Source of the DNA: Polyangiaceae bacterium
GTDB lineage: Bacteria; Myxococcota_A; Polyangia; Polyangiales; Polyangiaceae
Assembly: GCA_020846005.1 (NCBI GenBank)
Contig: JADLEQ010000079.1
Span: 1 to 46,069 of the forward strand
DNA: 46,069 bases
Direction: 5' to 3'
Positions 1 to 46,069 of this stretch are shown piece after piece. Both the position numbers and the translations under genes were made by a program. Numbering within the stretch: the stretch's first letter is position 1; every line of letters begins with the position of its first letter. Under the pieces are notes generated by a model. The model saw nothing but the letters and a program-made list of their open reading frames with translations. It was not told where the DNA came from and did not search any database.

Positions 1-123
1 CTCGCCCCCGCGCTCCCGCTCGCCCCCGCGCTCCCGCTCGCCCCCGCGCTCCCGCTCGCCCCCGCGCTCCCGCTCGCCCCCGCGCTCCCGCTCGCGCCCC
101 CGCTCCCGCTCGCGCCCCCGCTG
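1..123. repeat. 18-bp tandem repeat in lipoprotein linker
   Basis: The unit ctcgcccccgcgctcccg occurs five times without change at 1-90. Variant copies follow at 91-108 and, partly, at 109-123. The unit is a multiple of three, so copy-number change would keep frame in the minus-strand lipoprotein, where it encodes GSAGAS. The array may extend beyond the left edge. Confidence 0.9.
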
Positions 124-287
124 CTCGAGGCGTCGCCGCCCGCGTCCCTCCCTGCGCCGCCGGACGAGCCTCCGCCTTCGCTGCCCCCCGAACACGCGGC
201 CGCAAGCGTCCCGCTCGCGAGCATCCCCGCTAGCCACACGGTGCGGTGGCACGTCCGCGTCGTCGTCCGAGAGATCAGGTGGGTCAT
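1..287 (-). CDS. Gly/Ser/Ala-rich lipoprotein, N-terminal part (cut by window edge)
   Basis: Reading the minus strand from an ATG at 285-287, the frame stays open to the window edge. About 95 codons are visible and the C-terminus is missing. Residues 1-31 look like a lipoprotein signal: basic start, then hydrophobic VWLAGMLASGTLAAA, then Cys32 as the likely lipidated residue. Mature protein begins SGGSEGGGSSGG and passes into GSAGAS hexapeptides encoded by the 18-bp tandem repeat at 1-108. Such low-complexity linkers after the lipid anchor are common in myxobacterial surface proteins, and another occurs in the gene at 13901-15610. The functional domain lies outside the window, so no function can be given. 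I see no clear ribosome binding site. The opposite strand reads as LAPALP repeats, which I treat as a shadow. Confidence 0.65.
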   Translation of the reverse strand, partial: MTHLISRTTTRTCHRTVWLAGMLASGTLAAACSGGSEGGGSSGGAGRDAGGDASSSGGASGSGGASGSAGASGSAGASGSAGASGSAGASGSAGA

Positions 288-299
288 CGTCCGGCACGG

Positions 300-815
300 T
301 ATCGAAGCGCGCGCCGGCCCGTCAACGAGCGCGCAGCGCCCACGCCGCGGCGAAGGAACCCCCCGGGCGCATGGCCGCGCGCGTTCGCGCCGCTGGCGCT
401 CGGCGCGCCGCGGGCGTTGGCCCCGCCGAGGCGGCCCAGGTCGAGACGGAGACCGCGCGCCTCCGCCCTCGGCCGGCAGCCGGCCGACGTGGCCCCCCTC
501 GGCGCGGCGGCGCGATCGATCTCGCCCTCCGCGCCGAGCAGAACCGCGCCAGCGCCGCCGGCGGCGGCGCGACACCGACCGCGCCGCTCGCAGGGCGGGC
601 GTCGAGAGGTCTTGCGCGCGACCGGTGGCCAGTGCGCGCTGGCCGGCACCGTGGGCGCGCAGCTCCACGTCGCCGCCGCCATCGGCGCAGACAAGCGCGT
701 CCCGGGCGCGCAGAGCCTCGAGTTCGTGCTCGACGAGGCGCGTTGCACGCCGAAGCGCTGCGAGGCCCGGGATCGGCGGGTGCTCCTCGCGGCGCTCGCC
801 CACCTCGCCGCCTGA
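300..815 (+). pseudogene. possible decayed or unrecognised ORF
   Basis: I do not recognise this. The last 70 codons (about 603-815) are in one plus frame, have nearly all G/C third positions and a normal amino-acid mix (residues such as LEFVLDEARCTPKRCE near the end), and stop at TGA 813-815 directly at a hairpin. Before about 600 the same frame becomes Arg/Pro-rich. A neighbouring frame then looks more protein-like over 425-600 (AQVETETARL, AIDLALRAEQNR). That pattern would fit a gene broken by frameshifts, but the region is so GC-rich that all frames stay open by chance. It could be ordinary intergenic DNA. Start and extent are uncertain. Confidence 0.25.
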
Positions 816-832
816 GCGCGCAACGCGCGCTC
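814..832. terminator. GC hairpin, likely bidirectional terminator
   Basis: GAGCGCGC and GCGCGCTC form a perfect 8-bp stem around the 3-nt loop AAC. The stem begins inside the stop codon of the plus-strand frame ending at 815 and lies 62 bp past the end of the minus-strand gene 894-2270. There is no T-run, so terminator function is inferred from stability and position only. Confidence 0.45.
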
Positions 833-893
833 GCCCAGCCCGAGCGCGAGCGCGAGCCCGAGCGCCCGCCCGGACCCCCATCCCCCCCCTCCC

Positions 894-2270
894 TCACGGA
901 TCCAGCGGATCCCTCCCGTCCTCGCTCAACGACCTCGCCGTCATCGTCATGCACGTGTCCGTCTCCCCCAGGCGAACCAGGGCGCGATAGGGCAGATAGC
1001 CGAGCTCCTCGAGGCAGCGCTTACCGAAGATCGCGGTCTCGCTCGCGGCCTGCACGTAGAGGCTCTGGCCGAAATCCGTGGTGACGAGCAGCGGCTGATC
1101 CGGCGGCGCCCCCGCGCGCAGGAGGACGCGCGTCGCGTTGCGGAGGTTCGTCGTCGTGTGGCGGGCGTGCGGGTCGACGAGGACCGCCGCCTCCGGCACG
1201 CCGTGCGCCTCGCGGAGGTAGCGCTTCATCTCGATGGCCTCGGCGTACGGCGTGCGATCCGGGTGGACGTGCCCGCCGCTCACCAGCACGACCGGCGCGA
1301 GCCCCGCCGCGTAGCGCGCGGCCGCGAGGTCGCACCGCGTCGCCCCGGCCGGATCCAGGGCGACGCCCTCCTCGTTCGGGCCCTTGCCCAGCACGACGAT
1401 CGCCGAAAAGGGGAACTCCGCGAAGTCGATCGTCGCCAGCGCCGCGAGCGCAGCGGCGTTCTCTCCCTCGGCGAGCGGCTCGTAGCGCGCGGCCTCGTCG
1501 CGCCCGTCGGCGCTCAGGGCTGCGAGGAGCGCGTGTAGCGCCGGCTGGTGTGGTGCGACGGGCCCCGGCAGCGCGGCCGCCGTCGATCCGACGAGCGCGC
1601 CGACCGCCGCGGCCTCGAGCGGGGCCACCCGCCCCGCGACGCCGCTCGCGACCGCCTCGGCCTCCCAGCGCCACGCGGCGGCGAGGAACGCGCCTGGATC
1701 GCCAACCTCGAGGTGGGCGAAGCGCCCCGAGGGGCGCAGGTGCTCGGCGACGAGCCCAGCTACTGCCGCGCTGCTCGCGACGAGCGCGGGGAGCCGCGCC
1801 TCCACGGCCGCGATGGTGTCCGGCGTAAGCGTGATCGCAGAGAGCGCACACCTGGGCGCCGGCGTGCACCCGGGGGCCGCGCGGAGTGCCGAGTCGGCGG
1901 CGACCGACAGCGCCGCGAGCGTGGGATCGGCGGCGAGCGCCTCTCGGACTCCGGGCACCTCGGCGAGCAGCACCGATAGGTAATACCCCTTCTCTAGTAT
2001 CCAATCCCCGCGCCCCAGCGGCGCGTAGTCCACCACGAGCCCGGGCGCCGGCGACTCGGGCCCCGCGGGCGCGCAGAGCGCCGGATCGAAGGCAGCGAAC
2101 GGCGCGTCCGCCGGCGCGTCGGCGGGCGCTGAGTCGCCCGCGCCGCCCGAGTCCACGGGCGCGCCCGCGCCGCCCGCCCCCGACTCCTCACCGCAGCCAA
2201 GCAGCGGCGCCGCGCAGGCGAGCGCGACGGCGAGCCGGAGCCTCGCCCAGGGGAGCGCGGAGCGCCTCAC
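894..2270 (-). CDS. lipoprotein with C-terminal DUF218 (YdcF/SanA-like) domain
   Basis: A 458-aa protein with a GTG start 4 bp after the stop of the upstream mutase. Residues 1-25 form a signal peptide ending LLGC, so Cys26 is the likely lipid attachment site. Residues 27-65 are a Gly/Ala/Asp linker. Residues about 75-280 are an Ala-rich, mostly helical region I do not recognise. Residues about 287-420 match DUF218: AIVVLGKG at the first strand, CDLAAARYAAG, LVSGGHVHP, then EAIEMKRYL and a TTTNLRNAT segment. DUF218 proteins (SanA, ElyC, YdcF) are envelope-linked; ElyC affects peptidoglycan or enterobacterial common antigen in Escherichia coli, and the biochemistry is unsettled. Here the domain would sit on the periplasmic or outer-membrane surface rather than behind transmembrane helices, which is unusual. 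Likely last gene of the unit that starts at 5466. Confidence 0.8.
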   Translation of the reverse strand: MRRSALPWARLRLAVALACAAPLLGCGEESGAGGAGAPVDSGGAGDSAPADAPADAPFAAFDPALCAPAGPESPAPGLVVDYAPLGRGDWILEKGYYLSVLLAEVPGVREALAADPTLAALSVAADSALRAAPGCTPAPRCALSAITLTPDTIAAVEARLPALVASSAAVAGLVAEHLRPSGRFAHLEVGDPGAFLAAAWRWEAEAVASGVAGRVAPLEAAAVGALVGSTAAALPGPVAPHQPALHALLAALSADGRDEAARYEPLAEGENAAALAALATIDFAEFPFSAIVVLGKGPNEEGVALDPAGATRCDLAAARYAAGLAPVVLVSGGHVHPDRTPYAEAIEMKRYLREAHGVPEAAVLVDPHARHTTTNLRNATRVLLRAGAPPDQPLLVTTDFGQSLYVQAASETAIFGKRCLEELGYLPYRALVRLGETDTCMTMTARSLSEDGRDPLDP

Positions 2271-2274
2271 CGGC

Positions 2275-4029
2275 TCACGCTCCGCCGAGGCCCACCGCGA
2301 CGAGCACCTCGGCCGCCGCCGCTCTCGCCTCGGCGAGCGCCGCCTCCTCGGCCGCGGCGACCGACGCGTCCGCGGCGAGCTCGACGCGCAGGTCGACGTA
2401 AACCTTGAGCTTCGGCTCGGTGCCGCTCGGGCGGACGAGCACGCGCCCGCCGCCCTCGAGGGAGAGCTCGAGGAGCGGCGTCTCCCCGAGCCAGCGCGGT
2501 CGCGACTCGGCCCCCGCGCGGTAGTCGAGCGTCGCCACGACCGCCCGCCCGCGAACGCTCGCGGGCGGCTCCCCGGCGATCTGGGCGACCGCGCGCTCGA
2601 TCTCTGCCGCGCCCGCGGCGCCCGGGCGCGTCGCGCTGGCCTGCGCGCTCACCCAGAGCCCGTGGCGATGGTAGAGATCCGCGAGGCGGTCGAGCAGGCT
2701 GCGCTTCGCGACGCGCTCGTGCGCCGCGAGCTCGGCGAGCAGCACGGCGGCGGAGACGCCGTCCTTGTCCCGCACGAGGCGCCCGACGGAGTAGCCGAGC
2801 GCCTCCTCGTATCCGAACACGTAGCGGACGCCGCCCGCCGCCTCGAGATCGAGCGCCGCCGTCCAGATCCACTTGAAGCCGGTGAGCGTGCGCTCCCAGC
2901 GCGCCCCGTGCGCCTCGGCGACCGCGCCGAGCATGGGCGACGAGACGACGCTCGAGACGACGAGCGGCCGCGGCGCGCGCGGCGCGTGGACGAGCAGGAA
3001 GTCGGCGAGGAGCAGCCCGATCTGGTTGCCGGTGAGCTGGACCCAGCGCCCGCTCGCCGTCGGCACGCAGGCCGCCAGCCGATCGGCGTCCGGATCCGTG
3101 GCGAGGATGAGCTCGGCGCCTTCGCGCTCGGCCTGCGCGATCGCCAGCGCGAGCGCGCCGGGCTCCTCTGGGTTGGGGAAGCGCACCGTCGGGAACGCGC
3201 CGTCCGGCTCGGCCTGCTCGGCGACCGCGGAGACGCGCTCGAACCCTGCGTGCCGCAGCGCCTGCGTGACGTACCGCCCGCCGACACCGTGGAGCGGGGT
3301 GTAGACGATCGCGAGCTCGTGGTCGCGCGGCACGTTCGGGCGCAGGGCGTCGAGCTCGGCGAGGTAGCGATCGAAGAGCGACGCCGGCACCGGCTCGGCG
3401 AGCGCCTGCTCTCCGGAGAGCGCGCCGGCCGCCACGGGGATGCTCGCCGCGCCGGCTCCGGCGCGCATGCGGTCAGCGATCTGGGTGTCCTCCGGAGGGA
3501 CGACCTGCACTGCACCGGCGCCGTAGAGCTTGTAGCCGTTGTACTCCGGCGGGTTGTGGCTCGCCGTCACGACGACGGCGGCGTTGGCGGCGAGCTGGCG
3601 GGCGGCATACGCGACCAACGGCGTCGGCACCGGCTCGGGGAAGTACCGGACCGGGATCCCCGCGGCGACCAACACGCCGGCCGCCTCCTCGGCGAACGCG
3701 CGGCTGCTCGCGCGCGCGTCGAACCCGAGCACCACGGGGAGGGAGCGCGTGTCCGTCACCCGGGCGTGCAGGTGCGCGGCGGCGGCGGCCGTCGCGCGGC
3801 GGATCACCGCGCGGTTCATGCGCGCGGGGCCGGCTCCGACGACGCCGCGCAGCCCCGCGGTGCCGAAGTCGAGCTCACGAAAGCGCTCTGCGAGCTCCGC
3901 GAGGTCGCCGCGAGCGACGAGCGCCTCGAGCTCTGCGCGCGTCTCCGGATCGGGATCCTGGTCGATCCACGCGCGCGCACGGGCGAGGAGCGGATCGGCG
4001 GCGGCCTCGGGCTCGGGGAGGTCGGTCAT
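2275..4029 (-). CDS. phosphohexomutase (phosphoglucomutase/phosphomannomutase)
   Basis: A 584-aa cytoplasmic enzyme of the alpha-D-phosphohexomutase superfamily, in the long PgcA/PGM2-like subgroup by length. It interconverts hexose 1- and 6-phosphates through a phosphoserine. Visible motifs are an N-terminal LDFGTAGLRG (about 53-62), active-site TASHNPPEYNGYK with Ser157, the metal loop DPDADR (312-317), the sugar-recognition loop GYEEALGYSVG (about 406-416), and the phosphate-binding RPSGTEPKLKVYV near the C-terminus. All four sites look intact. I chose ATG at 4029; a TTG three codons upstream is possible. It overlaps nothing, but is 4 bp from the downstream lipoprotein and 39 bp from the upstream biotin carboxylase gene, suggesting one transcript. 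Mannose-6-phosphate isomerase lies elsewhere in the window (10843). Whether glucose or mannose phosphate is preferred cannot be read from the sequence. Confidence 0.93.
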   Translation of the reverse strand: MTDLPEPEAAADPLLARARAWIDQDPDPETRAELEALVARGDLAELAERFRELDFGTAGLRGVVGAGPARMNRAVIRRATAAAAAHLHARVTDTRSLPVVLGFDARASSRAFAEEAAGVLVAAGIPVRYFPEPVPTPLVAYAARQLAANAAVVVTASHNPPEYNGYKLYGAGAVQVVPPEDTQIADRMRAGAGAASIPVAAGALSGEQALAEPVPASLFDRYLAELDALRPNVPRDHELAIVYTPLHGVGGRYVTQALRHAGFERVSAVAEQAEPDGAFPTVRFPNPEEPGALALAIAQAEREGAELILATDPDADRLAACVPTASGRWVQLTGNQIGLLLADFLLVHAPRAPRPLVVSSVVSSPMLGAVAEAHGARWERTLTGFKWIWTAALDLEAAGGVRYVFGYEEALGYSVGRLVRDKDGVSAAVLLAELAAHERVAKRSLLDRLADLYHRHGLWVSAQASATRPGAAGAAEIERAVAQIAGEPPASVRGRAVVATLDYRAGAESRPRWLGETPLLELSLEGGGRVLVRPSGTEPKLKVYVDLRVELAADASVAAAEEAALAEARAAAAEVLVAVGLGGA

Positions 4030-4068
4030 CGCGGGCAAGCATAAGCTCGCCCGGAGCGCGCGCCATGG

Positions 4069-5466
4069 TCAGCGGGACTTCTTCGCGGCGACGAGGCGCT
4101 CGACGATGCCCGTGTCGTAGCTGCCCTCGATCACCTCGGTCGCCTCGAGCAGCTCGCGGAGCCAGGCCAGGTTGGTGGCCCGCGGCCCCTTCGGCCCCTC
4201 GAGCGCCAGCGTCGTCTCGGCGAGCGCGGAGCGCAGGCGCTCGAGGGCGGTCGCGCGGTCCGGCCCGTGGGCGATCAGCTTGGCGATCATCGGGTCGTAG
4301 AACGAGGTGATCTCGCTGCCCGCCTCGACCCCGGCGTCGACGCGGACCCCTTCGCCCGCCGGCCAGCCGAGCGCCGCCACCCGCCCCGGCTGCGGGACGA
4401 ACCCCTTCGCGGGATCTTCCGCGTAGAGCCGCACCTCGACGGCGTGACCCGAGCGGCTCGGCTCGAGCAGCTCGGCGGGGAGCGCCTCGCCGGCCGCGAC
4501 GCGGAGCTGCCACTCGACGAGGTCCAGCCCGGTGACGCACTCCGTCACCGGGTGCTCCACCTGCAGGCGGGCGTTCACCTCGAGGAACCACAGGCGGCCG
4601 CCTGCGTCCGCCACGAACTCGACGGTCCCGGCGTTGACGTAGCCCGCGGCGCGGACGACGGCGAGGGCGTCGTCCCACAGCTTGTGGCGGCGGCGCTCGC
4701 CCTCCGGCCCGTGGAACATCGACGCCGGCGATGGGCTCTCCTCGAGCACCTTCTGGTGGCGGCGCTGGACGCTGCACTCGCGCTCGCCGAGCGCGACGGC
4801 GTTGCCGTGCGCGTCGCAGAGCACCTGCACCTCGATGTGCCGGGGGCGATCGACCCACCGCTCGAGGTAGATGCGCTCGTCCCCGAAGGCCGCGCGCCCT
4901 CGATCGGCGCAGCTCCGCGCCGCGACGCTGAGCTGGGCCGGGTCGCGCACGATCTGCATCCCGATGCCCCCTCCCCCTCCCGCAGCCTTGAGGAGCACCG
5001 GGTAGCCGACGCGCTCCGCCTCCCGACGGAGCGCGTCGGCGTCAGCCGGATCGAGCGGGCCCTCGCTGCCGGGCGGCGGCTCCACCCCGACCCCGCGCGC
5101 GAGCGCGCGCGCCGAGAGCTTGTCCCCCAGGCGCTCCAGGGCGGCCGGGGGCGGCCCGATGAACACCGCGCCTGCGTCCGCCACCGCCTCGGCGAAGCCG
5201 CGCTGCTCGCTCAGGAGGCCGTACCCCGGGTGCACGGCCGCGGCCCCGGTCTCGCGGATCGCCCGCACGAGCGCGTCCACCGCGAGGTAGCTCTCGCGCA
5301 CCGGCGCCGGGCCCAGGCGGACGGCCTCGTCAGCGAGGCGGACGTGCGGCGCGCCCGCGTCGGCGTCGGAGTACACCGCCACCGTCGGGATGCCGAGCCG
5401 CCGGCAGGTCCGCAGGATCCGCGCGGCGATCTCGCCGCGGTTCGCGATCAGCACCTTGTCGAACAT
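4069..5466 (-). CDS. accC: biotin carboxylase subunit of acetyl-/propionyl-CoA carboxylase
   Basis: A 465-aa protein with ATG start. It carries the biotin carboxylase N-terminal domain (FDKVLIANRGEIAARI at residues 2-17, then AVYSDADAGAPHV), an ATP-grasp domain with the glycine loop KAAGGGGGIGM, and the C-terminal biotin carboxylase domain. The catalytic segment VNARLQVEHPVTECVTG is present, as are the carboxybiotin-site residues around RLYAEDP. It carboxylates biotin on a carrier protein with ATP and bicarbonate, and a separate carboxyltransferase then makes malonyl- or methylmalonyl-CoA. No biotinyl domain (no AMKM motif) is fused to it, and neither a carrier nor a carboxyltransferase gene lies in the window, so its partners are encoded elsewhere. 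Length fits a stand-alone subunit. The substrate cannot be told from this subunit. Confidence 0.93.
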   Translation of the reverse strand: MFDKVLIANRGEIAARILRTCRRLGIPTVAVYSDADAGAPHVRLADEAVRLGPAPVRESYLAVDALVRAIRETGAAAVHPGYGLLSEQRGFAEAVADAGAVFIGPPPAALERLGDKLSARALARGVGVEPPPGSEGPLDPADADALRREAERVGYPVLLKAAGGGGGIGMQIVRDPAQLSVAARSCADRGRAAFGDERIYLERWVDRPRHIEVQVLCDAHGNAVALGERECSVQRRHQKVLEESPSPASMFHGPEGERRRHKLWDDALAVVRAAGYVNAGTVEFVADAGGRLWFLEVNARLQVEHPVTECVTGLDLVEWQLRVAAGEALPAELLEPSRSGHAVEVRLYAEDPAKGFVPQPGRVAALGWPAGEGVRVDAGVEAGSEITSFYDPMIAKLIAHGPDRATALERLRSALAETTLALEGPKGPRATNLAWLRELLEATEVIEGSYDTGIVERLVAAKKSR

Positions 5467-5518
5467 GGGCCCATTCGAGCCGGCCGGCGCGGGCCGTCAA
5501 GCCCCGGCGCGCGGTGCC

Positions 5519-6688
5519 TCAGAAGGCCACCTGGCCGGCCACGATCACCTGCGAGCGCGCCGGAGCGTGCGCGTGCACGACCCGCCCCGCGACGAGCTGG
5601 AGCTTCGCGGTGTCGCCCCGCACGAGCCAGCTCCCGCCCAGCTCGGCCGTCCAGGCGGCCTCTTGCTGGGACGCCCTGGCGCCGGTGCCGTACCCCGCCG
5701 CGTCGGGAGCGTCGGAGTCCACGTCGGGATCGACGCGCCCGACGCGCACGACGGGCTGCACCTTGCCGCCCAGCGTGTAGCCGGCCGCGACATAGAACCC
5801 CCGCCCGCGGCGCCACACCGTCGTGCCGCCCGAGGTCACGCGGTCGCGCGCCTCGATCCACTCGGTCTGCAGGACCGCGTCTCCCGGGGTGACCCGGAGG
5901 TCGAGCTCCGCGCGATCGCGCGCCCCGGCCGCGTCCCGCTCGCCTACCGACGCCAGCGCCGCGGCGCCGACGAGCAGCCACGGAAGCGGCGAGCCCTCGA
6001 GGCGGAGCGCCACGTCCTTGCGCGCGCTGCCCGCGAGCTCCTCGGAGGTGCCCTGGCGCTCTCCAGAGTGGAGCGCGAGCCAGTAGCTCGCCGCGCAGCC
6101 GCTGCCCTCGCGATCGACGACGCACTTCGTCAGCTTCACGCCGAGATCACGCCGGTCGCCGAAGGTCGTCGACGACGACGCGCGCTCCGGGAGCAGGAGC
6201 TTCGACGACGACTGCGTCCCCTCCCACGAGATCGGGATCTTGAACTGCCCAGCCGTCACGTCGACCCAGGGCGAGATGAAGGTGACGAAGGCGTCCTGCA
6301 GCACGCTCGCGGTGCGCAGCGTGCTGTGCCGCGAGGTGCTCTCCGTGCCGTCTGGCATCGTGACCCGCTCCGGATCGGAGTCGACCACCCGGGCCGGGTC
6401 GATCATCACGCCGAAGGACGCGACCCCCGGCACGACCTCGCCCCGCGCGCGCAGCTCGGCGCGGCGGACGCGGAAGTACGACGGGGTCGGGTCGCGGTCG
6501 CCCTCGACCGACTGCTGCTGCCCCGCCCACCACACCTGGACCAACCCCCCCAGCTCCACGCGGGGCGCCTCGGGCTTCGCCTCGGTGGCGGGCGCGGCGG
6601 CGGCCGCTGGCGCGGGCAGGGGGGAGGCGGGAGCGGCTGCGGCCGCCCCGAGGAGGGGCACGGCCAGAAGGAGCGAAGGGGTGGTCAC
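5519..6688 (-). CDS. phosphate-selective porin O/P-like outer-membrane protein
   Basis: A 389-aa predicted outer-membrane beta-barrel. I chose the GTG at 6686-6688 because it gives a short signal peptide (MTTPSLLLAVPLLGAAAAAP). The open frame extends upstream to 6883, but that would overlap rlmN and add an Arg-rich stretch. After an Ala/Pro linker the mature part begins VELGGLVQVWWAGQQQ, then FRVRRAELRARGEV, ASFGVMIDPARV, LQDAFVTFISPWVDVTAGQFKIPISWEG. This is the strand pattern of the OprO/OprP (PF07396) family, including the characteristic basic surface-facing strands. The protein ends in Phe (AGQVAF), a typical C-terminal outer-membrane assembly signal. In Pseudomonas, OprP and OprO take up phosphate and polyphosphate. 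No phosphate genes are nearby, so the solute here is unknown. A GAAACG/CGTTTC dyad lies just upstream. Confidence 0.82.
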   Translation of the reverse strand: MTTPSLLLAVPLLGAAAAAPASPLPAPAAAAAPATEAKPEAPRVELGGLVQVWWAGQQQSVEGDRDPTPSYFRVRRAELRARGEVVPGVASFGVMIDPARVVDSDPERVTMPDGTESTSRHSTLRTASVLQDAFVTFISPWVDVTAGQFKIPISWEGTQSSSKLLLPERASSSTTFGDRRDLGVKLTKCVVDREGSGCAASYWLALHSGERQGTSEELAGSARKDVALRLEGSPLPWLLVGAAALASVGERDAAGARDRAELDLRVTPGDAVLQTEWIEARDRVTSGGTTVWRRGRGFYVAAGYTLGGKVQPVVRVGRVDPDVDSDAPDAAGYGTGARASQQEAAWTAELGGSWLVRGDTAKLQLVAGRVVHAHAPARSQVIVAGQVAF

Positions 6689-6706
6689 GGGCGGCGAGAC
6701 GACTAC

Positions 6707-6722
6707 GAAACGATGACGTTTC
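6707..6722. promoter_or_regulatory. inverted repeat upstream of porin gene
   Basis: GAAACG and CGTTTC (6-bp arms, 4-bp spacer) lie 19 bp upstream of the chosen porin start, in a short stretch distinctly less GC-rich than its surroundings (6700-6790). A regulator site or 5-prime hairpin is possible. No known operator is recognised. Confidence 0.35.
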
Positions 6723-6795
6723 CGTGACGACCCTGCGCCGAATGAGAAAACCTGATGACTAGTTCGACCTTCCAGTGTCGGGACGGTGGGTCCTC

Positions 6796-8028
6796 TCAGC
6801 CGCGACGCACCAGGTCGCCCCGCAACGCGAGCTGGCCGCACGCGGCATCCACGTCGGCGCCCCGGCGCGCGCGGACGAAGCAAGAGTACCCTGCGCCCGC
6901 GAGCTCGTCACGGAACCGCGCGACCCGCTCGCGCGGCGACGGCGCGAACCCGGAGCCCGGCACTGGGTTCATCGGCAAGAGGTTCACCTTGACGCGCAGC
7001 TCGCGCAGCAAATGGGCCAGGCGCCGCGCGTGCTCGATCGAGTCGTTCACGCCGTCGACGAGGGTGTACTCGATCGTGATGCGGCGTCGCCTGGGCAGCG
7101 GATAGTCGCGCAGCGCCTGGAGCAGCATGGCGATGGGGAAGCGGCGGTTCATCGGCACGAGCGCGTCGCGCGTGGCGTCGTCCGGCGCATGGAGGGACAC
7201 GGCGAGCCCCACCTTGCCGCTGAAGTCGAGGCCGAGGCGCCGGATCCCCTGGACGAGCCCGACGGTGCTCACGGTGATCCGGCGCAAGCTCATCGCCTGA
7301 CCCTCGGCGTGGGCGAGCAGGCGCAGCGCCCGCGCCGTCTCCTCGTAGTGGTGGAGCGGCTCCCCCATCCCCATGAAGACGAGGTTCCGCAGCCGCTCGC
7401 CGGGGAGCAGGTGGCGCTCCGCCAACAGCACCTGGGCGACGATCTCGTGCGCGCCGAGGCCGCGCCCGAGCCCAGCGCGCCCGCTGGCGCAGAACGTGCA
7501 ACCCATCGCACAGCCGTGCTGCGTCGAGACGCACAGCGTGACGCGCGTCGACGGCGCCGTCGCGCCGGCCGCGCCGGGCCGGGAGAGCTCGTCTCCGTCG
7601 TCGTCGTCGTCGTCGTCCGGTGCGGCGCCGGCGTCGGCGTCGACCGCCTCGGCGAGCGGCGTCATCGGGATCAGCACGCACTCGACGCGCGCGGCGTCCG
7701 CGAGCTCGACGAGCAGCTTCCGCGTGCCGTCGCTCGAGGTGCGGACCTCCGCGACGCGGGCGGGGGCGCTCATGCCGGCGCGCGACAGCCGGACGCGCAG
7801 CTCCCGCGGCAGATCGCTCATCGCGTCCGGGTCGAACACGCCGCGACCGTGGATCCACTTGAAGAGCTGCCTCGCGCGATAGGGGCGCTCGCCGAGCGCC
7901 GCCACGACCTCGCGCCACTCCTCCGGGAACCGCGCGACGGGGTGGAGCGTCGCCGGAGGGCGCACGCTCGGCGCGAGCGGCGTCAGATCGAGGCCGGGCG
8001 CGTCCTCGCCGAACGTCGCCGTGCTCAC
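6796..8028 (-). CDS. rlmN: 23S rRNA (adenine-C2)-methyltransferase RlmN (radical SAM)
   Basis: A 410-aa cytoplasmic enzyme that methylates A2503 of 23S rRNA, and A37 of some tRNAs in Escherichia coli, by radical chemistry. The radical-SAM cluster motif CAMGCTFC gives Cys173, Cys177 and Cys180. The C-terminal GADVDAACGQL holds the second catalytic cysteine of the RlmN/Cfr mechanism, and GMGEPLHHY is the glycine-rich SAM region. RlmN rather than Cfr fits the genomic housekeeping context and the N-terminal RARQLFKWIHGRG. Residues about 125-160 are an inserted acidic/Pro loop with a run of seven Asp, just before the cluster domain, that is not part of the usual family core. The GTG start overlaps the mazG stop by 4 bp (GTGA), so translation is probably coupled to mazG. 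Confidence 0.95.
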   Translation of the reverse strand: MSTATFGEDAPGLDLTPLAPSVRPPATLHPVARFPEEWREVVAALGERPYRARQLFKWIHGRGVFDPDAMSDLPRELRVRLSRAGMSAPARVAEVRTSSDGTRKLLVELADAARVECVLIPMTPLAEAVDADAGAAPDDDDDDDGDELSRPGAAGATAPSTRVTLCVSTQHGCAMGCTFCASGRAGLGRGLGAHEIVAQVLLAERHLLPGERLRNLVFMGMGEPLHHYEETARALRLLAHAEGQAMSLRRITVSTVGLVQGIRRLGLDFSGKVGLAVSLHAPDDATRDALVPMNRRFPIAMLLQALRDYPLPRRRRITIEYTLVDGVNDSIEHARRLAHLLRELRVKVNLLPMNPVPGSGFAPSPRERVARFRDELAGAGYSCFVRARRGADVDAACGQLALRGDLVRRG

Positions 8029-8879
8029 GCCTCGGCGCGCTCCCGGCGCTTCGCCTCGTCCCAGTAGGCGTCCAGCTCCGCCAGCGGCACCGCGCCACCG
8101 GACGGGCCCTCACCGGGGGTCGGCCAGCCGCCGCGGGTCTCCTTCACCCGTCGCTCGACGTGGGAGAAGCGCTCGGCGAAGCGATCCGCCGTGCCCCGGA
8201 GCGCGAGCTCCGCGTCGACCCCGGCGTGGCGAGCCAGGTTGACCAGCGCGAACAACACATCCCCGAGCTCCTGCTCGATCCGCGCTCGGTCGCCGCCCGC
8301 GAGCGCCTCGTCCAGCTCCGACAGCTCCTCCGCCACCTTCTCGCGGGAGCCCTGCCGATCCGGCCAGTCGAACCCGACGCGCGCCACCTTCTCGCTCGTG
8401 CGCTGCGCGCGGTAGAGCGCGGGCAGCGAGCGCGCCACCCCGGCGAGCAGCGGGCGATCGGCCTTCTCGTTCGCCTTGATGCTCTCCCAGTTCTGCACCA
8501 CCTCGCCGGCGCCGCTCACCTCGGTGTCCGCGAACACGTGCGGGTGACGCCGGACCAGCTTGGCGACGATCGCGCGGACGACGTCGTCTGGCCCGAACGC
8601 GCCCTCGCGGCGCCCGAGCTCCGCCAGGAACACCACCTGGAGCGCCAGATCACCGAGCTCGTCCGCCAGGTGCTCGCGATCGCCGGACTCCACGGCGTCG
8701 ATCACCTCGCACGCCTCCTCCAGCACGTACTTGCGCAGCGACTCGGGCGTCTGCTCGCGGTCCCACGGGCAGCCGTCCGGCGCGAGCAGGCGCTGCATCA
8801 GCGCCACGAGGATCGGGAACGTCTGCCCGCGCTGCTCGCTCAGCGGCAGCGGCTCGGGCACGTCGAAGGGGCGCGGCAC
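8025..8879 (-). CDS. mazG: nucleoside triphosphate pyrophosphohydrolase MazG
   Basis: A 284-aa protein with GTG start. It has two MazG domains. The first (residues about 20-125) has the core metal-binding pattern EEACEVIDAVESGD then LADELGDLALQVVF, preceded by the family signature DGCPWDREQTPESLRKYVLEE. The second (about 150-255) has KVAEELSELDEAL then IEQELGDVLFALVNLARH. MazG hydrolyses NTPs and dNTPs to monophosphates plus pyrophosphate, clearing aberrant nucleotides, and in Escherichia coli it influences ppGpp levels. Length and duplication are as usual for the family. It is the first gene of a two-gene unit with rlmN and diverges from the enoyl-CoA hydratase gene across only 47 bp, which contains an inverted repeat. 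Confidence 0.95.
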   Translation of the reverse strand: MPRPFDVPEPLPLSEQRGQTFPILVALMQRLLAPDGCPWDREQTPESLRKYVLEEACEVIDAVESGDREHLADELGDLALQVVFLAELGRREGAFGPDDVVRAIVAKLVRRHPHVFADTEVSGAGEVVQNWESIKANEKADRPLLAGVARSLPALYRAQRTSEKVARVGFDWPDRQGSREKVAEELSELDEALAGGDRARIEQELGDVLFALVNLARHAGVDAELALRGTADRFAERFSHVERRVKETRGGWPTPGEGPSGGAVPLAELDAYWDEAKRRERAEA

Positions 8880-8888
8880 GCGCGGCTC

Positions 8889-8917
8889 CTACCACGAACG
8901 CGACCGCGTGGTGGTAG
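8889..8917. promoter_or_regulatory. inverted repeat between mazG and enoyl-CoA hydratase genes
   Basis: CTACCAC (8889-8895) and GTGGTAG (8911-8917) are perfect 7-bp arms with a 15-bp spacer, filling most of the 47-bp divergent gap and ending 9 bp before the plus-strand ATG. An inner CCACG/CGTGG pairing is also possible. Position suits an operator for one or both genes. No regulator gene adjoins it. Confidence 0.4.
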
Positions 8918-8926
8918 TCTCCCCGC

Positions 8927-9709
8927 ATGACCGACAGCCCCCTCCGGATCGAGCGCGACGGCGCCGTGGCGATCCTCACCCTGGATCGCCCCACGTCCCG
9001 CAACTCCCTGAACCGAGAGCTCTCGTTGGCGCTCGGCGCCGCGCTCCGCGACGTGGCGGGAGACCCCTCGGTCCGCGCGGTCGTGCTCACCGGGGCCGGC
9101 GACGGGTTCTGCTCCGGAGCGGACCTCAAGGCGGGCGTGACGGAGATCGGCGCCGCACCGCTGGATCAGCGGGTGGACGAGTTCCACGCCATGATCCGAG
9201 GCATCGTCGAGGCGCCACAACCGTTCGTGGCGGCCGTCCACGGCGGCGCCGTCGGTTTTGGCGCGGACCTCGCCCTCGCCTGCGACCTCCGGATCCTCTC
9301 GACCGCGGGGTACCTCCAGGAGAAGTTCGTCAAGATCGGGCTCATGCCCGACGGAGGCGGCACCTTCTGGATGCCGCGGCTGGTCGGGCTCGGCCGCGCG
9401 ATGGAATACTTGATGCTCGGGACGCGGCTGGATGCCCCGCTCGCGCTCGAGCTGGGGCTCGCCTCGCGGGTCGTCGCGCCGGCGGAGCTCCGCGAGGCGG
9501 CGCTCGCGGTGGCGCGCGAGCTGGCGAGCAACGCGCCGCTCGCGCTGACCGCCATCAAGCGAGCAGTTCGCGCGTCGCTCGACGGCGGCCTCGACGCCGC
9601 GCTCGAGCGGGAGAAGCAGGGTCAGCTCCGCTTGCTCGCGAGCGAGGACCTGGTGGAGGGCGTGCTCGCCTGGTCCCAGCGGCGCCCCCCCACGTTCCAC
9701 GGGCGCTGA
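8927..9709 (+). CDS. enoyl-CoA hydratase/isomerase family protein
   Basis: A 260-aa crotonase-fold cytoplasmic enzyme acting on acyl-CoA thioesters, typically in fatty-acid or aromatic-acid degradation. Residues 10-25 (GAVAILTLDRPTSRNSL) and GFCSGADLK form the CoA site. The oxyanion-hole region is AAVHGGAVGFGADLALACDLRI. At the second catalytic position the segment reads KIGLMPDGGGTFWMPRLVG: the usual hydratase Glu is replaced by Asp followed by GGG, a pattern seen in PaaG-type isomerases and related enzymes. The first catalytic Glu position (around GFGADLA) also lacks Glu, so simple hydratase activity is doubtful and an isomerase role is more likely. ATG start. The gene is divergent from mazG and convergent with transaldolase. 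Confidence 0.9.
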   Translation: MTDSPLRIERDGAVAILTLDRPTSRNSLNRELSLALGAALRDVAGDPSVRAVVLTGAGDGFCSGADLKAGVTEIGAAPLDQRVDEFHAMIRGIVEAPQPFVAAVHGGAVGFGADLALACDLRILSTAGYLQEKFVKIGLMPDGGGTFWMPRLVGLGRAMEYLMLGTRLDAPLALELGLASRVVAPAELREAALAVARELASNAPLALTAIKRAVRASLDGGLDAALEREKQGQLRLLASEDLVEGVLAWSQRRPPTFHGR

Positions 9710-9768
9710 GGGGCGCCCCGCACGCGGCCGCAGCAGGGGGGCTCACGGAGCGGGTCGCCGCGAGGGGC

Positions 9769-10728
9769 TCAGCCAGCGACCAGCGTCGCGGCCCACTTCT
9801 CTAGCTTGCGAGCGTCCTCCCAGAAGCGGCGGATCCCCTCCGCCAGCTTCTCGGTGGCCATGGCGTCCTGGTTGTGCTCGAAGCGGAACGCACGTTCGTC
9901 CAGGTGGAGCTGCTCGAGGCTGCGCGACTTCGCCCCCTCGACCGAGAGCCGCCGCGGGAGTTCGCCTTCCTTGGACGCGAGCTCGGCGAGGAGCTCCGGG
10001 CTGATCGTCAAGAGGTCACACCCGGCGAGCAGCGTGATCTGCTCCACCCGGCGGAAGCTCGCGCCCATCACCTCCGTCCGGTAGTCGAAGCGCTTGTAGT
10101 ACTCGTAGATGCGCGTGACGCTCTCGACCCCCGGGTCGGCGTCGACGGGGATCTCCTTGCCGCGATCCTTCTTGTACCAGTCGTAGATCCGGCCGACGAA
10201 CGGCGAGATCAGCGTGACCCCCGCCTCGGCGCAGGCGACCGCCTGGGCGAAGCTGAAGAGCAGCGTGAGGTTGCAGTGGATCCCCTCACGCTCGAGCCGC
10301 GCGGCGGCTTGGATCCCCTCCCAGGTGGCGCCCACCTTGATCAGGATGCGCTCCCGCCCGATGCCGGCCTCCTCATAGAGCGAGATGAGCTTGCGCGCCT
10401 TCTCGACCGTGCGGTCTGCATCGAACGACAGCCCCGCGTCCACCTCCGTGGAGACGCGCCCGGGCACGATGGCGAGGATCTCGCGACCGAAGTTGACGCC
10501 GAGCTTGTCCATGAAGTCCTCGGTGCGGTGGGCGCCGGCCCCGCCCCGCTTCGCCGCCCAGCCGAGCGCCTCGTCGACCAGCGATCGGTACTCCGGCATC
10601 TGCGCCGCCTTGAGCAGCAGCGAAGGGTTCGTCGTGGCGTCGCGCGGCGTGTAGCGACGGATCGCCTCGATGTCGCCGGTATCGGCCACGACGACGGTGT
10701 GCTGCTTCAGGGACTCGAGGAGCGACAT
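9769..10728 (-). CDS. tal: transaldolase
   Basis: A 319-aa enzyme of the non-oxidative pentose phosphate pathway, moving a dihydroxyacetone unit from sedoheptulose 7-phosphate to glyceraldehyde 3-phosphate. The Schiff-base lysine is Lys131 in [11 protein letters not shown], matching Lys132 of Escherichia coli Tal[13 protein letters not shown] near residue 30 and [15 protein letters not shown] (about 180-195) are the classic subfamily signatures, so this is the long TalA/TalB type rather than the short MipB/TalC type. I chose ATG 10728: GGAG lies seven bases upstream, while the frame extension to 10785 adds an Arg-rich piece absent from the family. Convergent with the enoyl-CoA hydratase gene and divergent from manA. 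Confidence 0.96.
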
Positions 10729-10842
10729 CGGGATCTCCGGGGAACTGGGGAGCGGGATCCTGCCCGCGCGGGCGGCCCGCCGCAACGGCCCCCGGGGTCG
10801 CGGCGCCGCGCGGCGGTTGGGCTACGCTCGGGTGGCGGCGCC

Positions 10843-12081
10843 ATGGCGATCCTCGTCCTCACCGGCTCTCTCAAGCACTACGACTGGGGCTCGCGCGACG
10901 CGCTGCCGCGGCTCACCGGGCGCGCGCCCGCCGAGCGGCCCGAGGCGGAGCTCTGGTTCGGCGCGCACGTCGACGGTCCGGCCCGCGTGCAGGCCGCGCT
11001 CGACGCCGAACCGACGTTCGCGGCGGCGGACCTGGCGAGCGCGATCGCGAGCGACCCGCCGCGTTGGCTCGGAGCTGCCGTCGCGCGGCGCTTCGGCGCG
11101 CGCCTGCCGTTCCTCGTGAAGCTCCTCGCCGCCGAGCGACCGCTCTCGCTCCAGGCGCACCCGAGCGCAGCGCAGGCGGCCGCCGGGTTCGCGCGCGAGG
11201 AGGCGGCGGCCGTGCCGCGCACCGCGCGCGAGCGCTGCTACCGCGACGCGTCCCACAAGCCGGAGCTCGTGATCGCGCTCGGGCCGTTCGACGCCCTCGC
11301 CGGCTTCCGAGCGGTGACCGAGACCGCCTCGTGGCTCGCCCAGCTCGGGTCCGGGGGCGCGCCCAGCCTCGTCGAGCTCCGCGCGCCGCTCGCGGCATCG
11401 GCGGACGGCGCGGGGCTCCGCGCGGCGCTCACCTGGGCCTTCGGGCTGGACGAAGGCCGGCGTCGCCAGGTCGTCGAGGAGCTCGGCGCTGCCGCGCGCC
11501 GCGTTCCCGCGGGCGCACCGCTCGCTCGCGCGGCGCGCTGGATCGCGCTGCTCGCCGGTCGCCACCCTGGGGATCCGGGGGTGGTCGGCGCAGCGCTCCT
11601 CGAGCAGCGCGCACTCGGCCCGGGCAGCGCCCTCTTCCTGCCGGCGGGCTCGCTGCACGCGTACCTCGCGGGGCTCGCGGTCGAGGTCATGGCGAGCTCG
11701 GACAACGTGCTCCGCGGCGGCCTGACGACGAAGCACATCGACGTGCCCGAGCTGCTCGGCGTCCTCGACTTCGACGCACCCGCGCCGCCGCTCCTCTCGC
11801 CCTCGCCGGCCGTCGGCCCCGGCGCGCTCCCGGGTGAGGTGGAGTGGCGCACGAGCGCCGCCGAGTTCCAGGTGTCGCGGCTGGCGCTCCGCGGGGAGCT
11901 CGAGCACTCCGCGTCCGGCCCGGAGCTGTGGGTGCCGGTGGCCGGCGAGCTGACGCTCACTTCACCGGGCGGCGCGGCGTCCCGCGTCGCTCCGGGCGAG
12001 GGGGCGTTCGTCGCCCCGGGCCACCGGCTCCGCGCGACCGGATCGGCGACGGTGTTTCGAGCGCGCGTGCCGGACGCCTGA
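10843..12081 (+). CDS. manA: mannose-6-phosphate isomerase, class I
   Basis: A 412-aa zinc enzyme converting fructose 6-phosphate and mannose 6-phosphate, supplying GDP-mannose for polysaccharide. Visible are the N-terminal KHYDWGSRDALP (residues 8-19), AELWFGAHVDGPA, the zinc-binding SLQAHPSAAQA, the second ligand region SHKPELVIALGPFDALAGFR, LFLPAGSLHAYLAGLAVEVMASSDNVLRGGLTTKHIDV (type I cupin core, with the catalytic Arg in NVLRGGL), and a C-terminal cupin-like domain. ATG at 10843 was chosen because the homologous sequence begins there; the open frame runs far upstream only as antisense shadow of transaldolase. The window's phosphohexomutase (2275-4029) would be the next enzyme in the mannose branch. 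Confidence 0.95.
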   Translation: MAILVLTGSLKHYDWGSRDALPRLTGRAPAERPEAELWFGAHVDGPARVQAALDAEPTFAAADLASAIASDPPRWLGAAVARRFGARLPFLVKLLAAERPLSLQAHPSAAQAAAGFAREEAAAVPRTARERCYRDASHKPELVIALGPFDALAGFRAVTETASWLAQLGSGGAPSLVELRAPLAASADGAGLRAALTWAFGLDEGRRRQVVEELGAAARRVPAGAPLARAARWIALLAGRHPGDPGVVGAALLEQRALGPGSALFLPAGSLHAYLAGLAVEVMASSDNVLRGGLTTKHIDVPELLGVLDFDAPAPPLLSPSPAVGPGALPGEVEWRTSAAEFQVSRLALRGELEHSASGPELWVPVAGELTLTSPGGAASRVAPGEGAFVAPGHRLRATGSATVFRARVPDA

Positions 12082-12129
12082 GCGCCTCGCGGGTTGCGGT
12101 CGGGCGGCACTGCGTGCCACAACCCTCGC

Positions 12130-12714
12130 ATGGCGCGAGTCCGCGGCATGGCGTTCCTCGGCAGCGCGAGCATCCTCAAGCGTCGCTACGGACTCGAGGC
12201 GCTCCCGAGGGTGCTCGCAGCGTCCGGGCCCGCCGCGCGCGAGGTGTTCTCCCGCCCCATCGACGGCCTCGCGCTCCACCCGTACGAGGCGCTCGTCGGC
12301 TTCCTGAACGGCGCCGATCTCGTGCTCGGCGGCGGCGAGGGCGCGCTGCCCGAGCTGCTCGGCCGTGAGGCGGCCCGGCGCGATCTGACCAACGTCTTCA
12401 AGGTGTACACGCAGCGCCCCTCGGCGGAGCAGATGATCCGCGCGTGCTCCCCCATCTGGGGCATGTACTACGACGACGCGGGCTACATGGACGCGATCGA
12501 CACGTCCCCCGATCACACCGTGGTGCGTATCCTGGACTTCCCGAGCATGGCGCCCGCCCACTGCCGGCTCATGGCGGCGTGGATGATCAGCGCGCTCGAG
12601 GTGATCGGCATCCGGGTGCTCCCCGGCGCCGCAGAGACGGAGTGCACCACCACCGGCGGCCGCTTCCACGAGTTCGCGTGCCGCTGGGAGCCGCTCGGGG
12701 CCGCGGGCCGCTGA
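12130..12714 (+). CDS. DUF2378/TIGR02265-like myxobacterial paralogous family protein
   Basis: A 194-aa soluble protein. The segments PIDGLALHPYEALVGFLNGADLVLGGGEGALPELLGREAAR, FKVYTQRPSAEQMIRACSPIWGMYYDDAGYMD and CRLMAAWMISALEVIG follow the layout of the Myxococcus paralogous family TIGR02265/DUF2378. That family resembles V4R/heme-NO-binding folds and ends in a Cys-containing RFHEFACRW strand. Members are numerous in myxobacteria but have no established function; some are encoded near signalling genes. ATG at 12130 is preferred; ATG 12148 is a possible alternative, and the upstream TTG at 12094 is less likely. Begins 48 bp after manA on the same strand, so it may be co-transcribed, and converges on the metal exporter gene with a 12-bp gap. 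Confidence 0.75.
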   Translation: MARVRGMAFLGSASILKRRYGLEALPRVLAASGPAAREVFSRPIDGLALHPYEALVGFLNGADLVLGGGEGALPELLGREAARRDLTNVFKVYTQRPSAEQMIRACSPIWGMYYDDAGYMDAIDTSPDHTVVRILDFPSMAPAHCRLMAAWMISALEVIGIRVLPGAAETECTTTGGRFHEFACRWEPLGAAGR

Positions 12715-12726
12715 GCGCGGCCGGGC

Positions 12727-13827
12727 TCACGCGCAGTCGCCGCCCTCGTGGGGGCAGCGGTACACCTCGACCGTGAGGTGAGCGAGCGGGACGAGCCCGA
12801 GGATGCGCGCCCGATAGTGCTCGGTGTCGCGCGGGGTCGAGGTGACGAGCGACACGATCCCGCCGCGACGGCCCGGCCCCATCTGCCAGAGGTGCAGATC
12901 CGCGACGCGCACGTCGTCGATGGCCTCGAGCTCGTCCCGCACACGCTGCTCGAGCGCGGCGGACGGCGTCGCGTCGAGGAGCGCCCGGGACGAGTCACGC
13001 ACCAGCGCCGCGGCCCATCGCAGGATGAGCACGCCCCCGAGCGCCGCGATGGCCGGGTCGAGGAACGCCCAGCCGAGCTGACGGCCGGCCACCAGCGCGA
13101 GGATCGCCAGCACGCTCGTGAGCGCGTCCGCCAGCACGTGGAGATAGATCGCGCGCAGGTTGTGGTCCCCCGAGTCGGCGGCCGCGTCCGCGCCTCGCGC
13201 CGCGTCGTCGACCTCGGCCGGCTCCGCGTCAGCGTGCGCGTGCGCGTGCGCGTGCCCGCCGTGCCCGCCGTGCCCGCCGTGCCCGCCGTGCCCGCCGTGC
13301 CCGCCGTGCCCGCCGTGCCCGCCGTGCCCGCCGTGCCCGCCGTGCCCGTGCCCCTGGGTCGATGCGCCGCCCGACACCGACGCGAGAAGGCGGATGCTCG
13401 CGAGGTTTACGGCCAGACCCAGCGTCGCGACCAGGAGCGCCTCGTCGTAGCGCACCGGGACGGGCGCCCGCAGCCGCTCCACGGCCTCGACCACCATCCA
13501 GAGAGCGACGCCGCCGAGCGCGAGCGCGCTGGTGTAGCCGGCCAGCGCGTGCACCTTCCCGGTGCCGAACGTGTACTCGCCCGTCGCCGCGCGAGTGCGG
13601 GCGAACCAGTACGCGAGCACCGAGAGCGCGATGACCCCGGCGTGGGTCGCCATGTGCCAGCCGTCCGCCAGGAGCGCGAGCGACCCCGTCACCCAGCCCG
13701 CGGCCAGCTCGAGCGCCATCATCGCCACGGTGAGGCCGAGCACCCAGCGCGAGCGGCGCTCGGCCGGAGCCGCCGCGGGCTCGTGGCCGTGATCGTGGAC
13801 GATCTTGGCGAGCGTCTCGGTGTGCAT
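12727..13827 (-). CDS. dmeF: cation diffusion facilitator, DmeF-type Co/Ni/Zn exporter with His-rich loop
   Basis: A 366-aa inner-membrane antiporter of the CDF family that exports divalent metals against protons. The N-terminus (MHTETLAKIVHDHGHE) and the block ADGWHMATHAG in TM2 are those of DmeF. TM5 has NLRAIYLHVLADALTSVLAI with the HxxxD metal site. Between TM4 and TM5 lies a cytoplasmic loop built of Gly-Gly-His tripeptides (10 repeats at DNA level, 13252-13341) followed by alternating His-Ala. Histidine loops in this family bind or sense metal. The C-terminal cytoplasmic domain includes VRVADLHLWQMGPG. I chose ATG 13827 to match the DmeF start; a GTG nine codons upstream is possible. 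Substrate (Co, Ni or Zn) cannot be fixed from sequence, and no DmeR regulator gene is adjacent. Confidence 0.9.
   Translation of the reverse strand: MHTETLAKIVHDHGHEPAAAPAERRSRWVLGLTVAMMALELAAGWVTGSLALLADGWHMATHAGVIALSVLAYWFARTRAATGEYTFGTGKVHALAGYTSALALGGVALWMVVEAVERLRAPVPVRYDEALLVATLGLAVNLASIRLLASVSGGASTQGHGHGGHGGHGGHGGHGGHGGHGGHGGHGGHGGHAHAHAHADAEPAEVDDAARGADAAADSGDHNLRAIYLHVLADALTSVLAILALVAGRQLGWAFLDPAIAALGGVLILRWAAALVRDSSRALLDATPSAALEQRVRDELEAIDDVRVADLHLWQMGPGRRGGIVSLVTSTPRDTEHYRARILGLVPLAHLTVEVYRCPHEGGDCA
13252..13341. repeat. 9-bp tandem repeat encoding Gly-Gly-His
   Basis: The unit gtgcccgcc is repeated ten times in perfect register, then a partial copy. Read on the minus strand, each unit gives one Gly-Gly-His of the exporter's cytoplasmic loop. 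The flank 13233-13251 is an alternating gtgcgc run coding His-Ala. Perfect identity suggests recent slippage and likely length variation between strains. Confidence 0.95.
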
Positions 13828-13900
13828 CGGATCCGGGTGCCGGCGGCGCGGCACGCGTCAGCGTAGCGCACGGGCGCGCGCCCGCGCACGCCCCCACCCG

Positions 13901-15610
13901 CTACTGGCTGTGGAGCAGGCCCGCGAGGCCGGCCGGCGCCGACTGCGCCCCCGTCCCGCCGTCGCCGAAGCTCCCCGACGACGCGGCGTCGATCTGGACC
14001 TCGGCCGCGCCGAGCCGCACGAACGCGTACGACGGACCTCCCGCGCCGCCGCCGCCGTCGCCGCCCTCGCCCCCCGGGCCTCCGCGGGTGCCGGCGCCGC
14101 CCTGCAGCGGGAAGGTGCCGGGCTGCTCGCAGTTGCACTGCGACGAGCCCACCGCCTGGCAGTCGCCGTGGCACGTCACGGTCGCGCCGTTCGCGCCCAG
14201 CGTGCCGTCACCCGCTGCGCCAGCGAGCGCGCCAGCCGAGCCGTTCCCGCCGTCCGACGCCGTGACCGCCGAGCGCACGAGCGCGAGCCGCGCCGCGGCC
14301 CCGGCGACCAGCGCCCCCACGCTGGCGCCGCCGCCGCGCCCGCGCGCCCCACCCGAGCCCCCTACCCCACCGCAGCCGCACTGGCCCGACGGCGCCGTGA
14401 CGAAGTTCTTGGTCCCGATGTTGCCGCAGAACAGCGACACGCAGAGCCCGGCGCCCCCGGCGCAGCCCGCCGCTGACCAGCAGTGATCCGAGTCGCCGGC
14501 GCCCCCCGGCAGACCATTCGCGCCCGCGCCGCCCGGCACCCCGGGGGCGCCGTCCGCCGGGACGAAGAGCTGCGCGCTGGAGAACGTCCCGCGAGTCGTG
14601 GCGGACGCGCCGTCACCGCCCGGGGTACCGCCGAGCCCGGTGCCGCACGCCGACGCCGGCCCGTTGCACGAGGGCGCCCCGCCCGGGGTGTTCGCCGTCG
14701 CGCCGCCGCCGTGTCCGCCACGCCCGCCCGTGACCGTCGAGTCCACGAGCTCGACCGCGACCCCTTCGACGAACAGCCCGACGCACGTCTCGCCCGAGGT
14801 GTCCGGCGGCGCGGTGCAGATCTCCTTGCTGGACACCCCGAGCCGCGTCAGACGAACGAACGTCGCAGGTGCCTGCACGCGGAGGCCGACGTTCGTCGGC
14901 GATCGGAGGACGGTGCGCGCCGCGGCGTCGTCGAGGCAGCTCCGCGACCAGCCCCCCACCCCACGGACCCAACCGCCCTCGATCTCCAGCTCGCCCGCCA
15001 CCGCCACGGTGAGCGCCTCCGTGTAGACGCCCTCGTCCAGCACGATGCGCGTCGGCCCCCCGATCGTCGCGCCCACGGCGGCGATCGCCTGAGCCACCGT
15101 GCCGAACGGGAAGGCGGGCGTCCCGTCACCGCCGGCGCCGGCGGCGAGCGAGACGTAGTAGGCCGTCGGCGGCGGCGTCGCCGGATCGCAGCCACCGGCG
15201 CCTCCGGCGCCCGAGGCGCCGCTCGTACCGGAGGCACCGCTCGCGCCCGATCCGCCGGCGGTGCCGGAGGCTCCGCCGCCCGCGCCCGCGCCGCCTGCAC
15301 CCGTCCCGCCCGCGCCCGTCCCGCCCGCGCCCGTCCCGCCCGCGCCCGTCCCGCCCGCGCCCGTCCCGCCCGCGCCCGCCGCGCCGCCGCCCGAACCCCC
15401 GGAACCGCCGCCGCCCGTGCCCGCGGCGCCCGCGCCGCTCGCGCCGGCGCCACCGTCTCGCCCGCCTCCGCCTCCGGTCGCGCTCGCGTCGGACGCCCCA
15501 CCGCCTGCGCTGGCGAACTCGGAGCCGCCGCACCCGAGCGGCGTGAGGGCGACCGCGGTGAGGACCGGAGCGACGACGCGTGCGAGCCGGAGCGTCTCGG
15601 CGTGAGCCAT
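13901..15610 (-). CDS. Gly-rich surface lipoprotein with beta-helix-like start (DUF1565-like)
   Basis: A 569-aa protein starting at ATG 15610. Residues 1-26 are a signal ending PLGC, with Cys27 probably lipidated. Residues about 30-150 are almost only Gly, Ala, Ser and Thr, including five exact GAGGT-type pentapeptides from the 15-bp repeat at 15301-15375. After GGCDPATPPPTAYYVSLAAGAGGDGTP the sequence reads FPFGTVAQAIAAVG, TRIVLDEGVYTEALTVAVAGELEIEGGW, the usual opening of DUF1565/right-handed beta-helix proteins. From about residue 280 it becomes Gly-rich collagen- or PGRS-like sequence interspersed with Cys pairs (about 14 Cys). Similar multi-Gly repeat lipoproteins are abundant in Polyangia; their role is unknown, possibly surface structure or predation. 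I cannot assign a specific function. Confidence 0.8.
   Translation of the reverse strand: MAHAETLRLARVVAPVLTAVALTPLGCGGSEFASAGGGASDASATGGGGGRDGGAGASGAGAAGTGGGGSGGSGGGAAGAGGTGAGGTGAGGTGAGGTGAGGTGAGGAGAGGGASGTAGGSGASGASGTSGASGAGGAGGCDPATPPPTAYYVSLAAGAGGDGTPAFPFGTVAQAIAAVGATIGGPTRIVLDEGVYTEALTVAVAGELEIEGGWVRGVGGWSRSCLDDAAARTVLRSPTNVGLRVQAPATFVRLTRLGVSSKEICTAPPDTSGETCVGLFVEGVAVELVDSTVTGGRGGHGGGATANTPGGAPSCNGPASACGTGLGGTPGGDGASATTRGTFSSAQLFVPADGAPGVPGGAGANGLPGGAGDSDHCWSAAGCAGGAGLCVSLFCGNIGTKNFVTAPSGQCGCGGVGGSGGARGRGGGASVGALVAGAAARLALVRSAVTASDGGNGSAGALAGAAGDGTLGANGATVTCHGDCQAVGSSQCNCEQPGTFPLQGGAGTRGGPGGEGGDGGGGAGGPSYAFVRLGAAEVQIDAASSGSFGDGGTGAQSAPAGLAGLLHSQ
15301..15375. repeat. 15-bp tandem repeat in lipoprotein linker
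   Basis: The unit ccgtcccgcccgcgc is repeated five times exactly and flanked by degenerate copies. On the minus strand it encodes a Gly-Ala-Gly-Gly-Thr pentapeptide. The in-frame unit length allows expansion without frameshift. Confidence 0.93.
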
Positions 15611-15656
15611 ACGGCGCAGTGTAGCAGCGGCGTCGCGCGCGGACGATCCCCCGGCC

Positions 15657-16331
15657 TCAGCCGCGCGCGCGCGGCGCCCCCCCGGCGCCGAGCCACACCA
15701 TCCACGCGAGCACCAACCCGAACGCGAGCTTCTGGAGCGCGGGCAGCAGCGCCGGAGTGGGTGCCCCCCGCGCCGCGGCGACGTAGAGCGCGAAGTCGGC
15801 CACCGCCACCGCGAGCGCGGCGCCGAGCAGCGCGGCCTGCCCCCGCGCGCGGCCGGTCGACGCCAGCGACCGCACCACGATCCACGCGGCCGCCACGAAC
15901 GCTGGCGGCCCGGCGGTGAGCACCGCGAGGCGGTGCCACTCGGGGTGCCGGTCCGACGGCAGGAACGCCACCGCGACGGCGCCCGCGCTCGACGCGAGGC
16001 CGAGCGCGCGCAACAGCGGCACCGCCCGCCCACCGGGGCGCGGCACGACGGGCGCGATCCACCACGCGCCGGCGAGCCCGACCGCGCACGCCACGAGGGC
16101 CCACCTCCCGAACGCCGCCCCCGGGTTCGGCGCGCCGCCGACGGCGCGCGCGGCGATCAGATCACAGAGGAAGTTACCCAAAAAGTCGTGCCCCACCGTA
16201 CCGGGGTCCGTCCACGTCCCCCCGGGGTAGAGCGACATGGACACGCCCAGGAGCGTGAGGGTCGCCGCGACGGCGCCGAGGACGGCCGGCCCGATCGCGC
16301 CCGCGGCGCGCGCTCGCCAGCGGGCGCTCAT
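15657..16331 (-). CDS. DUF998-like integral membrane protein
   Basis: A 224-aa hydrophobic protein with about six or seven transmembrane segments: residues about 10-32, 60-80, 78-100, 105-125, 130-150, 155-175 and 185-220. The features YPGGTWTDPGTVGHDFLGNFLCDL, FLPSDRHPEWHRLAVL and the overall length resemble the DUF998 family of predicted integral membrane proteins, whose biochemical role is unknown. Its ATG (16329-16331) overlaps the stop codon of the ATPase gene by 4 bp (ATGA), so the two are very likely translationally coupled and may work together. It ends 46 bp before the start of the Gly-rich lipoprotein gene. Confidence 0.7.
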   Translation of the reverse strand: MSARWRARAAGAIGPAVLGAVAATLTLLGVSMSLYPGGTWTDPGTVGHDFLGNFLCDLIAARAVGGAPNPGAAFGRWALVACAVGLAGAWWIAPVVPRPGGRAVPLLRALGLASSAGAVAVAFLPSDRHPEWHRLAVLTAGPPAFVAAAWIVVRSLASTGRARGQAALLGAALAVAVADFALYVAAARGAPTPALLPALQKLAFGLVLAWMVWLGAGGAPRARG

Positions 16332-17830
16332 CTCGCCGGCTCGCGCTGGGGACGGGGGGGGCGCTCCGCCGTCGGCGCCGCGAGCGAGGCGCGAGCCGCG
16401 GCCACCCGAGCGCGAAGCGGGGTGGGCTCGTCGCCGAGCGACGCCAGGGCCTCGTCCAGCCGCGCGGCGAGCCGCTCCGGATCGACGGCCGGCGCCGCCT
16501 CGCACTCGGCGAGGAGCGCGCGGCAGCGTGCGTCGTGATCGCCCAGGCGCTCGAAGGCGGCGGCGGCTCGTGCGGCGGCGGCCCCCGCGATGCCGACCTC
16601 GCCGCACGCGAGCGCGGCCCGCGTGACGACGAGGTCGAGCTCGGCCAGGGCCCGAGGATCGCCGCGCCAGCGCGCGCCCACCACCGCTGCCGCCTCGCCG
16701 AGCGCGCGCGCGTCCTCGAACGCGCGCGCGCGGAGGAGCCGCGTCACGCCGTGGCGTGCTGCCTCGAGCGCCGCGTCGACGCGCCCGAGCGGCAGCGCGC
16801 GCACCCGGTGCCACGCGAGCCGCGCGGGCTCCGCGCCGCCACGGCGCTGCAACGCCGCCGCCCAGGTGAGGTGGAGCGCCCGCCGCTCGGCCTCGGGGAC
16901 GGCGTCGAGCGCGACCCGTCGCGCGGTCGCGCTCGGGATCCGAGCGGCGCCGCTCACCACCTCGACGAGCGCGACCGCGACGGCGGCCTCGAGCGACGCC
17001 TCGACGCCCCCTTGCGTGAATTCGAGCACCGCCGCGAGCGCGTCGCAGCTCGCGGCACCCCCGGCGACCGCGAGCGCGGCGAGCACGCGACGCGACGGCG
17101 GGTCGAGCTCGCTGAGCCGCGCGGCGAGGTGATCGGCGTACGCGTCCGGGATCGCGAGCGGCGCCTCGACGGGTTGCTCGAGGGCCGCGTGGGCCGCCGC
17201 CAGCGCGAGCCCGGCGTGACCCCCGGTGCGCTCGAGGACCTCCTCCAGCGTCGCGGGGCCGAGCGCACCACCGACGAGGCGCCCGAGCGATTCGACGTCG
17301 AGGCGCGGCACCGAGAGCCCGCCTCCGTCCGGCGGCGGCACCCAGCTCGCGGCCTCGCCCTCGCCGCTGGTGAGCAGCACGCGCAGCCCCGGCGGCCCGG
17401 CGCCGCTCGCCACCCACGCAGCTAGCGCGCGCGTGCCGTGATCGGCCTCGTCTGCGTCGTCGAGCACCGCGAGCAACTCGCGCCCGCCGCACGCCGCGAC
17501 GAGCTCCCCCGCGAGCCCCCCGAACTCCGCGGCTCGGCGCTCTCGAGCGGCCCTGGGCTCGCCGCTCGGTCCCTCGAGCACGCGCGCCCACGCCGCCTCG
17601 GCGCGCGACCCGAGCGCTCGAGCCACCGCGAGCCAGGCGCCGAACGGGACCCCAGCCGGCGCGGGCGATCCGTGCGCCGTGACGCACCCTCGCGCGGCGG
17701 CCAGCCGCGCGAGCGCCGCCGCGGTCGTCGATCGCCCCGAGCCCGGAGGGCCGGCGAGCCGCATGACGCGCCGGCCGGACGCCCAGGCACGCTCGAACGC
17801 CTCGACGACGCCCGGACCAGCGACGGACAT
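16328..17830 (-). CDS. P-loop ATPase of MalT/STAND type with no output domain visible
   Basis: A 500-aa protein starting at ATG 17830 (GTG one codon upstream possible). The Walker A motif is GPPGSGRSTT near residue 28 and the Walker B LLAVLDDADEAD near 118. After the nucleotide-binding region come LSVPRLDVESLGRLV and TGGHAGLALAAAHAALEQ, features of the AAA_16/STAND module used in MalT and LuxR-type regulators, then a winged-helix-like part around LDPPSRRVLAALAVAGGAA. A long Ala-rich helical region (about 290-500) resembles TPR-type superhelix without clear repeats. No HTH, nuclease or kinase output domain follows: the protein ends in a Pro/Arg tail. It is coupled to the DUF998-like membrane gene, its best candidate partner. 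Function unknown. Confidence 0.7.
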   Translation of the reverse strand: MSVAGPGVVEAFERAWASGRRVMRLAGPPGSGRSTTAAALARLAAARGCVTAHGSPAPAGVPFGAWLAVARALGSRAEAAWARVLEGPSGEPRAARERRAAEFGGLAGELVAACGGRELLAVLDDADEADHGTRALAAWVASGAGPPGLRVLLTSGEGEAASWVPPPDGGGLSVPRLDVESLGRLVGGALGPATLEEVLERTGGHAGLALAAAHAALEQPVEAPLAIPDAYADHLAARLSELDPPSRRVLAALAVAGGAASCDALAAVLEFTQGGVEASLEAAVAVALVEVVSGAARIPSATARRVALDAVPEAERRALHLTWAAALQRRGGAEPARLAWHRVRALPLGRVDAALEAARHGVTRLLRARAFEDARALGEAAAVVGARWRGDPRALAELDLVVTRAALACGEVGIAGAAAARAAAAFERLGDHDARCRALLAECEAAPAVDPERLAARLDEALASLGDEPTPLRARVAAARASLAAPTAERPPRPQREPAR

Positions 17831-17897
17831 CACGGCGACACTCTACCAGAGCGTCGCCGGTGTCCGCGCCAGCCTGCCGCCGCCGATCTCGCGCCCG

Positions 17898-18548
17898 CTA
17901 CTTCTTGCGCGGCGCCTGGATGTCGAGCCGGATGACGACGTTGTCGGCGATGAGGTCGTCCGGCTTCCCGGGGTAGACTAGGCCGAAGTCCTTGCGGTTG
18001 ATCCCGAACTCGGCCTTCACCGTGAGTTCGCCGTCGCTCAGCGCGAGCGTCGCAGGGAAGCTCACGCTCTTCTTCGTGCCGCGCAGCTCGAGGTTGCCCG
18101 TCACCGTGTGCGTGCCGCCCTGGCCCCCGGGCGTGACCGAGGTCGACTCGAAGACGGCCTTCGGGTGCTTCTCCACGTCGAAGAAGTCACCCGTCTTCAG
18201 GTGACCGGTGAGCTTCTCCGCGTCCGTCTCCACCGAGGCCAGCTCGATCTCGACCCTCACCTTGCCCCCCTCGAGCCTGCCGCCGACGAGCTCCACGGTG
18301 CCGCTGAAGGTCTTGAACTTGCCCTGGTGCTTGCCGGTGATCTTGGCGCCGACGAACTCGACCTTGGAGGTCGCCTGCGAGAACCCCAGCTTCTCCGAGC
18401 CGGCCGCCGGAGCGGAGGGGGACGCGCTGGCCGTCGCCGCAGGCACCGCGCTCCCCACGCTCGCCATCGGCTTGTCCTTGGCCGGGTCCTGGCAGCCTGC
18501 CAGCATCAAGAGGCCCACTCCCAGCACCAGGTCGCGCGTCGTCTTCAT
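17898..18548 (-). CDS. YceI-family lipoprotein
   Basis: A 216-aa protein with ATG start and AAGGAG eight bases upstream. Residues 1-19 form a signal ending MLAGC, lipid attachment at Cys19. A Ser/Ala/Pro linker leads to the YceI lipocalin-like beta-barrel from about residue 52: SKVEFVGAKITGKHQGKFKTFSGTVEL, VEIELASVETDAEKLTGHLKTGDFFDVEKHPKAVFES, TVTGNLELRGTKKSVSFP, ELTVKAEFGINRKDFGL. YceI proteins bind long isoprenoid or amide lipids in the periplasm; in Escherichia coli the gene responds to alkaline pH. All core motifs are present. Divergent from the MsrB-MsrA gene, so a shared stress-responsive promoter region at 18549-18741 is plausible but not shown. Confidence 0.92.
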   Translation of the reverse strand: MKTTRDLVLGVGLLMLAGCQDPAKDKPMASVGSAVPAATASASPSAPAAGSEKLGFSQATSKVEFVGAKITGKHQGKFKTFSGTVELVGGRLEGGKVRVEIELASVETDAEKLTGHLKTGDFFDVEKHPKAVFESTSVTPGGQGGTHTVTGNLELRGTKKSVSFPATLALSDGELTVKAEFGINRKDFGLVYPGKPDDLIADNVVIRLDIQAPRKK

Positions 18549-18630
18549 CCGTCCTGCTCCTTCGCGGGGCGCTCGCCTCGCTCGAGGCGTGGGTATGGCG
18601 CCTCCCTCCGTCGACGCAACGCAGAATCGC

Positions 18631-18647
18631 TCGATATGATCCATCGA
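18631..18647. promoter_or_regulatory. small inverted repeat in the yceI/msr divergent region
   Basis: TCGAT and ATCGA flank the spacer ATGATCC in the 193-bp gap between the YceI lipoprotein and the msrBA fusion. It lies in a locally AT-richer patch (18625-18655). The arms are only 5 bp, so this is weak. I see no firm -35/-10 pair. Confidence 0.2.
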
Positions 18648-18741
18648 CGAGCCAGATGAGTGCGCGGGCCACGCGGCCGGCCGCCGGTGGGCTGGCCCCC
18701 TTGCCGCGCCCCGACCCTCGGCACCACATGCCCGCTCAGGC

Positions 18742-20013
18742 ATGCCATCGCCTGAAGACGAGAGACCTCGGTCGAGCCCCCGGCAGGCGCGCCGGCCCGC
18801 CGCCGCACGCGCCCGCCCCCACGCCGAGGGCTCGCCCGGCCGCGCGCTCCGCGGCCCCGCGCGCGTCGCCGGCCTCGGCCCCGGGGCGATCGTGCTACTC
18901 GCCGCCTGCTCCCGAGCGCCCGCGGCCCCGGCAGAGCCCTCGAGCCCCCGCTCGGACGAGAGGACGACCATGGAAGCCACCCTGACCTCGCCGACCCGCG
19001 CCCGCACCTACGAGAAGCCCGCCGAAGGCGAGCTGCGCTCCCGTCTGTCCCCGCTGGCCTACGCGGTCACGCAACAGGGGGCGACGGAGCCGCCCTTCCA
19101 GAACGCCTTCTGGGATCACCACGCGGAGGGTCTGTACGTCGACGTGGTGACCGGCGAGCCGCTCTTCAGCTCGCGCGACAAGTTCGACTCGGGCACCGGG
19201 TGGCCGAGCTTCACGCGGCCGGTGGCGCGCGAGAACGTGCGCGAGCGCGCGGATCGGAGCCACGGCAGCGTGCGCACCGAGGTCGTCTCCGCCTCCGGCG
19301 GCTCGCACCTGGGCCACGTCTTCGACGATGGTCCCCCTCCCACCCGCGTCCGGTACTGCATCAACTCGGCCGCGCTGCGCTTCGTGCCGGTGGGTGAGCT
19401 CGCCACGGCAGGCTACGCAGAGTACCTGCCGCTGTTCGAGGGGGCGGCGCCCGCCGCCGGCCCGGGTGGGGCGGCCAGCGCGTGCGCGGCGCCGCGCCCC
19501 GGCGAGCAGCCCGGCTGCCAGGCGACGCTCGAGGTCGCCGTCCTCGCGGGCGGCTGCTTCTGGGGGATGGAGGAGCTGCTGCGCCGCATCCCGGGCGTAC
19601 TCGAGACGGAGGTGGGGTACTCCGGAGGCCGAACGGAGGCCCCGACGTACGAGCAGGTGAAGCGCGGCGACACGGGGCACGCCGAGAGCGTGCGGGTGGT
19701 CTTCGACCCGGCTCGGCTGAGCTACGCCGAGCTGCTCGAGCAGTGGTTCTTCCGCATGCACGACCCGACGACCCGGGATCGCCAGGGCAACGACCGCGGG
19801 TCGCAGTACCGCTCGGTGATCTTCTACGGGTCCGAGGAGCAGCGGAAGACGGCCGAGGAGGTCAAGGCGCGGGTCGATCGAGCGGGCAAGTGGGGCGCGC
19901 CCGTCGTGACCGAGATCGTGCCCGCGAGCGGGTTCACGGCAGCGGAGGACTACCATCAAGACTACCTGCAGCAGCACCCCGACGGGTATACCTGCCACTT
20001 CCTCCGAGATTGA
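18742..20013 (+). CDS. msrBA: bifunctional peptide methionine sulfoxide reductase MsrB-MsrA, probable lipoprotein
   Basis: A 423-aa fusion that repairs oxidised methionine. MsrB comes first (residues about 86-235: [44 protein letters not shown], and Cys206 in [11 protein letters not shown]). MsrA follows (about 262-420: [10 protein letters not shown] with Cys272, then [23 protein letters not shown] and [12 protein letters not shown]). The order MsrB-MsrA is the reverse of the common MsrA-MsrB fusion. I do not see the two CxxC zinc motifs of canonical MsrB. With ATG 18742 the protein begins with a 40-residue Arg/Pro stretch and then [15 protein letters not shown], which resembles a lipobox at Cys56, so export is likely. 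ATG 18970 would give a cytoplasmic form of 347 aa. Context beside YceI fits envelope stress repair. Confidence 0.9.
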
Positions 20014-20041
20014 GCGCCGGGCCCGACGGGCAGCGCCTGGG

Positions 20042-21010
20042 TCACACCAGCGCGATGAGGAACGCGACGTAGGCGCCGAGCAGCAGCCCCCCTTCCCACC
20101 GCCGCACCGTCCGGGCCGTCCGCAGGAAGACCAGCGCGAGGGCCGTCACCGCGCCGAGCACGCCGAGATCGAAGACGATCGCGCGCGGATCCACGTGCAT
20201 CGCACCCGCGAACCCCGCGAGACCCAGGCAACCGAGCACGTTGAAGATGTTCGAGCCGACGACGTTGCCGACGGCGATGTCCGAGTTGCCGCGGAAGGCC
20301 GCGATGAGGCTCGTCACCAGCTCGGGGAGCGAGGTCCCGACGGCCACGATGGTGAGCCCGACGACCCGCTCGCTCATGCCCAGGGTGCGCGCGAGATCCG
20401 TGGCTCCGCCGACGAAGAGCTGGCCGCCGACCAGGAGGACGACGAGCCCCACTCCGGCGATCATCGCGAGCTTCCAGCGGCTCTCGGCGTGCGGGGCGCC
20501 CGCCGCCTCGACGGCCTCCGCCGTCCCCACCGCGGCGGCCTCGGCCTCGGCCAGCGCGTCTGACGCGGGCGCGCCGCGCAGCGCCACCACGGTGTAGACG
20601 ATGGCGCCCCCGACGAGCGCCACCGCCTCGACCCACGAGACGACGCCGTCCAGCAGGATCGCGACCAACCCGAGCGTCGTCGCGGCGAGCACCGGCAGCT
20701 CTCGCTTGCGCAGCTCACCCGCCACGACCGCCGGCCGGACGAGGGTCGCGATCCCGAGGATGAGCCCGAGGTTGGCGATGTTCGACCCGACGACGTTGCC
20801 GAGCGCGACCGCGCCCTGGCCGGCCGCCGCTGCCTCGACGCTCACGACGACCTCGGGCGCCGAGGTCCCGTACGCGACGATGGTCAGCCCGACGGCGAGC
20901 TTCGGGATGCGGAGCGCAAGCGCCAGCCTCGACGAGCCGCCCACGAGCCACTCGGCGCCGAAGTAGAGCAGGATACCGCCGCCGAGGAGCTGAAGGAGCG
21001 ACGACCACAC
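20042..21010 (-). CDS. CaCA-family Na+/Ca2+ (or K+) exchanger, YrbG-like
   Basis: A 322-aa inner-membrane protein of about ten helices with the two inverted alpha repeats of the CaCA superfamily. The first is VGLTIVAYGTSAPEVVVSV with GNVVGSNIANLGLILG (about 35-85); the second VGLTIVAVGTSLPELVTSL with GNVVGSNIFNVLGCLG (about 220-275). The acidic residues in the PE motifs coordinate the cation. A loop of about 35 residues rich in Glu and Ala separates the halves (about 165-200). This is the short YrbG/CaX-type exchanger without large cytosolic Ca-binding domains. I chose GTG 21010, which begins VWSSLLQLLGGGILLY; a GTG at 21073 would add 21 Arg-rich residues. The GAGGAG at the 21010 start is very close to the codon, so the start is not certain. 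Convergent with msrBA (28-bp gap). Confidence 0.88.
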   Translation of the reverse strand: MWSSLLQLLGGGILLYFGAEWLVGGSSRLALALRIPKLAVGLTIVAYGTSAPEVVVSVEAAAAGQGAVALGNVVGSNIANLGLILGIATLVRPAVVAGELRKRELPVLAATTLGLVAILLDGVVSWVEAVALVGGAIVYTVVALRGAPASDALAEAEAAAVGTAEAVEAAGAPHAESRWKLAMIAGVGLVVLLVGGQLFVGGATDLARTLGMSERVVGLTIVAVGTSLPELVTSLIAAFRGNSDIAVGNVVGSNIFNVLGCLGLAGFAGAMHVDPRAIVFDLGVLGAVTALALVFLRTARTVRRWEGGLLLGAYVAFLIALV

Positions 21011-21091
21011 GTCTCCTCGCCTAGGTCGCTCGGCCCGGCTACGCAAGCGGGGGTGCGCGCTGCACGCGGCCACGCGCCCCTGCCCGCCGCC

Positions 21092-21925
21092 TCACGCCCG
21101 CGCGGTCACGACCCACACCGCGCCGTCGCGCTCGAACCGCGGGGTGAGCCGCTCGAGCCAGGCTCGCAGCGCGTCTCGGGCGGGCGCCCGGAGCTCCTCG
21201 GGCGACTCTCGCAGCAGCCGCGAGGCGGGCCCCATGCCGGCGGCCTGATCGAGCGCGTCCTCGAGCGACTCCCCGATACGGAACGGGAGCACGTGGGCGG
21301 CATGCCGCACGTCGTGAAACCCCGCCGCCTCGAGCACCCCGCGGACCCGCTCCTCCGAGGCGAACGCGAACGGCCCCGGCGCGCCCGGCGCGGGTGGCGG
21401 CGGCCGGCCGACGATCTCGACCACCGCGGCGAGCGGCTCGGCCGCCCACGGGTTCTCGCCGAGCGCCTTCCAGCACACGAACGCGATCGGCGCGCCCGGA
21501 GCGAGCTGCGCGCGGAGGTGGCCGAAGGCGGCCGCGGGATCGGCGAAGAACATGACGCCGAAGCGGGAGAACAGCGCGTCGAGCGGCCCCGCCTCGATCG
21601 CCGCGGCGTCCCCCTCGAGGAACCGGACGCGCTGGTCGCCGCCGAGGCGCTCCGCCGCGCGCGCGAGCATCGGGCGAGAGACGTCGACGCCGATCACCTC
21701 GCCGCGCTCGCCGACGCGGCGCGCGAGCTCGGCGGTCGTGTCGCCGCAGCCGCACCCCACATCGAGCACCCGCGCCCCGTCGAGCGGCCGAAGCGCCGCG
21801 AGCGCATCCATCGCCAGCAGCCCGAAGGGACGGATGCACGGGTCGATGCGCTCCTGGTACGCGACCCAGCGGGCCGCGGCGTCCCCATTCCAGAAGGCGA
21901 CCTCCGCGCTGTTGTCCTGCGTCAC
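21092..21925 (-). CDS. class I SAM-dependent methyltransferase
   Basis: A 277-aa soluble protein with GTG start. The Rossmann methyltransferase motif I is VLDVGCGCGDTTAELARRVG (residues about 53-72), followed by VIGVDVSRPMLARA (motif II acidic residue) and the motif IV region LDALFSRFGVMFFADP. The N-terminus (NSAEVAFWNGDAAARWVAYQERIDPCIRPFG) matches a widespread class of UbiE/methyltransf_25-like enzymes whose substrate is generally unknown. The C-terminal third (about 175-277) is family-specific. It stands between the cation exchanger and a MOSC gene on the same strand without overlap (81 and 66 bp gaps). No neighbour indicates the substrate. Confidence 0.88.
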   Translation of the reverse strand: MTQDNSAEVAFWNGDAAARWVAYQERIDPCIRPFGLLAMDALAALRPLDGARVLDVGCGCGDTTAELARRVGERGEVIGVDVSRPMLARAAERLGGDQRVRFLEGDAAAIEAGPLDALFSRFGVMFFADPAAAFGHLRAQLAPGAPIAFVCWKALGENPWAAEPLAAVVEIVGRPPPPAPGAPGPFAFASEERVRGVLEAAGFHDVRHAAHVLPFRIGESLEDALDQAAGMGPASRLLRESPEELRAPARDALRAWLERLTPRFERDGAVWVVTARA

Positions 21926-21991
21926 CCTGTCGAAGCTAGCACGGGGCGGGCGGCGGCGAGCGCCGCCCCTCGGAGCGGCCCCCCGCCCCGC

Positions 21992-22951
21992 TCACTCGCG
22001 CCCCGCGGGCAGCGCCCGCTCGAGCAGACGGAGCGCCGAGCGGACGAGCGCGCGTGTCGCCCGCGCCGTCGCCCGCTCCAGCGAGCTGGGAGACGGGACG
22101 CCGATGCGCACCGCGTCGCCCACGGTGAGCGTGCCGGGGTGGACGACCGAAGCGTACGCGCCCACGCAGCGATCGGCGTGGCGCGCGATGGCCGCCGAGA
22201 CCCTGCGATCCGCGGGCAACCCTGCCTGCTCGCGCGCCGGCATCCCGCAGCGGACGGTCGCCATCTCGAAACGCGCCACGAGCGCGCCGCACTGGAGCGA
22301 GCCGCGCGTCCACCCGGCCTCGGCGTATCCCGATCCGGACACCTCCAGCAGCAAGGTCGGCCGGAGCCGCACCGTCGACACCTCGACCCCGGATCGCGCC
22401 GCGAGCTCGCGCAGGGTGGCGGTCGTCACCACGTGCAGCGGATACGCGTCCACGTAGGTCCCCGGGGGGGCAGCGTACCGCGCGAGCTCGAGGAGCTTGC
22501 CGAGCGGGAACGCCGAGAGGTCCGGGAGGGGCTCTGCCGCGCCGAGATCGAAGATGCGGCGGAGCTCGGCCCGCGTGGCCTGCTGCGCGCGGAAGTGCGC
22601 GCGGACGGCCGCCGACGGGAGCGCGCTCAGCCGGACCTCGCGCCCGCCGAGCTCGGAGAGTTGCCGGTGGAGCTCGGGGTCGCCGCTCTCCAGCTCCTCG
22701 CCGCCCGGGAGCCGGACGACGACCGGCGGGATCTCGCCGCGCGCCGGCTCGTGCGTGAAGCGCGCACGGCAGCGCAGCAGCGCGGGGAGCCGCTTGGCCC
22801 CGGTGATCGTCCCAGCGCGCACGTCGCGTACGGCCCAAAGCCGATCGCCCTCGATCCCCGACGAGCCGACCCGGACGCGCTCGACGCGCTCGCCCTCCAT
22901 CGACTTCACGGGGAAGCGCCAGAGCTCGCGAACGGATCCTTGGACCTGCAT
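21992..22951 (-). CDS. MOSC domain protein with N-terminal beta-barrel domain
   Basis: A 319-aa protein with ATG start. Residues 1-100 are the MOSC_N beta-barrel (VRELWRFPVKSMEGERVERVRVGSSGIEGDRLWAVRD). The MOSC domain follows at about 150-290 and contains Cys235 in ATVRCGMPAREQAG. This cysteine lies where mARC and YcbX-type proteins bind the molybdenum cofactor. Members reduce N-hydroxylated compounds or handle sulfur on the cofactor. The last 35 residues are Arg/Ala-rich and helical, not part of the domain. No molybdopterin biosynthesis genes are in the window. By analogy with YcbX it might need a ferredoxin or cytochrome partner, none of which is encoded here. Confidence 0.85.
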   Translation of the reverse strand: MQVQGSVRELWRFPVKSMEGERVERVRVGSSGIEGDRLWAVRDVRAGTITGAKRLPALLRCRARFTHEPARGEIPPVVVRLPGGEELESGDPELHRQLSELGGREVRLSALPSAAVRAHFRAQQATRAELRRIFDLGAAEPLPDLSAFPLGKLLELARYAAPPGTYVDAYPLHVVTTATLRELAARSGVEVSTVRLRPTLLLEVSGSGYAEAGWTRGSLQCGALVARFEMATVRCGMPAREQAGLPADRRVSAAIARHADRCVGAYASVVHPGTLTVGDAVRIGVPSPSSLERATARATRALVRSALRLLERALPAGRE

Positions 22952-23053
22952 GGCCCCGAGGATGCCACAGAGCCTCGACGCGCGGGCCAGGCCGCCGCGG
23001 AGCGCGGGATCCCGAGCGCCGCGTCCGCGCCCGGCGCGCCCCGGAGGCCTCGC

Positions 23054-23521
23054 TCACTCGAGCAGGCTGCGGAGCATCCACGCCGTCTTTTCGTGGATCT
23101 GCATGCGCTGCGTGAGCAGATCGCAGGTGGGCTGATCGCTGGCCGCCTCCGCCGCCTTGAAGGCCTCGCGCGCCGTGCGGGCGACCGTCTCGTGGCCGCT
23201 CACCAGGATGCGGATCATCTCCTGCGCCTTCGGCACGCCCTCGGGCTCTCGGATGGCGGAGAGCGCGGAGAACTGCCGGTAGGTCCCGGGGGCCGGCATC
23301 CCGAGCGCGCGGATCCGCTCCGCGATCAGATCCACGGCGAGCGCGAGCTCGTTGTAGTGGGTCTCGAACATCAGGTGCAGCGTCTGGAACATCGGCCCCG
23401 TCACGTTCCAGTGGAAATTGTGCGTCTCCAGGTACAGCGTGTAGGTGTCCGCCAGCACGCGCGAGAGGCCTCCCGCGATCTTCTCCCGATCACCCGCTTC
23501 GATCCCGATGTCGATCTGCAT
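23054..23521 (-). CDS. dps: Dps-family DNA-binding/ferritin-like protein
   Basis: A 155-aa four-helix protein with ATG start. The ferroxidase site is spread over [42 protein letters not shown] (residues 33-75), where His, Asp and Glu residues bind iron at the dimer interface. The rest ([44 protein letters not shown]) matches the C-terminal helices. Dps forms a dodecamer that oxidises ferrous iron with peroxide and protects DNA. Length matches the short Dps type without a long Lys-rich tail, so DNA binding may be weak. It is alone on the minus strand, 102 bp from the MOSC start on the downstream side and divergent from the ZIP transporter (102 bp), a pairing consistent with metal homeostasis. 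No OxyR or Fur site is obvious. Confidence 0.95.
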
Positions 23522-23623
23522 GGGTTGCCCATAGGTCGTCGCCGGAGCGCGCGCAAGCCGGCGGCAGGCGGCGCGCGGCCTCGTCTCTCGCGCGAGTCGT
23601 GGCAAGCTCTGCGCGAGCCGCGC

Positions 23624-24406
23624 ATGTCGGAGCCCCTCTCGCCTCTCGCCGCCGGGCTCCTCGGCAGCCTCGTCGCGGGGCTCGGCACGGGCCTCGGCGC
23701 CGCCCCCATCTTCGCGCGCGCGACGTGGAGCGCGTCGGCCCGCCGGATGCTCCTCGCGGCGGCCGGCGGCATGATGCTCGGCGCGACGTTCTTCTCGCTG
23801 CTCCGACCGGCGCTCGAGCTGGCGCGGACGCGCGTCGGCTCTGGGCTCGGCGCCGCGGGGCTCGTCGCGGCGGGCATGCTCCTCGGCGGGGTCGCGCTGT
23901 GGGGCTTGCACGGCCTGGTCCCGCACGAGCACTTCACGAAGGGCCGCGAGGGCGCGCGCGCCGCGCTCGGCAGGTACTGGATGGTGGTGCTCGCGATCGC
24001 GCTCCACAACCTCCCGGAGGGGCTGAGCGTCGGCGTGGCCTACGGCGAGGGCGCCGGCGGGGCCGGGCACGCCGTCACCCTGGGGATCCTCGCGCAGAAT
24101 TTGCCGGAGGGGCTCGCTGTCGCCGCGGCGCTCGTCGCCGACGGCGCGAGCCGCACCCGCGCGTTCGTCGTCGCGTTGCTCACCGGGCTGGTCGAGCCGC
24201 TCGGGGGGCTCCTCGGGGCGCTGGCGGTCAGCGTGTCGGCGGCGCTGCTGCCGTGGGGCCTGGCCTTCGCTGCCGGCGCGATGCTCTTCGTCGTCTCCGG
24301 CGAGGTGCTCCCCGAGACGCACGTGGAGGGCGAGGAGCGGAGCGCGACCTTCGCCATCACCGCGGGGTTCATCGTGATGATGTTGGTGGCCGAGGCGCTG
24401 GGCTGA
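23624..24406 (+). CDS. ZIP-family divalent metal transporter
   Basis: A 260-aa inner-membrane protein of about eight helices. TM4 carries the metal-binding [14 protein letters not shown] (residues about 127-140), and TM5 [14 protein letters not shown] repeats the pattern with Asn in place of His. Before TM4 lies a short loop with [14 protein letters not shown], a modest His cluster. ZIP proteins move zinc, iron or manganese into the cytoplasm. The relation to ZupT and the bacterial ZIPB class is by motif only. ATG at 23624; the upstream extension of the frame is an antisense shadow. It sits between dps (divergent) and the sulfur operon, with a hairpin 15 bp after its stop. Confidence 0.92.
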
Positions 24407-24420
24407 GCGGCGCGCTGCGC

Positions 24421-24440
24421 GCGGCCGAGGCGCCGGCCGC
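24421..24440 (+). terminator. hairpin downstream of the ZIP gene
   Basis: GCGGCCG and CGGCCGC pair over 7 bp around a 6-nt loop (AGGCGC), beginning 15 bp after the ZIP stop codon and ending 10 bp before the AT-rich promoter of the sulfur operon. No T-run follows, so termination is inferred. Confidence 0.4.
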
Positions 24441-24450
24441 CAGGGGGCAC

Positions 24451-24480
24451 TTGCATATTCTATTGTTTACTTGAATACTC
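24451..24480 (+). promoter_or_regulatory. AT-rich promoter and dyad operator of the sulfur operon
   Basis: This 30-bp island is conspicuously AT-rich in a region of over 75% GC. TATTC (24456-24460) and GAATA (24473-24477) are inverted arms with a 12-bp spacer, similar in size to ArsR/SmtB-family operators. TTGCAT (24451-24456) and GAATAC (24473-24478, 16-bp spacing) could be the -35 and -10. If so, bound repressor would cover the promoter. Auto-regulation by the ArsR-rhodanese protein encoded next is the natural reading. The in-frame TTG at 24471 lies inside the dyad and is therefore unlikely to be the start. Confidence 0.55.
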
Positions 24481-24485
24481 GCCGC

Positions 24486-25172
24486 GTGCCGCGCCCCGCA
24501 CGCAACTACCAGGCCGCCGTCTACGGTCACGTCGCGCGCGTCGCACGCGCGGTCGCGTCGCCCCGGCGGCTCGAGCTGCTCGAGCTGCTCGCCCAGCGTC
24601 CCCGCACGGTGGAGGCGCTCGCGCGCCTCGCCGAGCTGTCGGTGGCGAGCGCGTCCCAGCACCTGCAGGTGCTCCGCGCGGCTCGGCTCGTGGAGGCGGA
24701 GCGCCACGGCACCTTCGTCGAGTATCGCCTGGCGGGCACGGAGGTCGAGGAGGCGCTGGTCGCGCTGCGCCAGCTCGCCGAGCGGAGGGAGCGCGAGATC
24801 GGGGAGCTCACCCGGGACTTCCTCGAGCGCCGCGGCGTCCTCGAGGCGATCGACTCCGAGGAGCTGCTCCAGCGCGTCCGCGCGGGCGCCGTCACGGTGC
24901 TCGATGTCCGCCCCGCCGAGGAGTACGCCGCCGGGCACCTGCCGGGCGCCATCTCGGTCCCGCTCGCCGAGCTCGAGGCGAGGCTCCGCGAGCTGCCACG
25001 CCGTCGCCCGGTCGTGGCCTACTGCCGCGGTCCGTACTGCATGATGTCCGCGGAGGCCGTCGCGACCCTCCGCAGGCGAGGGTTCACCGCGCACCGCCTG
25101 GATCACGGCGTCGTCGAGTGGCGGGCGCGGGGCGAGCGAGTCGAGACGGCGCCAGGAGCCCCCCCCCCATGA
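24486..25172 (+). CDS. ArsR-family regulator fused to a rhodanese domain
   Basis: A 228-aa protein. The ArsR winged helix spans residues about 12-90 (ASPRRLELLELLAQRPRTVEALA, then ASASQHLQVLRAARLVEAERHG, EYRL). A helical linker (about 90-125) joins a rhodanese domain (about 125-215: VTVLDVRPAEEYAAGHLPGAISVPL, active loop CRGPYC with Cys180 and Cys185). These are the only two cysteines in the protein; there is no metal site of ArsR/SmtB type (no ELCVCD). This suggests sensing of sulfane sulfur or persulfide through the rhodanese loop, as proposed for related sulfur regulators. GTG 24486 is preferred over TTG 24471 because the latter lies within the operator. The stop overlaps the next ATG by 4 bp (ATGA). 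Likely autoregulator of the three-gene operon. Confidence 0.88.
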   Translation: MPRPARNYQAAVYGHVARVARAVASPRRLELLELLAQRPRTVEALARLAELSVASASQHLQVLRAARLVEAERHGTFVEYRLAGTEVEEALVALRQLAERREREIGELTRDFLERRGVLEAIDSEELLQRVRAGAVTVLDVRPAEEYAAGHLPGAISVPLAELEARLRELPRRRPVVAYCRGPYCMMSAEAVATLRRRGFTAHRLDHGVVEWRARGERVETAPGAPPP

Positions 25173-25522
25173 GCCGCACCCTCTTCATCCTCCAGGACGC
25201 CCCGTACGGCACCGAGCGGAGCTACAACGCGCTCCGGCTCGCCGGGGCGCTCTCGCGCCGCGAGGGCGAGGAGGTCCGGATCTTCCTGATCGGCGACGCC
25301 GCGGCGTGCGCCAAGGCCGGGCAGAAGGTACCCGCCGGCCACTACAACCTCGAGGTGATGATCGGGTCGCCGCTGCGCCACGGCGTCGAGGTCGGCGTCT
25401 GCGGGACTTGCATGGACGCGCGGGGCCTCACGGACGCCGAGCTCGTCCCGGGTGCCCGCCGCAGCACGCTGGAGGAGCTCACGAACTGGACGCAGTGGTC
25501 CGAGCGGGCGCTGGTGTTCTGA
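25169..25522 (+). CDS. DsrE/TusD-family sulfur-handling protein
   Basis: A 117-aa cytoplasmic protein starting at ATG 25169, which overlaps the regulator stop (ATGA); AGGAG lies about ten bases upstream. The DsrE fold is recognised from TLFILQDAPYGTERSYNALRLAGALSR, VRIFLIGDAAACA and the cysteine loop VCGTCMDARGL (Cys78 and Cys81), ending WTQWSERALVF. DsrE, TusD and related small proteins carry persulfide sulfur on a conserved cysteine, which in Allochromatium DsrE is also Cys78. Cys47 is an extra cysteine. Between a persulfide-sensing regulator and a sulfide oxidoreductase, a role in passing or storing sulfane sulfur is the likely job. Its stop overlaps the next ATG by one base. Confidence 0.87.
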   Translation: MSRTLFILQDAPYGTERSYNALRLAGALSRREGEEVRIFLIGDAAACAKAGQKVPAGHYNLEVMIGSPLRHGVEVGVCGTCMDARGLTDAELVPGARRSTLEELTNWTQWSERALVF

Positions 25523-26679
25523 TGAGCACCGGCAAGACGCTCCTCGTCCTCGGCGGCGGCGTCGGCGGCGTGATCGCTGCGCGCGAGCTCCGCAAGCGCC
25601 TCCCTCGCCAGCACCGCGTCGTGCTCATCGAGCGCGAAGAGCACCACGTCTTCGCGCCCTCTTTGCTCTGGCTCCTGGTCGGCGATCGGCGCCCGGAGGA
25701 GCTCCGCCGCCCGCTCGCCCACCTGTCGGCGAGAGGGATCGAGGTGCTGCGCGGCGAGATCACCGCGATCGACCCGGCGCGGCGCGCCGTGCGGGTCGGC
25801 GACGAGGAGCTCGTCGGCGATCACGTGATCGTCAGCCTGGGTGCGGAGCTCGCGCCAGAGCTCGTGCCGGGCCTCGCCGAGGCCGGGCACGGCTTCTACA
25901 CGACGCCGGGCGCCGAGTCGCTGCGCGACGCCGTCGCGACGCTCGAGCGAGGGCGCGTGGTCGTGCTCACGGCGGCGCCCGCCTACAAGTGCCCGGCCGC
26001 CCCGTACGAGGCCGCGTTGCTGCTCGAGGCGAAGCTCCGGAAGCGGGGCGTGCGGGCCCAGATCGAGATCGAGGTCCACGCCGCCGAGCCGGCGCCGATG
26101 GGCGTCGCCGGGCCGGAGATGTCGGCCGCGGTCCGAGGCCTCCTCGCGGCGAAGGGCATCGCGTACCACCCGGGCCGTCAGGTGGAGTCGGCGGACGCAG
26201 CGGCGCGGACGCTCACCTTCACCGGGGGCGAGTCGACCCAGTTCGACGTGCTCGCCTACGTGCCGCCGCACCGCGCGCCGCGGGTGATCCGCGAGAGCGC
26301 GCTCGCGGGGCCGAGCGGCTGGGTCGCGGTCGACCGCCACACCCTGGAGACACCGTTCCCCGGCGTGTACGCCCTGGGCGACGTGGTCTCGATCCCGCTC
26401 GCGCTCGGGAAGCCGCTGCCCAAGGCCGGGGTCTTCGCGCACGGGCAGGCGGAGGTCGTCGCGCGCAACGTGGCGGCCGTCGTGCTCGGTCATGAGCCGG
26501 CGGATCGCTTCGGCGGGCACGGGGAGTGCTTCATCGAAATCGGAGACGGCAAGGCAGGCTTCGGCGCGGGGAACTTCTACGCGGAGCCCACCCCGGAGGT
26601 GAAGCTCCACGCCCCGAGCTGGCGCTGGCACGTGGGCAAGGTGCTGTTCGAGAAGACGTGGCTCGCCTTCAAGGCGTGA
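25522..26679 (+). CDS. sqr: sulfide:quinone oxidoreductase-like FAD flavoprotein
   Basis: A 385-aa two-dinucleotide-binding-domain flavoprotein. FAD motif GGGVGGVIAARELRK (residues 11-25), second Rossmann segment near VVVLTAAPAYKCPAAPYE (146-163), FAD-ribityl region GVYALGDVVSIPL (281-293). Cys157 (KCPAAPYE) and Cys336 (GHGECFIEIGDG) are the only cysteines and occupy the positions of the redox pair in SQR and flavocytochrome c sulfide dehydrogenase. The third Cys of classic type I SQR (near residue 128) is absent. The C-terminus VGKVLFEKTWLAFKA is amphipathic and may attach to the membrane, as in SQR. It oxidises sulfide to polysulfide or persulfide with electrons to quinone; substrate specificity is inferred. 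It overlaps the dsrE-type gene by one base. Other enzymes of the clade (Ndh-2) lack the cysteines. Confidence 0.85.
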   Translation: MSTGKTLLVLGGGVGGVIAARELRKRLPRQHRVVLIEREEHHVFAPSLLWLLVGDRRPEELRRPLAHLSARGIEVLRGEITAIDPARRAVRVGDEELVGDHVIVSLGAELAPELVPGLAEAGHGFYTTPGAESLRDAVATLERGRVVVLTAAPAYKCPAAPYEAALLLEAKLRKRGVRAQIEIEVHAAEPAPMGVAGPEMSAAVRGLLAAKGIAYHPGRQVESADAAARTLTFTGGESTQFDVLAYVPPHRAPRVIRESALAGPSGWVAVDRHTLETPFPGVYALGDVVSIPLALGKPLPKAGVFAHGQAEVVARNVAAVVLGHEPADRFGGHGECFIEIGDGKAGFGAGNFYAEPTPEVKLHAPSWRWHVGKVLFEKTWLAFKA

Positions 26680-26720
26680 GCCAGGTCACCGCTCGGGCAC
26701 GCGCGGGCGGCCGCGGCCCG

Positions 26721-26736
26721 CCCGGCTCGCGCCGGG
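26721..26736. terminator. hairpin between convergent sqr and MFS genes
   Basis: CCCGGC and GCCGGG form a perfect 6-bp stem with tetraloop TCGC, in the 64-bp gap between two convergent genes. A second GC-rich dyad (26705-26724) lies beside it. Probably a bidirectional terminator. No T-run. Confidence 0.4.
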
Positions 26737-26743
26737 AGCCCGT

Positions 26744-27955
26744 TCAGCCGCGCTCCGCCAGCGCCAGCCGCCGGCCGACCCCGAGGAGCACCGGCACGCT
26801 CGCGAGCTGCGTCACGACGGAGAACACGACGAGCGCCACCAGCGAGCGCTCGTAGAGGTAGCCCATCGCCGTGCTCCCGATCCACCAGGCGAACCCGAAG
26901 CAGGCGAAGAACACGCCGTACGCCCGCGCGCGCTCCGCCCGCGGGACGAGCCGGGCGATGGCCGCCTTGAACACGGAGTCCTGGGCGCCCATCCCGACAG
27001 CCCAACACGCGGCCCCCGCCGCCAGCGCCGCGCCGCTCGGTACGAGGAAGACGAGCGGCGCGAAGAGCGCAGAGGCGCCAGCGGCAGCCGCGAGCACCGC
27101 GAGCCCCCGTCGATCGAACCAGGTGCCGAACGCGAGCGCCGCCACCGCGTCGACCCCCATCGCGCCCGCGTAGAGGACGGGCAGGAGCGCGGGCTCGAGC
27201 AGCCCGGTGCGCCCGGCGTGGTACGCCACGAGCGCCCAATCGGCGAACCCCAGCGCCAGCAGCATGGCGCCGCCGATGTACCAGCGGAACACCCCGCCGA
27301 GCCTCGCGGGCTCCGCGCTCGGGGGCGGCTCGAGCTCCTCGGGGCGCGGGAACCTCCGCCGCGCGAACGACACGAACGCGAGGTTCGCCAGTACGGGCAG
27401 CAGCAGCACCGCGAACGCGTACCGGTATCGAGCCTCCACGGGCTCCCCCCGCGCTCCCCAGATGACGGCCGCCGTGAGCAGCGGTCCGCTCACGGCCCCC
27501 ACCTGGTCGAGCGCCTCCTCGATGCCGAAGCTCGTCCCCGCGCCGACGCGGTTCGCGGCGTGGGACACCAACGTGCTGCGCGCGGGGCTGCGCACCGCCT
27601 TGCCGACCCTCTCGAGCACGACGAGCGCGACGGCCGCTTCCCAGCTCCCGACGAGCGCCAGGCCGGGCACCGCGACGAGGTTCAACGAGTACCCCACGAT
27701 CACGAGCGGCCAGTACGCGCGCGTGCGATCGCCGAGCCAGCCGGTCACCAGCCGGAGCGAGTAGCCGAGGAACTCCCCGAGACCCGCCGCGAACCCGACG
27801 GCGGTCGCGCTCGCGCCGAGGAGCGCGAGGTACGGCCCGACGAGCCCGCGCGCGCCTTCGTACGTCATGTCGCCGAACAGCGCGACGACCCCCATCAACA
27901 CGATGAAGGTCCGCGCGCGGCGGGACGGGTCGGCGGCGGCGGGAGGTGCGGGCAC
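26744..27955 (-). CDS. major facilitator superfamily transporter
   Basis: A 403-aa protein with about 12 transmembrane helices and GTG start. The first pair contains GVVALFGDMTYEGARGLVGPYLALLGASATAVGFAAGLGEFLGYSLRLVTGWLGDRTRAYWPL, with the MFS motif A-like G-D-R-T turn after TM2-TM3. AVRSPARSTLVSHAAN and IEEALDQVGAVSGPLL follow in TM5. The central loop (about 200-225, Pro/Glu-rich) separates the halves. The second half has VDAVAALAFGTWFDRRGL as the paired motif A. Family resemblance is to MFS proteins annotated as multidrug or unknown efflux; the substrate cannot be inferred. It converges with the sqr gene and ends 64 bp from it. Promoter lies in the 61 bp before it, following the antiporter gene stop. 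Confidence 0.85.
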   Translation of the reverse strand: MPAPPAAADPSRRARTFIVLMGVVALFGDMTYEGARGLVGPYLALLGASATAVGFAAGLGEFLGYSLRLVTGWLGDRTRAYWPLVIVGYSLNLVAVPGLALVGSWEAAVALVVLERVGKAVRSPARSTLVSHAANRVGAGTSFGIEEALDQVGAVSGPLLTAAVIWGARGEPVEARYRYAFAVLLLPVLANLAFVSFARRRFPRPEELEPPPSAEPARLGGVFRWYIGGAMLLALGFADWALVAYHAGRTGLLEPALLPVLYAGAMGVDAVAALAFGTWFDRRGLAVLAAAAGASALFAPLVFLVPSGAALAAGAACWAVGMGAQDSVFKAAIARLVPRAERARAYGVFFACFGFAWWIGSTAMGYLYERSLVALVVFSVVTQLASVPVLLGVGRRLALAERG

Positions 27956-28016
27956 CGGCTGCCCCTACCACGAGGGCGATCGCCGGAGGGTGGAGGCCGG
28001 CGCGCGGACGCTCCGC

Positions 28017-30986
28017 CTAGCGCGGATCTCGCGCTCCGGCGCGCGCGCCGAAGCGCGCCACGGCGCGACCGACCGCCGCGGTCGTCCCGACCAGGTACAC
28101 GACGTCCCCGGCCAGGAACGGCGCCGCCGGGTCCGGGTCTTCGAGCAGCTCCCCTCCCCTCCGGAGCGCGACGATCAGCGCGCCCGTCTCTCGGCGCAGA
28201 TCGAGCGTCAGCGCGCTCGCGCCCACGACGGCGCTCTCCCGCGCGATCTGGACGCACTCGATCTTCAGCTCGGCCAGCGCGCGGACGTCGCCGAGGCGGT
28301 TGCGCGGCACCGTCGGCCGCCCCTCGCTCTCCTGCGTGCTGCCGCGAACGACCTCGATCTGCTCGTCGATGACGTTGCGGGGGAGCTGCGCGTTGCGGAG
28401 CATGCGCACGATCACCTCGATGGCGCCCTCCACCTCCTCGGCGACGACCTGGTCTGCGCCGAGCGCCGCCATCGGCGCGCGCTCCGCGAGGTAGCGGGTC
28501 CGAACCAGCACCGGCACGCCGGGGGCGACTCGCTTCACGGTATCCACCACCCGCACCGCCGCCTGCGGGTCGTTGATGAGGACGACGAGCATGGCCGCAC
28601 GCGCGACCTGGGCGTGGTGGAGCGCCTCCTCGCTCGTCGCGTCGCCGTAGTACACCGGCATACCGTGGTCGCGCCCGTGCCTCACGTTGTCGAGGTTCAG
28701 CTCGAGCGCCACGAAGGGCAGCTCGCACGCGCGGAGCGCGCCCGCCGCCAGGCGGCCCGCGAGGCCGAAGCCGACCAGGACGACGTGCCCCGCGAGCGTC
28801 GAGTCCTTCGCCTCCGGCTCGTCGATGCCGCGCTGCCCGAGCAGGCGCTCGAGCGGAGCCAGCAGGCGCTCCCCCGCGGTGACGTGGGGCGCGGCGCGCG
28901 CCAGCAGCGGCGTGACGAACATCGAGGCGATGCCGGCCGCGAGCAACGGCGCGACCTCCGCCGGTTCCACGACGCCGCTCGACTGCGCGAGGCGGGTGAG
29001 GACGAAGCCGAACTCCCCGAACTGCGCGAGCCCGACCCCCGCCAGCCAGGCGACGCGCGGCGGGAAACGCATGGCGGCCGCCGCCAGCGTGGCGATGAGC
29101 CCCTTCGCGACCAGGAACCCGAGGAGGAGCGCGCCGACCAGCAGCGGCCGCTCCAGCACGACGCGCGGATCGAACAGCATGCCCAGCGACACGAAGAAGA
29201 CGCTCACGAAGGCGTCCCGCAGGGGCAGGATGTCCCCCATCGCGCGGTGTCCGAACTCGGTGTCGGCGACCACCATCCCCCCGAGGAAGGCGCCGAGCGC
29301 GAGCGAGAGCCCCGCGAGCGACGTGAGCCACGCCGTCCCGATGCACAGCCCGAGGATGGCGAGGAGGAACACCTCGCGGCTCCGGCTCGCGTCGACCCAC
29401 CCGAGGACCCGCGGCACGACGTACTTCGACACCGCGAGGACCGCGGCGACGACCGCCGTCGCGCGCACCAGCGCCAGCGCGATCTGGGCCGCTGCGTCGC
29501 CAGCGTGACCTCCAGCGCCGAGCAGCGGGACGACGAGCACCATCGGGACGACGCACAGGTCCTGGAAGATCAGCGTCCCCACGACGAACCGCCCGTGCGG
29601 GGCGTCGAGCTCCCCCCGCTCGGCGAGCGCGCGCAGCACGATGGCCGTGGAGGAGAGCGCGAAGACGAAGCCGTAGAACACCCCACGCCCGAGGGGCTCA
29701 CCGAGCGCCACGGCCACCCCCGCGGTCACCGCCGTGGTCACGCCCACCTGGAGGGCGCCGCCGAGCGCGACCCGGCGGAGGATGTCGCGCAGCTTGGCGA
29801 GCGAGAACTCGAGCCCGATCGAGAACAGCAGCAGCACCACCCCGACCTCGGCGAGCACCTCGATCGAGTCCACCGACCTCGCGAGCCGCGAGCCGTGGGG
29901 GCCGAGGAGCGCGCCCGCCGCGAGCAGCCCGGCGACGGTCGGGAGGTGGAGCTTGGAGAGCGTCACCGTCACCGCGACAGCGAGGGCCGCCACGATGGCG
30001 AGCTCGTCGAGCAGCGGGACGTGATTCATCGGAGGAGGAGCCCGGCGGCTCACTGGCGCAGCGAGCCTGGCCCCCGAGGCTAGCGCGCCCGCGTCACGAG
30101 CGCAGCAGCCGAGCACGTCTCCGAGCGCCGCGCACGCCTCACCGTACCCGCGGTAGCACGCGGTGGAGAGCGCGGCGCGCGCGGCCGCCGGATCGGGCGT
30201 GACGCCGTTGCCGTGAAGCAACACCAGGCCGTAGAGGTAGCAGCCGAGCACCGGGTCGAGCCTGCACGCCTTCGCGTACAGTGAGAGACCGAGCGCGGGG
30301 TTCCTCTGCACACCGGTGCCCACCCGGTGGAGTCGACCCATGCCGGCGCAGCCGAGAGCGACGTCGGCGTCGCACGCGCGGCGGTGGAGGCCGGCCACGC
30401 GCGGAGCTACGTCCGGCGGCGCTTCGTCGTTGCCCGGCGCTACGGCCAGGTTGGCGCACGCCGCGGGGGACCCCGCCTCGCAGGATCGCTCGAAGAGCGC
30501 GGTCGCCCTCGCCACGTCCCGCTGCGCGCCGTTCCCCGACCAGAGTAGGTTCCCGAGCGCGTTGCACGCGAACGGCGCCTCGGCCCGGCACGCCCGCTCG
30601 TAGATCTGCGCTGCGCCGGCCACGTCCACTGCCCCGCCCAACCCGTGCTCGAGCGCGTGGCCCAGGTTGGCGCACGCCATCGGCAATCCCAGCTCGCACG
30701 CGTTGCGGAAGAGCACGACCGCCCTCGCCGGGTCTCGGGGGACGCCGTCGCCGTCGAGCAGCATCACGCCGAGATCGTTGCAGCCCCGCGGCGACCCGAG
30801 GTCACATGCGCGCTGATAGGCGGATGCTGCCTCGGCCTTGGGCGCGGCGTGGGGCGGCGGGGCCGCGGGCGCAGGCGCGGGCGGCAAGGCCGCGGCCGGG
30901 GGCGGCGACGCGGCGACCCTCGGCCTGCACGTGGCGCCGGCGCCGCCGAGGAGCGCGAGCGCGAGCGCCACGGTCCCGCGCCTCAC
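28017..30986 (-). CDS. Sel1-repeat domain fused in frame to KefB-type K+/H+ antiporter
   Basis: A 989-aa open frame. GTG 30986 overlaps the upstream stop by 4 bp (GTGA) and begins MRRGTVALALALLGGAGATC, a signal peptide. Residues about 50-300 hold six or seven Cys-bearing Sel1 repeats (YQRACDLGSPRGCNDLGVMLL, LYAKACRLDPVLGCYLYGL and similar), as in HcpA-type periplasmic proteins. After a short linker, residue 320 (ATG 30029, MNHVPLLDELAIV) starts a CPA2 antiporter: about 13 helices with LIFQDLCVVP, then TrkA_N (about 734-846, HVVLVGFGLAGRLAAG) and TrkA_C (about 900-980). Periplasmic Sel1 would suit the outward N-terminus of CPA2 proteins. The linker codons have lower GC3, stops occur in the other frames there, and no SD precedes ATG 30029, so true fusion versus sequencing indel is open. 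Confidence 0.8.
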   Translation of the reverse strand: MRRGTVALALALLGGAGATCRPRVAASPPPAAALPPAPAPAAPPPHAAPKAEAASAYQRACDLGSPRGCNDLGVMLLDGDGVPRDPARAVVLFRNACELGLPMACANLGHALEHGLGGAVDVAGAAQIYERACRAEAPFACNALGNLLWSGNGAQRDVARATALFERSCEAGSPAACANLAVAPGNDEAPPDVAPRVAGLHRRACDADVALGCAGMGRLHRVGTGVQRNPALGLSLYAKACRLDPVLGCYLYGLVLLHGNGVTPDPAAARAALSTACYRGYGEACAALGDVLGCCARDAGALASGARLAAPVSRRAPPPMNHVPLLDELAIVAALAVAVTVTLSKLHLPTVAGLLAAGALLGPHGSRLARSVDSIEVLAEVGVVLLLFSIGLEFSLAKLRDILRRVALGGALQVGVTTAVTAGVAVALGEPLGRGVFYGFVFALSSTAIVLRALAERGELDAPHGRFVVGTLIFQDLCVVPMVLVVPLLGAGGHAGDAAAQIALALVRATAVVAAVLAVSKYVVPRVLGWVDASRSREVFLLAILGLCIGTAWLTSLAGLSLALGAFLGGMVVADTEFGHRAMGDILPLRDAFVSVFFVSLGMLFDPRVVLERPLLVGALLLGFLVAKGLIATLAAAAMRFPPRVAWLAGVGLAQFGEFGFVLTRLAQSSGVVEPAEVAPLLAAGIASMFVTPLLARAAPHVTAGERLLAPLERLLGQRGIDEPEAKDSTLAGHVVLVGFGLAGRLAAGALRACELPFVALELNLDNVRHGRDHGMPVYYGDATSEEALHHAQVARAAMLVVLINDPQAAVRVVDTVKRVAPGVPVLVRTRYLAERAPMAALGADQVVAEEVEGAIEVIVRMLRNAQLPRNVIDEQIEVVRGSTQESEGRPTVPRNRLGDVRALAELKIECVQIARESAVVGASALTLDLRRETGALIVALRRGGELLEDPDPAAPFLAGDVVYLVGTTAAVGRAVARFGARAGARDPR

Positions 30987-32485
30987 GGGCGCTCCGCCGC
31001 GCGCGGGAGCCACCAGGAGAAGGCCGACGAGATCGCGGCAGGAGTAAACGTCGCGATGAGGCGCAGCGTCACCCGCCCTCCGTCACCCTGCACGGATGCA
31101 CCTTGAAGCAGGATCGGCGTCAGCCCGCGGTCGGGCAGGGCTCGCAGCCGCTCGAGCCGCGCCCGCACCTCCGCCGCGGTCGACACCCGGGACGCTCCCG
31201 TCCGCGTGTTGACCAGCTCAGTGAGCGTGACGAATCCCACCGTGTGGCCGGCGGAGCGCCGCAGCGCTGCGAGATCGCCCCGGCCAGCGAGAGTCTGCGA
31301 CTCTGGGAGCGACGACAGGCGCCGCGCGGTCGCGATCGCCACGGCCGGGTCGTCCGCGAGCGCCACCCAGCTGTGGCCGCCGTCCGGCACGAATACGAAT
31401 TGCGTCGCCGTGGTCTCGCGAGGCGCGCGCGCCGTCGGCTTCGGCTCCGCGGATCAGTAGGCCGGGTCGGCGACCTCCCGGTACGCCACGCGAAACGCGC
31501 CAGCCGGCAGGGCGTCCGCCGCGACGACCCGCGGGAACCACCACTCGCCGAGCACCGGCGGCTCCTCCCGCGCCGGCGCGGAGCCCGCGCCGTGGCCTCG
31601 CGGGGCTGAACCCGGCGCCGGCCTCGCGGCGTGGAGGCTGTCGGCGGTCGCCTGGGCCGCCGCGGCGAGGCGGCTCACGGCGCCCGCCACGTGCTCGATG
31701 GGCTCCTGCAGGTGCAGGAGCGTCCACCTCCGGTACGCACTACGGATCGCTCGGCTCTGGGGCTCACCGCTCAGCCGAGGGTCCGAGGCCGCCGCGAGGG
31801 CGGCGTCGACGTCCGCTCCGGACGCCATCAGGAAGGGACCGCCGGTGAGCACGACCCCGAACGTCGCGGCAGCGAGCTTGTCAGCGTCCGCGTCCGCGAT
31901 CGCTCCGTGCCGTGCGTACTGGTCGCCCCAGGCGGCGCGCACGAGCGCGGCAGCCTTCCCTCGGTAGGCGCCCGGCGGCGCGCCGCGACCCGCGATCACC
32001 ACCGTCGCGTCGGCAGGTACCTTCCAGAACGCCACGGGCGGCGGCGACGAGTCGCCGACGCGGGACGCGAGCGCCGTGCCCAGCAGCGAGTTCGCGGCTC
32101 CGAGGCCGATCTCGACGCCGAGATCCACCGTCCCGGTCCCCAGCGTCACGTCGGCGGAGAGGGCGTCGATCTCGCGGAGGAGGTCGAGGGCCGCCTCCCG
32201 CACGGCGCGCTCACCGGGGGTGGACGCCGGCGGCAGGTTGGCGGTCAGCGTCGTGTTGAACTTCTCCAGAGACGCATCGACGCGCAGTGTCCCTGGGAAT
32301 TGCGCAGCGGCGAGCGTGCGGGCCAGGTAGGGCGCGTAGGTGGCGAGCGTGCGGGCCGACTCTGTGCACACGACGCGCCAGGCCGGAGCCGGTGCGCTCG
32401 CGATCGGCGGCGGTACCGGACGCGACTGGGTGCGCGGCGCGCACCCGAGCGCCGCCAGCGTCAGGCACGCAACCGCTCTCACCAC
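30983..32485 (-). pseudogene. lipoprotein of unknown function interrupted by in-frame TGA
   Basis: GTG 32485 begins VVRAVACLTLAALGC, a lipoprotein signal with Cys15, followed by a Pro/Ala linker and a globular part of unknown family (ATYAPYLARTLAAAQFPGTLRVDASLEKFNTTL and more). TGA at 31454-31456 ends the frame after 343 residues (DPAY). In the very same frame the sequence continues for 156 codons without further stop: SAEPKPTARAPRETTATQF, then FVFVPDGGHSWVALADDPAVAIATARRLSSLPES and LTELVNTRTG, to TGA 30983-30985. The continuation has normal codon use and reads like the natural C-terminal half. So this is either one gene broken by a nonsense change, or two ORFs (the second starting GTG 31390, 135 aa). 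The downstream fusion gene overlaps its end by 4 bp. No function known. Confidence 0.75.
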
Positions 32486-32620
32486 GCGGGCGATGGTCGC
32501 CCGAGCGGCGGGCAGGCGCGAGGCGCCCGAGGCCGCCCGGTCGCGCCCGCATCCCCGGACGCGGGCGCCGGCCACGCCGGCGGGGGTTTCGGTCCCCGGG
32601 GGCCTCGGCCCCGCGCGTCG

Positions 32621-33412
32621 TCAAGGGTCGACGGTCACCGGCTGGGAGATCGACACGCTCGCCAGGCTCGCGTGGATCGACGTCGAACCAGGCTGGCGGA
32701 GCTCGACGGTCGCCGAGCTGCCGCCGCCGAAATCGAACCAGGATGAGCTCTCCGCCACGCCGACGATCGACGGGTCGTCGCTGGTCCACGAGATGCCTTC
32801 CGTCGTGAGCAGCGTATGCCCGCGAGCATCGCGGAACTCGACGTCGAGCTCGATCTCGCCTCCAGGCCGCCCGTGCAGGCCGCGGTGGCGGAAGGGCGAG
32901 TCGTCGGTGTACACGCGGAGTTCGGCGCTCTTCGGCTCGCGGACGCGAAGCAGCACCTGATCGACGAGCTCGCCCGCGTTGTCCCGGACGACCAGCCACG
33001 CCTCGCCCTCACCCACGCCGCGCACGCCGATGCCGGCGTCGCAACGCAGGTCGTAGCCGTCGTTGCAGCCGTAGCTGCCATCGTAGACGTAGACGGACTC
33101 GCGCTTGCCACCGGAGTCGCGCTCACAGTGACAGTCCACCTGCGCCTCAACGACCTCGAAGATGCGCGGATCGGTCGACGCAGGGTGGACCCCCTCCGAA
33201 GGGTACGGGCGCACGGTCTTCGCGGTGACCGTCTCGCCCGCGCCGACGGCCAGCAAGCAGTCCAGGGAGCGCTCGGACGAGCACTCGCCTCGGTACTCGA
33301 ACGATAGCTGCCCCTCGGTCCCCAACGTAGGGTCGGGGCGCCCGAAGCACGCGGCGAGCGTCGTCAGGGGCAGCGCGGCGGCGAGGATGCGGTGGAGCGG
33401 GTTCGTCTTCAT
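32621..33412 (-). CDS. lipoprotein with Ig-like (Big) folds, function unknown
   Basis: A 263-aa protein with ATG 33412 and GGAGG eight bases upstream. Residues 1-22 are a signal ending TLAAC (lipid site Cys22). The mature protein has ten further cysteines concentrated at about 40-130 (RGECSSERSLDC, VDCHCERD, YGCNDGYDLRCDAG). It then has beta-rich text ending in a bacterial Ig-like domain pattern: EIELDVEFRDARGHTLLTTEGISWTSDDPSIVGVAESS, GSTSIHASLASVSISQPVTV, typical of Big_2/Big_5 surface domains. Probably exposed on the cell surface. I cannot assign a role. It is the first gene of a possible unit running toward 28017, separated from the next by 135 bp. Confidence 0.7.
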   Translation of the reverse strand: MKTNPLHRILAAALPLTTLAACFGRPDPTLGTEGQLSFEYRGECSSERSLDCLLAVGAGETVTAKTVRPYPSEGVHPASTDPRIFEVVEAQVDCHCERDSGGKRESVYVYDGSYGCNDGYDLRCDAGIGVRGVGEGEAWLVVRDNAGELVDQVLLRVREPKSAELRVYTDDSPFRHRGLHGRPGGEIELDVEFRDARGHTLLTTEGISWTSDDPSIVGVAESSSWFDFGGGSSATVELRQPGSTSIHASLASVSISQPVTVDP

Positions 33413-33427
33413 GGGCTGGGCCTCCGA

Positions 33428-33440
33428 CTGGTTGAACCAG
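33428..33440. promoter_or_regulatory. perfect 13-bp palindrome in lipoprotein 5-prime region
   Basis: CTGGTTGAACCAG is symmetrical about its central base and lies 15 bp upstream of the lipoprotein ATG (33412), just before the ribosome binding site. It could be a repressor site or a small hairpin in the leader. Not matched to a known regulator. Confidence 0.35.
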
Positions 33441-33594
33441 CAAGCGCGATGCCAACCCCGTTCACGCCGAGACGGCCGCGATCCGCGCCGTTGGCCACCG
33501 GCCGCCGGGCGCCCACGGCACGGGTGACGCAAGCGAAGCACAGGCGGTGTGACCTCGCGTCCGCGGCCCCACGCGGCCGCGACCCCCGCTCGCT

Positions 33595-34515
33595 TCACTC
33601 CGCTTCCGGCTCGTACTCGTCGCTGAGCGTCATCAGGTAGCCGAGGCCGACGGACCACCCGGAAGTGCCGCGGAGCTCAGCGTAGCCGGCGCGGAGGAGG
33701 AACGCGTGGAACGTCGGGTCGACGAAGGCTCCCTCCCCGCCGAGCGCGAGGTCGGCTCCGGCGTAGAGCTCGTCGCCGAACGGGGCGTGCGCGGCGCCGC
33801 CGTCGCGGGTGGGCTCGTCCGTCACCCACTGCACCCTCGCCCACGCCGACGCGACGAGCCACGGCGCGACCCGCGCACCCGCTGCGATCTCGACCGGCAC
33901 GTACCACCCGGCGCGGAGCACGCGGCCGCTGATCCCGCCCCCTCCGAACCCGACGGTCGCACGCACCCAGTCGCTCTCGCCCGGCCGCCAGGCGGGGCCG
34001 AGCGAGAACGTCCCCTCGCCGGCGATGCCGCCGCTCGACGCCCACGCCGTCCGGAGCTCCTCGGCGATGGCGACCGCCCACCGGCGCCCGAAGAGGAACG
34101 CCACGCTCGCCCCGAGGTCGTACAGGCGATCGGTCTCCGCGAAGCGCTCGGGCTGCCCGAGCGTCTGGACGCCGGTGAAGACGGCGACACGCGCGTACGA
34201 GTCCGAGCCGAGGCCCTCCGTCCCGGGCTCCCAGCCCGCCGCCTCGCACGCCGCCGCCGACTCGACCCCGAGCGCTCCCCACCGCCCGCACGGCTCCCGG
34301 AGCTGCTGGCACGCGCCGCCCGCGCACCGTCGCTCGAGCTGCGCGTGGGGCTCCTCGGCCCGAGCGCCCGCCGCGCCGAGGATCGCGGCCAGCGAGGCGA
34401 CCAGGGCGCGCCCCCAACCGGCGGGCCTCCGGCCCGACCACGGACCGGCGCCCCACGAGCGCGGCGCCGAGTCCGGGCGCTCACGCGGGCGAGCGTGCTC
34501 CTCGCGGGACGTCAT
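33595..34515 (-). CDS. predicted outer-membrane or periplasmic protein of unknown family
   Basis: A 306-aa protein. ATG 34515 has AGGAG ten bases upstream, inside the end of the preceding gene (5-bp gap), so the two are probably co-transcribed. Residues about 34-52 are hydrophobic (ALVASLAAILGAAGARAEEP) and look like an exported signal ending AGARA-EE, after an unusually long Arg/Pro-rich N-region. Short Cys-containing segment RRCAGGACQQLREPCGRWG follows. The rest alternates aromatic/Gly strands (VRATVGFGGGGISGRVLRAGWYVPVEIAAGARVAPWLVASAWARVQW, HAFLLRAGYAELRGTSGWSVGLGYLMTL) in the manner of an outer-membrane beta-barrel. No domain name is secure. Its neighbour upstream is the MORN lipoprotein, a likely partner. 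Confidence 0.6.
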   Translation of the reverse strand: MTSREEHARPRERPDSAPRSWGAGPWSGRRPAGWGRALVASLAAILGAAGARAEEPHAQLERRCAGGACQQLREPCGRWGALGVESAAACEAAGWEPGTEGLGSDSYARVAVFTGVQTLGQPERFAETDRLYDLGASVAFLFGRRWAVAIAEELRTAWASSGGIAGEGTFSLGPAWRPGESDWVRATVGFGGGGISGRVLRAGWYVPVEIAAGARVAPWLVASAWARVQWVTDEPTRDGGAAHAPFGDELYAGADLALGGEGAFVDPTFHAFLLRAGYAELRGTSGWSVGLGYLMTLSDEYEPEAE

Positions 34516-34519
34516 CGGG

Positions 34520-35641
34520 CTAGTACTCCTTGTACCCGTAGGGGCAGAAGGTGCGGTTGCCGCTCGTGCCGGCGACGTACGCGTGCTTGCAGTAGCCGTA
34601 CGCGCGGCTGAACTCCGACTGGCAGCAGAGCAGCTCACCGCCTGCCGAGCCGCCCGCGACGGCGCAGCAAGTGCTCCCGCAGGCCTTCTCGGTCGTCTTG
34701 CACTCCGCGAGCGGCCCCGTCTCCTCTTGCGCAGAGGCGCCGGCGGGCTCGGCGTCGAGGCGCTCGACGTGGACGAGCTTGCCGTGGTCGTAGACGACGC
34801 TGAAGCTCCCCTCGTCCGTATCCAAGTAGCCCTCCCCGTGCTCGCGGTCGTCGACGTAGTCGATGGTGAGCGTGCCGCTGGCCGAGCGGAGCTCACCCGG
34901 ACCGTGGCGCAGATCGTCGCGGAAGTAGCCGCGGAACCAGGCCGAGCGCGTCGCCCACGTGCCGTGGCCGTGCTTGCGACCGTCGCGATACGTCCCCACG
35001 AAGTGTTCGCCGCCGGGGAAGTTCACCTCGCCAGCCCCCTCGAACCGCCCGCGCAGGTAGCCTCCGCGGTACCTCCCGCCGTCCGGCTCCACGCAGTCGG
35101 CGTACCCGATCGTCTGGTTGCAGAGCCGCATCCCCTCGCACTTGAAGCCCCCTTCGGTCATCCATGCGCCCCACCCCGTCTCGCAGTTGCCCGCCCGGCA
35201 GCCGGGCTGGCGAGTGTCGTCACTCCACCCGTCGGGGGCCGACGGATCGCGCCGCGAGGACGCGAAGGCGACCCGCTTGGCCCGCCCGCGCTCCCACTCG
35301 GCGAGGTACGTGTCGCCGCCCACCACCCGGCCGACCTCGAGCCCGGACTGGCGGCCCCGGTCGTAGTACCGCTCGATGATCAGCGTGTGGTCCTTGCCTC
35401 CGCACGAGGCGCTGGCCGCGAACACCGACGGCCCGTCGAGGCGTCCGTAGAGTTCGTCGAAGTCCTCGTCCGGCGCGACGCAGTAGGTCAAGTTCGCCCC
35501 CCCCCCGAGGGCGGCGGTCTTCGCCACGCGCCCCATCGGGCACCTCGCGCCGTTGGCGAGGCGGGTTTCCCCGGAGGGCCCACAGCTCCACGCCGAGCCG
35601 AGCGCGGCGACGGCGAGCACGGAGAGGATGCGCCGATCCAC
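34520..35641 (-). CDS. MORN-repeat lipoprotein with cysteine-rich C-terminus
   Basis: A 373-aa protein from GTG 35641 (GGAGG three bases before it, unusually close). Residues 1-16 are a hydrophobic signal (ILSVLAVAALGSAWSC), with Cys near 20 as a possible, non-canonical lipid site. Residues about 170-245 hold three or four MORN repeats: GGRYRGGYLRGRFEGAGEVNF, GEHFVGTYRDGRKHGHGTW, AWFRGYFRDDLRHGPGELRS, then DREHGEGYLDTDEGSF. Both ends are Cys-rich; the C-terminal 90 residues include ACGSTCCAVAG and LLCCQSEFSRAYGYCKHAYV. MORN repeats bind lipids or proteins in eukaryotes; in bacteria their role is mostly unknown. The long Gly/Asp-rich middle could be an envelope platform. No enzymatic motif seen. 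It shares a transcript with the next gene downstream. Confidence 0.75.
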   Translation of the reverse strand: MDRRILSVLAVAALGSAWSCGPSGETRLANGARCPMGRVAKTAALGGGANLTYCVAPDEDFDELYGRLDGPSVFAASASCGGKDHTLIIERYYDRGRQSGLEVGRVVGGDTYLAEWERGRAKRVAFASSRRDPSAPDGWSDDTRQPGCRAGNCETGWGAWMTEGGFKCEGMRLCNQTIGYADCVEPDGGRYRGGYLRGRFEGAGEVNFPGGEHFVGTYRDGRKHGHGTWATRSAWFRGYFRDDLRHGPGELRSASGTLTIDYVDDREHGEGYLDTDEGSFSVVYDHGKLVHVERLDAEPAGASAQEETGPLAECKTTEKACGSTCCAVAGGSAGGELLCCQSEFSRAYGYCKHAYVAGTSGNRTFCPYGYKEY

Positions 35642-35717
35642 GATCCTCCAGCCTAGGCGAGGCCACGTCGCCCGATCTTGACGTCGATCAACGCCCTGCC
35701 GCTCGCGCGAACCGCGC

Positions 35718-35768
35718 TGCTGGGTTCGTGCTGGGTTCGTGCTGGGTTCGTGCTGGGTTCGTGCTGGG
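35718..35768. repeat. 11-bp direct repeat array
   Basis: The unit tgctgggttcg is repeated four times exactly (35718-35761) with a fifth partial copy (tgctggg) to 35768. It lies in the 264-bp gap between the divergent MORN gene and a small membrane protein. Eleven is not a multiple of three and no gene covers it, so this is non-coding. The period matches one helical turn, as in an iteron-like or regulatory array. Confidence 0.85.
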
Positions 35769-35807
35769 GCAACTGATCGCTCGACTGAATGCGCAACTGG
35801 TCGCTCG
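35769..35807. repeat. pair of 15-bp imperfect direct repeats
   Basis: gcaactgatcgctcg (35769-35783) and gcaactggtcgctcg (35793-35807) differ at one base and have 24-bp start-to-start spacing. They follow the 11-bp array directly, still in the gap before the membrane protein gene. They could be a pair of regulator half sites. Confidence 0.6.
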
Positions 35808-35905
35808 CTCGGGTCGAACCCGGAAGCGTGATGTACGCCCGGCGCGGCGTCGTCTGCCCGGCTGCCCGGGCGCGCAGCGCCGGCTCGACCCGGGAGACCT
35901 CGACC

Positions 35906-36283
35906 ATGGCCAGCGAAATCTTCGGTACCGTGCTTCCGTTCGCCCTCTTCGCCTGCTGGCTCTCGGGGCTCGTGGTGTGGGTGCGCCTGCTCTCGCACGT
36001 GAAGCGCGGTGTCCGCCTCTGGTACCTCGCCTTCAACGGGCTCGCCTGGTTCGACGCGCGCAACTTCGATCGCGGCGGCGCGCCGCTCGTGCGGCGGCTC
36101 CGCTGGTCGGTCGGCGCGTTCGCCGCCCTGGTGACGGCCGCGATCGTGGTCGGCCACGTGACCCGGTCCGGACGGCTCACGAGCACCGTACAGGTCGGCG
36201 AGATGAGCGTCACGGTGGGCGGCGGAGACGCGCTGACGCCACGCCGAGAGACGAGGGCGCGGCGGTCGGACCTCGAGCCGTAG
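35906..36283 (+). CDS. small membrane protein, unknown function
   Basis: A 125-aa protein from ATG 35906. It has two hydrophobic segments: residues 6-29 (GTVLPFALFACWLSGLVVWVRLLS) and about 70-90 (VGAFAALVTAAIVVGHV), between them VKRGVRLWYLAFNGLAWFDARNFDRGGAPLVRRLRW. The C-terminus (about 90-125) is a soluble tail. No family is recognised. It is transcribed away from the MORN gene; the upstream 264 bp carry the repeat arrays. It converges on the amidase gene with a 58-bp gap. Confidence 0.65.
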   Translation: MASEIFGTVLPFALFACWLSGLVVWVRLLSHVKRGVRLWYLAFNGLAWFDARNFDRGGAPLVRRLRWSVGAFAALVTAAIVVGHVTRSGRLTSTVQVGEMSVTVGGGDALTPRRETRARRSDLEP

Positions 36284-36341
36284 TCGGACCCCTCCCGGCC
36301 GATCCCCGCGCCCAGCGCAGGCCCCGTCCCGCCGCCGCGGC

Positions 36342-37934
36342 TCAGCGCGCCTGCGCCAGGACCGGAACCCGGACGGGCACCTCGCAGGGATCCGACTCGG
36401 CCCGCGCCCACTCCTCCAGGTGCCGCAGGACGGCCAGCAGCGTGGGCTCGGCGTACGGGCGCCCCACGAGCTGGACGGCCACCGGGAGCCCGCGGCTCGC
36501 CGCGTCGACCCGGGCGAGGACCCGCTCGATGCGGTCCCCCCGTTGGGGGCGCAGTGCGTCCGAAGCGCGCACTCGCGACGTGCTGACCACGCCGGCGGGG
36601 AAGCCGGAGAGGTTGTGCCGAGCCGTGTAGCTGAACGCCCAGGCGAGGCCTCGGCTCATCCCGATGGGGACCGCGGGCGTCGCGCCGACCGGCGAGAGCA
36701 CCACGTCGATCCGGGCCGCGTTCCACCGATCGAGCTCCCGCTGCGCGAACGCGCGACGTTGCTCCGCGAGCGCCCAGTAGCCCGCGACGTCCCGGCGGCG
36801 CGAGGCGCCGATCAGCCCAGCCAGTCGCCGCTCGCCGGCGGCGCGCAGCGCGAGCGCCCCCGCGCGCCGGAGCGGCTCGGGGACGCTCGACGCCCACCAC
36901 AGCTCGCGCATCGTGTCCGCGATGCTGGGCTCTCGCGCCAGCGCGCCCCGGGCCGTGACGAGCCCGTCGCTGGACACCGCGGCGACGTACAGCGCCAGCA
37001 TCTCCGGCTGCGCCTCGGGCGGGAAGTCCACGAGAGACGCGCCGCGCGCGGCGAGCGCCGCCGCCGCGTCGCGTACCGCGCGCCGGATCGCGGCGGCGGG
37101 CTCGAGGAAGCCGTCGTGGTCGAACACGCCCACGCGCAGCCCGTCGAGCCCCGCGAGCCGGACGGAGTCGTGCGGCACGGGCGCCACGAGCGGATCCTCG
37201 GCCGCCTGCTCGGCGACGCTCAGGGAGCAGAAGAAGAGCTCCAGCTCGGCCACCGTGCGCGCCATCGGGCCGACGGTGCTCCGCACGATCTCCTGCCCCG
37301 GGAGGAACGACCGCACGCCGCGCGTCGACCAGCGCCCGAGCGTCGGCTTCAGGCCCGTCACGCCGCAGTACGCCGCGGGCGAGCGGATCGATCCGCCGAG
37401 ATCGGTGCCGAGGCCGAGCACGCTCGCGCCCGTGGCGAGCAGCGCCGCCTCGCCACCGCTGCTCCCGCCCGGGCCGTGGCTCGCACGGTGTGGGTTGCGC
37501 GTCACGCCGAAGAGCGGGTTGTCGCACTCCATCCCCGAGACGAGCGCCTGCGGCAGGTTGGACTTCCCGAGCACGATCATCCCGGCCCGCTTGGCCACCG
37601 AGACGATCAGCGCGTCCGCGCTCGCGCGTTCACCTCGCCGCGCGGCGAGGCCGAGCGTCGTCGGCTGCCCCTCCAGGTCGAGGTTCTCCTTCACCGTGAG
37701 CGGGAGCCCGTGGAGCGGGCCACGGACGCGACCAGCGCGCCGCTCGGCGTCGCGGGCCGCCGCCTCCCGGAGCGCCTCCTCACGGCGCTGGATCGCATAG
37801 CCGCCGACGACCGGCTCGGTAGCGTCGGCCCGCGCGAAGAGCGCCTCCACGAGCTCCACCGATCGGAGCGACCCCGCCGCGAGCTCCGCCGCCAGCTCCA
37901 CCGCGGAGCGCCGCCACGATGGCGTGCCGCTCAC
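36342..37934 (-). CDS. amidase (amidase signature / FAAH-like family)
   Basis: A 530-aa enzyme of the amidase-signature family that hydrolyses or transfers amides. The Ser-Ser-Lys triad is visible: Lys82 in LTVKENLDL, Ser158 in the Gly/Ser block GPGGSSGGEAAL, and Ser182 in GTDLGGSIRSPA. The 24-residue spacing between the two serines equals that of FAAH (217/241). GLPLTVKENLDLEG and PHRASHGPGGSS are family hallmarks, while a GatA role is unlikely because GatB/GatC are absent and FAAH-like features (GVTGLKPTLGRWS) dominate. Substrate unknown; lipid or aryl amides are possible. GTG at 37934 overlaps the upstream hydrolase stop by 4 bp (GTGA), so it is likely co-translated with the hydrolase and the SDR (38949) as a small catabolic unit. 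Confidence 0.88.
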   Translation of the reverse strand: MSGTPSWRRSAVELAAELAAGSLRSVELVEALFARADATEPVVGGYAIQRREEALREAAARDAERRAGRVRGPLHGLPLTVKENLDLEGQPTTLGLAARRGERASADALIVSVAKRAGMIVLGKSNLPQALVSGMECDNPLFGVTRNPHRASHGPGGSSGGEAALLATGASVLGLGTDLGGSIRSPAAYCGVTGLKPTLGRWSTRGVRSFLPGQEIVRSTVGPMARTVAELELFFCSLSVAEQAAEDPLVAPVPHDSVRLAGLDGLRVGVFDHDGFLEPAAAIRRAVRDAAAALAARGASLVDFPPEAQPEMLALYVAAVSSDGLVTARGALAREPSIADTMRELWWASSVPEPLRRAGALALRAAGERRLAGLIGASRRRDVAGYWALAEQRRAFAQRELDRWNAARIDVVLSPVGATPAVPIGMSRGLAWAFSYTARHNLSGFPAGVVSTSRVRASDALRPQRGDRIERVLARVDAASRGLPVAVQLVGRPYAEPTLLAVLRHLEEWARAESDPCEVPVRVPVLAQAR

Positions 37935-38956
37935 CGCGCGGCACCGCCCGCGGCAACGGCCGCGCGGAGCTGCTCGTCGAGGAAGCGCACGACGTCGTCG
38001 AGGAACACCTCGACATGGTCGACGATGAGGTAGTGCGGCAGGCCCTCGTAGAGGGCGAGACGCTTCGGGCAGCGCAGGCGATCGTAGAGGCGCTCGATGT
38101 AGTCGCGTGGGAAGATGGAGTCCTCGCCGCCGTGCAGGAGCAGGATGGGGACGGCGATCTGCTCGACCGGGCGCGCCAGCGGCTCGCGCGACAAGGAGGC
38201 CAGCGTCTTCAGCCGCACGAAGGGCACGATCGCGCGATCCGTGTAGAGCGCGCGGCGCGAGTCTCCCAGACCTCGCACGGGCTCGCGCGCGAGGTCGAGG
38301 TACGCGGTGACCGGCACGGGGAGCTCCGGCGCGATCCGAGCGAGCGCGCGCAGCGCGGGCGCCGCGCGCCGGGACAGCCGGGGCGGGATGCGCGTCAGCC
38401 GAAAGCTCTCGGGGTCGGCGAGATCGGCGGCGTTGTGGCAGATCGCCGCCGCCACCTCCGCGCCTCGCGCTGCGTAGTAGAAGCACGCGATCCCCCCCTG
38501 GCTCGAGCCGGCGACGACGATCGGGCCGCCGATGCTTCGGCTCACGTGGCGCACGACGCGATCGAGATCGTCGACCAGCTCGGGCAGGGTGTAGCTGCCG
38601 CGCGCACCCCCGCTGCGGCCGTGGCCGCGCGGGTCGTAACCGACCACCCGGAATCCTCGCCCAGCGAGCGCCACGAGGAAGTCGGCGTAGAGGAGCGCGT
38701 ACGCGTTCGTGCCGGGGGAGAACACCACGGTCGCGCGCGCGTCTCCCGGATCGAGGTGCTCGAGCGCGAGGCTCGGCCCTCCCACCTCGAGGCGCTCGGG
38801 CTCGAAGCGCCTCGCGTGGTTCGGGCGCCCGCGCTGGGCCTGGGACCGGTCGAGCTCGGCGAGGAGCTCGGCGCGCCCGAGCGTGGACGCCCGCGCCTGC
38901 CGCGCGTACGCCCGCGCTACGGTCGACCAGCGGACGGGCGCGCCGCGCTCAGGCAC
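37931..38956 (-). CDS. alpha/beta-hydrolase
   Basis: A 341-aa protein with GTG start, 8-bp overlap with the SDR gene upstream and 4-bp overlap with the amidase downstream. The hydrolase fold is shown by VVFSPGTNAYALLYADFLVALAGRGFRVVGYDPRGHGRSGGARG, the nucleophile elbow VVAGSSQGGIA with Ser152 (G-S-S-Q-G), the acid in LLHGGEDSIFPRDY and His in EGLPHYLIVDHVEVF. All three catalytic residues are present. The N-terminal 60 residues are unusual and basic. Family resembles Hydrolase_4/serine aminopeptidase-like esterases (monoacylglycerol-lipase-type). In this operon with an amidase and an SDR, hydrolysis of ester or amide lipids is plausible, not proven. Confidence 0.85.
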   Translation of the reverse strand: MPERGAPVRWSTVARAYARQARASTLGRAELLAELDRSQAQRGRPNHARRFEPERLEVGGPSLALEHLDPGDARATVVFSPGTNAYALLYADFLVALAGRGFRVVGYDPRGHGRSGGARGSYTLPELVDDLDRVVRHVSRSIGGPIVVAGSSQGGIACFYYAARGAEVAAAICHNAADLADPESFRLTRIPPRLSRRAAPALRALARIAPELPVPVTAYLDLAREPVRGLGDSRRALYTDRAIVPFVRLKTLASLSREPLARPVEQIAVPILLLHGGEDSIFPRDYIERLYDRLRCPKRLALYEGLPHYLIVDHVEVFLDDVVRFLDEQLRAAVAAGGAAR

Positions 38957-39797
38957 GGCGCCCCGCCCCGGGGAGGCGATGCGCGCGTAGCCGCCGCAGG
39001 TACAGCTTGCCGACCGCCTCCACCAGCCCGGGGCTCAGCCGCTCGAGCCACCAGAGGAGCTTCGCCGTCCCGGTGACGACGACGATCGCGCGGTTCGCGA
39101 GCACCGCGTCCAGCACCTCCTCCGCGCAGCGCTCCGGCGTCACGCCCTTCGGCCAGAGCGCGAGCACCGCGTCGCGGTCGAAGCCCAGGATGCGGCTCGT
39201 CTCGTAGATGGGAGTCTCCACCTTCCCCGGGCACACCAGCGTCACGTTCACCCCGAGGGCGGCCGCCTCGATGCGCAGCGTCTGCGTGAGGCCCACCACC
39301 GCCCACTTGCTGGCCGTGTACGAGATCTCGCCCGGGAAGGGGACCAGCCCGGCCACCGAGGCCACGTTGACGAGGTGCCCTCGCCCTCGCGCGACCATCC
39401 CCGGATAGGCGGCCAGCACGCCGTGGATCACGCCTCCGAGGTTCACGTCGACGACGGAGTCCCACTCGACGGGCCCGAAGTCCCGCGCCTCGCCGCCCAC
39501 CCCGATGCCCGCGTTGTTGAAGAGGTACTCCAGGCTCCCCTCGCGCTCCTCGATCTCTCGGACGGCGCGCGCGAAGTCCTCCCGGTCGCAGACATCGAGC
39601 CGCCGGGCGACTGCGCTGAGGCCGCGCCGCCGCAGCGCCTCCGCGCGCCGCTCCGCGCCCTCGCCGTCACGGTCCGCGAGCACGACGCGCGCGCCGGCCT
39701 CGGCGAGCCGCGTCGCGAGCGCGAGCCCGATCCCGGACGCAGCGCCCGTCACCAGCGCCGGAGCATCCCGGAGCCTCTGGGTGAGATCCTTCGTCAT
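38949..39797 (-). CDS. short-chain dehydrogenase/reductase
   Basis: A 282-aa classical SDR from ATG 39797 (the frame extends to 39845, but the family N-terminus fits 39797). Cofactor motif TGAASGIGLALATRLAEAGARVVLADRD (about residues 16-45), NNAG at about 92-96, catalytic Ser in VNVASVAGLVPFPG, YTASK (Tyr and Lys) followed by WAVVGLTQTLRIEAAALGVNVTLVCPG. The Asp-Arg-Asp after the second beta strand suggests NAD preference. The C-terminus (LLWWLERLSPGLVEAVGKLYLRRLR) is amphipathic and Leu/Trp-rich, suggesting membrane association, as in mycobacterial-type SDRs. First gene of the SDR-hydrolase-amidase unit; 10 bp after the WYL regulator gene, so it may be co-transcribed with it. Confidence 0.9.
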   Translation of the reverse strand: MTKDLTQRLRDAPALVTGAASGIGLALATRLAEAGARVVLADRDGEGAERRAEALRRRGLSAVARRLDVCDREDFARAVREIEEREGSLEYLFNNAGIGVGGEARDFGPVEWDSVVDVNLGGVIHGVLAAYPGMVARGRGHLVNVASVAGLVPFPGEISYTASKWAVVGLTQTLRIEAAALGVNVTLVCPGKVETPIYETSRILGFDRDAVLALWPKGVTPERCAEEVLDAVLANRAIVVVTGTAKLLWWLERLSPGLVEAVGKLYLRRLRAHRLPGAGRRA

Positions 39798-39807
39798 CGC
39801 GCAAACA

Positions 39808-40824
39808 CTACCCTGCGCGGGCGACGGAGCGCGAGCGTGGCGCACGCCGGCGCGCCGGCGTCAGGCGGCGCCCGCCGCCCCGCAGCGCCTGGACGAGCCG
39901 GCGGTCGCCGAGCACGGTGACGCTCGGCCCCCACTGTCGCGCCCAGGCCAGCGCCTCGCCGAGATCCGCGGGACCGAACTCGAGCTCCAGCTCGCCGCTC
40001 CGGAGCACGCGCTCGCGCTGCCGGCGGTGCCAGACGCGGCCCCGCACGTGGCGCGCCTGCTCCGCCGTGAAGCGGACGCGGACGTGCACGGCGGCCCGAC
40101 CCTCGGCGGGGAAGAGGCTGAACGGCAGATCGACCGCGTGCTCGATCACGGCTCGCTCGATCCCGCGCGGCGGAGCGCCTGCGGCGCCCGGCGGCACCCG
40201 CTCGACCCCCGCCCCTCGGGCGGGGAGCACGAGCCGCTCGAGCGCGTACGTGCGCACGTCCCGGGCGCTCGCGGCGCCCTCCGGCACACCGGCGACGTAG
40301 ACGCGCGCGAGGTCGCGGACCACGACGCCGAGGGGCCACACGATCCGCTCCCCTCGCTCCGTGCCGTCGTAGTCGAACCGCACCGCCACGCGCGGCCGGT
40401 CTGCGGCGGCCACCAGCCACGCGCGCAGCGCCGAGAGCTGCCGCTCGCCGTAGCGGTGGGCGCCACGCACGGCCACGACCACCTGCGCCCGCCCGGGCTG
40501 CGCGCGCGCACCGAGGCTCGTGCCGGCGACGGGGAAGATGCGCCGGAGCAGCGTACGCGCCAGCGCCTGTGCCAGCTGCTCGACCGTCTCGCGCCCGTCC
40601 GGCTCGACGACGCGCACCCGGACGACCCCGCGAGGCCCGCGCTCGCGCCGCACCGAGCAGCCGAGCGCCTCGGGCGCCGCGTCGAGCAGGTTCCGCACCG
40701 TCCGCTGGCTGCACCCGAGCTCCCCGGCGAGCTCGCCGTAGGTGAGCGCTCGCCCGGAGAGGAGCGCTTCGCGGAGCCCCAGCGCGACCCGAGCCCGGGC
40801 TGCACGCGCCGGCGACCGCACCAT
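39808..40824 (-). CDS. WYL-domain transcriptional regulator
   Basis: A 338-aa protein with ATG start. Residues about 25-65 are a helix-turn-helix (TYGELAGELGCSQRTVRNLLDAAPEALG), and about 145-245 a WYL domain (VAVRFDYDGTERGERIVWPLGVVVRDLARVYVAGV, where the WYL Tyr/Leu region is replaced by variants, then RTYALERL). The C-terminal WCX-like region with RVRFTAEQARHVRGRVWHRRQRERVLRSGELELEF follows at about 255-320. WYL proteins sense ligands such as oligonucleotides or metabolites and act as repressors or activators. It is divergent from the FtsZ-like gene across 87 bp containing an imperfect palindrome, and upstream of the SDR unit. Which of these it controls is inferred from position. Confidence 0.85.
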   Translation of the reverse strand: MVRSPARAARARVALGLREALLSGRALTYGELAGELGCSQRTVRNLLDAAPEALGCSVRRERGPRGVVRVRVVEPDGRETVEQLAQALARTLLRRIFPVAGTSLGARAQPGRAQVVVAVRGAHRYGERQLSALRAWLVAAADRPRVAVRFDYDGTERGERIVWPLGVVVRDLARVYVAGVPEGAASARDVRTYALERLVLPARGAGVERVPPGAAGAPPRGIERAVIEHAVDLPFSLFPAEGRAAVHVRVRFTAEQARHVRGRVWHRRQRERVLRSGELELEFGPADLGEALAWARQWGPSVTVLGDRRLVQALRGGGRRLTPARRRAPRSRSVARAG

Positions 40825-40854
40825 CCCGATAGCCTAGCGCGCCGCCGGCCCGCA

Positions 40855-40870
40855 TGGAACGAACGCTCCA
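40855..40870. promoter_or_regulatory. imperfect palindrome in WYL/FtsZ-like divergent region
   Basis: TGGAACGAACGCTCCA reads TGGAnCGnnCGnTCCA: 12 of 16 positions are symmetrical. It sits 30 bp upstream of the WYL ATG and 41 bp upstream of the FtsZ-like ATG, so it could regulate both. Likely the WYL protein's own operator; no homologous site is known to me. Confidence 0.4.
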
Positions 40871-40911
40871 CGTTTGAGACGCGCCGGGCCACGGCGTGCC
40901 AGCGTCCGGCC

Positions 40912-41910
40912 ATGGCGACCGCCAACGGCCCCCGCGACCTCGGCCCCCGCGACCTCGGCCCCCGCGATCTCCACCCGGGCCCCGTGGTGGCGCTCGTCGG
41001 CGTCGGCGACTGGGGCGCCCGCGCGGTGCACGAGCGGACCGTGCGCCAGCTGCCGGAACGACCTCCGCACGTCGTGATGCGCGTGTGCGTCGCCTCGCGC
41101 GCGGCGCCGCGCTCGACCTGGGACGCGGTGGTGATGGCGGACGCCCCCCGAGCGGCCGGCTTCGGCGGAGCCGATCTGCGCGCGTTCGACGCCGGGCTCG
41201 TCAGAGCGCCCGTCGCCATCCTGGTGGACGACGCCGCGCCCTCGCGCGCGGGGCTCCTCGGGCGGCTCGTCGCGATGGCCCGCGCTCGGGGCGCGCTGAC
41301 GCTCGTCTGCGTGCCCGACGATCGGCCGCTCCCCGAGTGCGAGGAGCAGGCGGACGCCGTGGTGGCGCTCGGCGTGGCGTCCCGCCCGGGGACGCTCGTC
41401 GACGCCGGCGTCGCGCTCGACACGCTGCTCGCGGGGTACGAGGACCACGGCATCATCGGGTGGGACACCGAGGACTGGCACCCGCTCGTCGCGTGCTCGG
41501 GGCGCGCGACGTTTCGCTGGGCGGAGGTCGCTGGACGGCCGCGCGGCGCTCGCGCCTCGCGCGCCGCGTGCCAGGCGCTCGCGTCGTTCGACGCCCAGGC
41601 GATCGCCGAGGCCGGGGCGCTCGGGATCCTGGTCGACGGCGGCGCCGACCTCCAGATCGGCGAGGTGGCGATGGCCGTCGAGGCGCTCACCCGCGACCTC
41701 CACGACACCGTCTCGGTGATCTTCCAGGCGCGCCCCGCCCAGCCGGTGGACGGGGTCCGCGTCGGCGTGGTCGTGCTCGGGCGAGCGCGCGCCGGCGCGC
41801 GCGCCGCAGGCGGGATCGACGACGGGGCGCTCAGCGCCGGCTCGGCCGGAGCGACGGCGTCGCCTCTCGCGCGGGGAACAGCTGGCGGAGCTGCCACGCT
41901 TGAACGATGA
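40912..41910 (+). CDS. divergent FtsZ/tubulin-like protein without GTPase signature
   Basis: A 332-aa protein from ATG 40912. After three GPRDL repeats, residues about 24-175 follow the FtsZ GTPase domain: VVALVGVGDWGARAVHERT at the first loop (FtsZ GVGGGGGNAV), then VAILVDDAAPSRAGLLGRLVAMARARGALTLVCVPDD, the place of the T4 loop GGGTGTG and the helix after it. Here the loop is DDAAPSRAG, with no glycine run. The T7 loop reads GWDTEDW, keeping acidic residues at 185 and 188 (FtsZ NVDFADV). Residues 190-292 match FtsZ_C: GRATFRWAEVAGRPRGARA, AGALGILVDGGADLQIGEV, DGVRVGVVVLG. The C-terminal 40 residues are Ala/Gly-rich with no ZipA/FtsA-binding tail. GTP binding is probably lost. Its role is unknown. 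80-bp antisense overlap with the kinase gene. Confidence 0.72.
   Translation: MATANGPRDLGPRDLGPRDLHPGPVVALVGVGDWGARAVHERTVRQLPERPPHVVMRVCVASRAAPRSTWDAVVMADAPRAAGFGGADLRAFDAGLVRAPVAILVDDAAPSRAGLLGRLVAMARARGALTLVCVPDDRPLPECEEQADAVVALGVASRPGTLVDAGVALDTLLAGYEDHGIIGWDTEDWHPLVACSGRATFRWAEVAGRPRGARASRAACQALASFDAQAIAEAGALGILVDGGADLQIGEVAMAVEALTRDLHDTVSVIFQARPAQPVDGVRVGVVVLGRARAGARAAGGIDDGALSAGSAGATASPLARGTAGGAATLER
40927..40971 (+). repeat. 15-bp triplicate in the FtsZ-like gene
   Basis: Three near-identical copies of ggcccccgcgacctc (the third with gat for gac) encode GPRDL three times at residues 6-20, before the conserved domain. In-frame repeat; likely a variable linker. Confidence 0.9.
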
Positions 41911-43801
41911 GACGGCGCTGCACCTCGACCCGCTCATCGTGCGCCCAGCCGGTGAAGAGCGCGGGCAACACGACGGACGTCACCGTCGCGTAGCAGAGCG
42001 CGAGCACCATCGGCACGGCAGGGAACTCGACCCCGCGAGCGTAGAGCAGGATCCGATCCGGCTCGAAGCTGTAGGCCGGCGGGAACCACCCGAGCCACTC
42101 GACCGCGAACGGCGCGACGGTGCCCAGCGCGATGAGCGTGGTCGCGACCCGCCGCTCCTCCGCGGTCACGTGCACGGCGAAGAACGCCGCGATGCCCGCG
42201 GCCAGCGCCGGCACAGCGACGAACGGCCCGGCCACGGCGCTCGTCGCGGCCATGAGGAGCCCCGTGAGGAGGGCCAGCACGGCAGAGTGCCACCGCTGGC
42301 CGCCGACTCGCGAGCCGTAGTACGCGAAGGCAGCGCAGGCGCAGGTGAGCGACGCCATCGCGCCCACCGCGGGCCAGCTCTTCACTCCGATCCAGATCGC
42401 GAACGGCACCGACGCCAGCATGGTCGAGTAGCCGACGGCCCCGAGCCGGCTCCCACGGACACGCAGGGCGTCGAGGTAAGCCGTCACCTCCGCCTCGGCC
42501 TCGACCGGGGGCGGGCCCTTCGGATCGAGCAGCGAGTCGACGAGCAAGGCCTGCGCCTCGGCCGCCTCGGGATCCAGCGCGAGGGCGCGCACCACCTTCC
42601 GCATCGCCTCGACGCGATCGCCGGAGCTCACCCCCTCGCTCGCGAGCACGCACCGCGCCTCTCGCGTCAGCGCGTGGGCGCTCGCGCGGCGCGCCTCGCG
42701 ATCGCGATCACCCTCGAGGTGACCTTCGAGCGCGAGCGCCAGCGCTCCCGCGCTCGCGAGGCGCTCGGCCGCCGACAGCGCGGTGCAGCGCAGGCAGAGG
42801 TCGTCGAGCTCCGGCGGCACGTCGGGCCGCGCCTCGCTCGCGCGGCGCGCCTCGCCACGGCGCATCCGCTCCACCATCGCGGGCACCGGCGCGACGGGTC
42901 GGAACTTCGCCAGCGTCAGGATCTCGTACAGCACGACGCCGAGCGCGAAGACATCGGAGTGCGCACCGACCAGACGCGGATCGCCGAGCGTCTGCTCGGG
43001 CGCCATGTACCCCAGGCTGCCCACGATGTCGCCCTGTCGCGTGAGTCCAGCGCCGCCCTCGGCGGACACCGCCAGGCGGTGCTCTGGCGACACGTCGGCT
43101 TCCCGGAGGAGCTGCGCCACGCCCCAATCGAGCAGGTACACCTCGCCGTGATCGCCGAGCATGATGTTGCCGGGCTTGATGTCCCGGTGGACGACGCCGC
43201 GCTCGTGCGCGTACTCGACGGCGTGGCACACTTGGACGAACGCGGCGAGCAGGCGCCGGCGCGTGTGGCGCCGCTCCGTCTCGGGATCACGCTCGGCGAG
43301 GCGCTCCAGGATCTTGCCGAGCGTCTGGCCGCGGACTCGCTTCATCGTGAAGAGCGGCGCGCCGTCCGCGCGCTCGTCGAGGTCGTACACGGGGACGATC
43401 GCCGGATGCTCGAGCTGCCCCTGGACACACGCCTCCCGCAGGAAGCGCTGGCGAGCGCCCGGATCGCCGGTGTCGTGCAGCGTCTTGCCCGCCACGTGGC
43501 GACCGATGTTCCGGTCGTGGAGCAGCCGCACCTCCCCCATCCCCCCCGCCCCCAGCACGGGGCCGTCCTCGTACCTGGCGCCGGGCGCCACGCGCGACGC
43601 GTCCCACGCCACCGTCACGGGGACGATCGCTTGTTCCCCGGTGGCGAGGTCGAAGGCGGGCGCGCTCGAGTCGCCGAGCACGGAGAGCGTCGCCGCCGCA
43701 GAGTCCGGGGCGCTCGCCGACGCGCCGAGCAGCGTGTCGGCCATCGCGGGATCGGCGTCGGCGACGGGGCCGGGGCGGTCGGGGGGCACCATGCGCCGCA
43801 T
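41831..43801 (-). CDS. Hanks-type Ser/Thr protein kinase with multi-pass membrane C-terminus
   Basis: A 656-aa protein. Residues 1-75 are a Ser/Ala-rich leader. Kinase domain at about 77-345: glycine loop GAGGMGEV (84-91), Lys106 in HVAGKTL, catalytic HRDIKPGN (205-212), DWG at 225-227 in place of DFG (common in bacterial kinases), GSLGYMAPEQ, then the helix HSDVFALGVVLYEILT. All key residues are present, so activity is expected. A soluble helical region (about 345-425) leads to about six or seven transmembrane segments (about 430-620) without extracellular PASTA or other sensor domains, then a short basic C-terminus. Substrates are unknown; the adjacent FtsZ-like and DnaE-like proteins are candidates by position. 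The 3-prime ends of this gene and the FtsZ-like gene overlap by 80 bp. ATG 43801; ATG 43792 is possible. Confidence 0.92.
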   Translation of the reverse strand: MRRMVPPDRPGPVADADPAMADTLLGASASAPDSAAATLSVLGDSSAPAFDLATGEQAIVPVTVAWDASRVAPGARYEDGPVLGAGGMGEVRLLHDRNIGRHVAGKTLHDTGDPGARQRFLREACVQGQLEHPAIVPVYDLDERADGAPLFTMKRVRGQTLGKILERLAERDPETERRHTRRRLLAAFVQVCHAVEYAHERGVVHRDIKPGNIMLGDHGEVYLLDWGVAQLLREADVSPEHRLAVSAEGGAGLTRQGDIVGSLGYMAPEQTLGDPRLVGAHSDVFALGVVLYEILTLAKFRPVAPVPAMVERMRRGEARRASEARPDVPPELDDLCLRCTALSAAERLASAGALALALEGHLEGDRDREARRASAHALTREARCVLASEGVSSGDRVEAMRKVVRALALDPEAAEAQALLVDSLLDPKGPPPVEAEAEVTAYLDALRVRGSRLGAVGYSTMLASVPFAIWIGVKSWPAVGAMASLTCACAAFAYYGSRVGGQRWHSAVLALLTGLLMAATSAVAGPFVAVPALAAGIAAFFAVHVTAEERRVATTLIALGTVAPFAVEWLGWFPPAYSFEPDRILLYARGVEFPAVPMVLALCYATVTSVVLPALFTGWAHDERVEVQRRLIVQAWQLRQLFPAREATPSLRPSRR

Positions 43802-43866
43802 CCTAACGGACCCCGGGGGTCGGGGCGCCGCGCGCGCGCCGAGCCGGGTCGCGGGCGCGATCGGTG

Positions 43867-45042
43867 ATGTCGAACGCGCGGTCCGCGGCGACGCCGCTCG
43901 CGGCGATCCGGGCCGAGGCGCTCGGCCGCCTCGAGTCCTACCTGGCGCGCGCCGGGCGCCGGCGAGCGCGGAGCCGGTACCAGGCGCGCCTGGACGCCGA
44001 GCTCGCGCGCCTCGATGCGGCCGCCCTCGCGCCGCGCCTCTTCGCCCTCGCCAGCATCACGGCCGCGGCGCGCGCTCGCGGCGTCCAGCTCGGCCCCGCG
44101 CCCGGCGCGTGGGCGAGCTCGCTCACGGCGTTCCTCCTCGGCGCGTCCTCGCTCGATCCGCTCCGCCACGGCCTGCACTTCCTCCCGCGCCCGTCGCGAG
44201 GACCGAGTTACCTTTGGGTGGAGCCGGAGGGGCTCGAGCGGGTCGCCGAGCTGGTGGCGGAGCAGCTCGGCCCGCTCGCCTCGGGCGGCCCGGGGCTCGA
44301 CCTCCACCCGGCCCCGTCGCTCCGGGCGCTCCGTCGTGCGGCGATCGCCAGCGGTCGGATCGCGCCGGGGTCGACGCTGCCGCTCGGCGCTGCGGTGACG
44401 GATCCCGCGCCGATGCCCCCCGTGCTGGTGGGGAGCCGGGGGATCGCGCTGCTGTTCGGCGATCGTCCCTGCCTCGTGGAGGCGGTCACGCACGTCGGCG
44501 CGCGGACCTTCGACGAGCTGGTCGCCGCTGTGAGTCTCGGCAGGTGGTCCGCGGTAGCTCGAGGGCTGCTCCGAGACTACCTCTCCGGGCTCACCCACGC
44601 CGCCCCCTCGGTGCTCCGCGCCGCGGCCCGCGACACCCGCGGAGTGCTCCTCTACGATCAGCAGCTCGGAGTCGCGACGGCGCGCTTCGCTGGGCTCGAC
44701 CTCTGCGACGGCGCGGACCTCACCGCGTGGGCGGGGCCGGACGAGCGCCGCACCGCCGCGTGGCGCGCGCGCTTCCTGGCGGCGGCGCTCGCGCGCGGCG
44801 CCTCGTCCGCGCGCGCCGAGCGTGTCTTCGATCGGCTCGCCGAGGCGGCGCCCGCGACCGCGCGCAAGACCGAGCACGTGGCGTTCGCGCTGTCACTCGA
44901 CGCGATGGCCCGCCTGCACGCGCGCGCCCCGCGCGCGTGGGCACGGGCGGCCGAGGAGACGCTCGACCGCTTCGGCGACGATCGTCACCCGCGGGGGTCG
45001 CTAGCGCCGCTCGCGCGGGGGGTGTTCTCCCCGAACCGGTGA
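43867..45042 (+). CDS. truncated DnaE-like (DNA polymerase III alpha core) protein, catalytically degenerate
   Basis: A 391-aa protein from ATG 43867 (GTG one codon earlier possible), divergent from the kinase gene (65 bp). From residue 36 it follows the C-family polymerase core: RYQARLDAELARL, then AARARGVQLGPAPGAWASS and LTAFLLGASSLDPLRHGLHF (DnaE: GVPVGPGRGS..SLVAYAL..LDPL..LLF). The catalytic MPDFDVDF segment is replaced by GPSYLWVEP, then GLERVAELVAEQLG. Later RTFDELVAAVSLGR (DnaE FEDLIALVALYRPGP), DTRGVLLYDQQLGVATARFAG (TYGVIVYQEQVMQIA), RARFLAAALARG..RAERVFDRLAE and ARKTEHVAFALSLDAMARLHAR ([22 protein letters not shown]). The PHP, HhH and OB domains are absent, as are the catalytic aspartates. 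It cannot be a polymerase; its function is unknown. Confidence 0.75.
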   Translation: MSNARSAATPLAAIRAEALGRLESYLARAGRRRARSRYQARLDAELARLDAAALAPRLFALASITAAARARGVQLGPAPGAWASSLTAFLLGASSLDPLRHGLHFLPRPSRGPSYLWVEPEGLERVAELVAEQLGPLASGGPGLDLHPAPSLRALRRAAIASGRIAPGSTLPLGAAVTDPAPMPPVLVGSRGIALLFGDRPCLVEAVTHVGARTFDELVAAVSLGRWSAVARGLLRDYLSGLTHAAPSVLRAAARDTRGVLLYDQQLGVATARFAGLDLCDGADLTAWAGPDERRTAAWRARFLAAALARGASSARAERVFDRLAEAAPATARKTEHVAFALSLDAMARLHARAPRAWARAAEETLDRFGDDRHPRGSLAPLARGVFSPNR

Positions 45043-45054
45043 CCAGCTCACCCC

Positions 45055-45843
45055 TCACCAGGGGATGCGTACCCCGTCCCGGTGGAAGCCGCCTGTGACG
45101 CCCGTCGGCTCCGTCGCGGCCCAGACGATCGACGCCGCGCCCTCCTCGACGCCGCGCGGCGCGCCCGGCCCCCCCATGTCGGTGCGCACCCAGCCGGGGC
45201 ACACCGCGTTGACGCGGATCCCCCGCCCGCGCAGCTCCGCCGCGAGCTGGCGCGTGAGCGCGTTCAGCCCGACCTTGGAGACGCGGTAGGCGGACGACGG
45301 CCACCCCTCCGCCTGATGCCGCCCGTCCGCCACGTCACGGACGAACGCCTCGAGCAGCTCGCCGAGCTGCGCGCGGGTGAGCCTGGGGTCGAGGAAGCGC
45401 CGGCGCAGCGCGGCGCCCAGGCAAGACGCCTCGCCCATCCCGCTGGAGACCATGACGATGGCGCCGCCGTCGCGCAGGCGCTCGAGCAGCGCGTCCGTCA
45501 CCCGCAGCGCGCCGAGGTAGTTTACGTCGATCGTGCGCCGCGCGACGGCGGAGTCGAAGCCGTCGAGCGCGACTCCCGCGTTGTTCACCACCACGTCGAG
45601 CCGGACACCGTCGAGCCGGAGGGACTCCGCGAGCCGCGTGACGCTGGCGGGATCTTCCACGTCCAGCGGGCGGTGCTCGACGCGCAGCCCGCCCCCCGCG
45701 AGCGCGGCCGCTACCTTCTCCCCCTCCCCGCCCCGGCTCGTCACCACGACACGGTAGCCCCGCCGCGCCAGCTGGCGACACGTCTCGGCGCCGAGCCCGC
45801 GGCTCGCGCCGGTGACGAGGACGGTGCGCTCAGGGTCGGTCAA
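45055..45843 (-). CDS. short-chain dehydrogenase/reductase (carbonyl-reductase-like)
   Basis: A 262-aa classical SDR. Cofactor motif VTGASRGLGAETCRQLARRGYRVVVTSRG, NNAGVALDGF, catalytic Ser in VMVSSGMGE, Tyr and Lys in SSAYRVSKVGLNALT, then VNAVCPGWVRTDMGGPGAPRGVEEGA. The Ser-Arg after the second strand favours NADPH. The insertion GAALRRRFLDPRLTRAQLGELLEAFVRDVADGRHQAEGWP before the active-site Tyr resembles the CBR1/CBR3-type carbonyl reductases. I chose TTG 45843, which has AAAGGTAGG six bases upstream. The frame runs to ATG 45978, but that adds 45 residues of atypical composition. It converges on the DnaE-like gene (12-bp gap). Substrate unknown. Confidence 0.85.
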   Translation of the reverse strand: MTDPERTVLVTGASRGLGAETCRQLARRGYRVVVTSRGGEGEKVAAALAGGGLRVEHRPLDVEDPASVTRLAESLRLDGVRLDVVVNNAGVALDGFDSAVARRTIDVNYLGALRVTDALLERLRDGGAIVMVSSGMGEASCLGAALRRRFLDPRLTRAQLGELLEAFVRDVADGRHQAEGWPSSAYRVSKVGLNALTRQLAAELRGRGIRVNAVCPGWVRTDMGGPGAPRGVEEGAASIVWAATEPTGVTGGFHRDGVRIPW

Positions 45844-46018
45844 ATAGGGCCTACCTTTCCGGACGCATGAGCCTCGATTTCGCTCAGCCCCGCCGTGCAA
45901 CGCGGAGGTGGCCGTTTGGAGCCCGGCGAGGCGCCTGCGGGGACGGGTTGATGGTGGCCAGTTGAATTCTGCATACACCGCCCCCTTTCCCCCACGCTCG
46001 AACTCGATTGTGAGGGTG
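45844..46018. promoter_or_regulatory. intergenic region upstream of the SDR, comparatively AT-rich
   Basis: About 175 bp with visibly lower GC than the flanking genes (for example gttgaattctgcatac at about 45960-45975). On the minus strand TTGACA lies at 46017-46022, a perfect -35 hexamer, but I see no convincing -10 at 16-18 bp. The most that can be said is that the SDR promoter probably lies here. No ORF of note. Confidence 0.3.
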
Positions 46019-46069
46019 TCAATTGAGCAGCCGCCGCGGCGCCAGGCGCAGCATCCAGCGACCGCCGGA
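46019..46069 (-). CDS. C-terminal 16 codons of a gene entering from the right edge
   Basis: The minus-strand frame from the edge reads SGGRWMLRLAPRRLLN, then TGA at 46019-46021. High GC third positions and amphipathic basic character suit a real C-terminus, but 16 codons are too few to name. It would be on the same strand as, and upstream of, the SDR gene. Confidence 0.35.
   Translation of the reverse strand, partial: SGGRWMLRLAPRRLLN

Follow-up and report, generated by a model that had tools for sequence, protein, structure and literature searches.

A divergent FtsZ-derived protein predicted not to bind GTP in a Polyangiaceae bacterium, with further degenerate FtsZ copies in the dcw cluster of its genus

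Results

The gene and its neighbours

The window analyzed here is a stretch of 46,069 nucleotides representing contig C79 of a Polyangiaceae genome assembly of 5.7 Mb that is 99% complete. On its forward strand, positions 40912..41910 hold an open reading frame for a degenerate FtsZ-like protein of 332 residues plus stop (P0001), identified by the frame itself, its codon signature, and matches to FtsZ_C and to an FtsZ profile. The frame is a real coding gene: GC content by codon position is 0.83/0.59/0.92, the third-position value being 0.92; the frame is the best of all six when scored with codon usage taken from neighbouring genes; and over residues 23-300 GC2 is 0.45-0.60 vs. 0.93-0.98 for GC3. 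Codon-phase contrast falls only across the last 32 codons, at the overlap with the tail of a convergent kinase gene. The N-terminal extension (40912..40974, forward strand) is not FtsZ-like and is modelled at pLDDT of about 40. A 15-bp tandem repeat at 40927-40974 encodes GPRDL three times at this N-terminus; its copy number may vary, and the true start of the protein may lie downstream of the repeat-bearing extension.

Upstream and divergent lies a gene for a WYL/WCX-type regulator (39808..40824, reverse strand; Pfam WCX, 34.1 bits), which shares an 87-bp upstream region with the P0001 gene. Downstream and convergent lies a gene for a Ser/Thr protein kinase whose C-terminal region is membrane-like (41831..43801, reverse strand; Pfam Pkinase, 120.6 bits); the 3' end of this gene overlaps that of the P0001 gene tail-to-tail by 80 bp (41831-41910). 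The P0001 gene thus adjoins the WYL and kinase genes with no same-strand partner; it is located outside the dcw cluster, and so does not occupy the site between ftsQ and ftsA that marks the degenerate FtsZ genes described below for its genus.

Evidence for derivation from FtsZ

An earlier note made from the sequence had described this protein as following FtsZ from end to end, a description that stands for its C-terminal half, with the N-terminal half resembling FtsZ in an alignment-fed model only. Against a profile built from 73 FtsZs of named genomes plus the FtsZ of the same genome, the segment 130-300 reaches 30.1 bits, where none of 854 shuffles exceeds 5.6, whereas residues 18-135 score 1.5 bits, a value equalled by 46 of 903 shuffles. 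Identity to FtsZ is about 25%, and the blastp match to the FtsZ of the same genome has E 3e-9. An FtsZ_C-like domain (PF12327, E 2e-5) spans residues 213-290 (41548..41781, forward strand); at 25.1 bits it falls under the Pfam gathering cut-off of 27, and calling it a good FtsZ_C domain was therefore too generous. The FtsZ equivalog model TIGR00065 of NCBIfam scores 19.2 bits, far under its cut-off of 295.2. No match to the Tubulin/FtsZ GTPase domain (PF00091) was found in P0001 up to E 10, and a search of the genome with this domain returned two other genes only. PHROGs gave no match for P0001, and the sole match in a PDB sequence search is weak and unrelated. By these profile and pairwise comparisons the FtsZ ancestry of the C-terminal half is established, and of that half only, because the N-terminal half does not rise above its shuffles.

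The structural comparison with FtsZ that the earlier note had proposed comes out in favor of FtsZ, with a limit. AlphaFold supplied with an FtsZ alignment, which biases the model towards FtsZ, places the secondary-structure elements of P0001 in FtsZ order (pLDDT 60.5, pTM 0.52). The top PDB matches of this model in Foldseek are all FtsZ (E 1e-15), and VIA superposes it on FtsZ over 250 residues with Z 22 and rmsd 3.0. Prediction from the single sequence gives pLDDT 36 and is uninformative. Confidence is also low in the T7 region of the alignment-fed model, where successive residue blocks over 171-200 have pLDDT of 43, 37 and 63. We infer from the model that the N-terminal half probably has an FtsZ fold. 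Judged on sequence, P0001 is best named an FtsZ-derived pseudo-FtsZ, since it fails five tests that define FtsZ proper.

Nucleotide-contacting loops and the T7 loop

The T1-loop equivalent, placed by alignment and model only, is GVGDWGARA (residues 30-38; 40999..41025, forward strand), corresponding to GVGGxGGNA in FtsZ. The T4-loop equivalent, placed by the RARGALTLV match that follows it and by S4/H4 of the model, is DDAAPSRAG (residues 106-114; 41227..41253, forward strand), where FtsZ has GMGGGTGTG. The motif GGGTG(T/S)G is absent from the protein, and the alignments bear out its reported replacement by DDAAPSRAG. Also replaced or missing are the NTD of T2, the T3 segment, KPFxFEGxxR of T5/H5, IPN of T6 and part of H7, so that T1, T2, T3, T4, T5/H5, T6 and H7 are, as aligned, all altered or missing. 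That P0001 is unable to bind GTP is a well-supported inference, because every nucleotide-contacting loop is damaged and not T4 alone; the proposal of a divergent FtsZ-like protein unfit to bind GTP thus gains support from loops beyond the one on which it was based.

The T7-loop equivalent, GIIGWDTEDW (residues 180-189; 41449..41478, forward strand), is placed by blastp and profile alignments to FtsZ. Asp185 and Asp188 are present as reported, in the columns of the two catalytic FtsZ aspartates. The loop is not intact, however: the FtsZ motif is NxDxxD and P0001 has GWDTED, with Gly183 in place of the conserved Asn. In S. aureus FtsZ, assembly requires each of three T7 residues (N208, D210 and D213) as well as R143 in H5, and N208L by itself blocks it (PMC8936486); of these four residues P0001 retains the two Asp only. 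Of the columns in which FtsZ conservation reaches 90% or more, P0001 keeps 13 of 52 in the N-terminal part, 8 of 31 in S5-H7, 3 of 7 in T7 and 15 of 29 in the remaining C-terminal domain. The T7 acids thus survive no more often than conserved columns elsewhere in the C-terminal half, and so add no separate evidence that catalysis has been selected for. P0001 lacks the FtsA-binding peptide at its C-terminus, ending in SPLARGTAGGAATLER where the canonical FtsZ of the same genome ends in DWDTPAYQRRQGGG.

Canonical ftsZ and degenerate copies in the dcw cluster

Three genes of this genome match FtsZ_C: canonical ftsZ, which the earlier note had suggested locating, the P0001 gene, and a second degenerate gene. 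Canonical FtsZ (P0003, 424 aa) is encoded on contig C23 and has its nearest counterparts among named genomes in Polyangiaceae (64-68%). The second degenerate protein, P0002, is encoded on the same contig (L021:5268-6224 of G000:C23, forward strand), between ftsQ and ftsA in the dcw cluster; its gene overlaps the ftsQ stop codon and lies 5.5 kb upstream of ftsZ. A same-genus genome carries a degenerate copy, P0004, likewise between ftsQ and ftsA (L060:6399-7460 of G001:C110, forward strand), giving the genus the dcw gene order ftsQ - pseudo-ftsZ - ftsA - ftsZ.

Both P0002 and P0004 are coding, and the T4 loop is broken in each. At the T7 acid positions P0002 has Q/E and P0004 E/D; P0002 retains half of the T4 glycines and no T7 Asp. 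Conservation of the T7 acids, which the earlier note had thought worth asking about, is thus not a shared rule: T4 is broken in both paralogues, yet both have partly lost the acids. The T1 glycine pattern GxGxxG is common to P0001, P0002 and P0004. The two dcw copies are 27% identical to each other, vs. 75% for the canonical FtsZs of the same two genomes, which means that the degenerate copies evolve far faster than FtsZ.

Between the P0002 gene and ftsA, about 4 kb of unrelated genes are found (L021:6225-10220), comprising an antisense ORF and a large cysteine-rich ORF; this segment is missing from the same-genus genome G001. In most of the other mapped Polyangiaceae loci, about 80-180 bp separate ftsQ from ftsA; none of the mapped loci has an FtsZ-like ORF there, the larger gaps of L165, L167 and L169 included. 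At the ftsQ-ftsA junction of the last of these (L169:3126-4625 of G012) is an unrelated ORF of ~460 aa, possibly CapA-like by inspection. Among 184 genomes of the order, the genus (g1) is alone in its family in having more than one FtsZ_C gene. Arguably, the dcw-embedded degenerate FtsZ, present in both genus genomes compared, is a stronger lead than P0001.

Search for orthologues

No orthologue of P0001 was found in 59 relatives, 184 genomes of the order or 284 of the phylum, in pattern searches of genome contigs and viral contigs, or by tblastn in phages and plasmids. Its matches in relatives are FtsZ (E 1e-5 to 5e-9), and those checked are canonical FtsZ (e.g., L186). So far P0001 has thus been seen in a single myxobacterial genome, with two of its genus compared; the other, G001, is 90% complete, and the gene may have arisen at the level of the species or of the genus. 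Relatives carry no more than distant homologues of the WYL and kinase neighbours, so they offer no empty or orthologous site for comparison; beside the WYL homologues of L064-L067, the FtsZ profile detects no FtsZ-like gene. Identity of P0001 to P0002 and P0004 is about 29% over local segments only, a value that does not establish orthology. In a tree, the grouping of the three degenerate proteins is not interpretable, with branch lengths at the limit (10); the tree is unusable for ancestry, and descent of P0001 from P0002 rather than from ftsZ is not claimed.

Discussion

Comparison with known FtsZ homologues

P0001 resembles the canonical FtsZ of its genome in the C-terminal domain, in the modelled order of elements and in the T7 Asp pair; it differs in lacking GGGTGTG, the T7 Asn and the C-terminal peptide, in its degraded or shortened T1-T6 and H7, and in the location of its gene outside the dcw cluster. 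P0002 and P0004 are like P0001 in length (320-350 aa), in keeping an FtsZ_C-like domain and the T1 GxGxxG, in the broken T4 and in having no C-terminal peptide. Unlike P0001, they lie between ftsQ and ftsA, carry Q/E and E/D as T7 acids, and have N-terminal halves that still score with the FtsZ profile, P0002 at 34.7 bits and P0004 at 17.4.

A pseudo-FtsZ without the GTP motif is already known in kind, and P0001 is a further variant. Motif-lacking FtsZ paralogues have been described, above all from archaea (PMC2875224), and Nmar_1262 of Nitrosopumilus maritimus is an FtsZ homologue that has no conserved GTP-binding motif and is reported not to polymerise (PMC3684127). Unlike P0001, Nmar_1262 is archaeal, reportedly has an unconserved T7 region as well, and works beside Cdv rather than a canonical FtsZ. 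The FtsZ paralogues of Agrobacterium tumefaciens fall short of the full-length protein bearing linker and CTP (PMC13170164). Within the order, a different family also has second FtsZs of about 350 aa (L062:2187-3227, forward strand; L061:2194-3273, reverse strand). Both groups are like P0001 in being extra to a canonical FtsZ and in having no C-terminal linker or peptide; in the L061 and L062 proteins, unlike P0001, GGGTGTG and the full T7 loop are intact. The full set of nucleotide-binding motifs is described for FtsZl2, and the GGGTG(S/T)G signature loop for FtsZl1 (Makarova and Koonin 2010, PMC2875224); like P0001 they are divergent members of the FtsZ-tubulin superfamily outside canonical division, but P0001 does not have their intact signature. 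Within open-licence papers, no literature on FtsZ paralogues in myxobacteria was found.

Possible roles

The reading tentatively preferred, at somewhat less than an even chance, is a pseudo-FtsZ that would modulate canonical FtsZ by one-sided docking and thereby cap or antagonise its filaments. A duplicated ftsZ would have retained its C-terminal (activation) domain and probably its general fold, and would have lost nucleotide binding and the C-terminal FtsA-binding peptide, and with them GTP-driven filaments of its own. In S. aureus FtsZ filaments two neighbouring subunits share the active site, the top one supplying its T7 loop and the bottom one its nucleotide face (PMC8936486). Given this architecture, loss of the nucleotide site together with retention of the C-terminal domain predicts docking on one side: the C-terminal/T7 face of P0001 may dock onto an FtsZ subunit at its exposed GTP face, and the ruined nucleotide face of P0001 would then block further subunit addition. 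The presence of canonical ftsZ in the same genome, the degenerate FtsZ at one and the same dcw site in both genus members, and the C-terminal domain being the best-kept part of P0001 are consistent with such a role. The missing T7 Asn makes it less likely, as N208L alone stops assembly in S. aureus, and it has against it the lack of an orthologue, of a dcw location and of a same-strand partner, along with the low-confidence T7 model.

Nearly as likely as capping or antagonism of FtsZ, and still unlikely taken by itself, is a role outside division in which FtsZ is left untouched and the FtsZ fold now serves as a scaffold or a module for ligand binding, perhaps linked to the kinase or the WYL regulator. 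The position of the gene, alone on its strand beside those two genes and away from the dcw cluster, fits this role, as do the missing C-terminal peptide, the lost T7 Asn, and surfaces too divergent for an FtsZ interface to be predicted; the GxGxxG at T1 in all three degenerate copies could mean another ligand. There is, however, no positive sign of another partner, and the best-kept part of P0001 is the very domain that bears the T7 face.

It is distinctly improbable that P0001 copolymerises, a possibility raised in the earlier note, sitting within FtsZ filaments, hydrolysing the GTP of a neighbour and so shortening or destabilising them. Retention of Asp185 and Asp188 suggests this role; the ruined nucleotide face allows only one side to join a filament, the T7 Asn is gone, the two Asp are kept at background rate, and the sister paralogues P0002 and P0004 do not keep the acids. 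Next in order, and likewise improbable, is a functionless duplicate on its way to becoming a pseudogene, for which the very long branch, the lack of an orthologue and the many lost key residues would speak. Neutral decay is unlikely because drift to about 25% identity with FtsZ should have erased both the frame and the domain and added indels; the 332-codon frame is instead intact with strong codon-phase structure, and the C-terminal domain is still recognisable.

A long shot is a split-site system in which canonical FtsZ, P0001 and P0002 would hold defined positions in division filaments and cap or tune them; the losses would be complementary (half of the T4 glycines and no T7 Asp in P0002, both T7 Asp and no T4 in P0001), with duties divided much as between alpha- and beta-tubulin. 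Chance similarity of an unrelated protein, to which the N-terminal shuffles and the single-sequence model could point, is largely refuted and scarcely credible given the C-terminal score beyond all shuffles and the separate matches to FtsZ_C and to TIGR00065; by sequence, the PDB yields a single match, weak and unrelated.

Most bacteria have one slowly evolving FtsZ. Nucleotide-blind, fast-evolving copies beside a normal one would be a natural experiment in which surfaces of FtsZ matter without GTP, and the degenerate copies of this genus may amount to a built-in FtsZ antagonist.
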